Of a DNA stretch of 64,000 bases, positions 1 through 64,000 are shown in pieces. A program made the position numbers and the translations under genes. The stretch comes from Pimelobacter simplex (GTDB lineage Bacteria > Actinomycetota > Actinomycetes > Propionibacteriales > Nocardioidaceae). The notes beneath the pieces are model-generated. The model was not told the origin of the DNA. It searched no databases and saw only the letters and a list, made by a program, of their open reading frames with translations. Every line of letters starts with the position of its first letter. The stretch's first letter is position 1. The DNA lies in assembly GCF_024662235.1 (NCBI RefSeq), contig NZ_CP096276.1:3100001-3164000 (forward strand), given 5' to 3'.

Positions 1-104
1 CCGCGGAGATGACCGACCGGTTCGAGTTCGAGATCGACACGACGCGGCCCAACGAGGCCTGGCGTGCGGAGGTCGAGCAGAACCTCGCCGCACGGCGCTC
101 ATGA
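1..104 (+). CDS. C-terminal end of an unidentified protein (partial)
   Basis: An open frame enters from the left edge (codons from base 3) and ends at TGA 102-104. The visible 33 residues are charged and end in LAARRS. The stop overlaps the ATG of the next gene (ATGA at 101-104), so the two are translationally coupled and probably belong to one catabolic operon. Too little is visible to name the family. Confidence 0.6.
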   Translation, partial: AEMTDRFEFEIDTTRPNEAWRAEVEQNLAARRS

Positions 105-418
105 CCGGCCCCCGGCCGGACGTCCGGCTGGAGTCCGCGCCGATGCAGCCGGTCGGGTGCGGGACGTGCGGCGCCGAGGTCCTCGCCCGCAAGAGCAGCT
201 GGGACCAGACCACCGTGCAGTGGAACGCGGCAGCGCTCGCCCGCTGCCCCGAGCGCCGTACGACGCAGGGCGCTGCCGTCTCCGACCGCCCCAACCGCAA
301 CGCCTTCCCGGGCTGCGCGGCCCTGCGCGCCTCGCTGCGCGCGGCCGCCGTCGCGGGCACCCTCGACGTGCAGTCCGACGAACCCCTCAAGACCAACCCG
401 GAGGCCGCTCATGACTGA
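101..418 (+). CDS. small hypothetical protein with CxxC motif
   Basis: This 105-residue protein has a CGTCGAEVL segment near residue 20 followed by a KSSWDQTTVQWN stretch and further Cys residues (CPERR, FPGCAALR), which suggests a small metal-binding or redox-partner protein. Both ends overlap neighbours: ATGA with the upstream gene and 8 bp with the SDR gene. I do not recognise a named family. Its place between catabolic genes suggests an accessory role, which is inference. Confidence 0.6.
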   Translation: MTGPRPDVRLESAPMQPVGCGTCGAEVLARKSSWDQTTVQWNAAALARCPERRTTQGAAVSDRPNRNAFPGCAALRASLRAAAVAGTLDVQSDEPLKTNPEAAHD

Positions 419-1202
419 TCCCGACCGCTACGGACCGTGGGCCGTCGTCGCCGGCGGCTCCGAGGGCGTGGGCGCCGAGTTCGCCCGGGCGCTGGCCGGC
501 GCCGGCATCAACCTGGTGCTCGTCGCCCGCAAGCCCGGTCCGCTCGAGGAGACCGCCGCATCGGTGCGTGACCTCGGCGTCGAGGTGCGCACCGTCGCCG
601 CCGACCTCACCGATCCCGCCTCCGTCGCGGCGGTCACCGCCGCCACGGCCGACGTCGAGGTGGGCCTGCTGATCTACAACGCGGGCGCCAACACGCACGG
701 CCGCGCGTTCACGCAGGGCACCTTGGCGGGCTTCCAGGGCGTGATCGACCTCAACATCACCGCGCTGCTGGCGCTGACCCACCACTACGCCCTGCCGATG
801 CGGGAGCGGGGGCGCGGCGGGATCCTGCTCGTCGGCTCGCTCGCCGGCTACGTCGGTACGTCGACCGAGGGCGTCTACGGTGGCGTCAAGGCGTTCAGCC
901 GGATCTTCGCCGAGGGCCTGTGGGCCGAGCTGCGCGAGCACGGCGTCGACGTCCTCGAGCTCGTCCTCGGCGTCACCCGCACACCCGCGATGGAGCGGGC
1001 CGGGCTCGACTTCGACCTGCCCGGCCTGCACGTCTCGGAGCCGGCCGACGTCGCCCGCGAGGGCCTCGCCGCGCTCCCCCACGGGCCGGTGCACGTCGTC
1101 AGCGGCAACGAGGACGTCGTGGCGATGCGCTCGACCGACGACCGCGCGCGGCTCGTGGCGGGGACCGAGAAGGTCCTGCGCCGCCTCCTCAGTCCTCAGT
1201 GA
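411..1202 (+). CDS. SDR family NAD(P)-dependent oxidoreductase
   Basis: This 263-residue short-chain dehydrogenase/reductase has the Gly-rich nucleotide-binding loop GGSEGVG (residues 15-21), NAG at 90-92, and the catalytic triad Ser143, Tyr156, Lys160 in YGGVK. The length is normal for a classical SDR. It probably interconverts an alcohol and a ketone in the pathway of the surrounding cluster; the substrate cannot be read from sequence. The 3' end overlaps the convergent IclR gene by 14 bp. Confidence 0.85.
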   Translation: MTDPDRYGPWAVVAGGSEGVGAEFARALAGAGINLVLVARKPGPLEETAASVRDLGVEVRTVAADLTDPASVAAVTAATADVEVGLLIYNAGANTHGRAFTQGTLAGFQGVIDLNITALLALTHHYALPMRERGRGGILLVGSLAGYVGTSTEGVYGGVKAFSRIFAEGLWAELREHGVDVLELVLGVTRTPAMERAGLDFDLPGLHVSEPADVAREGLAALPHGPVHVVSGNEDVVAMRSTDDRARLVAGTEKVLRRLLSPQ

Positions 1203-2016
1203 CGTGCAGCCGCTGGCTGCGCAGGTCGAGGTCGGGGTAGAGGTCCTCGGAGATCCGCCGCGCGGCGTCCAGGACCAGCGGCGCGACCCGCTCGAGCGCC
1301 GTACCGACCGCGGCGACGACGGACAGCGCGCCGATCGGCCCCTGCGGCCCGCGCACCGCGGAGGCCAGGCAGGCGATGTCGGGGAAGCACTCCCCGCGCT
1401 CGAAGGCGAGCCCGCTGCGGGCACGGATCCGGACCAGCTCGCCGTGCAGCACGTCGAGCTCGCCGATCGTGGCCGCGGTCCGGGTGGGCAGGTGGTCGCC
1501 GACGAGCTCGTCAACGCGCTCGGGCTCCAGCCAGGCGAGCATCGCCTTGCCGAGCCCGGTGCAGTGCGCGGGCGCGGAGCCGCCGACGCGCGAGGGGACG
1601 GTCGCCGCGAACGGCCCGCCCAGCTTGTCGAGGTAGCGCACGCGGTCGCCGTCGAGCACCGCCAGGTGGATCACCGCACCGGTGCGCAGCAGCAGGTCGT
1701 GCAGGTACGGCGACGCCGCCGCGCGCAGGTCCGCCTCGCCCGCCGAGCCGCCGCCGAGCACGAGCGAGCGGCGGCCGAGCCCGTAGCCGCTGGTGCCGTG
1801 CTCCAGCCAGTCGAGGCGGACGAGCTGGTCGAGGATCCGGTGCGCCGTGGAGCGCGGGAGCCCGGTCGAGCGGGCGATCTCCTCCAGGCTCAGCCAGGTC
1901 TGGCGGGTGGTGAACCGGTCGAGGATGAGCGTCATCCGCTCGACCATCGACGGCGGCAGCTCGCGTGCCGCGGCCGTGCTGATGACATCCGCCTGCTCCA
2001 TGACCAGCGCCGACAT
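1189..2016 (-). CDS. IclR family transcriptional regulator
   Basis: This 275-residue protein has an N-terminal winged helix-turn-helix (about residues 25-80, recognition region TGLPRSTAHRILDQL) and a C-terminal IclR effector-binding domain. IclR proteins control aromatic and short-chain acid catabolism, often from a divergent position. A clear ribosome binding site, GGGAGGA, lies just upstream of ATG 2016. It is divergent from the LLM oxidoreductase gene, and the spacer holds two copies of a candidate operator, so it probably controls that gene and itself. Confidence 0.88.
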   Translation of the reverse strand: MSALVMEQADVISTAAARELPPSMVERMTLILDRFTTRQTWLSLEEIARSTGLPRSTAHRILDQLVRLDWLEHGTSGYGLGRRSLVLGGGSAGEADLRAAASPYLHDLLLRTGAVIHLAVLDGDRVRYLDKLGGPFAATVPSRVGGSAPAHCTGLGKAMLAWLEPERVDELVGDHLPTRTAATIGELDVLHGELVRIRARSGLAFERGECFPDIACLASAVRGPQGPIGALSVVAAVGTALERVAPLVLDAARRISEDLYPDLDLRSQRLHVTED

Positions 2017-2038
2017 GGGTCCTCCCGGAGATCCAGAA

Positions 2039-2114
2039 CTGAAATGAATTCTAGTGACGACGGTAACACCGGGGGCGAACCCTCCGGAAGAGTATTTCTG
2101 AAATTCGTTCTACT
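2039..2114. promoter_or_regulatory. divergent promoter region with repeated candidate IclR operator
   Basis: Two 17-bp copies, CTGAAATGAATTCTAGT at 2039-2055 and CTGAAATTCGTTCTACT at 2098-2114, agree at 13 of 17 positions and start 59 bp apart. Each contains a GAA...TTC half-palindrome. The region is markedly AT-richer than its surroundings and lies between the divergent IclR and LLM genes. Assignment to IclR is inferred from position. Confidence 0.5.
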
Positions 2115-2171
2115 TCCAGTGATCGGGACGCCCGGCCGCACCGGCGGCGCCCGGCCGCTTGGATGAGGCCC

Positions 2172-3062
2172 ATGCGCATCGGCATCACCAGCCCGGTCGT
2201 GACCGCCCTGCCCGGCGCCTGCTCCCCCTGGGAGCGCACCGCGACGGTCGCCGACCTGGTCGCCGTCGCCACCGCCGCCGACCGGCTCGGCTTCGACCAC
2301 CTCACCTGCTCCGAGCACGTCGCCGTCCCGGTCGGGGTCGCGGAGCAGCGCGGCGGCACCTACTGGGACCCGCTCGCCACGCTGAGCCACCTCGCCGCGC
2401 ACACGACGCGGATGCGGCTCGCCACCCAGGTGCTCGTGCTCGGCTACCACCACCCGCTCGCGATCGCGAAGCGCTACGGCACGCTCGACCTGCTCAGCGG
2501 CGGGCGGCTCGTGCTCGGTCTCGGCGTCGGCTCGCTCGAGGAGGAGTTCGACCTCCTCGGCGCCGCGTACGACGAGCGGGGCGCCGTCGCCGACGACGCG
2601 CTCCCCGCGCTGCGGGCCGCGCTCGGCGGCCCCCGCCCGACGTACGACGGGCCGCGGTTCCCGTTCGGAGGCGTGGTCGTCGAGCCGCACGCCGTCCAGG
2701 CGCGGGTGCCGTTCTGGATCGGCGGCCACACCGCGCGCAGCCTGCGCCGCGCCCGCGAGCACGGCGACGGCTGGATCCCGTTCGGGCTCGGCCACGACCG
2801 GCTGCGCGCGATGCTCGACGGCACCGACCTGCCCGACGGGTTCGAGGTCGTCCTCGGCGCCGGCCGCCCGGTCGACCCGATCGGCGAGCCGGACCGGACC
2901 CGCCGCGCCCTCGATCGCACCGTCGCGGCCGGCGCCACCGTCGTCAACGTGCACGTGGCCGCCACCTCGGCGACCCACTACACCGACCAGCTCTCCGCCC
3001 TGGCCGCCCTGGCCGGGCTCACCCCCACCCCCACCACTCCCACCGCACCGGAGGACGCATGA
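2172..3062 (+). CDS. F420-type LLM class oxidoreductase
   Basis: A luciferase-like monooxygenase-fold protein of 296 residues, resembling the F420-dependent branch: MRIGITSP start, SEHVAVP near residue 47, and the conserved SGGRLVLGLGVGSLEEEF block. F420-type LLM enzymes reduce or oxidise diverse small molecules in actinobacteria. I chose ATG 2172 because GGATGAGG precedes it and family members begin MRIG; an in-frame ATG at 2163 is the alternative. It overlaps the next gene by ATGA. Cofactor choice (F420 or FMN) is inferred. Confidence 0.8.
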   Translation: MRIGITSPVVTALPGACSPWERTATVADLVAVATAADRLGFDHLTCSEHVAVPVGVAEQRGGTYWDPLATLSHLAAHTTRMRLATQVLVLGYHHPLAIAKRYGTLDLLSGGRLVLGLGVGSLEEEFDLLGAAYDERGAVADDALPALRAALGGPRPTYDGPRFPFGGVVVEPHAVQARVPFWIGGHTARSLRRAREHGDGWIPFGLGHDRLRAMLDGTDLPDGFEVVLGAGRPVDPIGEPDRTRRALDRTVAAGATVVNVHVAATSATHYTDQLSALAALAGLTPTPTTPTAPEDA

Positions 3063-3529
3063 GCATCGAGGAACGCCTGCAGCGCCTGGAGGACGTCCAG
3101 GAGATCACCCTCCTCATCGCGTCCTACGGCCCCCTCGTCGACGCCGGCGAGGCCGAGCGGGTCGCCGGGATGTGGACCGAGGACGGCGTCTACGACGTCG
3201 ACGAGATCTACATGGGCGACCAGGCCGCGATCGAGGCGATGGTGCGCGGCGACCGGCACCAGGGGCTGATCCAGAACGGCTGCTGCCACTTCCTCGGCCC
3301 CGCCCACGTCACCGTGGACGGCGACCGCGCGGTCGCCGTGTGCCCGTCGGTGCTGCTGGTGCGCCACGAGGGCCGCAACTTCCCGGCCCGGATCGGCGCC
3401 AACCACTTCGACCTCGTCCGCACGCCGCAGGGCTGGCGGATCGCGCACCGCACGATCCGCCAGCTCGACGGCGACCCCGCGTCCCGGGCGCTGTTCGCGC
3501 GCGCCGGCCAGGTCGACCCCACGGCCTAG
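3059..3529 (+). CDS. SnoaL-like / NTF2-family protein
   Basis: This 156-residue protein has an NTF2-like cone fold pattern: an N-terminal helix (RLEDVQEITLLIASYGPLVDAG), then WTEDGVYDVDE and a C-terminal beta sheet ending in GWRIAHRTI. Many such proteins in catabolic clusters are small hydratases, isomerases or dehydratases, or binding proteins; no specific reaction can be assigned. It is coupled to the LLM gene by ATGA and meets a second NTF2-like gene on the other strand at 3526-3529. Confidence 0.75.
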   Translation: MSIEERLQRLEDVQEITLLIASYGPLVDAGEAERVAGMWTEDGVYDVDEIYMGDQAAIEAMVRGDRHQGLIQNGCCHFLGPAHVTVDGDRAVAVCPSVLLVRHEGRNFPARIGANHFDLVRTPQGWRIAHRTIRQLDGDPASRALFARAGQVDPTA

Positions 3530-4002
3530 AACCGCGAGCGCACCTCGGGTCCGCGCACCTTGACCTGCGCCGGCTCGTCGAGGTTCCAGGTCATCTCGAA
3601 CGTGCGCCGGTAGCCGGTGCGCAGGATCCGCCACCCGTCTGCCGTACGCACGTAGGTGTCGGAGTAGATCGCCCCACCCTCCAGCGCGAACCGGAAGGCG
3701 TCGACGATCACCTTGTCGTGCAGGTACCAGGTGCCGCTCGCCCGGTCCGCGTCCTCCGGGTCGAGATCGATCTCGGGGTGGTGCGCCTGGTGCATCGTCA
3801 GCACGCCCTCCCCCATGTTCGCGCGCATGTAGGCGACCAGCGGGCCGGGCGAGTCGAAGGCCAGGCCGTTGTAGTCGGCCGTCGCGTCCGGCGCGAAGCA
3901 GGCCGCGAAGTCGTCCCACTGCTTGGTGTCGAGGCAGCGCAGGTAGCGGTACTTCAGGCGGGTGATCGCGGCGATGTCGGCGGCGCTGTCGGCGGTGCTC
4001 AT
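3526..4002 (-). CDS. SnoaL-like / NTF2-family protein
   Basis: A second NTF2-like protein (158 residues) with ITRLKYRYLRCLDTKQWDDF and CFAPDATADYNG near the N-terminus and GWRILRTGYRRTFE at the end. I chose ATG 4002 because family members begin just before the ITRLKYRYLR helix. A GTG at 4056 overlapping the maleylacetate reductase stop (GTGA) would add 18 atypical residues. It is the last gene of the hydroxyquinol operon. Reaction unknown. Confidence 0.75.
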   Translation of the reverse strand: MSTADSAADIAAITRLKYRYLRCLDTKQWDDFAACFAPDATADYNGLAFDSPGPLVAYMRANMGEGVLTMHQAHHPEIDLDPEDADRASGTWYLHDKVIVDAFRFALEGGAIYSDTYVRTADGWRILRTGYRRTFEMTWNLDEPAQVKVRGPEVRSRF

Positions 4003-4052
4003 GGCGCCGAACCTAGGAAGGCCCGGCTCCACGGGGCGTCCTCGCGTACCGG

Positions 4053-5105
4053 TCACCGGGAGCGCCAGGCCGCCTCCAGCAACGTCTCCACGTCGGCCCG
4101 CGTGGGCACGCGCGGGTTCCGGTACGGCGCCGCGAGCACCTCGTCCGCGACCCGGGCCAGGTCCGCCCGCTCGACGCCGAGCGCGGCCAGCCCGTCCGGT
4201 ACGCCGAGCCGCTCCCCCAGGTCGGCCAGCGCGGCCGGCACGTCGGCGACACCGAGCGCCCGCCGGAGCGCGGCGTCAGCCTCCGGCGCCATCGCGAGGT
4301 TGTAGCGCGCGACGTGCGGCAGCACGATCGCATGGGTCTCGGCGTGCGGCAGGTCGAGCATCCCGCCGAGCACGTGGCAGAGCTTGTGGTGCAGGCCCAT
4401 CGTGGTGGCGCCGAGACACGCCCCGCACAGCCAGGCCCCTTGCAGGGCACGCGTCCTGGCGTCCAGGTCGGTGGGATCGGCGACGACGAGCGGCAGCGCC
4501 GCGGCCAGGTCGCGCACGCCCTGCTCGGCCATCGCCGTGATCAGCGGCGAGCCGTCCGGGGCGTAGAGCGCCTCGACCGCGTGGGCCAGCGCGTTGAGCC
4601 CGCTCGTCCCGGAGATCGCCGGCGGCAGCGACACCGTCAGCTCCGGGTCGTAGAGGACCGAGCGCGGCAGGACCGCGCGGTCCCGGCCGGTGCGCTTGCG
4701 GCCGTCCTCGGTCAGCCCCCAGATCGGGGTCATCTCCGAGCCGGCGTACGTCGTCGGGACGGCGAGGATCGGCAGCGCGTGCCGCAGCGCGAGGGCCTTG
4801 CCCAGGCCGATCGTCGAGCCGCCGCCGACCGCGACGCAACCGTCCGCGCCGACCTCGCCGACCACCGTGGCCGCGGCCTCGACCACCGGCACCGGCACGT
4901 GCATCCGCGCGCGGTCGAAGACCCCGGCGGCCCGCACCCCCAGCAGGCCGGCGACCCGGTCGGCCAGGTCCCGCTGCTCGGGCGTGCTCAGCACGAGCAC
5001 CCGGCGCAGGCCGAGATGCTCGACCTCCTCGCCGATCCGCGCGAGGGCACCGGCGCCGAGGACCACCCGCATCGGCAGCGCCTCGTAGACGAACCCGCCG
5101 CTCAT
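4053..5105 (-). CDS. maleylacetate reductase
   Basis: This 350-residue protein is an iron-alcohol-dehydrogenase-fold reductase of the maleylacetate reductase type: N-terminal FVYEALPMRVVLGAGA, GGGSTIGLGKALAL nucleotide-binding segment, TYAGSEMTPIWGLTEDGRK, and His residues in HAVEALY and GLHHKLCHVLGG. Maleylacetate reductase turns maleylacetate, the product of hydroxyquinol ring cleavage, into 3-oxoadipate. The gene starts within the stop of the dioxygenase fusion (ATGA), which supports this pathway role directly. Confidence 0.9.
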   Translation of the reverse strand: MSGGFVYEALPMRVVLGAGALARIGEEVEHLGLRRVLVLSTPEQRDLADRVAGLLGVRAAGVFDRARMHVPVPVVEAAATVVGEVGADGCVAVGGGSTIGLGKALALRHALPILAVPTTYAGSEMTPIWGLTEDGRKRTGRDRAVLPRSVLYDPELTVSLPPAISGTSGLNALAHAVEALYAPDGSPLITAMAEQGVRDLAAALPLVVADPTDLDARTRALQGAWLCGACLGATTMGLHHKLCHVLGGMLDLPHAETHAIVLPHVARYNLAMAPEADAALRRALGVADVPAALADLGERLGVPDGLAALGVERADLARVADEVLAAPYRNPRVPTRADVETLLEAAWRSR

Positions 5106-6994
5106 GCGGGCACCAGCCGGATGTCGAAGTGCACGTGCCGGAAAGGCGCCGTGACGCCGTACCGCTGGGCCTCGGCGGGATCGGTGACGACCGCGAAGTC
5201 GCGCACCAGGCTCGGCTTCACCGCGAACACGGCATCGCTGTCGAGATAAGGGCTGTCGGCGACGAACACGTGCGTGGTGACCGGCTCGAAGCCCTCGGCC
5301 TCTGCGATGAAGTGCACGTGCGCCGGCCGGTACGGGTGGCGTTCGCTGGCGCGCAGCAGCGCGCCGACCGGCCCGTCCGTCGGGATCGGGTAGTGCGAGG
5401 GCACCACGGTGCGGAACCAGAACCGCCCGTCCTCGTCAGTGCGGAACATCCCGCGCCCGTTGCCCGGCGGCTGCGTGTCGGGCCGCTGCACGTCGTAGAA
5501 GCCCTCCTCGTCGCACTGCCAGACGTCGACGGCGGCGCCGACCAGCGCCTGTCCGTCGAGACCGGCGACCGTGCCGGTCACCACGCACGGCCGGTCGAGC
5601 CCGAGCTCGCTGATCGAGTCGCCGAGCGCGCGCTGCGGGGACGCGGTCATGTGGAACGGTCCGAGCACCGTGCTCTCGGTGCCGTGGTCGCCGCCGTTGA
5701 GCGTCTCGACGAGCATCGAGACCCCCAGCACGTCGGAGAGCAGGACGAACTCCTGCCGGGTGTCGTCGCACGTCTGCCCGACCGCGGTGAGGAAGCCGAT
5801 CGCCTGCTCCCACTCGGCCAGCGTCGGGCGCAGCTCCGCCACGAGCGCGTGCACGTGGCGGGTGACCGCGTCCAGCACGTCGCGCTGCCGCGGGTCCGGC
5901 GTCCGGGCGAAGCTCGCGCGCACCTCGTCGAGCAGCGTCGTGCGGGCGGGTGCGAGGTGCTCGCCGAACCAGTCGGCGACGTACGCCGTGCGCTCCTCGC
6001 CGTGGTTGTAGATCGTGTGGTCACCGTCGTCCCACGCACGCAGCGTGGCGACGCCGACAGCCGCGTCCAGGAAGGGCTGCTGCTCCTCGCGGCTGACGAT
6101 CGGGTCCTGGCCGCCGTGCACGACGAGGACCGCACCGGCGATCCGGTCCTCGGGCTGCAGCGCGATCCGGTCGAAGTTGGCCTGCACGCGCGTGGGGTCG
6201 GTGGTGCCCAGCATCGCGCCGGCCTGCTCGTCGAACGTCCGGAAGCCCAGCAGGCGCGGGCGTGCGGGCGCGCCGTTGACGCAGACCGCACTGATCCGCG
6301 GGTCGCTCGCGGCTGTCGTACCGGCGAAGAGGCCGCCCATGCTGTTGCCCCAGATGCCGACGCTGCCGCCGAGCGAAGGGTCGGCGAGGACGTGGTCGAC
6401 GAACACCGAGTACGCCGCGCGGACGTCCACGTCGAGCAGGACTCCCCCGCTCATCCGGGTCTCCCCCTGCCCCGGTCCCTCGACGAGGAAGGCCGCGATC
6501 CCGCGCTCCAGCAGGGCATCCGCCGCCCGCAGGTAGGTCGCGCCCCAGCCGCTCTGGCCGCCGAGCACGATCACGGTCCCGCGCACCCGACCCGGCGGGC
6601 GCAGCAGCCAGCCGTGCAGCCGGCCCGCGCCGAACGGCAGCGTCACCTGCTCCCAGGCCGGCTCGGCGAGCGCACCGGCGCGGCCCACGGTCGCGGTGAA
6701 GCGGGCGTAGAGCGCCGCCCGCTCGGGGCTGTCGTCGTTCCAGGCCATCTGGGCGAACAGCAGGGCCGCGGCCGACCACCGGAACCCGGCCCGGGCGGTG
6801 GCGACGTGTCCGTCGGCGAGCGCCCGCTCGGCGGCGGCCGCGCGGTCGTCGGCGACAGCGACGAGCGCCTCGTCCCACGGCGTGCCCGCGTCGGTCGCGG
6901 CCCGCAGCCGTCGTACGTCGGCGGGGGCGAGGCCGCCGTCGGTCATCCGCTCCGGCGACATCGACCGCCAGAGCACGTCGGCCGGGGGCGTCAC
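5102..6994 (-). CDS. alpha/beta hydrolase fused to hydroxyquinol 1,2-dioxygenase
   Basis: A continuous 630-residue reading frame carries two enzymes. Residues 1 to about 348 form an alpha/beta hydrolase with a helical N-terminal part, nucleophile Ser218 in GNSMGG, Asp297 and His326; it resembles 2,6-dihydroxypseudooxynicotine C-C hydrolase (GPGQGE, GDH near the end). Residues about 357-630 form an intradiol dioxygenase of the hydroxyquinol type with the full non-haem Fe(III) ligand set Tyr500, Tyr535, His559, His561 and the RPAHVHF motif. The GTG start at 6994 overlaps the monooxygenase stop (GTGA). No stop, ATG start or ribosome binding site is visible at the junction (about 5925-5960). Proposed role: release hydroxyquinol from an acylated precursor and cleave it to maleylacetate. 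Confidence 0.85.
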   Translation of the reverse strand: MTPPADVLWRSMSPERMTDGGLAPADVRRLRAATDAGTPWDEALVAVADDRAAAAERALADGHVATARAGFRWSAAALLFAQMAWNDDSPERAALYARFTATVGRAGALAEPAWEQVTLPFGAGRLHGWLLRPPGRVRGTVIVLGGQSGWGATYLRAADALLERGIAAFLVEGPGQGETRMSGGVLLDVDVRAAYSVFVDHVLADPSLGGSVGIWGNSMGGLFAGTTAASDPRISAVCVNGAPARPRLLGFRTFDEQAGAMLGTTDPTRVQANFDRIALQPEDRIAGAVLVVHGGQDPIVSREEQQPFLDAAVGVATLRAWDDGDHTIYNHGEERTAYVADWFGEHLAPARTTLLDEVRASFARTPDPRQRDVLDAVTRHVHALVAELRPTLAEWEQAIGFLTAVGQTCDDTRQEFVLLSDVLGVSMLVETLNGGDHGTESTVLGPFHMTASPQRALGDSISELGLDRPCVVTGTVAGLDGQALVGAAVDVWQCDEEGFYDVQRPDTQPPGNGRGMFRTDEDGRFWFRTVVPSHYPIPTDGPVGALLRASERHPYRPAHVHFIAEAEGFEPVTTHVFVADSPYLDSDAVFAVKPSLVRDFAVVTDPAEAQRYGVTAPFRHVHFDIRLVPA

Positions 6995-8544
6995 GCGACG
7001 GTCCAGTCGAGCCGCTCGCGCAGCTGCGCGAGCGCGGCCGGCAGGTCGGCGAGCGCGCCGGCCCAGAACAGGTGGTGGTCGGGTCGGCCGACGAACGCCT
7101 CGACCCCGTGGGCGGCGAACCAGTCCGCGTAGGTCCCGGCGACATCGGTGACCGTGTCGAGCGACGCCGTCACCACGCCGAGCTTGTCGAGGAACGCGAG
7201 GTCGGCCGCGCCGAGGTCCGCGGCGCTCGCCGAGACCAGGCTGAAGCCGCGCCCCACGACGTCGTCGAGGAGCCCCTCGGCGTCGCCCACGCGGACCACG
7301 CCGTGCGGCGTGAGCGTGCCCGCCAGCGGGCTCACCGCGCCGTCGGCCTCGTGGTGGACGACCCCGGCGACCAGCGTCGGGAACGGCGGCGGGGGCGGGA
7401 CGTTGCCGGTCCGGAACGCCTCGTCGCGGGCGGCCGCCTCGGCCGGGTCGTGGGTGTTGGCGACCTTGCCGAGCGCCGTGGAGATCTCGGTGATCGCGGT
7501 CGCGTGCGGCCGCCGCTCGGCCTCGTAGGTGTCGAGCAGCGCGTCCCCGGCGAGGCCACGCAGCACCAGGTCGAGCTTCCAGCCCAGGGTGATCCCGTCG
7601 CGCATGCCCGAGCACGCCCCCTGCCCCATGTACGGCGGCGTGGTGTGCGCCGCGTCGCCCGCGAGCAGCACCCGTCCCTCGCGCCAGCGCTCGGCGATCC
7701 GGCCCTGGAAGGTGTAGACGACCTGGCGCAGGATCCGCACGTCCTCCGGCCCGAGCCCGTGGGTCTCGGCCAGCCAGCGCCACGCGTAGTCCGGGTCCTC
7801 GTAGGCCGTCTGGTCCTCACCCGGCAGCACCGCCACCTCGAAGCGCTGGCGGCTGCGCCCGATCGGCATGAACATGTGCCCGCGCGCGGGATCGCAGAAC
7901 TGCGTGGTCCTGCGGAACCTCTCGGGCAGCTCGCGCAGCTGCTCGGTGTCGACGTTGAGCCAGCGGTCGTCGACGCCGTTGTCGCTGCGCTCGATGCCCA
8001 GCGTGGCGCGCACGAAGCTGTTGGCGCCGTCCGCGCCCACCACGTACGACGCGGTGATCGTGCGCTCCTCGTCGGCGTGCGACCACTGGCCGGTGCGCGA
8101 CTGGCTCCACGGCCGGGCCGTCACCTCGACGCCGTCCGCGTGGGGCCGGAGGTTGACCACGGACCACCCCTGGTTGACCTCGACTCCGGCGGCGCGGGCC
8201 GCCGCGTCCACGGCGTCCTCGATGTCGGGCTGGTACATCGAGATGTGGGCCGGGTGACCCGCCGACGTCCCGCGCCAGTCGAGCTCGACCAGCAGCTCGC
8301 CCGCAGCGCTGAAGTAGCGGTAGTAGTCCAGCGGCAGGGCGTCGCGCAGGGCGTGGTCCAGGTCGCCGACCGAGGCGATGACGCGGGCGGTCTCGCCGTC
8401 GATGTGGGTCAGCCGCGGCAGGCCGTAGAGGCCCGGCCAGCGCTCGAAGACCACGACCTTGTGGCCGGCCCGGCCCAGGGCCGAGGCGAGGACCAGTCCG
8501 GCGGGGCCGTATCCGACGATCGCGACGTCGTACTCGTTGCTCAT
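6991..8544 (-). CDS. FAD-dependent aromatic monooxygenase (MhpA-like)
   Basis: This 517-residue flavoprotein hydroxylase has GYGPAG near residue 11 (FAD Rossmann loop), VVGADGANSFVR (DG motif) and VLLAGDAAHTTPPYMGQGACSGMRD (GD motif), followed by a thioredoxin-like C-terminal domain. This is the architecture of 3-(3-hydroxyphenyl)propionate and resorcinol-type hydroxylases (FAD_binding_3). It opens the operon that continues with the hydrolase-dioxygenase fusion and maleylacetate reductase, so it probably hydroxylates a phenolic substrate upstream of hydroxyquinol. The exact substrate is unknown. Confidence 0.88.
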   Translation of the reverse strand: MSNEYDVAIVGYGPAGLVLASALGRAGHKVVVFERWPGLYGLPRLTHIDGETARVIASVGDLDHALRDALPLDYYRYFSAAGELLVELDWRGTSAGHPAHISMYQPDIEDAVDAAARAAGVEVNQGWSVVNLRPHADGVEVTARPWSQSRTGQWSHADEERTITASYVVGADGANSFVRATLGIERSDNGVDDRWLNVDTEQLRELPERFRRTTQFCDPARGHMFMPIGRSRQRFEVAVLPGEDQTAYEDPDYAWRWLAETHGLGPEDVRILRQVVYTFQGRIAERWREGRVLLAGDAAHTTPPYMGQGACSGMRDGITLGWKLDLVLRGLAGDALLDTYEAERRPHATAITEISTALGKVANTHDPAEAAARDEAFRTGNVPPPPPFPTLVAGVVHHEADGAVSPLAGTLTPHGVVRVGDAEGLLDDVVGRGFSLVSASAADLGAADLAFLDKLGVVTASLDTVTDVAGTYADWFAAHGVEAFVGRPDHHLFWAGALADLPAALAQLRERLDWTVA

Positions 8545-8629
8545 GACGGCGACGCTAGGTTCGCCGCGGCCTCACGACGATCCGCTTCGCGTCAGGGTGA
8601 TCCGGCGAGCGACAGGAGTGTGCGAGCGG

Positions 8630-9634
8630 TCACTCCGGGGCGGCGCGCAGGGTCGCCGAGGGGCTCTCGCCGTAGCGCTCGCGATAGGCACCGGCGAACC
8701 GCGGGACGTGGGAGAAGCCCCAGCGCAGGGCGACGTCAGCGACGGTCAGCCCGCTGCCGGGAGCGGCCGCGCGCAGGTCGGCGTGGACCCGCGCGAGCCG
8801 GACCTGCTGGAGGTACTGGCGCGGCGCGACGCCCACGTGGTCGCGGAAGTGGCGCTGGAGCGAGCGCGGGCTCACGCCGGCCTCGGCGGCGAGCCGCTCG
8901 ACCGTGAGCTCCTCGTCGGGCCGGGCCTCGATCAGGTCGATCGCCCGCTTGACCGGCGCCGGCCGGTGGGCGCCGTGGCGCCGCTCGGCGAGCTGGTCGC
9001 TGTAGTTGTGCGGCTGGGCCAGCAGCAGCCCGGTCATCAAGAAGCCGGACCACGGGTTGGTGGCGTCGACGGCGCCGCCGACTCCCCCGAGCCCGAGCGG
9101 CTCGTCGAGGTCCTCGACCAGCAGCCGTACGGCGCGCGCCCACGAGGCCGCCGCCGGGCCGCGCAGGTCCATCGCCATCCGGAACCGGATCGGCGCGACC
9201 ACGGTGCGCCCCAGCAGCTCTTCGAGGTGGCGCTCCAGCGCATAGCGCTCGAAGCGCACGTGGAGCTGGCGGTAGTCGTCGCTCAGCCGCATCTGCGCCT
9301 GCATCCGCGGCGAGATGATCCCGGCGGTGTGCGGGTCGACGACCACCTCGTCGTCCCCGCAGGTGATCAGGTTGCGCCCGCCCCAGGACAGGTTGATGTC
9401 GTAGTAGTCGACCTGCTCGGTCAGCGTCGCGCCGAGCGCGGCACCGCGGTGCTCGCCGTAGACCAGGGAGAGCGCCCCCAGCGGCGCGACGGCGACCGAG
9501 ACCCGCTCGACCCGGCCGGAGCGCTCCAGCGGGACCAGGCGGTGGGGCGTCAGCGCCCGCGACACCGAGACCCGGAACTCGTCGAGGTCGTCGGCGTCGA
9601 CCACCGAGAACCGCTCGAGCACCGGCCTGGTCAT
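8630..9634 (-). CDS. AraC family transcriptional regulator
   Basis: This 334-residue protein has an AraC-binding-like N-terminal sensor region (about 1-210) and a C-terminal double helix-turn-helix (about 225-330) with LTVERLAAEAGVSPRSLQRHF and the second helix region VADVALRWGFSHVPRFAGAYRERYG. Regulators of this type often activate aromatic catabolic operons. The gene lies 85 bp upstream of the monooxygenase operon on the same strand, so it probably activates that operon in response to its substrate. Confidence 0.88.
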   Translation of the reverse strand: MTRPVLERFSVVDADDLDEFRVSVSRALTPHRLVPLERSGRVERVSVAVAPLGALSLVYGEHRGAALGATLTEQVDYYDINLSWGGRNLITCGDDEVVVDPHTAGIISPRMQAQMRLSDDYRQLHVRFERYALERHLEELLGRTVVAPIRFRMAMDLRGPAAASWARAVRLLVEDLDEPLGLGGVGGAVDATNPWSGFLMTGLLLAQPHNYSDQLAERRHGAHRPAPVKRAIDLIEARPDEELTVERLAAEAGVSPRSLQRHFRDHVGVAPRQYLQQVRLARVHADLRAAAPGSGLTVADVALRWGFSHVPRFAGAYRERYGESPSATLRAAPE

Positions 9635-9653
9635 CTCGCCATGGTAGCCGCGC

Positions 9654-10757
9654 TCAGGCGAGGAAGGCGCTGATCGCCTCGTGGTAGCCGGGCGGCTGCA
9701 GCAGGAACGAGTCGTGCCCCCACGGCGAGGTCAGCTCGGTGTGCTCGACGGCGACCCCGCGCGCGGCGAGCTCGTCGCGGATCCGCAGCGAGTGCGCGGT
9801 CGGGAAGCGCCAGTCGCTGTCGAACGAGACGAGCCGGAAGCGGGTCGACGGGACGGCGTCCGGGTAGGCCCCGAACGGGTCGAAGTAGTCCATCGGCCGG
9901 GTGAGGTGGAGGTACGACAGCGCGTCGAAGCGCTCCAGGAACGAGGTGCCCTGGTGCTGGAGGTAGTGCTCGACCTCGAAGTCCGCGGCGAGCCGCTTGT
10001 CGTGGCCGGTCGTGTCGCGCCGGTGGCCGAACTTCTCCTCCAGCGAGATCTCGGAGACGTAGGTGATGTGGGCCATCATCCGGGCGACCTTCATGCCGTG
10101 GCGGGGCGCGACGCCGTGGTCGGCGTACCGGCCGCCGTGGAAGTCGGGGTCCTCCAGGATGGCCGCCCGGGCGACCGACGAGAACGCGATGTTCTCGGGC
10201 GTGAGCCGCGCGCTCGCCGCGACGACGACGGCCCGGTCGATCCGGTCCGGCTCCTGCAGCGCCCACTCCAGGACCTGCATGCCGCCGAGCGATCCGCCGA
10301 CCGCGGCGTGCAGCCGCTCGATGCCGAGGTGGTCGAGCAGGCCGCGGTGGGCCGTGACGAAGTCGGCGATGTCGAGCAGCGGGAAGTCCGGACCGTAGGG
10401 ACGCCCGGTCACCGGATCGGGCGAGGACGGCCCGGTCGTGCCGGAGCAGCCGCCGAGCAGGTTCGCCGAGATGACGAAGAAGCGGTCGGTGTCGACCGCC
10501 CGGCCCGGCCCGATCAGGTTGTCCCACCAGCCCGGTCGACGGGCGCCCTCGTGCCAGCCGGCGGCGTGGGCGTCGCCGGTGAGGGCATGGCAGACGACGA
10601 CGGCGTTGTCCCGTGCGGGGTTCAACGCGCCGTAGGTCTCGTAGGCGACCTCGACGTGGGGCAGCTCCGCCCCGGAGGCGAGGACCAGCGGGCCGCTCTC
10701 GGTGAGAACGGCCCGCTGGGTCGCGACGATGCCGAGGCCGCCGGCGGCGGCGGTCAC
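9654..10757 (-). CDS. metX: homoserine O-acetyltransferase
   Basis: MetX acetylates homoserine with acetyl-CoA, the first committed step of methionine synthesis. The 367-residue alpha/beta-hydrolase-fold protein shows CHALTGDAHAAGW, the nucleophile elbow GGSLGGMQVLEW, the Asp in FDSDWRFPTAHS and the His in SPWGHDSFLL. Length is normal. The GTG start at 10757 follows the metY stop by 10 bp, so metY-metX is an operon transcribed leftward. Confidence 0.93.
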   Translation of the reverse strand: MTAAAGGLGIVATQRAVLTESGPLVLASGAELPHVEVAYETYGALNPARDNAVVVCHALTGDAHAAGWHEGARRPGWWDNLIGPGRAVDTDRFFVISANLLGGCSGTTGPSSPDPVTGRPYGPDFPLLDIADFVTAHRGLLDHLGIERLHAAVGGSLGGMQVLEWALQEPDRIDRAVVVAASARLTPENIAFSSVARAAILEDPDFHGGRYADHGVAPRHGMKVARMMAHITYVSEISLEEKFGHRRDTTGHDKRLAADFEVEHYLQHQGTSFLERFDALSYLHLTRPMDYFDPFGAYPDAVPSTRFRLVSFDSDWRFPTAHSLRIRDELAARGVAVEHTELTSPWGHDSFLLQPPGYHEAISAFLA

Positions 10758-10767
10758 GTCGTCAGGG

Positions 10768-12054
10768 TCACTTCGCGGCGGTCAGCGCCTGGTCGAGGTC
10801 GGCGATCAGGTCGTCGACGTGCTCGATGCCGACCGACAGCCGGACCAGCTCCTCGGGGACGCCGGCCGCCTCGAGCTCGTCGGGCGTGAGCTGGGAGTGC
10901 GTCGTCGTGGCGTTGTGCACGGCCAGGGACTTCGCGTCGCCGATGTTGACCAGGTGGCTGAACAGCTCGAGCGACTCGATGAACCGCTTGCCGCCGTCGC
11001 GGCCGGACTTGAGGCCGAACGACACGAGGCCGCCGTAACCCCGGCCGGTGAAGTAGCTGTCGGCGACGGCCTTGTAGGGGCTGTCGCCGAGACCCGGGTA
11101 GGACACCCAGGCGACCGAGTCGTGGCCCTGGAGGTACTTCGCGATGGCCAGCGCGTTCTGGCTGTGCCGCTCCATCCGGAGGTGCAGCGTCTCGAGGCCC
11201 TGCAGGAACAGCCAGGAGTTGAGCGGCGCGATCGCGGCACCGGTGTTGCGCAGCAGCACCGTGCGGGCCCGGATGATGTAGGCCAGGTTGCCGACGGCCT
11301 CGGTCCACACGACGCCGTGGTAGGCGCTGTCGGGCTGGGTCAGGCCCGGGAACCGCTCGGCGTGCGCGGCCCAGTCGAAGCTGCCGGAGTCGACGATGAT
11401 GCCGCCGACCGACGTGCCGTGGCCGCCGATGTACTTGGTCGCGGAGTGCACCGCGACATCGGCGCCGTGATCGAAGACGCGCGCCAGCAGCGGCGTCGTG
11501 GCCGTGGCGTCGACGATCAGCGGCAGGCCGTGCGCGTGGGCGGCGTCGGCCCAGGCGCGCACGTCGACGACGTTGACCTTCGGGTTGCCGATCGTCTCGG
11601 CGAAGACCAGCTTGGTCTTGTCGTCGACCAGGGCGGCCAGGTCCTCGGGACGGTCGGGGTCGACGAAGCGGACCTCGATGCCGTACTGCGGCAGCGTGTG
11701 GGCGAACAGCGCGTAGGTGCCGCCGTACAGCGTGGAGACGGCGACGATGTTGTCGCCGGCGTAGGTCAGGTTGAGCACCGAGTAGGTGATCGCGGCCGAG
11801 CCCGACGCGGTCGCCAGCGCACCGACGCCGCCCTCGAGCTGGGTCATCCGGTCCTCGAAGACCGACTGGGTGGGGTTCATGATCCGGGTGTAGATGTTGC
11901 CCGGCTCCGAGAGGGCGAAGAGGTTCGCCGCGTGCTCGGTGTCGTTGAACACGTAGGACGTGGTCTGGTAGATCGGGACCGCTCGCGCATTGGTGGCGGG
12001 GTCGGGCTGCTCCTGGCCGGCGTGGACGGCGAGGGTCTCGGGACGATGCGTCAT
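10768..12054 (-). CDS. metY: O-acetylhomoserine sulfhydrylase
   Basis: MetY is a PLP enzyme that makes homocysteine (or cysteine) from O-acetylhomoserine and sulfide, using the product of the adjacent metX. The 428-residue protein begins MTHRPETLAVHAGQ and contains the PLP lysine in HSATKYIGGHGTSVGG and typical Cys/Met metabolism PLP family blocks. I chose ATG 12054 because AGGAG sits 8 bases upstream; an upstream in-frame start at 12099 would add 15 atypical residues. Confidence 0.93.
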   Translation of the reverse strand: MTHRPETLAVHAGQEQPDPATNARAVPIYQTTSYVFNDTEHAANLFALSEPGNIYTRIMNPTQSVFEDRMTQLEGGVGALATASGSAAITYSVLNLTYAGDNIVAVSTLYGGTYALFAHTLPQYGIEVRFVDPDRPEDLAALVDDKTKLVFAETIGNPKVNVVDVRAWADAAHAHGLPLIVDATATTPLLARVFDHGADVAVHSATKYIGGHGTSVGGIIVDSGSFDWAAHAERFPGLTQPDSAYHGVVWTEAVGNLAYIIRARTVLLRNTGAAIAPLNSWLFLQGLETLHLRMERHSQNALAIAKYLQGHDSVAWVSYPGLGDSPYKAVADSYFTGRGYGGLVSFGLKSGRDGGKRFIESLELFSHLVNIGDAKSLAVHNATTTHSQLTPDELEAAGVPEELVRLSVGIEHVDDLIADLDQALTAAK

Positions 12055-12170
12055 CGTGCGCTGCTCCTGATTCGGGTGCGTCGCTGGGGGGAAACCCACA
12101 GCCTATTGTCAAGTAACTTCATTAAGATTGTACATGTCCGCCATGTGGCCCGGATCGCTACCGTGCACCC
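12055..12170. promoter_or_regulatory. divergent promoter region metY / LOG-like gene
   Basis: This 116-bp spacer between divergent genes contains an AT-rich core (about 12105-12136) and a small inverted repeat, ACATG-TCCGC-CATGT, at 12132-12146. The repeat could be an operator for a methionine or sulfur regulator, but it matches no binding site I know. I see no SAM riboswitch fold. Confidence 0.35.
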
Positions 12171-13277
12171 GTGAGAAGCAGACGCGGCCGGGTCGTCACC
12201 GTGACCACGCTGGCCGAGTTCGACCGCCGCCGCGCCGACGGCGCCCGCCGGCTCCAGGGCTGGCGGCTGATCGGGGTCGACCTCAGCGAGCGCTCCGACG
12301 CGCTGTCCGACTGCGACGTCAGCCGGACGACGTTCGTCGGCTGCGCCTTCGCCCCCGGCGACCTCGACCGCCTGGTCGCCCGCGGCGCACTGGTGCTGCC
12401 TGCGATCGGGACTCCCCCGGTCGACCCGCAGCGCACCGGGCTCTACGCCGGCGACGAGCTCTACGACGCCGTCCCCTATGCCGACAGCCTCGACGCCCGC
12501 GCCTACGCCTGGGCCCAGAGCCGCGACGGGCAGGCCGACACGCTCGCCCAGGCGCTGCACGACGAGGCGGTCGACCGCGCCCTCGCGGCGTGGATCCGGG
12601 AGCGCTCCCTGGTCGGCGTGATGGGCGGCCACGCCGCCGACCGCGGTACGCCGGCCTACGCCGAGGCGGCCCGGCTGGGTGCGGCGCTCGGTACGGCGCA
12701 CGCCGTCGCCACCGGCGGTGGCCCGGGCGCGATGGAGGCCGCCAACCTCGGCGGCCGGATGGCCGCGGCTCCCCCGGAGGCGCTCACCGAGGCGCTCGGC
12801 CGGCTGGCCGCCGTGCCGTCGTTCCGGCCCTCGATCGACGCGTGGGTCGCGACGGCCCGGGAGGCGCTCGCGCTGTGCCCCGATCCGCGGCCCTCGCTCG
12901 GCGTACCGACCTGGCACTACGGCCACGAGCCGCCGAACCTGTTCGCCACCGCGATCGCGAAGTACTTCCGCAACGCGCTGCGCGAGGCGATCCTGCTCCA
13001 GGTCTGCGACGCGGGCATCGTGTTCCTGCCCGGCGCGGGCGGCACCGTGCAGGAGATCTTCCAGGACGCCTGCGAGAACTACTACGCGACCGAGCAGACG
13101 ATCGCGCCGATGGTGCTCGTCGGGCGTTCCTACTGGACCGAGGAGCTGCCCGCCTGGCCGCTCCTCAGCGCGCTGGCCCAGGGGCGGCCCATGGAGGCGC
13201 ACGTCCACCTCGTCGACACCGTCGAGGAGGCGGCCGCGATCGTCACGCAGCCCGTGCGCCCGCGCGCGCCCCGATGA
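12171..13277 (+). CDS. LOG-like Rossmann-fold nucleotide-binding protein
   Basis: This 368-residue protein has the two hallmarks of the LOG/lysine-decarboxylase-like fold: VATGGGPGAMEAAN near residue 185 and FLPGAGGTVQEIFQDA near residue 285. LOG proteins release free cytokinin from nucleotide precursors, but this longer branch has no settled function; a nucleotide 5'-monophosphate nucleosidase role is only possible. GTG 12171 is the first start; a GTG a few codons later (TTLAEF) is an alternative. The 3' end overlaps the convergent glycosyltransferase by about 35 bp. Confidence 0.75.
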   Translation: MRSRRGRVVTVTTLAEFDRRRADGARRLQGWRLIGVDLSERSDALSDCDVSRTTFVGCAFAPGDLDRLVARGALVLPAIGTPPVDPQRTGLYAGDELYDAVPYADSLDARAYAWAQSRDGQADTLAQALHDEAVDRALAAWIRERSLVGVMGGHAADRGTPAYAEAARLGAALGTAHAVATGGGPGAMEAANLGGRMAAAPPEALTEALGRLAAVPSFRPSIDAWVATAREALALCPDPRPSLGVPTWHYGHEPPNLFATAIAKYFRNALREAILLQVCDAGIVFLPGAGGTVQEIFQDACENYYATEQTIAPMVLVGRSYWTEELPAWPLLSALAQGRPMEAHVHLVDTVEEAAAIVTQPVRPRAPR

Positions 13278-14373
13278 CGGCGCGGTAGTGCGTGACGAGC
13301 TGCTCGTTGATCGCGAACCACGAGCGCTCCTGCACCGCCCGCAGCGCGGTGAGCGCCATCGCGCGGCGCAGCTCCTCGTCGCGCGCGAGCCGGTCGACGG
13401 CCGCGGCCAGCGCGGTCCCGTCACCCGGGCGGTAGAGCAGGCCCGAGGCCCCGTCGGCGACGACGTCGAGGGGTCCGCCGGCGGCGGGCGCGACGACGGG
13501 GACGCCCGACGCGAGCGCCTCCTGCGCCGACTGGCAGTAGGTCTCGTAGCGACCGGTGTGCACGAACACGTCGAGCGAGGCGTACGCCCGGCTCAGCTCG
13601 TCACCGCGCAGCAGGCCGAGGAAGTGCGCCCGGTCGCCCAGCAGCCCGCGCAGCCGCTGCTCCTCCGGGCCGCCGCCGACGACCACGAGGGCGTAGCGCG
13701 GGTCGCGCGCGAGGTGGGTGAGCAGGTCCAGCTCCTTCTCGGCGGCCAGCCGGCCGACGTACCCGACGAGGAGCCGGCCGTCCGGCGCGAGCCGCTGCCG
13801 CAGCCCCTCGTCGCGGTGCCGCGGGTGGAAGGCGACGAGGTCGACGCCGCGTCCCCACCGGTGCACCTCCGGTACGCCGAGCGCCCCCAGCTGGGCGATG
13901 CTCGCCGTCGAGGGCGCCAGGGTGCGGTCGACGTGGTGGTGGATCCGCCGGGTCAGGCCGGCGGCCGCCCGGGCGCCCCCGGGGACGTCGTAGCGCTCGG
14001 CGAAGCCGACCAGGTCGGTCTGGTAGATCGCGACCGTCGGGATCCCGAGCTCCTCGGCCGCCCGCGAGGCCTGGTAGCCCAGCGTCGCCGGCGAGGCGAT
14101 GTGGACCACGTCGGGGCGGTACTGGGCCAGCACCTGGCGCAGCCGACGCCGGGTCTCCAGGCCGAGCCGGAAGTCCGGGTAGAACGGCAGGTTCGCCCCG
14201 CGCGCCCGGCGTACCCGGAACCCGGCGTAGGTGTCCGGGCCGGTGGGGGCGACGAGCTCGGCCTCGTGACCCTCCGCGGAGAGATGCTCCAGCACCCGGC
14301 GCACGGAGTTCGTGACGCCGTTGATCTGCGGGAGGAACGACTCGGCAACCACCAGAACCCGGAGCTTGGTCAT
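13243..14373 (-). CDS. GT4-family glycosyltransferase (mannosyltransferase-like)
   Basis: A 376-residue GT-B retaining glycosyltransferase. The N-terminal half starts LRVLVVAESFLPQINGVTNSV, typical of GDP-mannose-dependent alpha-mannosyltransferases of the PimB/MgtA type; the C-terminal half has GRLAAEKELDLL and the donor-site YCQSAQEALASGVPVVAP (E-x7-E region). It probably transfers a hexose to a lipid or glycan of the cell envelope. It stands alone, divergent from the metallophosphoesterase gene. Confidence 0.85.
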   Translation of the reverse strand: MTKLRVLVVAESFLPQINGVTNSVRRVLEHLSAEGHEAELVAPTGPDTYAGFRVRRARGANLPFYPDFRLGLETRRRLRQVLAQYRPDVVHIASPATLGYQASRAAEELGIPTVAIYQTDLVGFAERYDVPGGARAAAGLTRRIHHHVDRTLAPSTASIAQLGALGVPEVHRWGRGVDLVAFHPRHRDEGLRQRLAPDGRLLVGYVGRLAAEKELDLLTHLARDPRYALVVVGGGPEEQRLRGLLGDRAHFLGLLRGDELSRAYASLDVFVHTGRYETYCQSAQEALASGVPVVAPAAGGPLDVVADGASGLLYRPGDGTALAAAVDRLARDEELRRAMALTALRAVQERSWFAINEQLVTHYRAVIGARAGARAA

Positions 14374-14506
14374 GGCTCGGACGCTAAGGACGCCGCGTCA
14401 ACGCGCCGTCACGGTTGCGGGAGTGGCGGGCATCCGCTTCGTGAACGCCCGGGGCCGGTTCGGCGTACGACGTGACCCGGCTCACCCCCGCTTCGTTGGC
14501 CCGTTC

Positions 14507-16267
14507 GTGGAGATCACTCGCCGAAACCTGATCCGCAACGCCGTCACCGCCGGAGGCCTCGCCGTCGCGGCGACCACCCTGCCCGGCGTGCTGCGCTCCT
14601 CGGTCGCCTCCGCCGCGCCCGCCCCGGCCGCGGCCCCCGTCGTCCCCGCGCTCGCGCCGACCGGATCGACCCTCGCCCAGACCTACGCCACCGGCGCCGC
14701 CGGGACCGGTGGGTACCGCCCGGTGATCGCCGCCGCGGGCGAGCCGCACCGGGTCCGCGAGGGCCTGGGCGTCGCCGCCGAGGCCGGCCGCGCGGCCCGG
14801 CGCCAAGGACTGATCTCGTTCGTCCAGCTCAGCGACGTCCACATCGTCGACGCCCAGTCGCCCCTGCGCCTGGAGTGGACCGACCGCCTCGACGACCCGA
14901 GCCCGCTGCCCGCGCTCGGGCTGTTCTCGTCGGCGTACCGGCCGCAGGAGATGCTCACCGGTCACGTCGCGGACTCGATGGTGCGGGCCATCAACCAGAT
15001 CGCCACCGGCCCGGTGACCGGTAAGCCGTTCGCGCTCGCCATCCAGACCGGCGACAACTCCGACAACTCGCAGTTCAACGAGGTGCGCTGGAACATCAAT
15101 GTCCTCAACGGCGGCCAGGTCCGCGTCGACTCCGGCAACCTGACCCGCTGGGAGGGCGTCGCCGACAGCACCCCGCTGACCTACGACACGGCCTACTGGC
15201 ACCCGCACGGCGCGCCCGCCGGCAAGCCCGTCGACCGGCCGCGCGCGGAGTACGGGTTCCCCGTTGTACCGGGGCTCCTGGACGCGGCCCGCCGCCCCTT
15301 CACCGCCGAGGGCCTCGACATCCCCTGGTACTCCGTCTTCGGCAACCACGACGGCCTCGCCCAGGGCAACTTCCCCGCCAACACGCTCCAGCTCAACCTG
15401 ATCGCCCTCGGCGCCGTCAAGATCGTCTCCCCGCCGCTCGGCCTCAACCCCGCGCAGCTCCTCGACGACCTCACGACCGACCCCGCCGCGCTCCTGACCA
15501 ACCTGCTCGGCGGCGCCCTCAACACCGTCGTCCGCGCGGTCGCCCCCGACCTCAACCGCCGGCTGCTCACCCGCCGCCAGATCGTCGAGCAGCACTTCGC
15601 CCTCGGCGGCGCGCCCTTCGGGCACGGCTTCACCGCCACCAACCGCCAGCAGGGCACGGCGTACTACACCTTCGACCAGGGCTCGTTCCGGTTCATCGTC
15701 CTCGACACGGTCAACCCCAACGGCTACTCCGACGGCTCCCTCGACAAGACCCAGTTCACCTGGCTCAAGAACCTGCTCGCCCAGTCGGCCGGCAAGGCCG
15801 TCCTGGTCTTCAGCCACCACACCTCCGACACCATGGGCAACCCCCTCATCGGCACCGGCGGCCAGCTCGAGCAGCGCATCACCGGCGGCGCCGTCCTCGA
15901 CGCCCTCCTCGCCACCCCCCAGGTCATCGCCTGGATCAACGGCCACACCCACCGCAACAAGATCACCCCGCGCCCCCGCACCGGCGGCGGAGGCCTGTGG
16001 GAGATCACCACCGCCTCGCACATCGACTGGCCCCAGCAGGCCCGCATCATCGAAGTCGCCGACAACGCCGACGGCACCCTCTCGCTCTTCACCACCATGG
16101 TCGACCACGCCGGCCCCGCCTCCACGGGCGCCGGCACCACCGACGCTCCCGCGCTCGCGGGCCTGGCCCGCGAGCTGGCTGCCAACGACTGGCACGAGAA
16201 CCGCGGTGGGCTGGGGACGCTGGACGACCGGAACGTCGAGCTGCTGGTGCCGAGCCCGCTGACCTGA
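14507..16267 (+). CDS. Tat-exported metallophosphoesterase (TIGR03767-like)
   Basis: A 586-residue calcineurin-like phosphoesterase with all metal-binding blocks: SDVHIVDAQ, QTGDNSDNSQ, FGNHDG, SHHTSD and INGHTHRNK. The N-terminus reads VEITRRNLIRNAVTAGG, a twin-arginine signal with a hydrophobic stretch and Ala-rich cleavage region, so I placed the start at GTG 14507; the frame stays open upstream, with an ATG at 14372. The substrate of this actinobacterial family (first named from Propionibacterium) is unknown. It precedes the inserted region. Confidence 0.82.
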   Translation: MEITRRNLIRNAVTAGGLAVAATTLPGVLRSSVASAAPAPAAAPVVPALAPTGSTLAQTYATGAAGTGGYRPVIAAAGEPHRVREGLGVAAEAGRAARRQGLISFVQLSDVHIVDAQSPLRLEWTDRLDDPSPLPALGLFSSAYRPQEMLTGHVADSMVRAINQIATGPVTGKPFALAIQTGDNSDNSQFNEVRWNINVLNGGQVRVDSGNLTRWEGVADSTPLTYDTAYWHPHGAPAGKPVDRPRAEYGFPVVPGLLDAARRPFTAEGLDIPWYSVFGNHDGLAQGNFPANTLQLNLIALGAVKIVSPPLGLNPAQLLDDLTTDPAALLTNLLGGALNTVVRAVAPDLNRRLLTRRQIVEQHFALGGAPFGHGFTATNRQQGTAYYTFDQGSFRFIVLDTVNPNGYSDGSLDKTQFTWLKNLLAQSAGKAVLVFSHHTSDTMGNPLIGTGGQLEQRITGGAVLDALLATPQVIAWINGHTHRNKITPRPRTGGGGLWEITTASHIDWPQQARIIEVADNADGTLSLFTTMVDHAGPASTGAGTTDAPALAGLARELAANDWHENRGGLGTLDDRNVELLVPSPLT

Positions 16268-16275
16268 CCGCCACG

Positions 16276-16476
16276 CCATGTAACTACGTGTTACTGCGCC
16301 GAACCCGGCACAACAACGCCCGGGTGGCAGCAACAGCACCCTGGTAGTCGTGCGGAAGGACGCCACGGGACGCCTCCGCCACGTACGCGCGCCCCCTCAG
16401 GGCGCTACCCAGGCGTTGTTGCCGCTACCGCGGAGCTGTTGCGCCCCGAATCGTGACGTAACACGTAGTTACATGG
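16276..16476. repeat. 201-bp element bounded by perfect 19-bp inverted repeats
   Basis: CCATGTAACTACGTGTTAC at 16276-16294 is repeated exactly in inverted form at 16458-16476. Each arm is itself a near-dyad (GTAAC-N5-GTTAC). A second inner pair, 16311-16328 against 16404-16421, matches at 16 of 18 positions. There is no coding frame of note. The structure resembles a miniature inverted-repeat element or a long cruciform. No flanking target duplication is evident. Confidence 0.65.
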
Positions 16477-16492
16477 GCCGGGCGGCCGTCAC

Positions 16493-16589
16493 CCCTTGGC
16501 CTCGAGCCGGCGCACGAACTCCCGCTCGTCGGCCGGGTCGGATGCCGTCCACTTCGAGACCGGGGTCGGGTTGAGCGGGATGGGGTTGA
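16493..16589 (-). pseudogene. partial duplicate of the 3' part of rlmN
   Basis: These 97 bp match 18505-18601 inside intact rlmN in the same orientation with about 7 differences. Read on the minus strand they still encode [19 protein letters not shown] and then RRLEAKG followed by a stop. The copy lacks the last 24 codons of rlmN, including the catalytic Cys in ACGQL, so it is not functional. Together with the intact gene it flanks an inserted two-gene segment as a direct repeat. Confidence 0.8.
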
Positions 16590-16747
16590 GTTGGCGATTG
16601 CCCGTGGTGCACAACGCAGTAGTCGCAGCAGCCGCGCGCCGAGGTGCGGGCCCGTGCTTCATCGCGGACGACACGGAAGCCACGTTGGACCGTCAACTAC
16701 GTCGCGGTCACCGCAAGTAACGCCGTCCTGCTCGTCACCAAGCCGCC
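16590..16747. other. 158-bp non-coding left end of the insert
   Basis: No credible gene is visible. A short CAACTACGT string near 16694 recalls part of the 19-bp inverted repeat at 16276, but the match is too short to interpret. The sequence is less GC-rich than neighbouring core genes. Confidence 0.4.
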
Positions 16748-17860
16748 GTGAACCAAACTCACTCGCTAGCACACCGCTTCATCGCTGATGATTGTTCAGT
16801 GTCAGACCTGCCCTCACGCCAACTGCTGCTGTACGACGCAGCAACGCGCTGGAACTCGCCGCCCATGTGGCGTGGCCCCGAGGAGGTCGTCGAGGCTGCC
16901 TGCAACTGTCTTGTCGACGGTATCGACAGCCCCAGTCTTCGACTTCTCGCTGGCGCCTCGCCGAACGATCCTGCACAGGAGATCGAAGCCCTCGTACGGG
17001 CGACACTGCAGGAGCTTGGACTCCCTGAGCCCGGGACGATGGCCCGCACCAAGGTCATCGGCGGCGACGGCATGGTCCTCACACGCCTCGCTCGCGACTC
17101 GGTTCGGTTCGAGGTGCGAAGCACGGAACCCGAACTGACTGGGCACGAGGTCCTCGTCTACGTCAACGACGTGGAGATGACACGCCTCGGCGCAGGCATG
17201 GGCATGGATCCCTTTGATCTCCTCATCCCCGAGAACCAACTCATCGCGACAACGACACCTCATCAGGTAGGTCTCGCACGTTGCGAATGTGGCGAGTACG
17301 GATGCTGCTCGACTGACGTCGTCATTGTTCGCGATGAGAAGGCCGTCCACTGGGACTGGGAGTTCGAAGCACCCATTCGCGGCGGCGTCTCCTTCAGGGC
17401 GGATGAGTACGACGCGGAGGTCGAACGCCTCGGTGCCGACCGATCATGGGAACGCCCCGAGGACACCACTGCACGGCTGATCCTGACCGGCGCAGATCGC
17501 GAGCACCTGACCTCCCTTGGCATGCGGCTCGACTGGGTTGCCAAAGACCATGAGAACCACGACTTCCTCAAGGTTGCCCTCTACCTCGGCGACTCCGACT
17601 GGAACTCAGAGAAGCCTGGCTATCAGCTGTTCCTCCGCTTGCCGCGCAAAGGACGCACGCCTCAGGAGGTTGCGAGTGAAGCCCTGAGGCTCCTCGCCGA
17701 CGACCCACGCAACTGGTCCGCTGGCTGGCACGCGACCAAGCGCGCCACCGCTGTCGCGCCCGGCCTCGCTGGGCGCAAGTGGCATCAGGAGACCATCGGG
17801 CTCGCTGTGCCCGAACCCAGCACACCTGCCGACAGCTTCTGGCGGCGGAGGAGGAGGTAG
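16748..17860 (+). CDS. hypothetical protein of the inserted segment
   Basis: This 370-residue protein has no family I can name. Residues about 45-95 carry a pattern seen in small actinobacterial proteins (LVDGIDSPSLRLLAGAS then LVRATLQELGLPEP). A Cys cluster CECGEYGCC near residue 180, followed by VHWDWE, looks like a metal-binding or structural motif. The C-terminus is basic (WRRRRR). GTG 16748 is the first start and GTG 16799 (VSDLPSRQ) the alternative; neither has a good ribosome binding site. Base composition and codon use are visibly less GC-biased than the neighbours, suggesting transfer. Confidence 0.6.
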   Translation: MNQTHSLAHRFIADDCSVSDLPSRQLLLYDAATRWNSPPMWRGPEEVVEAACNCLVDGIDSPSLRLLAGASPNDPAQEIEALVRATLQELGLPEPGTMARTKVIGGDGMVLTRLARDSVRFEVRSTEPELTGHEVLVYVNDVEMTRLGAGMGMDPFDLLIPENQLIATTTPHQVGLARCECGEYGCCSTDVVIVRDEKAVHWDWEFEAPIRGGVSFRADEYDAEVERLGADRSWERPEDTTARLILTGADREHLTSLGMRLDWVAKDHENHDFLKVALYLGDSDWNSEKPGYQLFLRLPRKGRTPQEVASEALRLLADDPRNWSAGWHATKRATAVAPGLAGRKWHQETIGLAVPEPSTPADSFWRRRRR

Positions 17861-17864
17861 CTGC

Positions 17865-18272
17865 GTGGACAACGCACGAAGGCGGCTAAGCGGCTTCCCA
17901 TGGCCAATTGCGAACGACGACTGGGACGTACTCCTTCAGCGATACGCGGAAGCGCCTCCCCTGGTTCGCGACTCAGCGGTCGCTGAGGTTGTGCGTAGCA
18001 TCGCCGCGTCTTCCGCCCGGTCCGATCTTCGCTACAACACCTCGATGTGGAGTCTGATCGTCGCGCCTGCGCCCGGGGCTCCCTCACCCGTAGACGCAGT
18101 GAGGGTGAGCACACCGAACTACCCAGCGGTCGTGGTCGAGCACCTCGCCAACATCGGTGGCGCGGACCGAATCGAACGGCCACCCGAAGACGCCGTACGG
18201 CTCTTCTGGCGGTTCATCAAGGAGAAGTACGGCATTGAAGGCTCGAGGACTCCTTGGAACTCCTCGCGTTGA
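17865..18272 (+). CDS. hypothetical protein, probably frameshifted
   Basis: The 135-residue frame starts at GTG 17865 with a strong GGAGGAGG site and lies 4 bp after the preceding gene, so they form an operon. It begins MDNARRRLSGFPWPIANDDW and ends abruptly after EKYGIEG. The -1 frame from 18239 continues with LEDSLELLALTEPFEEEDEAW, a plausible extension; one missing G near 18240 would join them. The family is unknown. Being next to the Cys-cluster protein suggests a joint function. Confidence 0.5.
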   Translation: MDNARRRLSGFPWPIANDDWDVLLQRYAEAPPLVRDSAVAEVVRSIAASSARSDLRYNTSMWSLIVAPAPGAPSPVDAVRVSTPNYPAVVVEHLANIGGADRIERPPEDAVRLFWRFIKEKYGIEGSRTPWNSSR

Positions 18273-18428
18273 CGGAGCCATTCGAGGAGGAGGATGAAGC
18301 GTGGCTTGAGAAGGTGTTGGCATCGCCGCTGAGATCGTGGGAACGCCAAGTCACCATCTGGGGCTGCGCTGGCCTGCTTGACGGCTACCCGAACTCGGGG
18401 CGTGTCCGGCGCTGTGCGGACGTTGCGC
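18239..18428 (+). pseudogene. displaced 3' part of the preceding gene, up to the rlmN end
   Basis: An open frame from 18239 (RLEDSLELLALTEPFEEEDE...) reads like the continuation of the preceding protein, through VTIWGCAGLLDGYPNSG at about 18350-18397. It then runs antisense into rlmN without a natural stop. This suggests that the insert boundary truncated the gene. Confidence 0.4.
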
Positions 18429-19547
18429 CTACTCCTTGGCAGCGAGCTGCCCGCACGCCCCGTCGATCTCCTGGCCCCGCGTGTCGCGCACCGTCGTCGC
18501 CACGCCCTTGGCCTCGAGCCGCCGCACGAACTCCCGCTCGTCGGCCGGGTCGGACGCCGTCCACTTCGACCCCGGGGTCGGGTTGAGCGGGATCAGGTTG
18601 ACGTGGACCCAGCCGTGCGCGCGCTCGTTGAGCAGGTCGGCGAGGAGGTCGGCCCGCCAGGCGTGGTCGTTGATGCCGCGCATCATGGCGTACTCGATCG
18701 AGACGCGGCGCCCGGTCTTGGAGAAGTACTCGAAGGCGGCGTCGAGCGTCTCGGCGACGGAGAAGCGCGTGTTGATCGGGACGAGCTCGTTGCGCAGCTC
18801 GTCGTCCGGCGCGTGCAGCGACAGCGCGAGCGTGACCGGGATGCCCTCGTCGGCGAGCTGCTTGATCCTCGGCACGAGGCCGACGGTGGACACGGTGATG
18901 CCGCGCGCGGACATGCCGTAGCCGTCGGGGGCCGGCTCGGTGAGGCGGCGCACGGCGCCGATCACGGCCTTGTAGTTGGCCAGCGGCTCGCCCATGCCCA
19001 TGAACACGACGTTGTTGACCCGCCCGGTGCCGCCGGGGATCTCGTCGCGGTCGAGCGCGCGGGCGCCGGCGAGGACCTGCTCGACGATCTCGGCGGTGGA
19101 CATGTTGCGCTGCAGGCCGCCCTGGCCGGTGGCGCAGAAGGGGCAGGCCATGCCGCAGCCGGCCTGGCTCGACACGCACATCGTGGTCCGGCCCGGGTAG
19201 CGCATGAGGACCGACTCGACGAGGGCGCCGTCGAAGAGCTTCCACAGCGTCTTGCGGGTGGTGCCCTTGTCCGCTTCGAGCTTGCGCAGCGGCGTCATCA
19301 GCTCCGGCAGCAGTACGTCGACCAGCTCGGCCCGCTGAGCCGCCGGCAGGTCGGTCATCTGCTCGGGGTCGTCGGCCAGGCGCGAGAAGTAGTGGGTCGC
19401 GACCTGCTTGGCCCGGAAGCCCGGCAGGCCCATCTCGACCAGGAGGTCCTTGCGCTCGGCCGGGGTGAGGTCGGCGAGGTGCCGGGGTGGCTTCTTGCGC
19501 CCCCGCGGTTCCGCGAGGACGAGAGGAAGCGGCTTCGGCTCGGACAT
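18429..19547 (-). CDS. rlmN: 23S rRNA (adenine-2503-C2)-methyltransferase
   Basis: RlmN is a radical-SAM methyltransferase that makes m2A2503 in 23S rRNA and m2A37 in some tRNAs. The 372-residue protein has the cluster motif CGMACPFC (C-x3-C-x2-C), [11 protein letters not shown], and the C-terminal catalytic Cys in GACGQL. The start is ATG 19547 (MSEPKP) with GGGAGA upstream. About 33 codons near the 3' end are duplicated at 16493-16589. Confidence 0.95.
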
Positions 19548-19597
19548 CGTCACCGATTCTCCCACCGCCCGAGGCGCTGGCCCAATCGTGCGGCGGC

Positions 19598-19966
19598 TCA
19601 GGTGTCCTTCTGGTACAGGTACCAGCCGACGGCGGCGCCGACGCCCGCCACGACGACGAGCGTGGAGAGCATGCCGAGCAGCATGTAGCGGCCGAAGCGC
19701 CGGGTGTGGTGGGGCACCAGCAGACCGATCGGGACGACCAGCAGCAGGAGGACGAACGGGAAGAGCTCCTCGACCCGCTTGTACCCGGCGATCCACTTGA
19801 TGATCGCGGCGTAGAGCCCCGGGACCACGATGATCGACACCATGCCGGTGAAGAACCCCGCGAGCGGGAAGAACACCGGATGTCCCCGGTGGAACCAGTC
19901 GGGACGACGCGACCGGTCGTCGCTCGCCTCGCGGTCGCCCACCCGGGCCTCGTCTGCGTCACTCAT
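19598..19966 (-). CDS. small membrane protein
   Basis: This 122-residue protein has a charged N-terminus ([17 protein letters not shown]...) and three predicted membrane segments, roughly residues 32-53, 66-82 and 95-117. The ATG at 19966 was chosen because upstream codons in the same frame are atypical. It sits just upstream of rlmN on the same strand. No function can be assigned. Confidence 0.7.
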
Positions 19967-20038
19967 GTCCGGGCGATCGTAGCGGCCTGCCCACAATGAC
20001 GCGTGACGCGACCCACACGCGAAGTTCTTCGCGGTTCG

Positions 20039-20067
20039 TGTCGATCCAGGCGGTTCCCCGTTCGACC
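20039..20067 (+). promoter_or_regulatory. candidate ECF42-type promoter
   Basis: TGTCGA at 20039-20044 is followed after 18 bp by CGACC at 20063-20067, about 50 bp before the YCII gene start. As I recall, ECF42 sigma factors recognise TGTCGA as -35 and CGA-C as -10 element, so this fits autoregulation by the sigma factor encoded just downstream. Confidence 0.6.
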
Positions 20068-20116
20068 GAAGGGTGAAAGGGTCGCAGAGGGCGGCCCCGC
20101 ACACCGAGGAGACACC

Positions 20117-20545
20117 ATGAAGTACATGCTCATCATGCGCTCGAACGACGAGGCCCAGGCGGCCTGGGAGGCCAGCGAGGTCCCGTTCGAGGAGATCATG
20201 GAGGCGATGGGCCGGTTCAACGACGAGATGATCCAGGCCGGCGTCCTGCTCGCCGCCGAGGGTCTCGACCCCGACCCGGCCACGGGCGTGGTCGTCGACT
20301 ACTCCAGCCAGCCCCCGGTCGTCACCGACGGTCCCTACGGCGAGACCAAGGAGCTCTTCGGCGGCTACTGGATCGTGGACGTCGCCTCGCTCGAGGAGGC
20401 CGCCGCGTGGGCCGCCCGGGCTCCGCTGTCCGGGCCGGGCATGAAGGCCGAGATCCGCCGGATCACCTCGATCGACGAGTTCCCCCAGGACAACGAGTGG
20501 ATCCGCAAGGAGCGGGCCTGGCGCGAGGCCACCGGCCAGCGGTGA
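20117..20545 (+). CDS. YCII-related (DGPF domain) protein
   Basis: This 142-residue protein starts MKYMLIMRSNDEA and contains VTDGPYGETKELFGGYWIVD, the DGPF/YCII signature. Such proteins are the usual partners of ECF42 sigma factors, although their biochemical role is unsettled. GAGGAGA precedes ATG 20117. The stop overlaps the sigma gene start (GTGA at 20542-20545), so the two are translated together. Confidence 0.9.
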   Translation: MKYMLIMRSNDEAQAAWEASEVPFEEIMEAMGRFNDEMIQAGVLLAAEGLDPDPATGVVVDYSSQPPVVTDGPYGETKELFGGYWIVDVASLEEAAAWAARAPLSGPGMKAEIRRITSIDEFPQDNEWIRKERAWREATGQR

Positions 20546-21804
20546 GCGCTGCCGAGGGCCGGCGCGCCGTCGAGGCCGTCTGGCGGATCGAGTCCGCCCG
20601 GATCGTCGGTGCGCTGGCCCGCTACGTCGGCGACTTCCCGCTCGCCGAGGACCTCGCCCAGGAGGCGTTCGCCGAGGCGCTCGTGGCGTGGCCGCGTGAC
20701 GGCGTCCCCGAGCGCCCGGCGGGCTGGCTGCTGACCGTGGGACGGCGGCGCGCCGTCGACGGCTTCCGGCGGCGCGCCACCCGCGACGACCGGTACGCCG
20801 TCCTGGCGCGCGACCTGGCGAGCGCGACCGAGGCGGGCGACGACGGCGACCTCGACCTGCTGGCCGATCCCGACCAGATCGACGACGACCTGCTGGCGCT
20901 GGCGTTCATCTCCTGCCACCCGATGCTCTCGCCCGAGGCCCAGGTCGCGCTCACCCTGCGCACGATCGGCGGCCTGACGAGCGACGAGATCGCCCGCGTC
21001 TTCCTGGTGCCGACCGCGACCGTCCAGGCCCGGATCACCCGGGCCAAGAAGACGCTGGGCGCGGCGCGGGTGCCGTTCGTCGTACCGCCACCCGAGGAGC
21101 GGCGCGAGCGGCTCCGGGCGGTGCTCAGCGTGGTCTACGTGATCTTCACCGAGGGCTCCTCGGCGACCTCCGGCACCGCGCAGATCCGGGTCGACCTGGC
21201 CCGCGAGGCGCTGCGCCTGGCCCGGGTCCTGGCCCGGCTCAGCCCGGACGAGCCGGAGGTCCACGGCCTGCTGGCGCTCCTCGAGCTCACCGCCGCCCGG
21301 TTCCCGGCCCGGACCGCGCCCGACGGGCGCCCGGTGCTGCTGGAGGACCAGGACCGCCGCCGCTGGGACCGTACGGCGATCCGCCGGGGTCTCGCCGCCC
21401 TCGACCGCGCCGAGCGGGTCGGCCGCGGGCTCGGCGCCTACGGCCTCCAGGCCGCCATCGCCGCCTGCCACGCCCGTGCCATCTCCGTCGCGGCGACCGA
21501 CTGGGACCGCATCGTCCTGCTCTACGAGGCCCTCGGCCGGATCGCGCCCTCCCCCGTCGTCGAGCTCAACCGCGCGGTCGCCGTCTCCATGGCGGCCGGC
21601 CCCGGCCCCGCACTCCCCCTGGTCGACGCCCTCGCCGCCGAGGGCGCCTTCGCGGGCTCGCACCTGCTGCCGAGCGTGCGCGGCGAGCTGCTGCGCCGGA
21701 TGGGCCGCACCGAGGAGGCCCGTACCGAGCTGGCGCACGCGCTCGCGCTGTGCGGCAACGAGTCCGAGCGCGCGGTACTGGCCGCGAAGCTGGCCGACCT
21801 GTGA
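20542..21804 (+). CDS. ECF sigma factor, ECF42 type with C-terminal TPR-like extension
   Basis: At 420 residues this is about twice the size of a plain ECF sigma factor. Region 2 (about 12-75: EDLAQEAFAEALVAWP) and region 4 (about 120-170: LTSDEIARVFLVPTATVQARITRAKK) are followed by a long helical C-terminal domain (about 185-415) typical of ECF42, with no anti-sigma gene nearby. Neighbouring YCII gene and matching promoter support the assignment. The C-terminal domain probably controls activity. Confidence 0.88.
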   Translation: MSAAEGRRAVEAVWRIESARIVGALARYVGDFPLAEDLAQEAFAEALVAWPRDGVPERPAGWLLTVGRRRAVDGFRRRATRDDRYAVLARDLASATEAGDDGDLDLLADPDQIDDDLLALAFISCHPMLSPEAQVALTLRTIGGLTSDEIARVFLVPTATVQARITRAKKTLGAARVPFVVPPPEERRERLRAVLSVVYVIFTEGSSATSGTAQIRVDLAREALRLARVLARLSPDEPEVHGLLALLELTAARFPARTAPDGRPVLLEDQDRRRWDRTAIRRGLAALDRAERVGRGLGAYGLQAAIAACHARAISVAATDWDRIVLLYEALGRIAPSPVVELNRAVAVSMAAGPGPALPLVDALAAEGAFAGSHLLPSVRGELLRRMGRTEEARTELAHALALCGNESERAVLAAKLADL

Positions 21805-21814
21805 GAGTAGGCAG

Positions 21815-22615
21815 GTGACCGAGCAGAGCGCGCCGCACCCGGCGCTGACCTACAGCACCTACCTCGCCCTCGACGACGTCCTCGCCGCGCAGCACCCCCG
21901 CTCGGACGAGCACGACGAGCTCCTCTTCATCGTGATCCACCAGGTCTACGAGCTCTGGTTCAAGCAGATGCTGCACGAGCTGACCGGCCTCCAGGTGCGG
22001 CTCGAGGAGGGCGACACCCCGCGCGCGCTCCAGACGCTCGGCCGGGTCCGCGCGATCCTCAAGGTCGCCGTCGCCCAGGTCGACGTCCTGGAGACGATGA
22101 CGCCGCGCCAGTTCACCAGCTTCCGGGGCCGCCTCGACGCCTCCAGCGGCTTCCAGTCCGAGCAGTTCCGCGAGCTCGAGGCGACGCTCGGCCGCCGCGA
22201 CCGCCGCGTGTTCGAGCACTACCCCGAGGGCAGCGCGGGGCGCGAGCGGATCGCCGCCGCGATGTCGCGCCCGTCGGTCTTCGACTCGTTCCTGCGCTAC
22301 CTCACCACCCAGGGGTACGACGTCCCCGCCGCCGCGCTCGACCGCGACCTCAGCACCCCCTGGGAGCCCTCCCCCGACGTCCAGCGCCTACTCCTGGCGG
22401 CGTACGCCGACGAGAGCGGCGCCGCCCAGGTCGCCGAGCGCCTGGTCGACCTCGACGAGGGCCTCCAGGAGTGGCGCTACCGCCACGTCAAGATGGTCGA
22501 GCGCACCATCGGCGCCAAGCCCGGCACCGGCGGCTCGTCCGGCGCGGCGTACCTGTGGAGCACGGTCACGCAGGCGCTCTTCCCCGACCTGTGGGCGATC
22601 CGGAGCGAGATGTGA
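21815..22615 (+). CDS. tryptophan 2,3-dioxygenase
   Basis: This haem enzyme opens the indole ring of L-tryptophan to N-formylkynurenine. The 266-residue protein shows IVIHQVYELWFKQMLHEL, FTSFRGRLDASSGFQS (substrate region) and YRHVKMVERTIG with the proximal haem His, then GTGGSSG. The GTG start at 21815 lies 10 bp after the sigma gene stop. Its stop overlaps the next gene start, so it is paired with kynureninase. A formamidase gene is not visible here. Confidence 0.93.
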   Translation: MTEQSAPHPALTYSTYLALDDVLAAQHPRSDEHDELLFIVIHQVYELWFKQMLHELTGLQVRLEEGDTPRALQTLGRVRAILKVAVAQVDVLETMTPRQFTSFRGRLDASSGFQSEQFRELEATLGRRDRRVFEHYPEGSAGRERIAAAMSRPSVFDSFLRYLTTQGYDVPAAALDRDLSTPWEPSPDVQRLLLAAYADESGAAQVAERLVDLDEGLQEWRYRHVKMVERTIGAKPGTGGSSGAAYLWSTVTQALFPDLWAIRSEM

Positions 22616-23733
22616 GCCTGGCGGCTCACTACACGCACTTCCGGGTCGCCGAGCGGCTGCTGCTGACCGGTCACTCCCACCAGGCCTGGCCCGACGTCGC
22701 CCGCGAGGGCGTCGTCGAGGCCTACGACGACGCGGCGCGCGAGGTCGGCGCCAAGTGGGACCGGGCGGAGGCCAAGGCCGAGCGGCTGCGCGCCGGGGTC
22801 CGGCTGCTCCTCGACGACCCGGCCGGCACGGTCGCGCTGGGCGCGAGCACCCACGACCTGCTCCTGCGGTTCCTGTCCGCGCTCGACCTGCGCACCCGGC
22901 CGCGGATCGTCACCACCGACGCCGAGTTCCACTCCGCACGCCACCTGCTCGACAACCTCGCCACGGCCGGCCTCGACGTCGCCCACGTCCCCGCCCACCC
23001 CGTGGCCTCCCTCGCCGAGCGGCTCGCCGCCGCCGTCGACGACCGCACCGCCGCAGTCGTCGTCTCCTCGGTGCTCTACGAGACCAGCCAGGTCGTAGCC
23101 GACCTCGACGCCGTCGCCGCGGCCTGCGCCCGGACCGGGGCCGAGCTGCTGGTCGACGCCTACCACCAGCTCGGGGTCGTCCCGCTCGGGCTCGGCGCGG
23201 CCGGTCTCGGCGAGGCGTGGGTGGTCGGCGGCGGCTACAAGTACCTCCAGCTCGGCGAGGGCTGCTGCTTCCTGCGCCTCCCGCCCCACGCCGCGGGCCG
23301 GCGCCCCCTCGTCTCCGGCTGGTACGCCGACGAGCGCGACCCGTGGGCCGGCGCGACGTACGACCCGACGAGCCACTACCGCGCGGCCCGGGTCCTCGAC
23401 TTCTTCGCCGAGCAGGGGCTGACGCCGCCGCGGCTGCGGGAGATCGCGCTGCACCAGCGCGGCGTCCTGACCACCGCGTTCGACGCCCTCGACCTGCCGC
23501 CCGGCCTCGTCACCCGCGACCGGGAGACCCCTGCCGAGGGCTTCGGCGGCTTCCTCGCGCTGCGCAGCCCGCACGCGGCCGGGCTCCAGCGCGCGCTGGC
23601 CGCGCGCGGCGTGAGCACCGACTGCCGGGGGACGTTCCTGCGGCTCGGGCCGGCGCCGTACCTGCGCGAGGACCAGCTCACCGCCGCGATCGCGGCGCTG
23701 GGGGAAGCGGCAGCGGCTCAGAAGACGGCGTAG
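22612..23733 (+). CDS. kynureninase-like PLP enzyme
   Basis: A 373-residue class V aminotransferase-fold protein. DAYHQLGVVPL provides the PLP-ring Asp and GGGYKYLQLGEG the Schiff-base Lys, as in kynureninase, which splits kynurenine into anthranilate and alanine. It is somewhat shorter than usual (about 410) and the loop after Lys differs from the common GPG form. The tight overlap with tryptophan dioxygenase (GTGA) supports the call. The 3' end overlaps convergent cdsA by 16 bp. Confidence 0.82.
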   Translation: MSLAAHYTHFRVAERLLLTGHSHQAWPDVAREGVVEAYDDAAREVGAKWDRAEAKAERLRAGVRLLLDDPAGTVALGASTHDLLLRFLSALDLRTRPRIVTTDAEFHSARHLLDNLATAGLDVAHVPAHPVASLAERLAAAVDDRTAAVVVSSVLYETSQVVADLDAVAAACARTGAELLVDAYHQLGVVPLGLGAAGLGEAWVVGGGYKYLQLGEGCCFLRLPPHAAGRRPLVSGWYADERDPWAGATYDPTSHYRAARVLDFFAEQGLTPPRLREIALHQRGVLTTAFDALDLPPGLVTRDRETPAEGFGGFLALRSPHAAGLQRALAARGVSTDCRGTFLRLGPAPYLREDQLTAAIAALGEAAAAQKTA

Positions 23734-24593
23734 TGCAGCAACAACCAGATCGGGGCGATCGTGGCGAGCAGCGAGTCGAGCCGGTCCATCAGGCCGCCGT
23801 GGCCCGGGATGACCTGGCTCATGTCCTTGATGCCGAGGTCGCGCTTCATGACCGACTCGCACAGGTCACCGAGCGTGGCCATGACGACCGCGATCAGGCC
23901 GAGCGCGATGCCGATCCACCACTCGGCCTCGAACAGCCAGACCACCAGGCCGATGCCGGCACCGACCGTGGCGATCGCCGAGCCGGCGAAGCCCTCCCAC
24001 GACTTCTTCGGGGAGATGACGGGCGCCATCGGGTGCTTGCCGAAGAGCACGCCCGCGACGTACCCGCCGATGTCGGAGGCGATCGTGACCAGGATGAAGG
24101 TGATGATGCCCTTGACCCCGGGGTTGTCCAGACCACCGCCGGAGCGGCCGCCCTCGGCGAGCATGAGCGCCACGAACGAGCCCAGGAAGGGCACGTAGAC
24201 GAGCGCGAACACCGAGGCCGTGGCGTTCTTGACGTAGCCGTCGATGCCGCGGCGCAGCAGCCACAGCATGACCACCAGCGCGCTCACCGCGGTGGCGGTG
24301 ACCAGCGCCGGCGCGCCCCACAGGTAGGCGACGACGACCATCACGACGCCGCCCAGCATCAGCGGCTGCTCGGGCAGGTCGATGTCCTTGGCCAGGAGCC
24401 CCTTGCGGAGCTCCCAGACCGCGACCACCACGGCGATCGCGACGATCACCATGAACGCCGGCTTCCAGAACAGCAGCGACGCGGCGATCGCGGACAACAG
24501 GACGACGGCCGAGCCGACGGCTGCCTTGAGGTCCCGGCCGGCCCGGCCGTGGTCCTTCGTCGGGGCAGGGTCGGACGGCGTCGGTGTCGTCAT
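23718..24593 (-). CDS. cdsA: phosphatidate cytidylyltransferase
   Basis: CdsA makes CDP-diacylglycerol from phosphatidic acid and CTP for phospholipid synthesis in the membrane. The 291-residue protein has multiple membrane helices and the C-terminal signature SPKKSWEG...GDLCESVMKRDLGIKDMSQVIPGHGGLMDRLDS. It sits downstream of pyrH-frr, its usual place in actinobacteria. Confidence 0.93.
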   Translation of the reverse strand: MTTPTPSDPAPTKDHGRAGRDLKAAVGSAVVLLSAIAASLLFWKPAFMVIVAIAVVVAVWELRKGLLAKDIDLPEQPLMLGGVVMVVVAYLWGAPALVTATAVSALVVMLWLLRRGIDGYVKNATASVFALVYVPFLGSFVALMLAEGGRSGGGLDNPGVKGIITFILVTIASDIGGYVAGVLFGKHPMAPVISPKKSWEGFAGSAIATVGAGIGLVVWLFEAEWWIGIALGLIAVVMATLGDLCESVMKRDLGIKDMSQVIPGHGGLMDRLDSLLATIAPIWLLLHYAVF

Positions 24594-24621
24594 CGAGGGA
24601 GTCGGAGAGTGCGCGGGGTCG

Positions 24622-25179
24622 TCAGACCTCGAGCAGCTCCGCCTCCTTGTTCTTGAGCATCTCGTCGATGGCCTCGGTGTGCTTCTTGGTCAGCCCGTCG
24701 AGCCGCTTCTCGGCGCCGGTGACGTCGTCCTTGCCGACCTCGCCGTCCTTCTCGAGCTTCTCCAGGCCCTGCTTGGCCTTCTGGCGCACCTGGCGCACGG
24801 CGACCTTGCCGCCCTCGGCCTTCTCCTTGGCGAGCTTGATGAACTCCTTGCGGCGCTCCTCGGTCAGCTCGGGGAAGACGCAGCGCAGCTGCTTGCCGTC
24901 GCTGGACGGGTTGACGCCCAGGTCGGAGTCGCGGATCGCCTTCTCGACGTTGTTGATCGCGCCCACGTCGTAGGGGGCGACGATGATGATGCGCGCCTCG
25001 GGGGCGGTGAAGGACGCGAGCTGCTGCAGCGGTGTCGGCGTGCCGTAGTAGTCCACCAGGATCTTGCTGAACATGCTCGGGTGCGCCCGGCCGGCCCGGA
25101 TCGCCGCGAACTCCTCACGGGTCGCGTCGACCGACTTGCCCATCTTCTGGTCGGCCTCGTTGAGCGTCTCGTTGATCAC
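24622..25179 (-). CDS. frr: ribosome recycling factor
   Basis: RRF splits post-termination ribosomes together with EF-G. The 185-residue length is standard, and the sequence has IRAGRAHPSMFSKILVDYYGTPTPL and PELTEERRKEFIKLAKEKAE. GTG 25179 follows a good AAGGAGA site. It lies 24 bp after pyrH and before cdsA. Confidence 0.97.
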   Translation of the reverse strand: MINETLNEADQKMGKSVDATREEFAAIRAGRAHPSMFSKILVDYYGTPTPLQQLASFTAPEARIIIVAPYDVGAINNVEKAIRDSDLGVNPSSDGKQLRCVFPELTEERRKEFIKLAKEKAEGGKVAVRQVRQKAKQGLEKLEKDGEVGKDDVTGAEKRLDGLTKKHTEAIDEMLKNKEAELLEV

Positions 25180-25203
25180 CGGTTCTCCTTCGTTCGCTGC
25201 TGC

Positions 25204-25917
25204 TCAGCCCGCGCTGACCCGCGTACCGATCTTCTCACCCTGCACGACGCGCAGGATGTTGCCCTCGGGCTCCATGCCGAAGACGATCATCGGCAGCTTG
25301 TTCTCGCCGCACAGCGCGAAGGCCGTCTGGTCCATGATCCGCAGACCCTCGGCGATCGCCTGGTCGTAGGTCAGCTCGTCGTACTTCGTGGCGGTGGGGT
25401 CGACGTTCGGGTCGGCGCTGTAGACGCCGTCGACGCCGTTCTTGGCGACCAGGACGACGTCGCAGCGGCTCTCGAGTGCACGCTGGACCGCGACGGTGTC
25501 GGTGGAGAAGTAGGGCATGCCCATGCCGGCGCCGAAGATCACGACGCGGCCCTTCTCCATGTGCCGGATCGCGCGGCGCGGGATGTAGGGCTCGGCGACC
25601 TGGCCCATCGTGATGGCGGTCTGCACGCGCGTCTCGACGCCCTGCTTCTCCAGGAAGTCCTGGAGCGCGAGGCAGTTCATGACGATGCCGAGCATGCCCA
25701 TGTAGTCGGCACGGACCCGGTCCATGCCGCGCTGCTGGAGCTCGGCACCGCGGAAGAAGTTGCCACCGCCGGTGACGACCGCGATCTGCACGCCGGCGTC
25801 CACGACCGCCTTGATCTCGTGGGCCACCGCCTGGACGACGTCGGGGTCGACCCCGACCTTGCCACCGCCGAACACCTCACCGGAGAGCTTCAGGAGGACT
25901 CGCTTGTAACCGGGCAC
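25204..25917 (-). CDS. pyrH: UMP kinase
   Basis: PyrH phosphorylates UMP to UDP in pyrimidine nucleotide synthesis. The 237-residue amino-acid-kinase-fold protein has [12 protein letters not shown] at the N-terminus, [12 protein letters not shown], and [10 protein letters not shown] with [19 protein letters not shown] start at 25917. It heads the pyrH-frr-cdsA group and is separated from tsf by the SPFH module. Confidence 0.96.
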
Positions 25918-25951
25918 GGGCTGACCTTACCTGGGCGGGCTCGCGCCCGGC

Positions 25952-26230
25952 TCAGCGGATCCGCTGGACCCGGCGGCGGTAGTCGCCCCCGTTGTCGCCG
26001 TCGATCTCCGAGGCTCGGGTACGTCCGATGTGGTCGACCTTGTCCTCCCCGCCGGTGACCGGCTGGGCGGCGATGATGGTGTCACGCTCGAACGCGTGGG
26101 ACTTGTCGGTGTTGCGGTAGTAGCGGTAGAAGGCCCAGTACGTCGCCGCGCCGCCCGCCGGCCCCGCCGCGAGCAGCCAGAGCGGGCCGCCGTCCCCGCT
26201 GGACGACTGCAGGATCAGGTCGGTGATCAT
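25952..26230 (-). CDS. small single-pass membrane protein of the SPFH module
   Basis: This 92-residue protein has one membrane segment (about 17-36), followed by YRYYRNTDKSHAFERDT and a charged, Arg-rich tail. Its ATG overlaps the stop of the zinc-ribbon gene (ATGA at 26227-26230), making it the last gene of a three-gene operon. No family recognised; a membrane-anchor role is inferred from context. Confidence 0.7.
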   Translation of the reverse strand: MITDLILQSSSGDGGPLWLLAAGPAGGAATYWAFYRYYRNTDKSHAFERDTIIAAQPVTGGEDKVDHIGRTRASEIDGDNGGDYRRRVQRIR

Positions 26231-27483
26231 GCCGTCGCCACCAGGATCGCGCCGGCGATGCCTTCGAGGAAGGTGCCGACCGTGAACGCCGCGAGCAACA
26301 GCTTGGGCTGCGAGACCGGGATGCTGCCCATGGTCTCGCCGGTGCGCGCGTTGACCGCGATGTAGTGCAGCAAGCCGTTGCTCTCCTGTCGGTAGGAGTA
26401 GAGCCAGACCGGGAGGTACATCGAGACCCAGCGCGAGCCGCCGACGTCGATCTTCTCCTGCTCCCAGCGCACGCCGCGGTCGAAGCGGCCCAGCGAGGCG
26501 CGGACCTCGGAGCGGCCGATCGAGAGCAGCTGCTCCTCGAACACCGGGCGCACCGCCTCGACGTTGACGTCGCGCTTCTCGCTGGTGAAGCCGACGAGAT
26601 AGCTGGCGTTCCACTTCACGGCGTTCTTGGTGTCGAACGGCAGGATCGCGTTGATGATGTTGTTGGTGTTCGCCGGGCCGAACGACGCCCGCTCGGTCGA
26701 GCCCTCGATGGTCAGGTCGTCGACGGTGAAGCTCACCCCGCGCTGGACCTGGTAGACGTCGGCCGCGTAGTAGGTGACGTTGTTGTCGCCCTGCTTCTCG
26801 GTCCAGCGCCGCGTCTGGACCTCGCCCTTGCCCCAGTACTGCGACTCGGCGCGGGCGTCGATGATCAGGTACGGCAGGTAGACGCCCAGGACGTTCTCGG
26901 GGACGAACTCCTTCTTGAACCGCTTGTGCGCGAAGAGCCGCCGCTTCGAGGCGAACTCGCGGATCTTCTCGACCGCCTCGTCCTTGGTCAACCGGAACGG
27001 CAGGACGGCGTCCGGGACGGCGCCGTTGGGGATCTGCTGGTTGACGTTGAGCGTGTGCCGGCACCAGTGGCAGCGCGCGTTGAGCGCGTGCGCGGTGTCG
27101 ACGACGACCTCGGCCCCGCAGGCCTCGCACTTGAAGGTGAGCATCACCGCGGCGTCGGCGGCGATGTCGCCGGCGCCGCTCGCGATGATCGTGCCCTCGA
27201 GCTCGTCGATGCCCTCGCCGAGGCCGAACTCCTCCTCGACGCGCGCCTCCTGCCACTCGTTGCGGCAGAAGAGGCACACGAGCATGCCCGTCGACCCGCG
27301 CAGCTGGACGTCCGTCGAGCCGCACTTGGGACAGCGGTTCAGGCCGTCCTTGAGCGACTCGTTGACAGTCTCGATGCTCGGCGTGGGCTCCGGCTCGGCC
27401 TTGGCGGCCGCCAGCTCCTCCTCCAGCGACAGGGGTGGCCCGTCGAAGGTCGGGTGCTGCGGCTCAGCGGACTCCTGGGACAT
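26227..27483 (-). CDS. zinc-ribbon membrane protein, YdjG/TFIIB-ribbon-like
   Basis: This 418-residue protein has two zinc ribbons: NRCPKCGSTDVQ...VCLFCRNEW (about 34-62) and FKCEACGAEVVV...RCHWCRHTL (about 100-128). A large beta-rich middle follows, then one hydrophobic C-terminal helix (about 394-416). Bacillus subtilis YdjG has a similar ribbon-plus-membrane layout and works with the SPFH protein YdjI to anchor PspA. Here the gene follows an SPFH gene by 1 bp, giving the same pairing, but no PspA gene is in the window. Confidence 0.72.
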   Translation of the reverse strand: MSQESAEPQHPTFDGPPLSLEEELAAAKAEPEPTPSIETVNESLKDGLNRCPKCGSTDVQLRGSTGMLVCLFCRNEWQEARVEEEFGLGEGIDELEGTIIASGAGDIAADAAVMLTFKCEACGAEVVVDTAHALNARCHWCRHTLNVNQQIPNGAVPDAVLPFRLTKDEAVEKIREFASKRRLFAHKRFKKEFVPENVLGVYLPYLIIDARAESQYWGKGEVQTRRWTEKQGDNNVTYYAADVYQVQRGVSFTVDDLTIEGSTERASFGPANTNNIINAILPFDTKNAVKWNASYLVGFTSEKRDVNVEAVRPVFEEQLLSIGRSEVRASLGRFDRGVRWEQEKIDVGGSRWVSMYLPVWLYSYRQESNGLLHYIAVNARTGETMGSIPVSQPKLLLAAFTVGTFLEGIAGAILVATA

Positions 27484-27484
27484 G

Positions 27485-28669
27485 TCAGAGACCGAGCGCC
27501 TTCGCCTTTGCCGCGTCGTAGTCCTCCTGGGTGATGAGGCCGGCGTCGAGCATCTCCTTGGCGCGCTTGAGGACCGCCATCGGGTCGTCGGCGGCCGGGG
27601 CCGCGGGCGCTGCGGGGGCGGCCGGAGCGGCCGGGGCGGCAGCCGGCCGCGCCCGCTGGAGACCGCCCAGGCCCATGCCGCCGGTCGCCATGCCCATGCC
27701 GATCAGGCCGCCGGGGCCGGCGTTCTCGCCCGCCGCCTCGATGCCGGCCGCGACCGACGCCTGGAGGTTGGAGTTGCCCCGCGAGCCGGACAGCGCGTCG
27801 GCACGCTGGACGTTCTTGAGCAGCTCGCGCGTGTTGGCGTCGTACTCGATCGAGATGATCGCGGTCTTGACGATCTCGAGACCGCGGTCGGTGCGCCACT
27901 GGTAGTTCTGCTCGACCGCGGCCGAGAGCGACTGGGCGAACCCGATGGAGTCCTGCTGCAGGCGGGAGATCCGGTTCCCCTTGGCGGGGTCGTTGGTGTA
28001 CATCGAGAACGCCGGCGCGAGCGAGCCGACGACCTCGTTGAACAGCTGCTCCCCCGCCGGGTTGTCCATGTCGGTGAAGTCGAAGTTCGCGCGTCCGCCG
28101 ATCACCTCGGCCGGCACGAAGTTGCGGATGAAGGTCAGCGGGTCGGTGATCTTGAGCGTGTAGGTGCCGCGGGTGATCGCGCCGACCTGGGTGTTGAGGA
28201 AGGCGTCGTCCCAGTAGATCTCCGACTGGGTGCCGAACTTGTTGTTCGGCAGCTCCTTGAGCGTCACGAACACCGCGGTCTGCTGCGCGGAGGGACGCCC
28301 ACCGAACTTGAAGCGCTCCCAGCTCTGCTTGATGATCGAGTCGACCAGGCCGCCGCCGGAGAAGACCGACTGCGAGGCCGGGTCGTCGGAGTTCCAGATG
28401 TAGGCGCCCGGCTCGGCGGCGAACCCGGTGAAGGCGCCGTCCTCGAGCAGGACCAGTCCGTAGCCCTCGGGCACGATGATCTTCGAGCCGTTGGTGATCA
28501 CACCCTCGGACCCGCGGGTGTTGCTGCCGCGTCCGGCGTTCTGCCCCTTGGCCACGGCGGGGAAGACCGCCACGGTCGAGGTGACGCCGTCCGGGACGCC
28601 GTAGAAGTCGAGCCACTGGTCACCGAGCGTGCCGCCGATCGCGCCGATCGCAGCCTGAATGAGTCCCAC
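27485..28669 (-). CDS. SPFH-domain protein with C-terminal SHOCT (YdjI-like)
   Basis: This 394-residue protein of the virion-core/YdjI type has an SPFH domain over about residues 20-270 (IIVPEGYGLVLLEDGAF, YIWNSDDP, LKELPNNKFGTQSEIYWDD), an Ala-Pro linker and a C-terminal SHOCT helix pair (MAVLKRAKEMLDAGLITQEDY). SPFH proteins scaffold membrane microdomains. AAGGAGAT precedes GTG 28669. It leads an operon with the zinc-ribbon protein and probably responds to membrane stress. Confidence 0.82.
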   Translation of the reverse strand: MGLIQAAIGAIGGTLGDQWLDFYGVPDGVTSTVAVFPAVAKGQNAGRGSNTRGSEGVITNGSKIIVPEGYGLVLLEDGAFTGFAAEPGAYIWNSDDPASQSVFSGGGLVDSIIKQSWERFKFGGRPSAQQTAVFVTLKELPNNKFGTQSEIYWDDAFLNTQVGAITRGTYTLKITDPLTFIRNFVPAEVIGGRANFDFTDMDNPAGEQLFNEVVGSLAPAFSMYTNDPAKGNRISRLQQDSIGFAQSLSAAVEQNYQWRTDRGLEIVKTAIISIEYDANTRELLKNVQRADALSGSRGNSNLQASVAAGIEAAGENAGPGGLIGMGMATGGMGLGGLQRARPAAAPAAPAAPAAPAAPAADDPMAVLKRAKEMLDAGLITQEDYDAAKAKALGL

Positions 28670-28809
28670 TTGACGATCTCCTTCACCTGACACGAAAGTG
28701 CGCCCGCAACGCGCGCGGCGCACGACGACACCTGTCCGTCGACCGGACCCGTCAAACCTACAACCTGGGACGGCACCGTCGCGGCGGAACGACGGCTGAA
28801 AAAGCCGGA

Positions 28810-28845
28810 CGGCCGGCGTCCACCCTGGGGTGGACGCCGGCCGTC
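28810..28845 (-). terminator. intrinsic terminator of rpsB-tsf
   Basis: A perfect 16-bp stem (28810-28825 with 28830-28845) and a CTGG loop are followed, on the minus strand, by a run of five Ts. It lies 18 bp after the tsf stop and isolates rpsB-tsf from the SPFH module. Confidence 0.9.
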
Positions 28846-28863
28846 GGTGTGCTCAGTGAGCGA

Positions 28864-29673
28864 TCAGGCGCCGACCTCGAAGCGGGCGAACCGCTTCACG
28901 GTCGTGTTGGCGGCGTCGAGGACGGCCTTGACCGTCTTCTTGCTCTCCGCCACGGACTCCTGCTCGAGCAGGACGATCTCCTTGAAGAAGCCGCCCAGAC
29001 GACCCTCGACGATCTTCGCGACGGCAGCCTCGGGCTTGCCCTCCTCGATCGTCTTCTTGGTCAGGACGTCCTTCTCCGAGGCGACCAGGTCCGCGGGGAC
29101 CTCGTCGCGGGTCAGGTACTGCGCCTTGAGGGCCGCGACCTGCATCGCGGCGCCGCGGGCAGCAGCCTCGTCGCCGTCGAACTCGACGATGACGCCGACC
29201 GCCGGCGGGAGGTCGGCCGCACGCTTGTGCAGGTAGACCGCGACCGGACCGTCGAAGTACGCGACGTTGCCGAGCTCGATCTTCTCGCCGATCGTGATCG
29301 CGAGGTTCTCGACGACCGCACCGACGGTGCTGTCGCCCAGCGGCAGCGCCTTGGCGGACTCGGTGTCCCCGGCCTTGCCCGCGTCGATCGCCTCGACGAT
29401 CTGCTGGGCGGCCTTGATGAACTCCTCGTTCTTGGCGACGAAGTCGGTCTCCGACTTCAGCTCGATCAGCGCGCCGCCGTGGTTGGCGACGAGGCCGGCC
29501 GAGGTCTCGCGCTCGGCGCCCCGGGCAGCAGCCTTGGCCGCACCCTTCACGCGGAGCAGCTCGACCGCCTTGTCGAAGTCGCCGTCGGTCTCGTCGAGCG
29601 CCTTCTTGCAGTCCATCATTCCGGCGCCGGTCAGCTCGCGGAGCTTCTTGACGTCAGCAGCAGTGAAAGCCAT
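28864..29673 (-). CDS. tsf: translation elongation factor Ts
   Basis: EF-Ts is the nucleotide exchange factor for EF-Tu. The 269-residue protein begins with the UBA-like region ([22 protein letters not shown]) followed by the [10 protein letters not shown] core motif and a dimerisation domain. It lies 51 bp after rpsB and ends before a strong terminator. Confidence 0.97.
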
Positions 29674-29724
29674 GGATCCCTTCTTCGGGTCTGAGGGTCA
29701 GGAGGTTCGGTGGTGGGGCGGGGC

Positions 29725-30657
<933 letters not shown>

Positions 30658-30950
30658 GGTGGTTCTCTCCTGTGTGGTTTTCAGTTGGTCCTGTCGTCTG
30701 CGCGCGATCCGACCGTTCTGCCGGGCTCAGCGAGCCCCTCGAACGGACTGAGGATCGACGCCCACGGGCGATCGGGACCGGAGTGGCCCCGTCGTGGTCT
30801 GCGGACGAGCGAATTCCGGCCCAGGGCGGACCGGTACGTCCAGCGTACGGCGTTGGGTGGGGTGGGAGCCAATTGTGGCCTTGGCGGGGCGGGGCGGGGT
30901 GGCGGGTCGGGCGTGTGGCAGGTGGGTCGGGCGGTCGGGTCGGGGCGGGC

Positions 30951-31036
30951 CGTCTCGGCCGTCGCGGCCGTCTCGGGCCGTCTCGGGCCGTCTCGGGCCG
31001 TCTCGGGCCGTCTCGGGCCGTCTCGGCAGCCTCGGC
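30951..31036. repeat. 10-bp tandem repeat upstream of rpsB
   Basis: TCTCGGGCCG is repeated five times without change at 30971-31020, with degenerate copies on both sides (from about 30951 and up to 31036). It lies in the 489-bp spacer between the divergent rpsB and M23 peptidase genes; I see no coding frame in that spacer. The 10-bp period is close to one helical turn. Confidence 0.8.
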
Positions 31037-31146
31037 AGTCACTGAGTCAGCCGCCCGCTCTCCACAGGCGGCTGCCGTGCACAGTTCCTCCACAGGCGTG
31101 GACCACCCCGCTCCCCGGTCCGGCTCATCCGGCCCAGGCTCGATCC

Positions 31147-31911
31147 ATGACTGCGCCCGCTCTCTCCTCCCGCTCCCGGCCCGCTCCCGACTGCACCGCG
31201 CCGACGCGGCGCCTTCTCGCCCCGCGGGTGCTCCTCCTCGCGGTCCTCGCCCTGGTTCCTGCGCTGAGCTTCGCCCTGGGGCCCACGGTTCCCGCTGCTC
31301 CTGCGGCTCCTGCGGCTCCCGCATGGCCGGTTGGGTTGGCCGGTGCGGGGTCGTCATCCGGGCCGCCCGGCTACCGGGATGCCGGAGCGTCGGACCCGAC
31401 CGGGGTCTGGCCCCTCGCCCCGGTCCCCCAGGTCGTGCACGGGTTCGATCCGCCGGACCTCCCCTACGGCGCCGGCCACCGCGGAGTGGACCTCGCCGGC
31501 CACCCCGGACAGCCGGTCCGCTCCGCCCTCCCCGGACAGGTCACCTTCGCCGGCCGGATCGCCGGCCGCGGTGTCGTCGTCGTGGGCCACGGTGCGACCC
31601 GGACGACCTACGAGCCGGTCGCCGCCTCCGCCGACCTCGCCGTCGGCACCCCCGTCGCGGCCGGAGGCGTCCTGGGTCGGCTCGAGCTCGTGGGATCGCA
31701 CTGCCACCCCCACGCATGCCTCCACTGGGGCTGGATCGCCGGCCGGACCTACCTCGACCCGCTGCGGCTCGTCGGCTTCGCTGGACCGGTGCGCCTGCTC
31801 CCGCTCACGGGTGAGAGGCCGGGGTTGGTGGGGCCGGGCAGCACCGGACGTCGTACGGGGGTGGTGGGGGCGCTTGCCCGGCTCGGTGCGGCGGCGATCG
31901 CCAGGCCCTGA
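31147..31911 (+). CDS. secreted M23-family peptidase-like protein
   Basis: This 254-residue protein has an N-terminal signal/anchor (about 21-45) and a LytM-type domain with zinc ligands His111 and Asp115 (GHRGVDLAG) and His193 in CLHWGW. The usual HxH is CLH here, a form I have seen in actinobacterial members at this locus, so activity may be altered. It probably acts on or binds peptidoglycan outside the cell. The start is ATG 31147, and it is divergent from rpsB, as in related genomes. Confidence 0.85.
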   Translation: MTAPALSSRSRPAPDCTAPTRRLLAPRVLLLAVLALVPALSFALGPTVPAAPAAPAAPAWPVGLAGAGSSSGPPGYRDAGASDPTGVWPLAPVPQVVHGFDPPDLPYGAGHRGVDLAGHPGQPVRSALPGQVTFAGRIAGRGVVVVGHGATRTTYEPVAASADLAVGTPVAAGGVLGRLELVGSHCHPHACLHWGWIAGRTYLDPLRLVGFAGPVRLLPLTGERPGLVGPGSTGRRTGVVGALARLGAAAIARP

Positions 31912-31934
31912 TCGAGCGGCCGGGCGTCGCGGGC

Positions 31935-32909
31935 TCAGGCTCGGGGGTGGGCCTGCTGGTAGGCGCGGCGCAGGCGGTCGGTCGTGACGTGCGTGTACCG
32001 CTGGGTCGTCGCCAGAGAGGCGTGGCCCAGGAGCTCCTGGACCGACCGCAAGTCCGCGCCGCCCTCCAGCAGGTGGGTCGCCGCAGTGTGGCGGAGACCG
32101 TGCGGGCCGAGGTCAGGCGCTCCCGGTACGTCGGCGAGGCGGCGGTGCACGAGGGTGCGGACGGCGCGCTGGTCGATGCGGCCTCCGCGGGCGCCGAGGA
32201 AGAGCGCCGGGCCCGAGCCGGTCCGGGCGAGCTGCGGGCGGCCGGCGGCGAGCCAGCGGTCGATGGCGGCGGCGGCCGGGTGGCCGAAGGGAACGGTCCG
32301 CTCCTTGCGGCCCTTGCCGAACACCCGGATGACGTTGCGGTCGCGATCCACGTCGTCGACGTCCAGCCCGCACAGCTCCCCGACGCGGACGCCCGTGGCG
32401 TAGAGGAGCTCGAGCATCGCGACGTCCCGCACGCCGACGGGGCTGCCGTCGTCGGCGAGGCCGGTCGCGGCAGCGATCAGCTCGTTGGCCTCGTCCACGC
32501 GCAGGACGTCCGGCAGCGTGCGGTGCGGCCGGGGCGAGACGAGCGCCGAGCCGACGTCCGTGGGGGTCCGGCCGCTGCGGGCCAGCCATCCGGTGAACAC
32601 CCGGGCGGCGGTGGCGCGGCGGGCGAGCGTCGTACGGGACAGGCCGAGGGATTGCTGCTTGGCCAGCCAGCTGCGCAGGCTGCGGAGGTCCAGCTCGGCA
32701 ATGTCGGTGAGACCGAGGCGGCCGGCGTGGTCGAGCAGGCCCGCGATGTCGCCGAGGTAGGCCTTCACCGAGTGCGGGGCGAGGTCGCGCTCCGCGACGA
32801 GGTGCCGCTCGTAGTCGCCCAGGACCCGGGCGAAGGCCTCGGGCAGCGCGTCCTCGGCCGGGGCGTCGTCCGGCGCTCCGGCGTCCGCGCTGGTCCGCTC
32901 CGTCGCCAC
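31935..32909 (-). CDS. xerC: tyrosine recombinase XerC
   Basis: XerC resolves chromosome dimers at dif with XerD. The 324-residue protein has an N-terminal SAM-like core-binding domain ([26 protein letters not shown]) and a catalytic domain with Arg in ATGVRVGEL, Lys in [38 protein letters not shown] with the nucleophilic Tyr. The start is GTG 32909; in-frame upstream codons look like non-coding sequence. It belongs to the dprA-xerC core cluster rather than to a mobile element. Confidence 0.92.
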
Positions 32910-32967
32910 CTGCCGATCGTAGGCGCCAGCGGCGGTGGGGGCGGCCGGACACGCCTCGGTCGCGATC

Positions 32968-34233
32968 TCACCTTCGCTCGATCCCCTGCGGCCCGAGGCG
33001 CCAGCCTGCGGGCGACCGCTCGACGAAGCCGTCCTGGCGCATCCCCTGGAGCAGCTGCTCGACCTCCTGGGGCGGCAGGCCGGCGACGAGGGCGATCGAG
33101 GAGGTCGGGGCGGGAACGGCGACCGGTACGGCGTCCAGGAGCTGGCGGGCACGCACGGTGAGCCGGTCGCGGGGGCGTTCCGGGCCACGTCGGACGGGCA
33201 CGAGGTCCTCACCGGCCGGGCCGAGCAGCTCGAGCACGTCGGCGCCACCCGTCACCAGGACCGCTCCCCCGCCCCGCAGGAGCTGGTGGACGCCCTCGGA
33301 AGCAGCGCTGGTCAGCGGTCCCGGGGTGCCCATGACGACGCGGTGGAGGCGCTCGGCCCACGATGCCGTGTGGAGCGCGCCGCTGCGCAGCGCCGCCTCG
33401 ACCACGACGGTGCCGCGGCCGAGGGCGGCGATGATCCGGTTGCGGGCGAGGAAGCGGATCTGGAAGGGCGCGGATCCGGGTGGCGCCTCCGACACCACGG
33501 CGTGGTTCTCGGCGAGGTGGGCGAGCAGGGGACGGTGGGCTGCCGGGTAGGCGCGGTCGGCGCCGCAGGCGAGGACCGCGACGGTGGGTGCGCCGGCGCT
33601 CAGGGCGCCGCGGTGGGCGGCGTAGTCGACCCCGAAGGCGGCGCCCGAGACGATCGGGCGGCCGTGGGCGCCGACGACGGCGGCGAGGTCGGCGGCGACC
33701 TGGTCGCCGTACGACGTCGAGGACCGCGCTCCGACGACGGCGACGCTGGCCGCGAGGCGGTCGAGACGCAGGGGGCCGCGGACCCAGAGGCCGACCGGTA
33801 CGTCGCCGCGCTCCTGGAGGGAGCCCGCTCCGGCGAGGTCGTCGAGGGAGGCGGGCCACTCCTCGTCCCCCGGTACGACGAACCGGATGCCGCGCCGCGC
33901 GGACTGCTCGAGCACCCGCTCCGGCTCCACCGTCGCGAGCCGGCCGGCCGCGGCGGCGAACTCCGCGCGGAGCTCGGGGTGCTCGCGCAGGACGTCCAGG
34001 AAGGCGACGCCGCCCAGCTCGCGGGTCAGTGCGAGGCAGCGGACGTCCCCGGGCTCGACGACCAGGCTGATGGTGGCGCGGGCGAGGCGCTCGGCGTCGG
34101 CATCGGCGGTCGCCGGGGCAGCCGCCACGCCGGCCCGGGTCGGCACGGGAGCCACGGGCGGCGTGGGAGCCACGGGCGGCGCGGTCGGCGCGGGCGGCGC
34201 GGCCGCCGGACCGAGGGGATCGACAGCGCTCAC
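32968..34233 (-). CDS. dprA: DNA-processing protein DprA
   Basis: DprA loads RecA on incoming single-stranded DNA during transformation. The 421-residue protein has a Pro/Ala-rich N-terminal extension (about 5-45), a SAM-like region, the Rossmann core with [31 protein letters not shown], and [21 protein letters not shown], and a C-terminal winged helix. Its GTG start overlaps the yifB stop (GTGA). Confidence 0.93.
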
Positions 34234-35903
34234 CGGGCACGCTCCACGTCGCTGGGAACCGCGACGAGCCCGGGCTGAGCCGGAAGGAGATCGGGCTCCG
34301 GCTCGCGGGCCTCGGGCCGCAGCGTCCCCATCTCGAGCGGCAACCCGAACCGCAGCCGGAGCGCCACCTCGACCTCCGCGCGTCCGGGAGTGACGTCGAC
34401 GCCGGTGCGAACTGCGAGGAGGTCCGCGACGGTCCAGGCGAGCCGCTGGACGCGGACGGCGCCGCGGGCGCTGAGGCGGCCGGCGTACATCTCGGCGTCG
34501 ACGAGGCGCTGGGCAGGGGCGGAGACGGGCCAGGTGTCCTTGAGGCGGGGGCTGGGGACCTGGGAGTTGAGGCGCCAGGGGTGGCCGTCGTAGCGGGCGA
34601 GCTGGCGGTCGCGGGCCGCGGTCACCCGAGCACGTACGGCGGCCGAGGGCTCGGGCGGGCGGAAGGGGTCGTGGCTGGCGGGTGAGGCGGGTTGGAGCTG
34701 GCGCAGGACGTCGATGCGGTCGGCGATGGGGCCGGCGGTACGGGCCTGGTAGGCGCGGCGGACGCGTTCGGCGCAGGCGCAACGGTTGGAGCGGGCGTGG
34801 GGGCGCCAGTTGCCGCAGGGGCAGGGGTTGCTGGCGAGGACGAGCAGGCCGGCGGCGGGGAGGGTGACCGACTCGTCGCGGCGGGCGATGGTGATCTCGC
34901 CGCTCTCGAGGGGTTGGCGCAGGGCCTCGATGACGTCGCTGCGGAAGAGCGGGAACTCGTCGAGGAAGAGCACGCCGCAGTGAGCACGGCTCAGCGCTCC
35001 GGGGTGCACCCGGCCGAGGCCGCCGCCGATGATGCTCGCCTTGCTCGCGTCGTGGTGGGGTGCGGCGAAGGGAGGGCGCACGAGCATCCCCTGGCCGGGG
35101 TCGAGGACGCCGGCCAGGGAGTGCAGGGCGGTGAGCTCGAGCGACTCCTCGGTGGTGAGGTCAGGGAGGATCGTCGGGATCCGCTCGGCGAGGCTGGTCT
35201 TGCCGCAGCCCTTGGGGCCGGTCAGCAGGACGGCGTGACCGCCGGCGGCCGCGACCTCGACGGCGTACTTCTCGTCGAGCATGCCGCGCAGGTCGGCGAG
35301 GTCGACCTCGTCGAGGCGCTCGTCGCCGCGCCAGCCGATCAGGTGGGCGCCGGAGAGGGCGGCGACCGGAGGGGCGTCGGGCGGGGGTTCGCCCGCGAGG
35401 AGCGCGACGACCTGGGCGAGCGAGCGCGCGCCGATCACGTCGACGTCGGGGACCATGGCGGCCTCGGCGGCCTGCGGCTCCGGTACGACGACCCGGCGGA
35501 TGCCGCGCTCGGCCGCGGCGAGCGTCATCGGGAGCACCCCGATCGCCGGCCGCAGCCCGCCGGCGAGGGTCAGCTCGCCGAGGAAGACGGTGCCGCGCAG
35601 CGCCTCGTGCTCGACCTGGCCGTCGGCGGCGAGCACGCCCAACGCCATCGCGAGGTCGAACTGGGTGCCGGACTTGGGCAGGTCGGCCGGCGAGAGCAGG
35701 ATCGTCGAGCGCTTGGTGGCGGGCCAGGTGAGGTTGCTGTTGGTGATCGCCATCCGGACCCGGTCGATGCCCTCGCGCAGCGCGGTGTCGGCGCGGCCCA
35801 CGAGGACGACATTGGCCTGGCCGGGCGAGACGTCGGCCTGGACGTCGATGAGGTGGCCGCGGGCTCCGTCGAGCGCGACGCAGCGGGCGGTCGCGAACGG
35901 CAT
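34230..35903 (-). CDS. YifB/ComM family Mg-chelatase-like AAA+ ATPase
   Basis: ComM-type helicases promote branch migration during natural transformation. The 557-residue protein has an N-terminal Lon-like domain (PFATARCVALDGARGHLIDVQ), Walker A GPKGCGKTS, Walker B GVLFLDEFPLF and a Cys cluster (NPCPCGNW...RCACAE). I chose ATG 35903, which overlaps the yraN stop by one base (TGATG). It sits between yraN and dprA, the usual arrangement. Confidence 0.93.
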   Translation of the reverse strand: MPFATARCVALDGARGHLIDVQADVSPGQANVVLVGRADTALREGIDRVRMAITNSNLTWPATKRSTILLSPADLPKSGTQFDLAMALGVLAADGQVEHEALRGTVFLGELTLAGGLRPAIGVLPMTLAAAERGIRRVVVPEPQAAEAAMVPDVDVIGARSLAQVVALLAGEPPPDAPPVAALSGAHLIGWRGDERLDEVDLADLRGMLDEKYAVEVAAAGGHAVLLTGPKGCGKTSLAERIPTILPDLTTEESLELTALHSLAGVLDPGQGMLVRPPFAAPHHDASKASIIGGGLGRVHPGALSRAHCGVLFLDEFPLFRSDVIEALRQPLESGEITIARRDESVTLPAAGLLVLASNPCPCGNWRPHARSNRCACAERVRRAYQARTAGPIADRIDVLRQLQPASPASHDPFRPPEPSAAVRARVTAARDRQLARYDGHPWRLNSQVPSPRLKDTWPVSAPAQRLVDAEMYAGRLSARGAVRVQRLAWTVADLLAVRTGVDVTPGRAEVEVALRLRFGLPLEMGTLRPEAREPEPDLLPAQPGLVAVPSDVERAR

Positions 35904-36268
35904 CAGCACAGCCCCCGGACGTGGTCGACCACCGCGGGTCCGCGCTCGGGGCGCAGGACCGCGACGAGGTCGATGCGGAGACCCGCCGGCCGCAGGCCCC
36001 GCTCGCGGGCCCAGCGCTCCCCCAGCCGCTGGAGCCGGGCGAGCTTGGCCGCGGTGACCGCCTCGTGCGGGGAGCCGGCGACCAGCGAGGAGCGGGTCTT
36101 GACCTCGCAGACCACGAGGACCGGTCCGTCGCGCAGGACGAGGTCGAGCTCGCCCTCGTCGCAGCGCCAGTTGCGCTCGAGCACCACCAGCCCGAGGTCA
36201 CCGAGGTGGCGGGCCGCCACCGCTTCGCCGTATGCCCCGATCGCGTGCCGGGCTTGTGCTGTCGTCAT
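35903..36268 (-). CDS. YraN family (UPF0102) endonuclease-like protein
   Basis: This 121-residue protein has the Holliday-junction-resolvase-like core: GAYGEAVAARHLGDLG, NWRCDEGELDLVLRDG and VVCEVKTRSS with catalytic-type Asp, Glu and Lys residues. The molecular function of YraN is not settled. It precedes yifB and dprA in a conserved set. Confidence 0.92.
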   Translation of the reverse strand: MTTAQARHAIGAYGEAVAARHLGDLGLVVLERNWRCDEGELDLVLRDGPVLVVCEVKTRSSLVAGSPHEAVTAAKLARLQRLGERWARERGLRPAGLRIDLVAVLRPERGPAVVDHVRGLC

Positions 36269-36397
36269 GCCCCCAGCGTCGGCGGGGAGGGCGCGGGCGG
36301 CACAGGGGCCGGTGCGGACCTGGGGAGAGAACGTCCCGGGAGCGGGGGCTGTGGACGGGAGGTGGCGAGGTCCGGGACGGGTGGGGCGGGTGGGACG

Positions 36398-38194
36398 TCA
36401 GCCGACGAGCTTGGGGCCGCTGCAGGTCGGGGTCGGCATGGCGAACACGTCGGCGCCGCCGACCTGCAGGCCGAGGAGCTTGCCGAGCGGGCCGATCAGC
36501 GCGGTCTGCAGGGTGCTCACGAGTGGGTTCACCAGCGCGCTGAGCAGGGTGCTCACCAGCGGCCGGAGCACGCTGTCGAAGACCGTGTTGAGCGGATCGG
36601 TGATGTGCCGCTCCTTCCAGCTGCCGAGGATCAGCAGCCCGTCCCAGTAGTGGAGCACCAGGTCGGTGTTGATCGCCGGGTCGATGCTGACCGGGCCGAT
36701 CAGGGCGCCCGAGCCGCTGCCGCTGGGCACCGTGTAGCCGCCGGGGATGGGCACGGTCACCGTCTTGTTGTAGCCCGAGAGCGACGGCGAGCCGGCGTTG
36801 ATCGAGACCGACGAGTCGAGCGTCAGGTACGGCGGCTTGAGCAGGCTGTTGAGCCCGAGCAGGCCCAGGATGCTGTCGAGCAGGCCGCCGACGGGATTGA
36901 CCCGCGCCTTGACCCCGGCACTCGCGGTGATGCTGATCCCGCCCACGACGCCGGACTTCAGCGCCACCTGGAGGCTGTCGGGCCCGTTGACGTTGCAGGT
37001 CACCTTGGTGAGCTTGGCGATCGCCTTGCCCAGGTCGATCGAGACGGCCAGGTCGATCGCGCCGACGTCGACCGAGGTGTCGAGCACCCCGACCCGGATC
37101 GACTGCGGGTTGATGTGCGCGTTGAGCCGCAGCGAGATCTGCGCCGTCTCTGACTCCGTGCCGACCGGGCCGCACTTGGGCTTCGGCGGCTCGATGACCG
37201 TCAGGCTGGTGGTCACGCTGGCCACGCCGGGCAGGGTGATCCCGAGGTTGGGGATCTCGACGGCGTGGTTCTTGTTGGCGACGAAGGCCGCGGTCGTGAT
37301 CAGGTCGAGCACGTTGAGCGAGGCGTCGAGCGCCGACGAGGCGCCCGGTGCCGCCTGGATCAGGTCGGCGATCGCGATCTTGGGCGTCGCGGCCGAGACC
37401 GTGATGGCGCGCAGGATGTTGGCGGCCGCCAGCTTGCCCTGGTTCTCCAGCACCTTGGCGGCGGCGACGAAGATCTTGGCGACCTCGACGCCGTCGAGCT
37501 TGAGCAGCTCGTCGACCGACCCGACGCCGAGCCCGCCGAGGTTGACGAGGTCGAGCAGCGAGACGTTGGCGCCGGCGAGCCCCTTGTAGCCGATCAGGTC
37601 GAGGTTGACGGTGCTCCCGAAGAGCGCGCTGAGGATCGGGTTGAGCAGCGTGCTCTGGCCGCTGTCGAGCGAGGCGATGAACGAGCCGACCCGGAAGCAG
37701 GCCGACTCCTCGTTGCGCGCCACGGCCGTGCGGGTCGCGCCGCCCTCGCTGACGCCGGTGAACCCGCTGAAGGCGAAGCCGGTCTGCGACTTGGCGGTCA
37801 CCTTGATCGCGGTGGGCACGGTGTCGGCGTTCGACGCGACCGTCGTCCAGGTGCCGGCCGTGCTGCCCGGGACGGCGAACGTCCACGAGACGTCCGCCGG
37901 CTTGAGCTCCCCACCGAGCGCGCTGCTGTTGCGCTGCAGGCTGAGCTTCTTGGCGTCGTCGAACGCGGTCGCCGTGTAGTCCTTCGCCTTGCGCCCGTCG
38001 AGCAGCCGCACCATGTCGAGCGCGACCATGTCGGCGACCGCCTGCACGTCCCGCCGTACGACGCGCTGCTGGCCGAGGTCCACCGCGAACGCCGCGGACA
38101 CCATGAGCACCACCGAGAGCAGCGCCGCGATGAGCACGGCGCTCGCGCCACGCTCGTCGCCGGCGTGAGGCCCCGTACGCCGTCGCGGCGCCAC
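36398..38194 (-). CDS. TadG-like secreted/membrane protein (paralogue 1)
   Basis: A 598-residue protein with the Tad-pilus-associated N-terminus: ERGASAVLIAALLSVVLMVSAAFAVDLG (membrane helix) and QQRVVRRDVQAVADMVALDMVR. The long extracellular part is rich in Val/Leu/Gly/Ser with few Cys, and ends in GADVFAMPTPTCSGPKLVG. It starts 1 bp after the TadE gene, so they form an operon. It is paralogous to the protein at 38784-40535. No Tad ATPase or pilin gene is present here. Confidence 0.72.
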   Translation of the reverse strand: MAPRRRTGPHAGDERGASAVLIAALLSVVLMVSAAFAVDLGQQRVVRRDVQAVADMVALDMVRLLDGRKAKDYTATAFDDAKKLSLQRNSSALGGELKPADVSWTFAVPGSTAGTWTTVASNADTVPTAIKVTAKSQTGFAFSGFTGVSEGGATRTAVARNEESACFRVGSFIASLDSGQSTLLNPILSALFGSTVNLDLIGYKGLAGANVSLLDLVNLGGLGVGSVDELLKLDGVEVAKIFVAAAKVLENQGKLAAANILRAITVSAATPKIAIADLIQAAPGASSALDASLNVLDLITTAAFVANKNHAVEIPNLGITLPGVASVTTSLTVIEPPKPKCGPVGTESETAQISLRLNAHINPQSIRVGVLDTSVDVGAIDLAVSIDLGKAIAKLTKVTCNVNGPDSLQVALKSGVVGGISITASAGVKARVNPVGGLLDSILGLLGLNSLLKPPYLTLDSSVSINAGSPSLSGYNKTVTVPIPGGYTVPSGSGSGALIGPVSIDPAINTDLVLHYWDGLLILGSWKERHITDPLNTVFDSVLRPLVSTLLSALVNPLVSTLQTALIGPLGKLLGLQVGGADVFAMPTPTCSGPKLVG

Positions 38195-38195
38195 G

Positions 38196-38627
38196 TCAGC
38201 TCACCCTCGCGACCGCGGTGTACTTCAGCTTGTCGGGGAGGATCAGCCCGAACCCGGGGATGATCCCCTTGTAGGCGATCTCGACCGTGACGGTCGCGCA
38301 CTGCTTGGAGGTCTCGCCGACGCAGGGCGCCAGGGTGACCTTGCAGTTGCTGGTGCAGGTCTTGCCCTGCGCGGACAGCGCGCCGCTGACGGCGCTCATC
38401 GCGGCGGTGGTCTTGTCGCTGTCGCTGCCGGTCGTGACCGCGGCGGCGCGGGCGCCCTCGGCGGCGGCCTGGCTGACGGACTGGCGGACGCTGAGCATGT
38501 CGCCGTAGTTGATGATCCCGACGACGATGATCATCAGCACCGGGAGGATCAGGGCGAACTCGACCGCCGCGGCACCCCGCGCGTCAGGGCGCGACGGAAC
38601 GCGCCTTCGCAGCACACAACGCCTCAT
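38196..38627 (-). CDS. TadE-like pilus assembly protein
   Basis: This 143-residue protein has a short basic N-terminus, then RGAAAVEFALILPVLMIIVVGIINYG, the TadE/Flp-type hydrophobic N-terminal helix with the conserved Glu, and a small extracellular domain with four Cys. TadE proteins are pseudopilins of tight-adherence systems. It is followed directly by the TadG-like gene. Confidence 0.85.
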   Translation of the reverse strand: MRRCVLRRRVPSRPDARGAAAVEFALILPVLMIIVVGIINYGDMLSVRQSVSQAAAEGARAAAVTTGSDSDKTTAAMSAVSGALSAQGKTCTSNCKVTLAPCVGETSKQCATVTVEIAYKGIIPGFGLILPDKLKYTAVARVS

Positions 38628-38783
38628 CGGCCGGCCTCCCCGCGCTCGCTCCCATGACGCCCCCGAGCGGCGTTGGGGACACAGTAGTGGCGGATCTCAC
38701 CGTCGGGGACGAATCCTGGGTCATTCGACCCGGACGAGCGAGCGGCCCTAGTCCGTTGGGACTACGGCGGCCCCCGAGCCGGG

Positions 38784-40535
38784 TCAGCCGACCAGCCGCG
38801 GCATGCCGCAGGTGACGCCCACGCCGTAGACGTCGGCACCGGCGAGGCGCAGCCCGATCATCCGGGCGACCGGCCCGATGAACTTCTCGTTGATGTTGTC
38901 GACCAGCGGCGTGAGCGACTTCTTCACGAAGCCCCCGGTGGCGACGACGAGCTCGTTGAGGATCGGGTTCGTCAGCGCGGTGACCTGGCTGAGCACCGGC
39001 ACCACCTTGCCGTTGAGCTTGACGCCGGTGATGGTCGGCACGACGCCCGCGACGTCGAGGAACACCGATCCGCCGGTGCTGACCGGCGTCTTGTCGTTGG
39101 GCGGGATCGCCACCGGAACCGTGCTGTGGGACGGCGTCCGGCTGGTGCCGATGGTGAGCTTGACGCCCACCTCGACGGAGATCTTGTTTCCCAGCGTGAG
39201 GATGTTGCCGAGCAGGTCGACCAGGACGCTGGTCAGGTTGAGACCGATCAGGTCGGTCAGCTTGACGTCACCGCCGGCGCTCAGGTCCACCGTCATCGTG
39301 TACGACGCCAGCCCGGTCGAGACGTCGACCCCGAAGCTCGACGGGTCGGCCAAGGTGCCGGCACCGCAGCGGATGCTCGGCGGCGCGACGAGAGCGCCCG
39401 TCCCGTCCCCCGCCACGACGGCGATCGAGCCCGTGCCCTTGGCCGTCTGGAGCGTGCCGATCCCCGCGACGTTGAGGCTGGGCAGGTTGGTGAAGGCGAT
39501 GCCGACGGCGCCGTCGAGCTGCGCCGTGCGGGCCGTCGCCTGCGTCGTGTTCGGCATCCCGCAGGCCAGCTCGGCAGCGGAGACGAGCGAGATCCCGCCG
39601 GTGAACTGGAAGCCCACGCCGGGCACCTGGGCCTGGATGTTGGGCACGCCGAGGAAGTACCTGCCGTTCGCGAGCCGGGCCGAGCCGACGATGTCGAGCA
39701 CGCTGAGCGCCACCTCGAGCGCCGCCCGGTCGGTCGGCGCGACGTGCAGGACGTTCGCGAGGTTGATCATCCCGACCGTCGCGGCGGTGCTCGACGAGGC
39801 GAGCTTGTTGAGCGCCTGGACGGCGACCGCGTTGGTACCGCCGCCCTCGCGGGTCAGCGCCTCGGCCGTCGCGCGGAGCAGGTCGGCGTACGCGATGCTG
39901 CCGGTCAGCAGGTGCTCGGGGCTGCCGATGCTGCTGACCGCCGTGAGCTGCGAGAGCCGTACGTCGGCGTCGGCGAGCGCGCGGTAGCTCACCAGGTCGA
40001 GGTTCACGCCCAGCAGGTCGTTGAGCGGAGCCAGGACCGTGCTGTCCCCCGACCGGATGGCGGCGGCGAACGTGCCCAGCCGGAAGCACGCGGTGGACGA
40101 GCTCGCCGCGACGGCCTGGCGGCGGGCCGAGCCGTGGTCGGTGCCCAGCACCGCGGCGAACGCGAAGTCGACGTCCGTGCGCGCGGCGACCTGCACGGCG
40201 CTCGGTACGCCGGTCGTGCGCTCCTCGAAGGCGCCGGCACTGTCGATCACGCCCAGCCGGTAGGTCAGCTCGGGCACGTCACGGCCGAGCACGGTCTGGT
40301 TGCGCTGCCGGCTCAGCGGCAGCTGCGCGTCGAGCACCGGGCGCAGCTGCTCGACGGTACGGCCGTCGATGCTGCGCGCGAGGTCGAGCGCGACCACGTC
40401 GGCCAGCGCCTGCACGTCCGAGCGCGCGACGCGCTGGAGCCCCAGGTCGACCGCGAACGCGGAGCTGACGAGCATGACCGACATCAGCAGCGTCGTGAGC
40501 AGCATGACCGCGCCGCGTTCGTCCGTACGTCGCAT
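38784..40535 (-). CDS. TadG-like secreted/membrane protein (paralogue 2)
   Basis: This 583-residue protein matches the layout of the other TadG-like protein: ERGAVMLLTTLLMSVMLVSSAFAVDLGLQRV, then ARSDVQALADVVALDLARSIDGR, a long extracellular region, and a C-terminus GADVYGVGVTCGMPRLVG. ATG 40535 follows GGGGGAGG. Shared blocks include ACFR(V/L)G(S/T)F near residue 165 and NLDL(I/V) nearby. Its role is unknown, probably in surface structure. Confidence 0.72.
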   Translation of the reverse strand: MRRTDERGAVMLLTTLLMSVMLVSSAFAVDLGLQRVARSDVQALADVVALDLARSIDGRTVEQLRPVLDAQLPLSRQRNQTVLGRDVPELTYRLGVIDSAGAFEERTTGVPSAVQVAARTDVDFAFAAVLGTDHGSARRQAVAASSSTACFRLGTFAAAIRSGDSTVLAPLNDLLGVNLDLVSYRALADADVRLSQLTAVSSIGSPEHLLTGSIAYADLLRATAEALTREGGGTNAVAVQALNKLASSSTAATVGMINLANVLHVAPTDRAALEVALSVLDIVGSARLANGRYFLGVPNIQAQVPGVGFQFTGGISLVSAAELACGMPNTTQATARTAQLDGAVGIAFTNLPSLNVAGIGTLQTAKGTGSIAVVAGDGTGALVAPPSIRCGAGTLADPSSFGVDVSTGLASYTMTVDLSAGGDVKLTDLIGLNLTSVLVDLLGNILTLGNKISVEVGVKLTIGTSRTPSHSTVPVAIPPNDKTPVSTGGSVFLDVAGVVPTITGVKLNGKVVPVLSQVTALTNPILNELVVATGGFVKKSLTPLVDNINEKFIGPVARMIGLRLAGADVYGVGVTCGMPRLVG

Positions 40536-40666
40536 GGCGCCTCCCCCGCTGCCTGCCACGACGCAGGCGCTCGCCCCCCGAGCACCTGTCACGGACAGTG
40601 TCGGCCGCGGGAGGCCGGAACGGAGCGGTGTGCGCCGAACTCAGGACGTAGGTCCCGGCGCCCGTC

Positions 40667-40975
40667 CTAGGACTTGGGGAGCTCCAGGTCGGAGGTGGCG
40701 AGCTCCTCGACGTTGACGTCCTTGAAGGTCAGCACCTTGACGTTCTTGGCGAAGCGCGCGGGGCGGTACATGTCCCACACCCAGGCGTCGGTGATGGTGA
40801 CCTCGAAGAACACGTCGCCGCCCTCGGAGCGGGCCTTCACGTCGACGGTGTTGCAGAGGTAGAAGCGGCGGTCGGTCTCGACCACGTACTTGAAGATGCC
40901 GACGACGTCCCGGTACTCCCGGTAGAGGTTCAGCTCCTGCTCGGTCTCGTACTTCTCGAGCTCCTCGGCACTCAC
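40667..40975 (-). CDS. DUF2469 family protein
   Basis: A conserved actinobacterial 102-residue protein found next to rnhB. It begins MSAEELEKYETEQELNLYREY and contains YVVETDRRFYLCNTVDVK and FFEVTITDAWVWDMYRP. GTG 40975 fits the usual family start. Function unknown. Confidence 0.92.
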   Translation of the reverse strand: MSAEELEKYETEQELNLYREYRDVVGIFKYVVETDRRFYLCNTVDVKARSEGGDVFFEVTITDAWVWDMYRPARFAKNVKVLTFKDVNVEELATSDLELPKS

Positions 40976-40985
40976 GGGACCAACC

Positions 40986-41663
40986 CTAGCCCTCGTCACC
41001 CGGCAGCGGCTCCAGTCCCGCCGCGCGTCGTACGTTGACGAACCGCATCCGGTGCACCGGCGAGGGGCCGTGCTCCTCGAGGGCGGCGGTGTGGGTGGCC
41101 GTGATGTAGCCCTTGTGGGTCTTGAAGTCGTACGCCGGCCACTGCTCGTCGAGCTCGACCATCATCCGGTCGCGGGTGACCTTGGCGAGCACCGATGCCG
41201 CGGCGACGCAGGCCGCGACCCGGTCGCCCTTCCAGACCGCGAGGCCGGGCACGCCCAGGCCGTCGACGGGGAACCCGTCCGTCAGCACGTACGACGCGGG
41301 CAGGGCCAGCTTGGCGACCGCACGGCGCAGCGCCTCGACGTTGGCGACGTGCATCCCGAGCCGGTCGCACTCGTCGTGCGGGATCACCACCACGGACCAG
41401 GCCAGCGCGCGCCGCACGATCTGGTCGTAGCAGCGCTCGCGGGCCGCGGCGGTGAGGAGCTTGGAGTCGGCCAGGCCCGGCACGATCCCGGCCTTGCCGG
41501 CGGGCAGGATGGCCGCGCCGGCCACCAGGGGCCCGGCGCAGGCACCGCGGCCGGCCTCGTCGACGCCGGCGACGGGCTCGAAGCCGTGCCGGCGCAGCGC
41601 CCGCTCGTAGCCGTAGAGGCCGGCGTCGCGCCGTACCGTCGCGCCCTTGGGCAGGGTGGACAT
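40986..41663 (-). CDS. rnhB: ribonuclease HII
   Basis: RNase HII removes ribonucleotides from DNA. The 225-residue protein has GVDEAGRGACAGPLVAGA with the catalytic DE, LADSKLLTAAAR, DGFPV and ASVLAKVTRDRMM. ATG 41663 follows GGAGGGGCGGAGG. It lies 14 bp after lepB and 10 bp before the DUF2469 gene. Confidence 0.95.
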   Translation of the reverse strand: MSTLPKGATVRRDAGLYGYERALRRHGFEPVAGVDEAGRGACAGPLVAGAAILPAGKAGIVPGLADSKLLTAAARERCYDQIVRRALAWSVVVIPHDECDRLGMHVANVEALRRAVAKLALPASYVLTDGFPVDGLGVPGLAVWKGDRVAACVAAASVLAKVTRDRMMVELDEQWPAYDFKTHKGYITATHTAALEEHGPSPVHRMRFVNVRRAAGLEPLPGDEG

Positions 41664-41677
41664 GCCCTCCGCCCCTC

Positions 41678-42553
41678 CTAGGTCCCGGGGACCGCGTCGG
41701 CCTTCTCGGCCTTCTTGACCAGGTCGGCCGGCGGGCTGTCCGGGATGGCGTCGAAGGTGTCGGGGCGGGTGATCCAGCGCCAGCGGTCGCGCGGCCAGAT
41801 CAGGGTGAAGACCTTGCCGACGACCAGGCTCTTGTCGACCCAGGGACTCTGGGTGCACGGATCGTCGTCCGGCGAGCACAGGTGGGCCCGGGAGTCGGCC
41901 GAGTGGGCACGGTTGTCGCCGAGCACGAGCAGCTTGCCCTTGGGGATCGGGCCGATGATCCAGTCGCAGGGACCCGACAGGGCGGAGTCCTTGGTGATCG
42001 ACCAGTCGTCGAAGAGCGCCGCGTGGCACTCACCCGGGTCCTTGTTGAGGTAGGGCTCGTCGAGCGGCTTGCCGTTGATCTTGATCCGGCCCTGCTTGTC
42101 GCAGCACTCGATGACATCGCCCTCGGTGCCGATGACGCGCTTCACCAGGTGGCCGCCGGTCGGGTACAGGCCGACCTTGGAGAGCAGGTTGGCGATGCCG
42201 GTGGGGCCCTGCTCGTCGGAGGGGCCGAGCCACTGGCCCGGGTCCTCGAAGACGACGACGTCCCCGCGCTGGGGGGAGCCGCCGAACCAGTAGGAGACCT
42301 TCTGCACGAGGATCCGGTCGTTCTTGACCAGACCCGGCTCCATCGACTCCGACGGGATGTAGAACGCCTGGACGAACAGCGCCTTGATCACGATCGCCAG
42401 ACCGAGGGCCACGACGAGCAGCAGGATGCTCTCCTGCCAGACCGGGAGGTGCTTGCGCTCCCGCTTCGCGGGGGCCGCGTCGTCTGCCGCGTCGTCCTCC
42501 GCAGCGGCCGGCGCCTGGTCGGCGGGTTCCGGCGGCGTCTCGTCGTTCGTCAC
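41678..42553 (-). CDS. lepB: signal peptidase I
   Basis: LepB cleaves signal peptides at the outer face of the membrane. The 291-residue protein has an acidic cytoplasmic N-terminus, one membrane helix (about 48-70), the catalytic Ser in IPSESMEPGL and Lys in LVKRVIGTEGD, and GDNRAHSADSR. The GTG start at 42553 lacks a visible ribosome binding site. It sits between rplS and rnhB as usual. Confidence 0.93.
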   Translation of the reverse strand: MTNDETPPEPADQAPAAAEDDAADDAAPAKRERKHLPVWQESILLLVVALGLAIVIKALFVQAFYIPSESMEPGLVKNDRILVQKVSYWFGGSPQRGDVVVFEDPGQWLGPSDEQGPTGIANLLSKVGLYPTGGHLVKRVIGTEGDVIECCDKQGRIKINGKPLDEPYLNKDPGECHAALFDDWSITKDSALSGPCDWIIGPIPKGKLLVLGDNRAHSADSRAHLCSPDDDPCTQSPWVDKSLVVGKVFTLIWPRDRWRWITRPDTFDAIPDSPPADLVKKAEKADAVPGT

Positions 42554-42590
42554 AAGGTGCGAGTCTAGGAGGCGGCCCCAGCAGGAACGA

Positions 42591-42625
42591 CGAAGGCCCG
42601 ACCTGGAGTCCAGGTCGGGCCTTCG
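42591..42625 (-). terminator. hairpin terminator after rplS
   Basis: Two 17-bp arms (42591-42607 and 42609-42625) are perfectly complementary around a single G, giving an almost continuous palindrome 17 bp after the rplS stop. There is no T run on the minus strand, as is common in actinobacteria. Confidence 0.8.
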
Positions 42626-42641
42626 GCAGGGCGGGAGAGGC

Positions 42642-43004
42642 TCAGGCCTCCCGGCGCTCCTTGATCTTGGCGGCCTTGCCGCGCAGGTTGCGCAGGTAGT
42701 AGAGCTTGGCGCGACGAACGTCACCGCGGGTGACGACCTCGATGGACTCGAAGATCGGCGAGTGGAGCGGGAAGGTCCGCTCGACACCGACGCCGAAGGA
42801 GACCTTGCGGACGGTGAAGGTACGGCCGATGCCGGAACCGTGGACCCGGATCACGACGCCCTGGAAGACCTGGACGCGGGACCGGCTGCCCTCGATGACC
42901 TTGACGTGGACCTTGACGGTGTCACCGGCGCGGAAGGCCGGGACGTCGTCGCGCTTGACGGCGTTGCCGAGCTCGGTCACCACGGCGGGGCTGGGGTTGC
43001 TCAT
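42642..43004 (-). CDS. rplS: 50S ribosomal protein L19
   Basis: L19 lies at the 30S-50S interface. The 120-residue protein has [39 protein letters not shown] and [24 protein letters not shown] 43004 follows GAGGAGA. A 144-bp leader separates it from trmD, in which I see no defined structure. Confidence 0.97.
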
Positions 43005-43148
43005 GATTCTCCTCGCGAATGCGCACAGGTCAGCCGCGGAACAGTGGGTGGAAACGGATCGAGGCGACACGGTCGGCGGTTCCCCTGTGGCAGAAGCGTC
43101 CGCGTCACCGACTGACGATCCTCCCACAGCAGCCCGGGGCCGCGGAAA

Positions 43149-44318
43149 TCAGCGCTCGCGACGCTTGGTGAGCACCACGGCACCCGGGGGCGAGGGCAGG
43201 TCCGTGCGCAGCCGGAAGCCGGCCTTCTTGTACATCCGCTGGTTGCGGGCGCTGGCCGCCCCCGTGAACAGCACGTACGACGTCGCCGCGGCCGGCGCGA
43301 CCGCCTGGATGTGCTCCAGCAGCACCCGGCCGAGCCCGGAGCCCTGGAGGTCGGGGGCGACCATGATCCGGCCGATGTCCCAGCGGTCCCCGGCCTCGCC
43401 CTCGAGGCGTCCGCGGACGGCGGCGACCAGGCGCCCGGCGCGTCGGACGACATAGGTGTCCCACTCCCCCAGCCAGGCCCGGACGTCGTCGAGCGACTCG
43501 TGCAGCGCGGGGATGTCGAGCATGTCGTTGGCGATCGCCTCCTGGACCCAGCAGGCGCGCTGCAGGGTGAGCAGCTCGCCCGCGTCGCCGGGGACCGCGC
43601 GGACGATCGGGGTGCCGTCGTCGAGGACGGACGGCGTGAGGAGGTCGGGGCGGCGCTCGGCCGTGCGGCGTACGGCCTCGGCGTGGCGCCAGCGGGCGAT
43701 CGCGCCGTGGTCGCCGCTGAGCAGGACGTCGGGGACGTCGCGGCCCTGCCAGGTGCGGGGCTTGGTGTAGACGGGGTACTCCAGCAGCCCGCCGGACTCG
43801 GCGGCGTGGGACTCCTCGACCAGCGAGGCGGCGTTGCCCATGAACCCCGGCAGCAGGCGGACGACGGCCTCGGTCACCGCGAGCGCCGCCACCTCACCGC
43901 CGTTGAGGACGTAGTCGCCCAGGCTGATCTCGCGGACCTCGGCGATCTCGCGGGCGTGGTCGATCACCCGCTGGTCGATGCCCTCGTAGCGACCACAGGC
44001 GAAGACCAGGTGCTCACGGGTGGACAGCTCCTCGGCGAGACGCTGGTCGAAGCGCTCACCGGAGGGGGTGGTGAACACGACCGTGATGCCCGGGCGGACC
44101 ACCGCGGCGAGGGCCTCGCCCCACGGCTCCGGCTTCATCACCATGCCGGCGCCACCGCCGTAGGGGGTGTCGTCGACGGTGCGGTGCCGGTCGTGGGTCC
44201 AGCCGCGCAGGTCGTGGACGCCGAGCTCGAGCAGTCCGCTCGCCGCGGCCTTGCCGGGCAGCGAGAGCTCGAGCGGCGCGAAGAAGTCCGGGAAGATCGT
44301 GAGGTAGTCGAGCCTCAC
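43149..44318 (-). CDS. trmD: tRNA (guanine37-N1)-methyltransferase fused to a GNAT domain
   Basis: Residues 1 to about 230 are TrmD, which makes m1G37: [58 protein letters not shown]. Residues about 240-389 form a GNAT acetyltransferase domain with [20 protein letters not shown] as acetyl-CoA loop. Normal TrmD is about 240-270 residues. The GTG start overlaps the rimM stop (GTGA). The target of the acetyltransferase part is unknown. Confidence 0.92.
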
Positions 44319-44893
44319 GCCTCGGCCCCGTCCGCGTCGTCCGCCTCGTCGGGGAAGGGCGTGACCAGGCCCGGGCGGTCGGCGACGACGACCCGGCCGC
44401 CGGCCACGTCGACCTCGGGGACCAGCGCGCTGACGAACGGGACCAGCGCCTCGCGCCGGTCGAGGGTCTTGACCCGCAGCAGGTCCTGGGCGCCGTGGGT
44501 CAGCCCGGCGACCTCGCCGAGGTGGGTGCCCTCGACGTCGTAGACCGCGAGGCCGATCAGCTGGTGGTCGTAGAACTCGTCGGGGTCCTCGGGCGTCTCG
44601 TCCGCCGGTACGGCGGCCCGCAGCACCACGCCGCGCGCCGCCTCGGCCGCGGTGCGGTCGCCGAGCTCGGCGAAGGTCGCGAGCAGCACGCCCTGGTGCC
44701 AGCGGGTCCGGCTCACGGTGAGCGTGCGCGCCGCGAACGCCGAGCCCCGGGGGGCCTCGGCCTGGAGCACCGCGCCGTCGGCGTACCGGCGCTCGGGCTC
44801 GTCGCTGCGGACGTCGACCGTCACCTCGCCACGGATGCCGTGCGGCTTGCCGATCCGGCCGACGACGACCTCGATGCTCTCCACGAGCACCAT
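44315..44893 (-). CDS. rimM: 16S rRNA processing protein RimM
   Basis: RimM assists maturation of the 30S head. The 192-residue protein has [18 protein letters not shown] at the start, then the PRC-barrel part [15 protein letters not shown] and [19 protein letters not shown] 44893 ([10 protein letters not shown]) was chosen; further upstream in the frame lies the hairpin at 44908-44939. No good ribosome binding site is visible. Confidence 0.93.
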
Positions 44894-44907
44894 TGTCCCG
44901 GAAATGC

Positions 44908-44939
44908 GAGCAGCCCCGCACATCGGTGCGGGGCTGCTC
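44908..44939 (-). terminator. strong hairpin directly upstream of rimM
   Basis: A perfect 14-bp stem with an ATCG loop (44908-44921 with 44926-44939) lies between the KH gene and rimM, ending 15 bases before the rimM start codon. It may terminate the rpsP-khpA transcript or act as an attenuator. The sequence after it has only TTT on the minus strand. Confidence 0.7.
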
Positions 44940-45018
44940 AGGCCGGCAGCGCGGCGGGAGGCACCCGACGGCAGCTTGCTGCCCCCTGCAGTGCCGGAGA
45001 CGCGCTCGGCCAAAAGTG

Positions 45019-45258
45019 CTAGCGGCGGTCGGTGTCGACGAAGTCGATCCGGGTGCCGCTGTTGCCGGCGATCGCGGAGACCACGGTGCGGAAGGCAGTG
45101 GCCGTACGGCCGCCCCGACCGATCACCTTGCCGAGGTCGTCGGGGTGCACCCGGACCTCGAGCACGGACCCGCGCCGCAGCTGCTTGTCGCGCACGACCA
45201 CGTCGTCGGGGTGGTCGACCACTCCGCGGACGAGGTGCTCCAGCGCGTCAGCGAGCAT
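45019..45258 (-). CDS. KH-domain RNA-binding protein KhpA
   Basis: This 79-residue single KH domain protein has the GXXG loop in [15 protein letters not shown]. It matches the small KH protein (KhpA/YlqC) that follows rpsP in most Gram-positive genomes and binds RNA with KhpB. It lies 4 bp after rpsP. Confidence 0.95.
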
Positions 45259-45262
45259 CGGC

Positions 45263-45754
45263 TCAGGCCTCCTCGGCGGGAGCCTCGGCCTCGGCGGCCG
45301 GCTCCTCGGCGGGGGTCTCGGCAGCAGCCTCGGCGGGCTTCTCCTCGGCCTTCTCCACCTTCTCGGCCTTCTTGTCGGCCTTCTTGGTCACCGCCGCGCC
45401 CTTGGGCTCGTTGGCGGCCTCCTTGAGGGCCTCGTTGAAGATCTCGAGCTTGTCGCGCTTGGGCTCCTTGACCTTGAGGGTGCCCTCAGCGCCGTCGATG
45501 CCCTTGAACTTCTGCCAGTCACCGGTGATCTTGAGGATCGCCTCGACGGCCTCGGACGGCTGCGCGCCGACGCCCAGCCAGTACTGCGCCCGCTCGGAGA
45601 CGACGTCGATGTACGACGGGTCCTCCTTGGGGTGGTACTTGCCGATCTCCTCGATCACCGCGCCGTCGCGCTTCTTGCGCGAGTCGACGATGACGATGCG
45701 GTACTGCGGGACCCGGACCTTGCCCAGGCGCTTCAGACGGATCTTGACGGCCAC
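45263..45754 (-). CDS. rpsP: 30S ribosomal protein S16
   Basis: S16 is a small-subunit assembly protein. Residues 1 to about 90 are typical ([29 protein letters not shown]). The protein runs to 163 residues with a Lys/Ala/Glu tail rich in KKAEK and PAEEPAAE units, against a usual length of about 80-90. GTG 45754 follows AAGGAGA. Confidence 0.96.
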
Positions 45755-45919
45755 GTTTGTGGTGTCTCCTTGAGATTTCGTGGTGGGTGAGGCGCGGGCG
45801 ACCAGGTGGGGAAACACCGGGGCCCGGACTCGATGGGCGCCGCACCGACCGGTTGAGAGGGACCGGATGGCGCAGAACTCAAGGATCAAGTCTGCCACGG
45901 GGGTGCGCCGAGGCTGAAA

Positions 45920-46993
45920 TCAGGCGACGACCTTGCCGCGCAGCACCACCCGGGACGGCTCGGCGAGCACCGACAGGTCCTCGACCGGGTTGCGGGGGTA
46001 GACGACGAAGTCGGCCGGGTCGCCCTCGTCCAGGCCCGGGTTCCAGCCGAGCCAGGCGCGGCCGCGCCACGAGGCGGCGCCGAGGACGTAGTCGTTGGGC
46101 AGGCCCATCGCGGCCATCGCGAGGATCTCCTCGTGCAGGACGCCGTGGCGCGAGGAGCCGCCGCCGTCGCTGCCGACGTACATCGCGACGCCGGCATCGT
46201 AGGCGCTCATGAGGACCTCGCGCCGGGTGGCGTAGAGCGACTCCATCGTCGTGCTGTACGCCGGGAACTTGTCCCGCGCGGCCGAGACGAACTCCGGGAA
46301 CTTGCTGGTCTGCAGCACCGTCGGCACGAGCGCCACTCCCCGGGCGACCATCTGGGCGAGGTGGGCCTCGGTCAGGCCGGTGCCGTGCTCGATGCAGTCG
46401 ATGCCGGCGTCGAGGAGCGGGCCGAGGGAGTCGGCGCCGAAGCAGTGGGCGGTCACCTTGGCGCCCTCGGCGTGGGCGACGCCGATGGCCGCCGCGACCG
46501 CGTCGGCCGGGAAGGAGGGGGTGAGGTCGCCGTCGTCGCGCGAGATCCAGTCGCCGACGAGCTTGACCCAGCCGTCGCCCTCGCGGGCCTGCTCACCGAG
46601 GATGTCGGGCAGGGCGTCGGGCTCGACCTCGTGGGCGTAGTTGCGCAGGTAGCGGCGGGTGCGGGCGACGTGCCGTCCGCAGCGGATCAGGCGGGGCAGG
46701 TCCTCGCGGTCCTGGACCCAGCGGGTGTCGGCCGGGGAGCCGCAGTCGCGGGTGAGCAGGACGCCGTTGTCGCGGTCGGCGATCGCGGTCCGCTCGATCT
46801 CGTCGTCGGAGACCGCTCCCCCGTCCTCGAGCCCGAGGTGGTTGTGGGCGTCGACCAGGCCGGGGACGATCCAGCCCTCGCCGGCGAGCTCGGCGCCGGC
46901 GGGCCGCTCGTAGGTGACGTGGCCGTCGACGACGTACACCTCCCGGACGTCGCCGTCGGGGAGGACCGGACCGGAGAACCGCAGCGCACTCAC
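45920..46993 (-). CDS. amidohydrolase family protein
   Basis: This 357-residue metal-dependent hydrolase of the imidazolonepropionase/prolidase-like branch has DAHNHLG (HxH), VKLVGDW with the bridging Lys, VTAHCFG, CIEHGTGL and the Asp in GSDGGG. The substrate is unknown; related enzymes open cyclic amides or cleave peptides. It stands alone between rpsP and the NYN gene, with a GTG start at 46993. Confidence 0.85.
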   Translation of the reverse strand: MSALRFSGPVLPDGDVREVYVVDGHVTYERPAGAELAGEGWIVPGLVDAHNHLGLEDGGAVSDDEIERTAIADRDNGVLLTRDCGSPADTRWVQDREDLPRLIRCGRHVARTRRYLRNYAHEVEPDALPDILGEQAREGDGWVKLVGDWISRDDGDLTPSFPADAVAAAIGVAHAEGAKVTAHCFGADSLGPLLDAGIDCIEHGTGLTEAHLAQMVARGVALVPTVLQTSKFPEFVSAARDKFPAYSTTMESLYATRREVLMSAYDAGVAMYVGSDGGGSSRHGVLHEEILAMAAMGLPNDYVLGAASWRGRAWLGWNPGLDEGDPADFVVYPRNPVEDLSVLAEPSRVVLRGKVVA

Positions 46994-47003
46994 GCGCCCG
47001 ACG

Positions 47004-47375
47004 CTATCGCCCCAGCGCGGAGAGCAGCCAGGTCGGTGACACCGTGGTCGCGCCGACGCCGTGCACCCGGGCGTCCAGCGCCCGGTCGGCGGTCACGACC
47101 ACGACCCGGCCGCCCTTCTCGGCAGCCTTGGCCGCCTCGGCGACGATCGTCGCGTCGCCGTCCTTGGGGGCGTGGACGGTACGGACGTGGGCGTCGCGTC
47201 CGGCCCGGACGCCGCCCTTGGCCTGTCCCTCCAGCACGAGGACGACGATGTCGTAGCCGACGTCCTCGACGAGCAGCTGCTCGTGCAGGCGGGCTGCCGC
47301 GCCCGCGCGGTCCTTCCACCAACCGTCCGGGCGCGCACCGACGACGTTGGCGCCGTCGACGATGAGCGTGCTCAC
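47004..47375 (-). CDS. NYN-domain (PIN-like) protein
   Basis: This 123-residue protein has the NYN/YacP-type nuclease fold: VSTLIVDGANVVGARPDGWW at the start, VVLVLEGQAKGG, and VVVVTADRALDARV with conserved Asp residues. Such proteins probably process RNA. The GTG start overlaps the ffh stop (GTGA at 47372-47375), so it is co-translated with ffh. Confidence 0.85.
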   Translation of the reverse strand: MSTLIVDGANVVGARPDGWWKDRAGAAARLHEQLLVEDVGYDIVVLVLEGQAKGGVRAGRDAHVRTVHAPKDGDATIVAEAAKAAEKGGRVVVVTADRALDARVHGVGATTVSPTWLLSALGR

Positions 47376-48949
47376 TTGAGGAACTTGGAGAAGTCCTTGG
47401 GCAGCTCGAGGTTCTGCGCGGCCGCCTCGTAGTCGATGTCCTGGCCGATGCCGAACGGGTTCGGCTTGGCCTCGGCGGCCTTGGCCTTCGCGGCCGCGGC
47501 GTCCTGGGCGGCCTTGGCCGGGTTGCCGGAGCGGCGGGCGCCCTTGCCCTTGGTCTGCTTGGCCTTCTGCTTGGCGCTGACGCGCTTGCCGCCGCCGGGG
47601 CCGCCCATGCCGGGCATCCCCGGCATGCCGGGCATCCCGGGCATGCCGCCGCCCTTGGCCATCTGCATCATCATCTTGCGCGCCTCGAAGAAGCGGTCGA
47701 CGAGCTGGTTGACGTCGGAGACGTTGCGGCCCGAGCCCTTGGCGATCCGGGCGCGGCGCGAGCCGTCGATGATCTTGGGGTTGGCGCGCTCGGCGGGGGT
47801 CATCGAGCGGATGACCGCCTCGACCCGGTCGATCTCGCGCTCGTCGAAGTTCTCGAGCTGCTCGCGGATCTGGCCCATGCCGGGCAGCATCCCGAGGATC
47901 TTCTGCATCGAGCCGAGCTTCTTCAGCTGCTGCATCTGCGAGAGGAAGTCGTCGAGCGTGAAGTCGCCGCCGGAGAGCTTCTCGGCCGCCTTCATCGCCT
48001 CTTCCTGGTCGAAGGCCTTCTCGGCCTGCTCGATCAGGGTGAGGACGTCGCCCATGTCCAGGATGCGCGAGGCCATCCGGTCGGGGTGGAAGACGTCGAA
48101 GTCGGTCATCTTCTCGCCGGAGGAGGCGAACATGACCGGGCGGCCGGTGACCTGGCGGATGGAGAGGGCGGCACCACCGCGGGCGTCGCCGTCGAGCTTG
48201 GTCAGGACGACGCCGTCGTACCCGACGCCGTCGAGGAAGGCCTGCGCCGTGACGAGCGCGTCCTGGCCGATCATCGCGTCGACGACGAAGAGCACCTCGT
48301 CGGGCTGGACGGCGTCGCGGATGCCGGCCGCCTGGGCCATCATCTCGGCGTCGACGCCGAGGCGACCCGCGGTGTCGACGATGACGACGTCGTGCAGCTT
48401 GCGCTTGGCCTCCTCGATCGAGGCCTTCGCGACGGAGACCGGGTCGCCGACGCCGTTGCCCGGCTCGGGCGCGAAGACCGGGACGCCGACCTTGTCGCCG
48501 TTGACCTGGAGCTGCTGGACGGCGTTGGGCCGCTGCAGGTCGCAGGCCACGAGCATCGGGGTCTTGCCCTGCTCCTTGAGCCACAGCGCGAGCTTGGCCG
48601 CGAGGGTCGTCTTGCCCGCGCCCTGGAGGCCGGCGAGCATGATGACGGTCGGGCCGGACTTGGCGTAGCGCAGCCGGCGGGTCTCGCCGCCGAGGATCGC
48701 GACGAGCTCGTCGTTGACGATCTTGACGACCTGCTGGGCGGGGTTCAGCGCGCCGCTGACCTCTTCGCCCCGGGCGCGCTCCTTGATCGCGGCGACGAAT
48801 TCCTTGACGACGGGCAGGGCGACGTCGGCCTCGAGGAGGGCGATGCGGATCTCGCGCGCGGTCGCGTCGATGTCGGCCTCGGAGAGCCGTCCCTTGCCGC
48901 GGAGGTTCTTGAAGGTCGCGGTGAGGCGGTCGGACAATGTGGCGAACAA
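47372..48949 (-). CDS. ffh: signal recognition particle protein Ffh
   Basis: Ffh binds signal peptides and 4.5S RNA and targets ribosomes to FtsY. The 525-residue protein has the N domain, G domain with GLQGAGKTTLAAKLA, DTAGRL and TKLDGDARGGAAL, and a Met-rich M domain ending in repeated MPG units (about 455-467). Length is normal. Confidence 0.97.
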   Translation of the reverse strand: MFATLSDRLTATFKNLRGKGRLSEADIDATAREIRIALLEADVALPVVKEFVAAIKERARGEEVSGALNPAQQVVKIVNDELVAILGGETRRLRYAKSGPTVIMLAGLQGAGKTTLAAKLALWLKEQGKTPMLVACDLQRPNAVQQLQVNGDKVGVPVFAPEPGNGVGDPVSVAKASIEEAKRKLHDVVIVDTAGRLGVDAEMMAQAAGIRDAVQPDEVLFVVDAMIGQDALVTAQAFLDGVGYDGVVLTKLDGDARGGAALSIRQVTGRPVMFASSGEKMTDFDVFHPDRMASRILDMGDVLTLIEQAEKAFDQEEAMKAAEKLSGGDFTLDDFLSQMQQLKKLGSMQKILGMLPGMGQIREQLENFDEREIDRVEAVIRSMTPAERANPKIIDGSRRARIAKGSGRNVSDVNQLVDRFFEARKMMMQMAKGGGMPGMPGMPGMPGMGGPGGGKRVSAKQKAKQTKGKGARRSGNPAKAAQDAAAAKAKAAEAKPNPFGIGQDIDYEAAAQNLELPKDFSKFLK

Positions 48950-49017
48950 GAGCGAGTCCTCAGGGAGACGGAAAACGGCCGGGCTCCACTCTAGTTGAGG
49001 GACGTAGACTCCCCCGC

Positions 49018-49296
49018 ATGACCGTCGCCGTCTTCGCCGGAGCGGGCGTCCTGCTGCTCGTGCTCGTCATCCTCGCGGGCCACCGGACGCTGCGCAGCGG
49101 CGGCCCGACCGGCAGCGGCGTGGCCGACGGCATGGGCAACTTCATCGACGTCTTCGACCCCGCGCGCGCCCGGGCCGACCGGGACCTGAAGTCGCACGAC
49201 AACCAGGGCGCGGTCACGCCCAACCCCGACGATGACGACCGGCCGGTCCGCGTCGACCTGGCCAAGGGCGTCGTGAGGGTCAAGAAGGGCCTCTGA
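49018..49296 (+). CDS. small membrane-anchored protein
   Basis: This 92-residue protein has one N-terminal membrane helix (MTVAVFAGAGVLLLVLVILAG) and a charged soluble part with PNPDDDDRPVRVDLAKG. The gene is divergent from ffh and overlaps the convergent glnD 3' end by 17 bp. Similar short proteins occur at this position in related genomes as I recall; function unknown. Confidence 0.7.
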   Translation: MTVAVFAGAGVLLLVLVILAGHRTLRSGGPTGSGVADGMGNFIDVFDPARARADRDLKSHDNQGAVTPNPDDDDRPVRVDLAKGVVRVKKGL

Positions 49297-51508
49297 GCGC
49301 CCGGCGTACGGCGTGCGCGGCCTCGGCCGCCCGGGTGTCCGAGAGCCCGCCGGCCGCCGCCTCCTGCACGTAGAACACGTCGACCGCCTGCGGTCCGAGC
49401 GTGGAGATGTGCGCCGAGCGCACGGTCATGTCGAGCGCCGCGAGCGCCGCGCTGACCTGGTGCACGACGCCGAGCCGGTCGGCCGCCCGTACCTCGATGA
49501 CGGTTGCGTGGTCGCTCGCCTCCGGCCGTACGACGACCGCCGGGTCGAGGTCCCCGGGCGAGCGCCGGGGCGCGAGCCGCTCGGCCGGGTCGACCCGGCG
49601 CGCGACGATCGCGTCGAGCTGGTCGCGCAGCGCACCGACGTCGAGGTGGTCGGCGTCGACGTCCCAGACCGAGACGGCGTGCTCCCCCTGTGCCCACAGC
49701 CGCGCGGCGCGGATCCCGACCCGGCGCAGCGCGAACAGCGCGGCCACGTCGGCGAGCAGGCCGACCCGGTCGAGCGCCACCACGGTCACCCGGGAGCCGT
49801 CGGCGACCGGTTCGACGCTGATCGCGACCTCGCCGTCGGTGACCTCCGCCGGGACCGGCACCTCCTCGTCGCCGAACGCGGGCGGCGCGCTCCCCCGCTC
49901 CAGCACCGCCCGGGCCCGCCGGGCCAGGTCGAGCACGAGCCCGGCCCGCCACGACGACCAGGCCTTGGGCGAGGCCGCCTTGGCGTCGGCCTCGGTCAGC
50001 GCGGTGAGCAGGGCGAGCGCCTCGGGGGTGTCGATGTGCTCGGTGAGGGCCTCGACGGTGGCGGGGTCGTCCGGGTCGCGGGTGGTCGCGACGTCGGCGA
50101 GCAGCAGGTGCCAGCGCACGAGCCGCGCGATCAGCTCGGCCTCGTCGGGGCCGAAGCCCATCCGCACCGCGATCGCCCGGGCGATCGGGGCGCCGGCCAC
50201 GCTGTGCTCGGTCAGCCCGCCCTTGCCGATGTCGTGGAGCAGCGCCGCGACGACGAGGACGTCGGGGCGCGAGACGTCGCGGATCAGCGCCGCCGCCTCG
50301 ACGCAGGTCTCGACGACGTGCCGGTCGACGGTGAAGCGGTGGATGACCGAGGCGTGCGGGAGCAGCCGGATCCGCTCCCACTCGGGCAGGATCCGGTCGA
50401 GCGCACCGGTCTCGTCGAGCGTCTCCCACACGGCGAGCAGCCCGGGGCCGGCCGCGAGCAGGCGGACCAGCTGGCGGCGGGCCTCGTCGGGCCACGGCTC
50501 GGGCAGCGGCGGGCAGTCGCGGACCAGCCGGGCCGCGGTCGGCGGGGCGAGCACGACGTCGCGCACCGCGGCCTCGGCCGCCGCCCGCAGCAGGAGCACC
50601 GGGTCGCGCTCGGGCTGAGCGCCGCGGTCGAGCACGACCTCGCCCTGGGACAGCGCGACGCCGGGCGCGAGCCGGATCAGCTCGGGCCGCCGGGGTCGCG
50701 CGGCCGACGTCCGGCGCAGCGCGTCGTCGGTACGCCGCCAGGCCAGCCGCGACAGGTGGGTGACCCGGCGTCCCAGCTCCCGCACGTAGCGCTGTGCCGA
50801 CGCCTCGTCCGGTAGTGCGAGCCCCTCGGCGAGCGGCGCCCAGTGCTCGGGCGCGATCCGGTCGGTGGCCCGGCCCGCCGCGGCGTGCAGCAGGTCGCGG
50901 ACGTCGAGGAGCTGCTGGCGGCACCGCTCCAGGTCCGCCGCCGGTACGTCGACCAGCCAGGTCGCGGTCAGGCTCTTGAGCACCGTCGCGTCACGCAGGC
51001 CGCCCTCGGCCTCCTTGAGGTCCGGCAGCGAGAGGTGCGCGAGCTCGCCGACGAGCCGGTGCCGGCTGCGGACCAGCTCGTGCAGCTCGGGCAGCCGCTC
51101 CCGGGCCTGGCGCCGCCAGTGAGCCAGGACGGTCGTGCGCAGGCGCAGCGCGAGGCTGTGGTCGCCCGCGACGTGGCGCACGTCGAGCAGCCCCGAGGCG
51201 ACCCGGACGTCCCCCTCGGCCGCGGCCAGCATCTCGGGCAGCGTGCGCACCGAGTGGTCGATCTGGTGCCCGGAGTCCCACAGCGGGTACCAGACCTGAC
51301 CGGCGAGCTCGCGCCACTGCTCCTCGGGCAGACCCTCGTCGGCGACGAGCACCAGGTCCAGGTCCGAGTACGGCGCCAGCTCGCCCCGGCCGTAGCCGCC
51401 CACTGCGACGAGGGCGGTCCCGGCGTCGGCACCACCCGCGCCGTCGTACGCGCTGCGGGCGAGGAGGTCGGCGGCCTCGGTACGGGCGGCGCGGTCGGCG
51501 GCGGTCAT
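49280..51508 (-). CDS. glnD: [protein-PII] uridylyltransferase
   Basis: GlnD modifies PII proteins according to nitrogen status (adenylylation in actinobacteria studied). The 742-residue protein has the nucleotidyltransferase signature GGYGRGELAPYSDLDLVL, an HD domain (VVAALLHDIGKGGLTEHS) and two C-terminal ACT domains (VTVVALDRVGLLADVAALF and VIEVRAADRLGVVHQVS). It follows the amt-glnB pair, its usual place. Confidence 0.95.
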   Translation of the reverse strand: MTAADRAARTEAADLLARSAYDGAGGADAGTALVAVGGYGRGELAPYSDLDLVLVADEGLPEEQWRELAGQVWYPLWDSGHQIDHSVRTLPEMLAAAEGDVRVASGLLDVRHVAGDHSLALRLRTTVLAHWRRQARERLPELHELVRSRHRLVGELAHLSLPDLKEAEGGLRDATVLKSLTATWLVDVPAADLERCRQQLLDVRDLLHAAAGRATDRIAPEHWAPLAEGLALPDEASAQRYVRELGRRVTHLSRLAWRRTDDALRRTSAARPRRPELIRLAPGVALSQGEVVLDRGAQPERDPVLLLRAAAEAAVRDVVLAPPTAARLVRDCPPLPEPWPDEARRQLVRLLAAGPGLLAVWETLDETGALDRILPEWERIRLLPHASVIHRFTVDRHVVETCVEAAALIRDVSRPDVLVVAALLHDIGKGGLTEHSVAGAPIARAIAVRMGFGPDEAELIARLVRWHLLLADVATTRDPDDPATVEALTEHIDTPEALALLTALTEADAKAASPKAWSSWRAGLVLDLARRARAVLERGSAPPAFGDEEVPVPAEVTDGEVAISVEPVADGSRVTVVALDRVGLLADVAALFALRRVGIRAARLWAQGEHAVSVWDVDADHLDVGALRDQLDAIVARRVDPAERLAPRRSPGDLDPAVVVRPEASDHATVIEVRAADRLGVVHQVSAALAALDMTVRSAHISTLGPQAVDVFYVQEAAAGGLSDTRAAEAAHAVRRALRGPS

Positions 51509-51525
51509 CCAGGTCCTGGGGCGGG

Positions 51526-53224
<1,699 letters not shown>

Positions 53225-53235
53225 ACATGGGTGAA

Positions 53236-53264
53236 GCCGGGGTCCGCCGACGGCGGACCCCGGC
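53236..53264 (-). terminator. terminator after PII copy 2
   Basis: A perfect 13-bp GC-rich stem (53236-53248 with 53252-53264) and a 3-base loop lie 10 bp after the stop of the second PII gene, between the two amt-glnB units. Confidence 0.75.
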
Positions 53265-53274
53265 CTCGTGGGCC

Positions 53275-54974
<1,700 letters not shown>

Positions 54975-55018
54975 GCCCCGACCCTCGGCCGGGGAGGTTT
55001 CGGGGCGCGCGGCCGCTT

Positions 55019-55054
55019 GTTTCGGGGTCGTAACGAGTGCGGCCGGGTCGTTAC
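55019..55054 (-). promoter_or_regulatory. candidate GlnR operator of amt2
   Basis: Read on the minus strand: GTAAC, 15 bases, GTTAC, 6 bases, GAAAC, followed by AAGCG as in the amt1 copy (AAAGCG). It lies 45-80 bp upstream of the amt2 start. The parallel with amt1 supports nitrogen control. Confidence 0.6.
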
Positions 55055-55097
55055 GGTCCGGTGACGGCGGCGGCGAGCGCCGCCGCCGGGATCGGCC

Positions 55098-56246
55098 TCA
55101 GCCCAGCAGCGCGTCGACGAACGCGGCCGCGTCGAACGGCGCGAGGTCGTCGGGGCCCTCGCCCAGCCCGACCAGCTTGACCGGTACGCCGAGCTGGCGC
55201 TGGACGGCGACCACGATGCCGCCCTTGGCCGAGCCGTCGAGCTTGGTCAGCACGATGCCGGTGACGTCGACGACCTCGGAGAAGACCTTGGCCTGGATCA
55301 GGCCGTTCTGGCCGGTGGTTGCGTCGAGGACGAGCAGCACCTCGGTGACCGGGGCCTGCTTCTCGATGACGCGCTTGACCTTGCCGAGCTCGTCCATGAG
55401 GCCCTGCTTGTTCTGCAGGCGGCCGGCGGTGTCGACGACGACGGTGTCGACGCCGCGGTCCATGCCCTGCTTGACCGCGTCGAAGGCGACACTCGCGGGG
55501 TCGCCGCCCTCGGGGCCGCGGACGACCTCGACGCCGACCCGGTCGCCCCAGGTGGCGAGCTGCTCGGTGGCAGCGGCGCGGAAGGTGTCGGCGGCGGCGA
55601 GCAGGGCGGTGCGCTCGTCGGCGACGAGGATCCGGGCGAGCTTGCCGACGGTGGTGGTCTTGCCGGTGCCGTTGACGCCGACGACCAGGACGACGCCGGG
55701 CTGGTCGCCCTCGCCGCTGACCTTGAGCGCGCGGTCCATGGCCGGGTCGACCAGGTTGATGAGCTCCTCGCGGAGCACGGTGCGGGCGTCGGGGGTCGAG
55801 CCGCCCTCGACACGCAGGCGGGTGCGGAGGCGCTCGACGAGCTCCTGGGTGGGCGCGACGCCGATGTCGGCGGCGAGGAGCAGGTCCTCCATCGCCTCCC
55901 AGGTGTCCTCGTCGAGCTGGTCGCGGCTCAGCAGACCGAGCAGACCCCGGCCCAGCGCGTTGGAGCCGGCCAGGCGCTGGCGCAGCCGGACCAGGCGGGA
56001 GGCCGGCTTCTCCGGCGTCTCGACCGCCGGGGCGGCCGGCTCGGGCTCGGGCTCCGCCTCGACCGGGGCCTCGGCCGCCGGTGCCTCGGTGGACGCCGGG
56101 GGCGTCTCGACCGGGGTGGTGATGACGTCGGTCGAGGTGTCCTCGGGCAGCCGCCCGGTACGCCGTACGCGCGTGCCGACGAAGCCGGCGATCGCGAGGA
56201 CGCCGACCACGGCGATACCGATGACGAGGTAGACCCATTCCTGCAT
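55098..56246 (-). CDS. ftsY: signal recognition particle receptor FtsY
   Basis: FtsY receives SRP-ribosome complexes at the membrane. The 382-residue protein has an N-terminal membrane helix (about 3-23), an acidic Pro/Ala/Glu linker (about 35-75), and the NG domain with GVNGTGKTTTVGKLA, DTAGRLQNKQGLMDEL and TKLDGSAKGG. It lies between smc-thioesterase and the amt cluster. Confidence 0.95.
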   Translation of the reverse strand: MQEWVYLVIGIAVVGVLAIAGFVGTRVRRTGRLPEDTSTDVITTPVETPPASTEAPAAEAPVEAEPEPEPAAPAVETPEKPASRLVRLRQRLAGSNALGRGLLGLLSRDQLDEDTWEAMEDLLLAADIGVAPTQELVERLRTRLRVEGGSTPDARTVLREELINLVDPAMDRALKVSGEGDQPGVVLVVGVNGTGKTTTVGKLARILVADERTALLAAADTFRAAATEQLATWGDRVGVEVVRGPEGGDPASVAFDAVKQGMDRGVDTVVVDTAGRLQNKQGLMDELGKVKRVIEKQAPVTEVLLVLDATTGQNGLIQAKVFSEVVDVTGIVLTKLDGSAKGGIVVAVQRQLGVPVKLVGLGEGPDDLAPFDAAAFVDALLG

Positions 56247-56473
56247 GGGGGTATCCCATCACGCGCGCGCCCGGGCGCCGGAATCGGCTGGTGGCTGGGC
56301 TAGGGCGTGGCTCTCGGGTCCGCGCCGTCGCGAGCGGTGTCGGCGGCCGATCTGGCAAGGCCGAGTCGCGAAGGCGGGCCGCAGGCGGGGCCGAGGGTGG
56401 GTCGAGTCGGCGAGAACGCCGCCAGATCGAGTCGCCGGCACCGCGCAGCAGGCGCGGGCCCGAGAGGCACGCC

Positions 56474-56662
56474 CTACCTCAGCCGCAGGACGTCGCGCTC
56501 CTCGTCCTCGATGACGGGCGCGGCATCGGCCGCCTTGGCCATCGCGTCACCCAGCCACGGCACGCCCGGCACCTGCTCGCCCCGGTGGGGGTAGGCGACG
56601 TAGAGGACCACGGCGCCCGCGACCGCGAGGCTGACCAGGACCGCCAGTACGACGAACAGCAC
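56474..56662 (-). CDS. small single-pass membrane protein
   Basis: This 62-residue protein has one N-terminal helix (MLFVVLAVLVSLAVAGAVVL), then YVAYPHRGEQVPGVPWLGDAM and an acidic tail. GTG 56662 has a good GGAGGA site 6 bases upstream. It lies between the thioesterase gene and ftsY. Function unknown; it was too short for simple gene finding. Confidence 0.7.
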   Translation of the reverse strand: MLFVVLAVLVSLAVAGAVVLYVAYPHRGEQVPGVPWLGDAMAKAADAAPVIEDEERDVLRLR

Positions 56663-56765
56663 TTCGACTCCTCCGAGTAGGGATCTCCGTCCGTCCCCAT
56701 CCTGCCTCGGCGGTCCACACCGCTCGGCCCCGGCTCGCCCGCGGGCGGCGCCGGAGAGGCCGAGG

Positions 56766-57224
56766 TCACACCACGAGCGGCGCGAGCGCCTCGCGGATGA
56801 GGTCCGGCACCGGGGTCGGGCGGCGCGCGGGGTCGGTGTCGTCGACGTACACGTGGACGAAGCGGCCCTCGGCGCACGCCAGCGCACCCTCGCCCGCGGG
56901 GTCGCCCTGGAACAGCCCGATCCGGTAGACGACCGAGGAGGTCCCCAGCCGCTCGACGGCCAGGCCCATCTCGATCGGGCGCGGGTAGCCCATCTCGGCG
57001 AAGTAGCGGCACGACACCTCGGCCACCACCCCGATCGCCGGCAGCCGCCGGATGTCGGTGCCGGTGGCGTCGTGCAGGTGGGCGTTGACGGCGGTGTCGA
57101 TGAGGTCGAAGTAGCGGGCGTTGTTGAGGTGGCCGTAGACGTCGTCGTCGGACCAGCGGGTCGTCGCCGTACGCCAGGCGCGGTAGGCGGAGCGGTCGGG
57201 GCGGGTGCGGTCGGGCGCGTTCAC
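56766..57224 (-). CDS. acyl-CoA thioesterase (4HBT hot-dog fold)
   Basis: This 152-residue protein has TRWSDDDVYGHLNNARYFDLIDTAVNAHL, the 4-hydroxybenzoyl-CoA thioesterase signature with the active-site Asp region, and a hot-dog sheet ending in GRFVHVYVD. It probably hydrolyses acyl-CoA esters; the substrate is unknown. Its GTG start overlaps the smc stop (GTGA). Confidence 0.88.
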   Translation of the reverse strand: MNAPDRTRPDRSAYRAWRTATTRWSDDDVYGHLNNARYFDLIDTAVNAHLHDATGTDIRRLPAIGVVAEVSCRYFAEMGYPRPIEMGLAVERLGTSSVVYRIGLFQGDPAGEGALACAEGRFVHVYVDDTDPARRPTPVPDLIREALAPLVV

Positions 57225-60200
57225 GCGGACTCGTCCCGCAACCGCTGGCTGATCACCGCGGACACGCCGTCGCCGCGCATGGTGACGCCGTAGAGGGCGT
57301 CGCCGACCTCCATGGTGCGCTTCTGGTGGGTGATGACGAGGAGCTGGGAGTTCTCGCGCAGCTCCTCGTAGATCTCCAGGAGGCGGCCCAGGTTGGTGTC
57401 GTCGAGCGCGGCCTCGACCTCGTCGAGGATGTAGAACGGCGAGGGGCGGGCCTTGAACAGCGCGACCAGGAAGGCGACCGCGACCAGCGAGCGCTCGCCG
57501 CCGGAGAGCAGCGAGAGGCGCTTGACCTTCTTGCCGGGCGGGCGGGCCTCGACCTCGATGCCGGTGGTGAGCATGTTGGCCGGGTCGGTGAGGACCAGGC
57601 GGCCCTCGCCGCCGGGGAAGAGTCGGGCGAAGGTCTGGTCGAAGGCCTTGGTCACGTCGGCGTAGGCCTCGGTGAAGACGGCCTCGACGCGGACGTCGAC
57701 GTCCTTGACGATGTCGAGGAGGTCCTTGCGGGTCTGGCGCAGGTCCTCGAGCTGCTCGGAGAGGAACTGGTGGCGCTCCTCCATCGCGGAGAACTCCTCG
57801 AGCGCGAGCGGGTTGACCTTGCCGAGCATCGAGAGCGCCTTCTCGGCCGACTTGAGGCGCTTGACCTGCTCGTCGCGGACGTAGGGCACGGTCCGCGGGA
57901 CGGCGTCGGCCTCGTCGGCGTCGCCGCCCTCGGCGTCCCCATCGGCGTCGGCCTGTACGGCGACCGCGGGCTCGAGCACCGGGACCGGCTGGTCGGGGCC
58001 GTAGTCGGCGACGAGGCCGTCGGGCTCGAGGCCGAGCTCCTCGAGCGCCTTGGTCTCGATCTGCTCGATCCGCATCCGCTGCTGGGCGCGGGCCATCTCG
58101 TCGCGGTGCACCGAGCTGATCAGCTCGCCGTGCTCCTTGCCGAGGTCGCGCAGCGCCTGGCGCACGCCCATGAGCTCGTGCTCGCGGCCGCGGCGCGAGT
58201 CCTCGACCGCCGTACGGCGTCCGGTGGCCTCGTCGATCGACGACTCCAGGCGCGCCAGCACGAAGGTGACCGCGGTGGCGACCGCCTGGCCGGCCCGGCC
58301 CTCGGTGAGCAGCCGCTCGCGGCGCTCGGCGGCGCGGGCCCGGGAGACCCGCTCGGCCTCGGCGGCCTTGCGCATCGCCTCGACCCGGCCGTGCAGGGCG
58401 CGGCCGCGCTCCTCGGAGGTGCGCAGCGCGAGCCGGGCCTCCATCTCGGACTGCCGGGCGTTGCGGGTGGCCTCGACCAGCCGCTCCTGCTCGGTGGTGT
58501 CGGGCTCCTCGTCGGTGTCCTGCTCGGCGCTCGCGAGGCGCTGCTCCAGCTCGGCGAGGCCGACCAGGGCCTGCTCGCGGGAGGTCTCGGCCTGGGCGAT
58601 CGCCTCGGTCATCCGCTCGGCCTCGGCGCGCGCGGCGCGGGCGAGCGAACCGTGCTGGCCGAGCTCCTCGGCGACCGCGGCGAGGGTGGCGTCGGACTCG
58701 TGGAGCCGGGCGAGCGCGACGTCGACGCGCTGCTTGGCCTCGGCCCGCTCGTTCTCGATCCGAGCCAGGTCGAAGGAGAGGCGCTCGGCGGCGGCGACCG
58801 CCTCGGCGAGCGACTCGGTGGCCTCGTCGACGGCGGCCTGGATCTCGATCAGGCTCTGGGTCGCGTGGGAGCCACCGGAGGCGAAGTGGGCGCCGAACAG
58901 GTCGCCGTCGCGGGTCACCGCGACGACGTCGGCCAGGTCGGCGACGAGCGCGCGGGCGGCGGGGAGGTCGTCGACGACCGCGACCTTGCGCAGCAGGCGG
59001 TTGAGGGCCGGGCGGACCGGGGCGGGGCAGTCGACCACCGTCGCGGCGTACGCCGTCCCGGGGGGCAGCGCCGGCCAGGACGCGGGCGTCTCGGCGTCGG
59101 CACCGCCGGACCCGCCGAGCAGCAGCCCGGCCCGGCCGAGGTCGTCGGCCTTGAGGTGGTGGATCGCGGCGACGGCGGTGTCGGCGTCGGTGACGGCGAC
59201 CGCGTCGGCGGCCGCGCCCAGGGCGGCAGCCACGGCGCCCTCGTACCCCGAGCGGACGGTGACCAGCGCGGCCACCGAGCCGAGCAGGCCGGAGATCTCG
59301 TCGCTGGCGGCCAGGAGGGCGCCGGCGCCGTCCTTGCGGGCGAGGCCGAGCTCGAGCGCCTCCTTGCGGGCGCTGAGGCCGGCCTTGTCGCGGTCGGCCT
59401 GCTGGGCCTCCTCGCGGACCTTGGCGAGGCGGTCCTCGAGGTCGTCGAAGGAGGCGACGGCCGCCTCGTGCTCGGCGTCGAGACCCTCCTCACCGGCGTC
59501 GAGGCCGGCGACCTGGGTCTCGAGGGCGGTGAAGTCGCGCTGGGAGCGCTCGGCACGCGCGATCGCGTCGGTACGGGCCGACTCGAGGCGGCCGATCTCC
59601 TCCTCGGCGGCGGTAGCCCGCGAGCGCAGCGTGTTGACCTGGCCGTGGAGCCGGGCCAGGCCCTCGCGCCGGTCGGCGGCGGCTCGGAGCAGGCCGGCGA
59701 CCCGGCGCTCCTCGGCGGCCGCGGCGTCCTCGGACTCGCGCCGGGCCGCGACGGCGGCCTCGAGCGCGGCCTGCTGGTCGGTGACGAGCGCGGTGATCTC
59801 GGCCTCGTGGGCAGCCAGGCGGGCGGCCTCGGCGTCGAGCTCGTCGGGGTCGCGGCCCGTCTCGACCTCGGCCTCGGCGACGCCGGCGGCGTTGCGGACC
59901 CGCTCGGCGGCCAGGCTCTGGGTGCCGCGGAAGCGCTCGCGCAGCGCCTGGAGGGAGGACAGCGTCTCCTGGGCGGCGGACAGCGCCGGGAGGTCCTCGC
60001 GCAGCGCGGCCTCGAGAGCGGTCTCCTGCTCGCGCGCGGTCGCGATCGCGGTCTCGACCTCCTCGCGGCGCTGGAGCAGCACGCTCTCGTCGGCGAGCTC
60101 CTGCTCCAGCGACGTCCGCGCGGTCACCAGGTCGTCGGCCAGCAGCCGGGCCTTGGCGTCGCGGACGTCGGCCTGGACCGTCGCCGCCCGGCGGGCCACC

Positions 60201-60829
60201 TCGGCCTGGCGGCCCAGCGGCTTGAGCTGGCGCCGGATCTCGCTGAGCAGGTCGTTGAGCCGGTTGAGGTTGCCCTCGGTGGAGTCGAGCTTGCGGAGCG
60301 CCTTCTCCTTGCGCTTGCGGTGCTTGAGGACGCCGGCGGCCTCCTCGATGAACCCGCGCCGGTCCTCCGGCGTCGCGTGCAGGATCTGGTCGAGCTGGCC
60401 CTGGCCGACGATGACGTGCATCTCGCGACCGATGCCGGAGTCGCTGAGGAGCTCCTGGACGTCGAGCAGCCGGCACGTGGTGCCGTTGATGGCGTACTCG
60501 GAGCCGCCGGTGCGGAACATGGTCCGGCTGATCGTGACCTCGGAGTACTCGATCGGCAGCGCGCCGTCGGTGTTGTCGATGGTCAGCACGACCTCGGCCC
60601 GGCCCAGCGGCGGGCGGCCCGACGTACCGGCGAAGATGACGTCGTCCATCTTGCCGCCGCGCAGGCTCTTGGCGCTCGCCTCGCCCATCACCCACGCGAG
60701 GGCGTCGACGACATTGGACTTGCCGGAGCCGTTGGGGCCGACGATGCAGGTGATGCCGGGCTCGAGCTGGAGGGTGGTCGCGGACGCGAAGGACTTGAAC
60801 CCCTTGAGGGTCAGGCTCTTCAGATACAC
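57221..60829 (-). CDS. smc: chromosome segregation protein SMC
   Basis: SMC forms the condensin complex with ScpA and ScpB. The 1202-residue protein has Walker A GPNGSGKSNVVDAL near residue 32, two long coiled coils, a hinge around residues 500-660, and the signature LSGGERSLVAVAFLVAL with Walker B FYILDEVEAALDD. GTG 60829 follows AGGGAG. Very long open frames on the opposite strand here are shadows. Confidence 0.97.
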   Translation of the reverse strand: MYLKSLTLKGFKSFASATTLQLEPGITCIVGPNGSGKSNVVDALAWVMGEASAKSLRGGKMDDVIFAGTSGRPPLGRAEVVLTIDNTDGALPIEYSEVTISRTMFRTGGSEYAINGTTCRLLDVQELLSDSGIGREMHVIVGQGQLDQILHATPEDRRGFIEEAAGVLKHRKRKEKALRKLDSTEGNLNRLNDLLSEIRRQLKPLGRQAEVARRAATVQADVRDAKARLLADDLVTARTSLEQELADESVLLQRREEVETAIATAREQETALEAALREDLPALSAAQETLSSLQALRERFRGTQSLAAERVRNAAGVAEAEVETGRDPDELDAEAARLAAHEAEITALVTDQQAALEAAVAARRESEDAAAAEERRVAGLLRAAADRREGLARLHGQVNTLRSRATAAEEEIGRLESARTDAIARAERSQRDFTALETQVAGLDAGEEGLDAEHEAAVASFDDLEDRLAKVREEAQQADRDKAGLSARKEALELGLARKDGAGALLAASDEISGLLGSVAALVTVRSGYEGAVAAALGAAADAVAVTDADTAVAAIHHLKADDLGRAGLLLGGSGGADAETPASWPALPPGTAYAATVVDCPAPVRPALNRLLRKVAVVDDLPAARALVADLADVVAVTRDGDLFGAHFASGGSHATQSLIEIQAAVDEATESLAEAVAAAERLSFDLARIENERAEAKQRVDVALARLHESDATLAAVAEELGQHGSLARAARAEAERMTEAIAQAETSREQALVGLAELEQRLASAEQDTDEEPDTTEQERLVEATRNARQSEMEARLALRTSEERGRALHGRVEAMRKAAEAERVSRARAAERRERLLTEGRAGQAVATAVTFVLARLESSIDEATGRRTAVEDSRRGREHELMGVRQALRDLGKEHGELISSVHRDEMARAQQRMRIEQIETKALEELGLEPDGLVADYGPDQPVPVLEPAVAVQADADGDAEGGDADEADAVPRTVPYVRDEQVKRLKSAEKALSMLGKVNPLALEEFSAMEERHQFLSEQLEDLRQTRKDLLDIVKDVDVRVEAVFTEAYADVTKAFDQTFARLFPGGEGRLVLTDPANMLTTGIEVEARPPGKKVKRLSLLSGGERSLVAVAFLVALFKARPSPFYILDEVEAALDDTNLGRLLEIYEELRENSQLLVITHQKRTMEVGDALYGVTMRGDGVSAVISQRLRDESA

Positions 60830-60892
60830 GCAGGCTCCCTTCGGGGTCGGTCAGGTCGGGTCCGACGCGGGGGAAGCTCGGCGGGTCTCAGG

Positions 60893-62158
60893 CTACCCCG
60901 CGGGGCCGACGGATCGCTGCACCCCGGGGACGCCGTCGTCGGCGTGAGCGATGTGCCCCAGCTGGCGCCACACGAGCGCGAGCGTCACGCCCGAGCCCAC
61001 GAACGCGAACCAGAACGGCGCCAGCACTCCCCCGTGCTGCGCGATCAGCCCGCCGAGCCCGCTGCCGATCACGGTGCCGCCGAAGATCGAGACGCTGTAG
61101 ACCGAGCCCACCCGGCCCTGGAACTCCATCGGGACCGCGCGCTGGCGTACCGCCTGCGAGAGCGTCCCCCACGCGAACGCGTAGACCCCGAACCCGAACA
61201 TGATGAGCACCGCGACCCAGGGCACCCGGGTCACCGCGAAGCCGAGGTGCATGACCACCTCGAGGCTCAGGCAGGCGCGCATCAGCGTGGCCAGCGGGAC
61301 GTGCCGCTCCAGCCAGCCGTACAGGAAGGTGCCGACCAGGCCCCCCGCCGCCGCGGCGCTGGTGAGCAGGCCGTAGCCGATCGGGCCCATGTGGAGGACG
61401 TCGAGCGAGTACAGCACCAGGATCGACCACGCCGCCGCCCAGGTGATGTTGAACGTGACGATGACCAGCGCCAGCGTGCGGACCGGCGCATTGCCCATCA
61501 GCCAGCGCAGCCCCTCGGCGATGTCGCGCAGCACGTGGGTGTCGACCTCGCCGCGCACCGGCCCCGGCGGCAGCGCGATCCGGGTCGCCAGCACGACCCC
61601 CAGCAGCCCGCACAGGATCTGGGCCCCGAACGGCACCGCCATCCCGACCGCGAACAGCGCCGCACCCAGCGGCGCCCCCGCGAACTGGTTGAGCGTGATG
61701 AACCCCGCCTGCAGCCGCGCGTTGGCGATGCCGAGGTCCGCCTTGTCGACCAGCATCGGCAGGAAGGTCCGGTACGCCGTGTCGGCGAACACCTCCGCGG
61801 TCCCCAGCAGGAACATCGCGCCCAGCACCAGCGCGATGTTCACGACCCCGGTCACGATCGTCACGCAGAGCACCGCGAGGACCACCGACCGCAGCAGGTT
61901 CGCGACGACCACCATCCGCAACCGGTCGACCCGGTCGGCGACCGCCCCGGCGAACAGCCCGAACAGCAACCAGGGCAGCCCGACGAGCAGCATCGCCATC
62001 GACACGAGCGCCGGCGAGCGCGTCTGGGAGGCCACCAGCAGCGGCCCGGCGGCCAGCGCGATCCCGTCGCCCAGGTTGCTCACCCAGGCCGACGCCATGA
62101 GGTGCCGGAAGCCCGGTCCGAGCCGGGCCGGCGCGACTGCTTCGATCACCCGGCCCAC
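60893..62158 (-). CDS. MFS transporter
   Basis: A 421-residue membrane protein with 12 expected helices and the motif AGAVADRVDRLRMVVVAN (MFS loop 2-3 motif A). It resembles the MFS_3/enterobactin-exporter-like group of drug or siderophore exporters. GTG 62158 is assumed as start. It lies 63 bp upstream of smc on the same strand; this link is positional only. Confidence 0.85.
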   Translation of the reverse strand: MGRVIEAVAPARLGPGFRHLMASAWVSNLGDGIALAAGPLLVASQTRSPALVSMAMLLVGLPWLLFGLFAGAVADRVDRLRMVVVANLLRSVVLAVLCVTIVTGVVNIALVLGAMFLLGTAEVFADTAYRTFLPMLVDKADLGIANARLQAGFITLNQFAGAPLGAALFAVGMAVPFGAQILCGLLGVVLATRIALPPGPVRGEVDTHVLRDIAEGLRWLMGNAPVRTLALVIVTFNITWAAAWSILVLYSLDVLHMGPIGYGLLTSAAAAGGLVGTFLYGWLERHVPLATLMRACLSLEVVMHLGFAVTRVPWVAVLIMFGFGVYAFAWGTLSQAVRQRAVPMEFQGRVGSVYSVSIFGGTVIGSGLGGLIAQHGGVLAPFWFAFVGSGVTLALVWRQLGHIAHADDGVPGVQRSVGPAG

Positions 62159-62225
62159 AAGGTCGAGACGTTATGCCCGCACCCGGCCCCGGCGCCAATC
62201 AATTGCCGGGGGCCGGAAAACCAGT

Positions 62226-62260
62226 CGGACCACCCGGCGCCGTACGGCGAGGGTGGTCCG
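62226..62260 (-). terminator. intrinsic terminator between coiled-coil gene and MFS gene
   Basis: A 10-bp stem (62226-62235 with 62251-62260) encloses an inner CGCCG-TA-CGGCG hairpin. On the minus strand it is followed within a few bases by TTTT. Confidence 0.8.
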
Positions 62261-62310
62261 TGGTGTGGTGCACCTGGGCGACGACGGGAGCTCGTCGTCG
62301 GAGTCCGGGG

Positions 62311-62508
62311 TCAGGCCGGCTGCATCTCCTGCGCGTCGCCGGTCAGGATCTCGGCCGCGCGGGCCGACATCAGCTTGTCGTTCTCCTCCGAGAGGCGAAG
62401 GACGAGGGACTCCAGCTCGGCGACCCGGTTGCGCAGACGAGCATTCTCGACGGCGAGACGGGGGTCGCGGAGGTCGCTGTTCAGGTGACCGATCAGCGCC
62501 TTGGCCAT
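62311..62508 (-). CDS. short coiled-coil protein
   Basis: This 65-residue protein starts MAKALIGHLNSDLRDPRL and continues as a coiled coil (ENARLRNRVAELESLVLRLSEENDKL). Short proteins starting MAKAL with a similar coiled coil are common in actinobacteria, as I recall, without a firmly assigned role. ATG 62508. A terminator follows. Confidence 0.75.
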   Translation of the reverse strand: MAKALIGHLNSDLRDPRLAVENARLRNRVAELESLVLRLSEENDKLMSARAAEILTGDAQEMQPA

Positions 62509-62593
62509 GAAGTGAGCCTTCCGGTTCGACAGGGTGTCAGCCCGAGGGGGGCCGTCTACAAGAGTCCCACTTCGGCTCGCCAGGGTCAAACCT

Positions 62594-62625
62594 CCGGGGG
62601 ACGGCCCCGCTCGACCGTCCCCCGG
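62594..62625 (-). terminator. terminator after the RTX-type gene
   Basis: An 11-bp stem (62594-62604 with 62615-62625) and 10-base loop begin 5 bp after the stop codon of the calcium-binding protein gene, reading leftward. Confidence 0.75.
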
Positions 62626-62629
62626 GGGC

Positions 62630-63601
62630 TCAGCAGGACCGCTTCTGCTCGGCCGAGCAGCGGTCGCGACCAGGGCCGCCGTCGGCGATGTCGTAGCCCA
62701 GGCCGCCCACGATCCGGTCGTTGCCCCCACGGCCCTGGATCACGTCCGCTCCCCCGTTGCCGTCGAGCTCGTCGGCACCGGGCCCGCCCAGGATGACGTC
62801 GGCCCGGCTGCTGCCCTCGACCCGCTCGATGCTGGCGAGGGCGATCCGTCCGTCTGCCCAGCGCGCCCGCTGGGCGGCGAGGTCGACCCGCGCCCGTCCC
62901 GTCTTCATCCGGAGGTAGTCGCGGCCGGTACCGCCCTGGATCGTGGAGGTCGTGGACGTGTTGAGCCCGGGCAGTCCGCCCCTCGCACGTTCCGAGACGG
63001 TGAAGGTGTCGTTGCCCGGGCCGCCAAGGACCTTGCCCGAGGTCCGGACCAGGCTCACCCGGTCGTTCCCCTCGCCCAGGACCAAGGTGGTGGTGAGGTA
63101 CTCGGCGCTGACGTAGTCGTTGTCGGCGCCCGTGTCGATCCGGGCGCCGGGTGAGCTGACGTAGACCCTGTCGCGCCCAGCCCCCGTCGTGACGCGATCG
63201 TCACCCTCGAAGGCTCGCACCCAGTCGTTGCCGTCACCGGCGTCGACGCGGTCGGCGCCGCCCCCGCCGTCGATCATGTCGTCGCCGTCTCCACCCACGA
63301 TCAGGTCGTCACCATTGCCACCGCAGATGAGGTCGTCGCCGTCGAGACCGTTGAAGACGTCGTCGCCGTCGCCCAGCAGGACCACGTCATCGCCCGGGGT
63401 GCCGACGAGGGTGTCCGACCCTTGGGTCCCCATGATCGTCACGTTCTGGCCGAGGCACGTCTCCGGAGTTGAAGCGCCGGATGGCCCGCTCAGCCCGACG
63501 GAGAGCGTAGCGATACCGAGCGCAAGCCCGGCGCCGGCGGCGATGCGCCGGAAGCAGCAGGGGATGGTGTGGGTGCCTGAGTTGTCAGTGTCCGCGTTCA
63601 T
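62630..63601 (-). CDS. secreted RTX-type calcium-binding protein
   Basis: This 323-residue protein has a signal peptide (about 1-43, hydrophobic GAGLALGIATLSVGLSGP) and two blocks of nonapeptide GGxGxDxUx-like repeats: about 57-130 (GDDLICGGNGDDLIVGGDGDD) and about 265-315 (ILGGPGADELDGNGGADVI). The parallel beta-roll binds calcium in the extracellular space. There is no T1SS gene nearby; the signal peptide implies Sec export. The Cys pair at the C-terminus (RDRCSAEQKRSC) is typical of actinobacterial members. Confidence 0.88.
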   Translation of the reverse strand: MNADTDNSGTHTIPCCFRRIAAGAGLALGIATLSVGLSGPSGASTPETCLGQNVTIMGTQGSDTLVGTPGDDVVLLGDGDDVFNGLDGDDLICGGNGDDLIVGGDGDDMIDGGGGADRVDAGDGNDWVRAFEGDDRVTTGAGRDRVYVSSPGARIDTGADNDYVSAEYLTTTLVLGEGNDRVSLVRTSGKVLGGPGNDTFTVSERARGGLPGLNTSTTSTIQGGTGRDYLRMKTGRARVDLAAQRARWADGRIALASIERVEGSSRADVILGGPGADELDGNGGADVIQGRGGNDRIVGGLGYDIADGGPGRDRCSAEQKRSC

Positions 63602-63630
63602 GACCCCGACAGCGGCCGGGGCACCGCATC

Positions 63631-63656
63631 CATTACCGGCTCGGCCGGATGTAATG
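63631..63656. promoter_or_regulatory. dyad between RTX-type gene and sigma factor gene
   Basis: CATTACCGGC at 63631-63640 pairs with GCCGG-AT-GTAATG at 63644-63656. It lies in the 129-bp spacer of two divergent genes, so it may be an operator for one or both. Confidence 0.45.
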
Positions 63657-63730
63657 ACTTCGCGCCGCGATCCGCTGTCCTGGTTGTGTCAGGATCGTCG
63701 ACCCGCCTGACCACCGAGCGAGGAGGCACC

Positions 63731-64000
63731 CTGACCGCGTCGGAGCGTCACGGTCCCGCCGACCCGCTCGGTGGGTCGCTGGCGCGCGCCCTGGAGGGGG
63801 ACGAGGCGGCGTTCGGGGAGGTGTGGCGGCTGCTGCAGCCGCCGTTGCTGCGCTACCTGAAGGTCCGCGACCGGGAGTACGCCGAGGACATCGCGGCCGA
63901 GACGTGGCTGCACGTCGTGCGCGACCTCGGGCGGTTCTCGGGTGGGGCGGCGGAGTTCCGGGCGTGGGTGTTCACGCTCGCGCGGCACCGGGCGATCGAT
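63731..64000 (+). CDS. RNA polymerase sigma-70 family factor (partial)
   Basis: The frame runs off the right edge. It shows sigma region 2: GDEAAFGEVWRLLQPPLLRYL, then YAEDIAAETWLHVVRDLGRF and FRAWVFTLARHRAID. A perfect AGGAGG at 63721-63726 lies 4 bases before CTG 63731, which suggests a CTG start; an in-frame GTG at 63686 is the alternative and would place the ribosome site inside the gene. It is divergent from the RTX-type gene. Confidence 0.8.
   Translation, partial: MTASERHGPADPLGGSLARALEGDEAAFGEVWRLLQPPLLRYLKVRDREYAEDIAAETWLHVVRDLGRFSGGAAEFRAWVFTLARHRAID

Follow-up and report, generated by a model that had tools for sequence, protein, structure and literature searches.

The closest solved relative of the hydrolase described here is 2,6-dihydroxypseudooxynicotine hydrolase (DHPONH, 2jbw), whose substrate ring is a pyridine and which acts ahead of the pathway's ring hydroxylase in nicotine breakdown. 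The polyketide-trimming hydrolases Ayg1p/Wdyg1p and AntI (8qd1, 8qd7, 6hxa) are also related in fold and are biosynthetic; the mechanism proposed for Afyg1p requires a hydroxyl adjacent to the acyl-bearing carbon. Solved hydroxyquinol 1,2-dioxygenases (8r2x RjTsdC, 3n9t PnpC, and 1tmx from Nocardioides simplex 3E) are chains of 290–302 residues without a hydrolase. For benzophenone-3, Rhodococcus oxybenzonivorans S2-17 is said to use a flavin hydroxylase, a hydroxyquinol dioxygenase, a maleylacetate reductase, and an alpha/beta hydrolase, the same enzyme classes as in the operon reported below.

In the window, the 64,000-nucleotide stretch of Pimelobacter simplex DNA that we analyzed, a hydrolase domain (HYD) of 350 residues stands ahead of a hydroxyquinol dioxygenase domain (HQD) within one gene. 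The gene occupies 5102..6994 and reads leftward from 6994 to 5102, on the minus strand; it starts with GTG and runs for 630 codons to a TGA. The original prediction was right about the coordinates, the length, and the single 630-codon frame, which has no stop inside it, but left the strand unstated; a plus-strand reading of 5102..6994 was rejected as a gene. Pfam placed Hydrolase_4 at residues 136–247, Dioxygenase_N at 367–433, and Dioxygenase_C at 469–627, all above curated cut-offs.

The fusion is genuine, and a few related species conserve it. Of 215 genomes sampled within the genus, at least 5 encode both domains on one chain, a figure that may be low because few candidates were scored per genome. 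The frame at 5925–5960, where resequencing had been advised, is likewise open in four further genomes of this genus, among them the near-identical pair L036 and L037. The idea that relatives always encode two genes did not hold: the parts are adjacent separate genes, 2 bp apart, in a single genome of the 215 (G585). There, the stretch corresponding to the junction (residues 343–360; 5915..5968, minus strand) exceeds the fused version by 32 nt and carries a stop codon followed, after 2 bp, by an ATG. A start-codon scan revealed no internal start shared throughout: residues 335–400 hold no ATG, GTG, or TTG common to all five fused genes. Candidate internal GTG codons were found at residue 373 in four of the five, at 385 in four, and at 358 in two, none of them fully conserved. 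Pairwise dN/dS among the fused genes, in 9 of 10 pairs, was 0.165–0.242 for the HYD part, 0.135–0.430 for the junction (32 codons), and 0.150–0.249 for the HQD part; the L036/L037 pair is excluded here, giving no value for HYD or the junction and, on very few differences, 3.07 for HQD. Purifying selection thus acts on the junction and, because the fusion also recurs in 5 of the 215 genomes, sequencing error does not explain it. A second candidate fusion, P0020 (429 aa), has a hydrolase piece that begins near the start of the core and ends after an Asn-Gly-Ala-Pro stretch; since it has no lid, Asp, or His, it was not counted as a working fusion.

HYD spans residues 1–349 (5948..6994, minus strand) and combines a helical lid with an alpha/beta hydrolase core over its full length, which places it among the DHPONH-like lid-containing hydrolases. 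DHPONH was, by a clear margin, the closest fold, in keeping with the predicted likeness, and 30 of 35 blocks of the HYD model had pLDDT ≥90. The triad of Ser218 (6341..6343), Asp297 (6104..6106), and His326 (6017..6019), all on the minus strand, is present as predicted and is invariant across 51 aligned rows; a wider collection of HYD rows kept 95 of 99. Identity is nevertheless low, at 23% to DHPONH and 17–19% to the biosynthetic hydrolases. The Glu of the DHPONH GGLES loop, equivalent to Asp188 of Afyg1p, is replaced by Ser148, an invariant Ser in 51/51 rows, and the loop acid of the GLDG/GLDS motifs in Ayg1p/Wdyg1p/AntI is likewise missing, so catalytic details must differ from those of DHPONH and Afyg1p. 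HYD is, by sequence, a relative that may work like these two enzymes and is neither of them; by analogy, it is predicted to cut a ring-acyl C-C bond and so probably strips an acyl side chain from a phenolic ring. The ring is probably benzene rather than the pyridine of DHPONH, from which HYD also differs in being joined to an intradiol dioxygenase.

HQD begins at about residue 352/361 and extends to residue 630 (5105..5914 for residues 361–630, minus strand). By homology, it is a hydroxyquinol 1,2-dioxygenase: E-values to the three solved enzymes were 2e-74 to 8e-66, with 2e-74 to the best hydroxyquinol enzyme versus 6e-34 to the best catechol enzyme, and scores against three catechol/chlorocatechol equivalog models reached 129–142 bits where the cut-offs are 359–404. 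It shares with the solved enzymes both intradiol domains and all four iron ligands, assigned by homology as Tyr500 (5495..5497), Tyr535 (5390..5392), His559 (5318..5320), and His561 (5312..5314), all on the minus strand. Each of these anticipated residues was found. In 18 aligned HQD rows, where they are columns Y151, Y186, H210, and H212 counting from residue 350, Tyr500, Tyr535, and His561 never vary; His559 is nearly invariant, the sole exception (P0118) being apparently out of register there. Alignments A2 and A3 took the place of A1, in which stand-alone HQD rows were misplaced. That the VIA table lists no HQD relatives carries no information. Because its alignment was thin, HQD was poorly predicted (mean pLDDT <60 in 12 of 28 ten-residue blocks), and the model gave no usable two-domain arrangement.

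The fusion lies in a minus-strand operon ordered AraC regulator, flavin monooxygenase (FMO), HYD-HQD, maleylacetate reductase (MAR), and SnoaL. The regulator gene (8630..9634) lies directly 5' of FMO, and a homologue adjoins the cassette in the other Nocardioides loci too. FMO (6991..8544; 517 aa, FAD_binding_3) ends in a TGA that overlaps the GTG of the fusion at 6994, and the fusion's own TGA, which ends at 5102, shares bases with the reductase gene's ATG. That gene (4053..5105) encodes an iron-type alcohol dehydrogenase adjoining a hydroxyquinol dioxygenase and is a predicted maleylacetate reductase, given its position and its 53% identity to an L032 gene annotated as such. The suggested lower route to 3-oxoadipate is supported by MAR next to the fusion, a BKACE gene in L032, and CoA-transferase and thiolase genes near L117. 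The last operon gene in Pimelobacter simplex encodes a SnoaL_4 protein (3526..4056, by Pfam) for which no match was present in L036–L040. Among five MhpA-type models, FMO cleared one, the subfamily model NF004829 (520 bits, cut-off 390), whose name refers to hydroxylases of phenols bearing a side chain, and failed the equivalog models NF004831, NF004828, NF004827, and NF004830 (206–304 bits; cut-offs 546–1135), so that an identity as MhpA was not obtained.

Strict searches with the hydrolase P0009 matched a single genome of the 149 in the family, that of the window itself, and 2 of the 396 in the phylum. Elsewhere, 22 HYD matches were found in 20 of 381 genomes, with surroundings mapped for 10, and 8 plasmid records had matches, with five regions examined; surroundings were also mapped for 9 of 10 matches in one further search and for both foreign matches in another. 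Genome searches scored up to 13, 5, or 3 candidates per genome, depending on the search, and protein searches the 7998 and 7995 candidates sharing most words. L005 and L006, being duplicates of L036 and L039, added nothing to the counts. An apparent triple fusion, a 1520-aa frame in Nocardioides albidus (L006), proved an artifact of masked bases that shift the frame within the FMO gene.

An FMO homologue stood upstream of HYD in all 31 HYD loci mapped, nine of which came through an FMO-HYD query. In the other three plasmid records, coordinates likewise put an FMO match upstream of HYD (H1/H10, H7/H47, and, about 1 kb off, H6/H32). A complete HQD and MAR were missing from the cassette in 14 of the 31: HQD lay a few kb away in two, fragments occurred in three, and nine had none in the stretch, although one of these nine, L114, ends at a contig end. 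Comparison of HQD clades indicated that HQD has been exchanged between lineages while FMO and HYD remain together. HYD is also found fused to a P450 or to FMO, the latter in P0026, P0044, P0046, and P0126 (Streptomyces, Amycolatopsis). These proteins carry HYD on the C-terminus of FMO, whereas the window gene carries it on the N-terminus of HQD; the FMO parts of P0026, P0044, and P0126 are 75%, 74%, and 49% identical to the window FMO, with the same FMO and HYD families, and at L059 HQD and MAR are next in line after such a fusion. FMO is thus the more constant neighbor of HYD. The conserved fusion, the catalytic residues, the fold class, the operon, and this FMO association were all computed directly.

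With FMO constant beside HYD, the route probably begins one step before the hydrolase, with hydroxylation of an acyl-resorcinol-type compound. We infer all of the reactions, their order, and the substrate, and lean slightly toward the sequence FMO, HYD (deacylation), HQD, and MAR, in which the bifunctional enzyme would perform two consecutive steps. FMO would hydroxylate an acylated dihydroxybenzene of the acyl-resorcinol type to an acyl-trihydroxybenzene. Ser218 of HYD would then attack the aryl ketone, with a keto-enol shift of the neighboring ring hydroxyl aiding ring-acyl C-C cleavage, and a carboxylic acid and hydroxyquinol would be released. The fused HQD would open hydroxyquinol to maleylacetate, which MAR would convert to 3-oxoadipate, and the single chain would keep the easily oxidized hydroxyquinol close to the dioxygenase. 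The acylated trihydroxybenzene originally proposed as substrate is upheld, by analogy of fold, as far as probable HYD action on an acylated polyhydroxybenzene. In L037, the two genes tested 3' of MAR (an SDR and an M1-type peptidase) give no substrate name.

Against this favored sequence stand Ser148 in place of the loop acid and the 14 loci without a complete HQD and MAR. FMO-HYD adjacency and the FMO-HYD fusions, moreover, fit equally well a route in which HYD acts first, converting an acyl-resorcinol to resorcinol that FMO would turn into hydroxyquinol for HQD to open. DHPONH precedes the ring hydroxylase in its own pathway, and the hydroxyl called for by the proposed Afyg1p mechanism is already present in an acyl-resorcinol. 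We nonetheless regard hydrolysis before hydroxylation as unlikely: the HYD-HQD fusion would skip a step, joining non-consecutive ones; FMO clears the NF004829 model, named for side-chain-bearing phenol hydroxylases, and its score against the phenol 2-monooxygenase-type entry 8r2u (95.7 bits) does not exceed that against polyketide oxygenases (108.4 bits at best); and the sole FMO-HQD protein among the best 120 of 211 matches, P0079, contains another kind of FMO (32% over 92 residues). It is quite improbable that HYD is an ordinary esterase/thioesterase-like hydrolase of an upstream O-acyl or CoA-linked substrate, the fusion only coordinating expression with no catalytic hand-over.

The S2-17 system bears on a further route, in which HQD, after FMO, would open the acylated trihydroxybenzene itself and HYD would hydrolyze the acyl-maleylacetate (a 1,3-diketone, by retro-Claisen cleavage) or its reduced form. 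Such hydrolysis is chemically easy, and HQD and HYD would again be consecutive. Baek et al. 2022 reportedly proposed that benzophenone-3 is degraded along such lines, by a flavin enzyme, HQD, a maleylacetate reductase, and an alpha/beta hydrolase; the acylated ring is said to be opened first in S2-17 and hydrolysis to come last, which counts against deacylation before ring opening, as does the grouping of the HQD at L110 (Rhodococcus S2-17) in one clade with those of L111–L113, L115, L117, and L118. Yet HYD occurs with FMO and no HQD near, for example in Herbiconiux L034 and Rhodococcus L033 (locus surroundings only), HQD lineages were exchanged while FMO-HYD stayed together, and in G1402, taken as S2-17, the HQD of L110 has no HYD homologue next to it. 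Neither a related HYD nor a match to the window FMO occurred in the 19 kb around that HQD, though L110 may not be the published cluster; the only HYD-region match in G1402 at E ≤0.001 (30% identity, residues 115–243) lies away from it. The S2-17 hydrolase is thus at most an analogue of HYD. No HYD orthologue was detected on plasmid pRB11 at E ≤0.001 or among the two candidates scored on pRB98, searching pRB98 and pRB29 for HQD gave no match, and S2-17 was set aside as a source of a characterized HYD orthologue. We regard ring opening ahead of hydrolysis as unlikely too.

FMO-HYD is present in actinobacteria and on alphaproteobacterial plasmids. More tentatively, at somewhat less than even odds in our judgment, FMO and the DHPONH-like hydrolase may form an undescribed, widespread module that makes acylated resorcinols (aryl ketones of plant or microbial origin) available to catabolism and plugs into whatever ring-cleavage set the host has; in Nocardioides/Pimelobacter, fusion of the hydrolase to the dioxygenase would then confine the formation and destruction of unstable hydroxyquinol to one chain. 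The enzyme classes themselves are known; we found no earlier description of a HYD-type hydrolase fused with HQD, nor of the module, in searches of the open-licence PMC literature, including PMC12753220, PMC10754744, PMC9557007, PMC11136935, and PMC11165489, and the piperine catabolism in PMC12753220 is unrelated.

If the proposed pathway is true, soil bacteria would have a route that removes acyl groups from polyhydroxybenzenes (plant, microbial, perhaps sunscreen aryl ketones) and burns the ring via 3-oxoadipate, using a naturally occurring fusion that suits a reactive intermediate. Annotation of both proteins would gain as well: FMO is called "bifunctional 3-(3-hydroxy-phenyl)propionate/3-hydroxycinnamic acid hydroxylase" in 5/5 plasmid regions examined, though it fails the equivalog models, and the fusion, where named in the sources, is "dioxygenase" or "catechol 1,2-dioxygenase/hydroxyquinol 1,2-dioxygenase". 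Split and fused forms in close species constitute a clean natural experiment on channeling.

Finally, the window holds three possible upstream genes, encoding an IclR regulator (1189-2016, minus strand), an LLM-class F420-type oxidoreductase (2163-3062, plus strand), and a second SnoaL_4 protein (3059-3529, plus strand). Homologues of genes in 1189..3529 also occur near the cassette in G594.

The HYD-HQD fusion joins a hydrolase part (HYD, residues 1–349), which resembles 2,6-dihydroxypseudooxynicotine hydrolase (DHPONH), to a hydroxyquinol 1,2-dioxygenase part (HQD, from residue ~352). Its gene has a GTG start at 6994 and a TGA stop ending at 5102 (630 codons), matching the span and length of the original prediction, which had left the strand, minus, unstated. 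On the same strand, the TGA of an upstream flavin monooxygenase (FMO) gene (8544–6991) overlaps the fusion GTG, the ATG of a downstream reductase gene (5105–4053) overlaps the fusion TGA, a SnoaL_4 gene (4056–3526) overlaps the reductase 3ʹ end, and an AraC-family gene (9634–8630) lies ahead of FMO. As neighboring genes overlap and FMO comes first, these genes form a tight operon in which the fusion ranks second among the enzyme genes. Beside it, at 411–3529, are genes for an SDR, an IclR protein (top match PcaR/PcaU family, under the cut-off), an LLM-class oxidoreductase, and a second SnoaL_4 protein. Homologues of all four lie within ~20 kb of the FMO/HYD/HQD/maleylacetate reductase (MAR) cassette of genome G594 (L038, L071), and none was matched in the remaining Nocardioides stretches fetched.

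Pfam places Hydrolase_4 at residues 136–247 and two intradiol dioxygenase domains at 367–433 and 469–627. Against solved structures, residues 39–348 match DHPONH (2jbw) at 1.5e-13, and for the C-terminal part, hydroxyquinol 1,2-dioxygenases (8r2x, 2e-74; 3n9t, 2e-71; 1tmx, 8e-66) are far stronger matches than catechol enzymes (best only 6e-34). The predicted triad, Ser218-Asp297-His326, is present and shows no variation in 51 aligned proteins; the predicted iron ligands are likewise present, with Tyr500, Tyr535, and His561 invariant and His559 nearly so across 18 HQD rows.

The fusion is real. A search of 215 genus genomes (E ≤ 1e-70) found matches in 21, of which 15 had the dioxygenase part only, one was split, and five were fused, a count that may be low with five candidates scored per genome. 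In the fused genomes (G000, G546, G594, G647, and G648), a single frame covers at least residues 2–628 without inner stops, whereas only G585 carries the parts as neighboring genes, so relatives are not always encoded as two genes. In the protein database, six full-length fused clusters, including Pimelobacter and Nocardioides, were among the matches listed. In nine of 10 fused-gene pairs, dN/dS was 0.135–0.430 over the 32-codon junction and 0.150–0.249 over the two domains. The G585 hydrolase ends in a stop codon, followed by 2 bp and the dioxygenase ATG; its Ala-Asp-Trp to Ala-Ser-Phe distance is 92 nt versus 60 nt in fused genes, a net 32-nt difference that joins the two frames. In the FMO tree, four fused genomes group to the exclusion of G585 (96*), which makes a single fusion event likely; the HYD tree does not settle the placement of G585 relative to them.

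We mapped FMO, HYD, HQD, and MAR at 31 HYD loci (window, L031–L040, L059–L066, L069, L070, and L111–L120). An FMO homologue lies upstream on the HYD strand in all 31, with a thioesterase gene between the two in L034. Since nine loci (L059–L066, L069) were retrieved by an FMO-HYD query, 22/22 for the remaining loci is the fairer count; in L067 and L068, from the same query, FMO was present and HYD was not found in the stretch. HQD and MAR both belong to the cassette at 17 loci (window, L032, L036–L040, L059, L063, L064, L111–L113, and L115–L118), with HQD reading across two frames in L063 and MAR at the opposite end in L032. In L035 and L070, HQD sits a few kb outside the cassette, and neither HQD nor MAR was seen in the L031, L033, L034, L062, L065, L066, L114, L119, or L120 stretches. 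A Pseudosulfitobacter plasmid has MAR-FMO-HYD-HQD-BKACE in order, the last a 3-oxoadipate-side gene; CoA-transferase and thiolase genes lie near L117 and a CoA-transferase gene near L116, and a hotdog thioesterase adjoins the L115–L117 cassettes. L060, L061, and L069 hold HQD and/or MAR remnants only. In these Streptomyces loci, the pieces (10541–11069, 10535–10891, and 11596–11916, respectively) lie downstream of a kept FMO and HYD, a pattern that would fit ongoing loss of the lower pathway. On a Rhodococcus NBC_00297 plasmid (L033, 10053–13502), FMO-HYD precedes amidohydrolase, CoA-transferase, and citryl-CoA lyase genes, which suggests that the same pair feeds another downstream route.

Fifteen clusters emerged from a census of 487–1549-aa proteins carrying this HYD (7995 candidates scored, E ≤ 1e-20): seven FMO-HYD, six HYD-HQD, and two HYD-P450, with domain order confirmed by Pfam in P0124, P0126, and P0026. 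Amycolatopsis-type and Streptomyces-type FMO-HYD fusions occupy separate HYD clades (95/99 rows), so at least two separate origins of this fusion are probable; P0126 (FMO 49% and HYD 42% identical to the window proteins) is absent from that tree. The one FMO-HQD protein among the matches listed, P0079, has an FMO of another kind. In P0124 and P0125 (774 aa), the third partner type, HYD precedes a cytochrome P450, possibly an O-demethylating or hydroxylating partner.

Fusion of HYD to a hydroxylase on one side and a ring-opening enzyme on the other fits a middle step, and on balance we favor the order FMO, HYD, HQD, MAR. That HYD acts first is unlikely. A route with HQD ahead of HYD seems about as doubtful, as a swapped dioxygenase favors prior deacylation. 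L115 and L059 group with Nocardioides in both FMO and HYD trees, and the L115 HQD falls in a clade (100*) with those of L111–L113, L117, and L118 and the dioxygenases of L018, L021, L025, and L110, in whose fetched stretches HYD was not found. Judging from these trees, ordinary hydroxyquinol is the probable substrate of so exchangeable an HQD, and this favors deacylation before ring opening. A caveat is that L110, in the same clade, comes from the genome that we take to be Rhodococcus oxybenzonivorans S2-17, a strain that reportedly opens the acylated ring first. That HYD is a plain esterase is more improbable still. Cassette genes aside, no neighbor common to the mapped loci hints at the substrate, and a literature search of open-licence PMC papers found no description of the fusion or module.

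Other HQD-containing chains (P0057, P0061, P0062, P0066, P0070, P0073, P0078, P0092, P0100, P0102, P0107, and P0122, among the matches listed) carry sigma-factor, FolD-type, acetyltransferase, or MAR-like iron-alcohol-dehydrogenase domains, and may be part true fusions and part gene-calling errors. P0020 (429 aa), in which a cut-down HYD lacking lid, Asp, and His is joined to HQD, appears to be a deletion product or an incomplete gene. A 1520-aa frame in Nocardioides albidus (L006, 4398–8960) was rejected as an artifact arising from masked FMO bases. On S2-17 plasmid pRB11 (L077, 7718–11816), an AraC gene adjoins ferredoxin, P450, and reductase genes, possibly the published benzophenone-3 demethylase.
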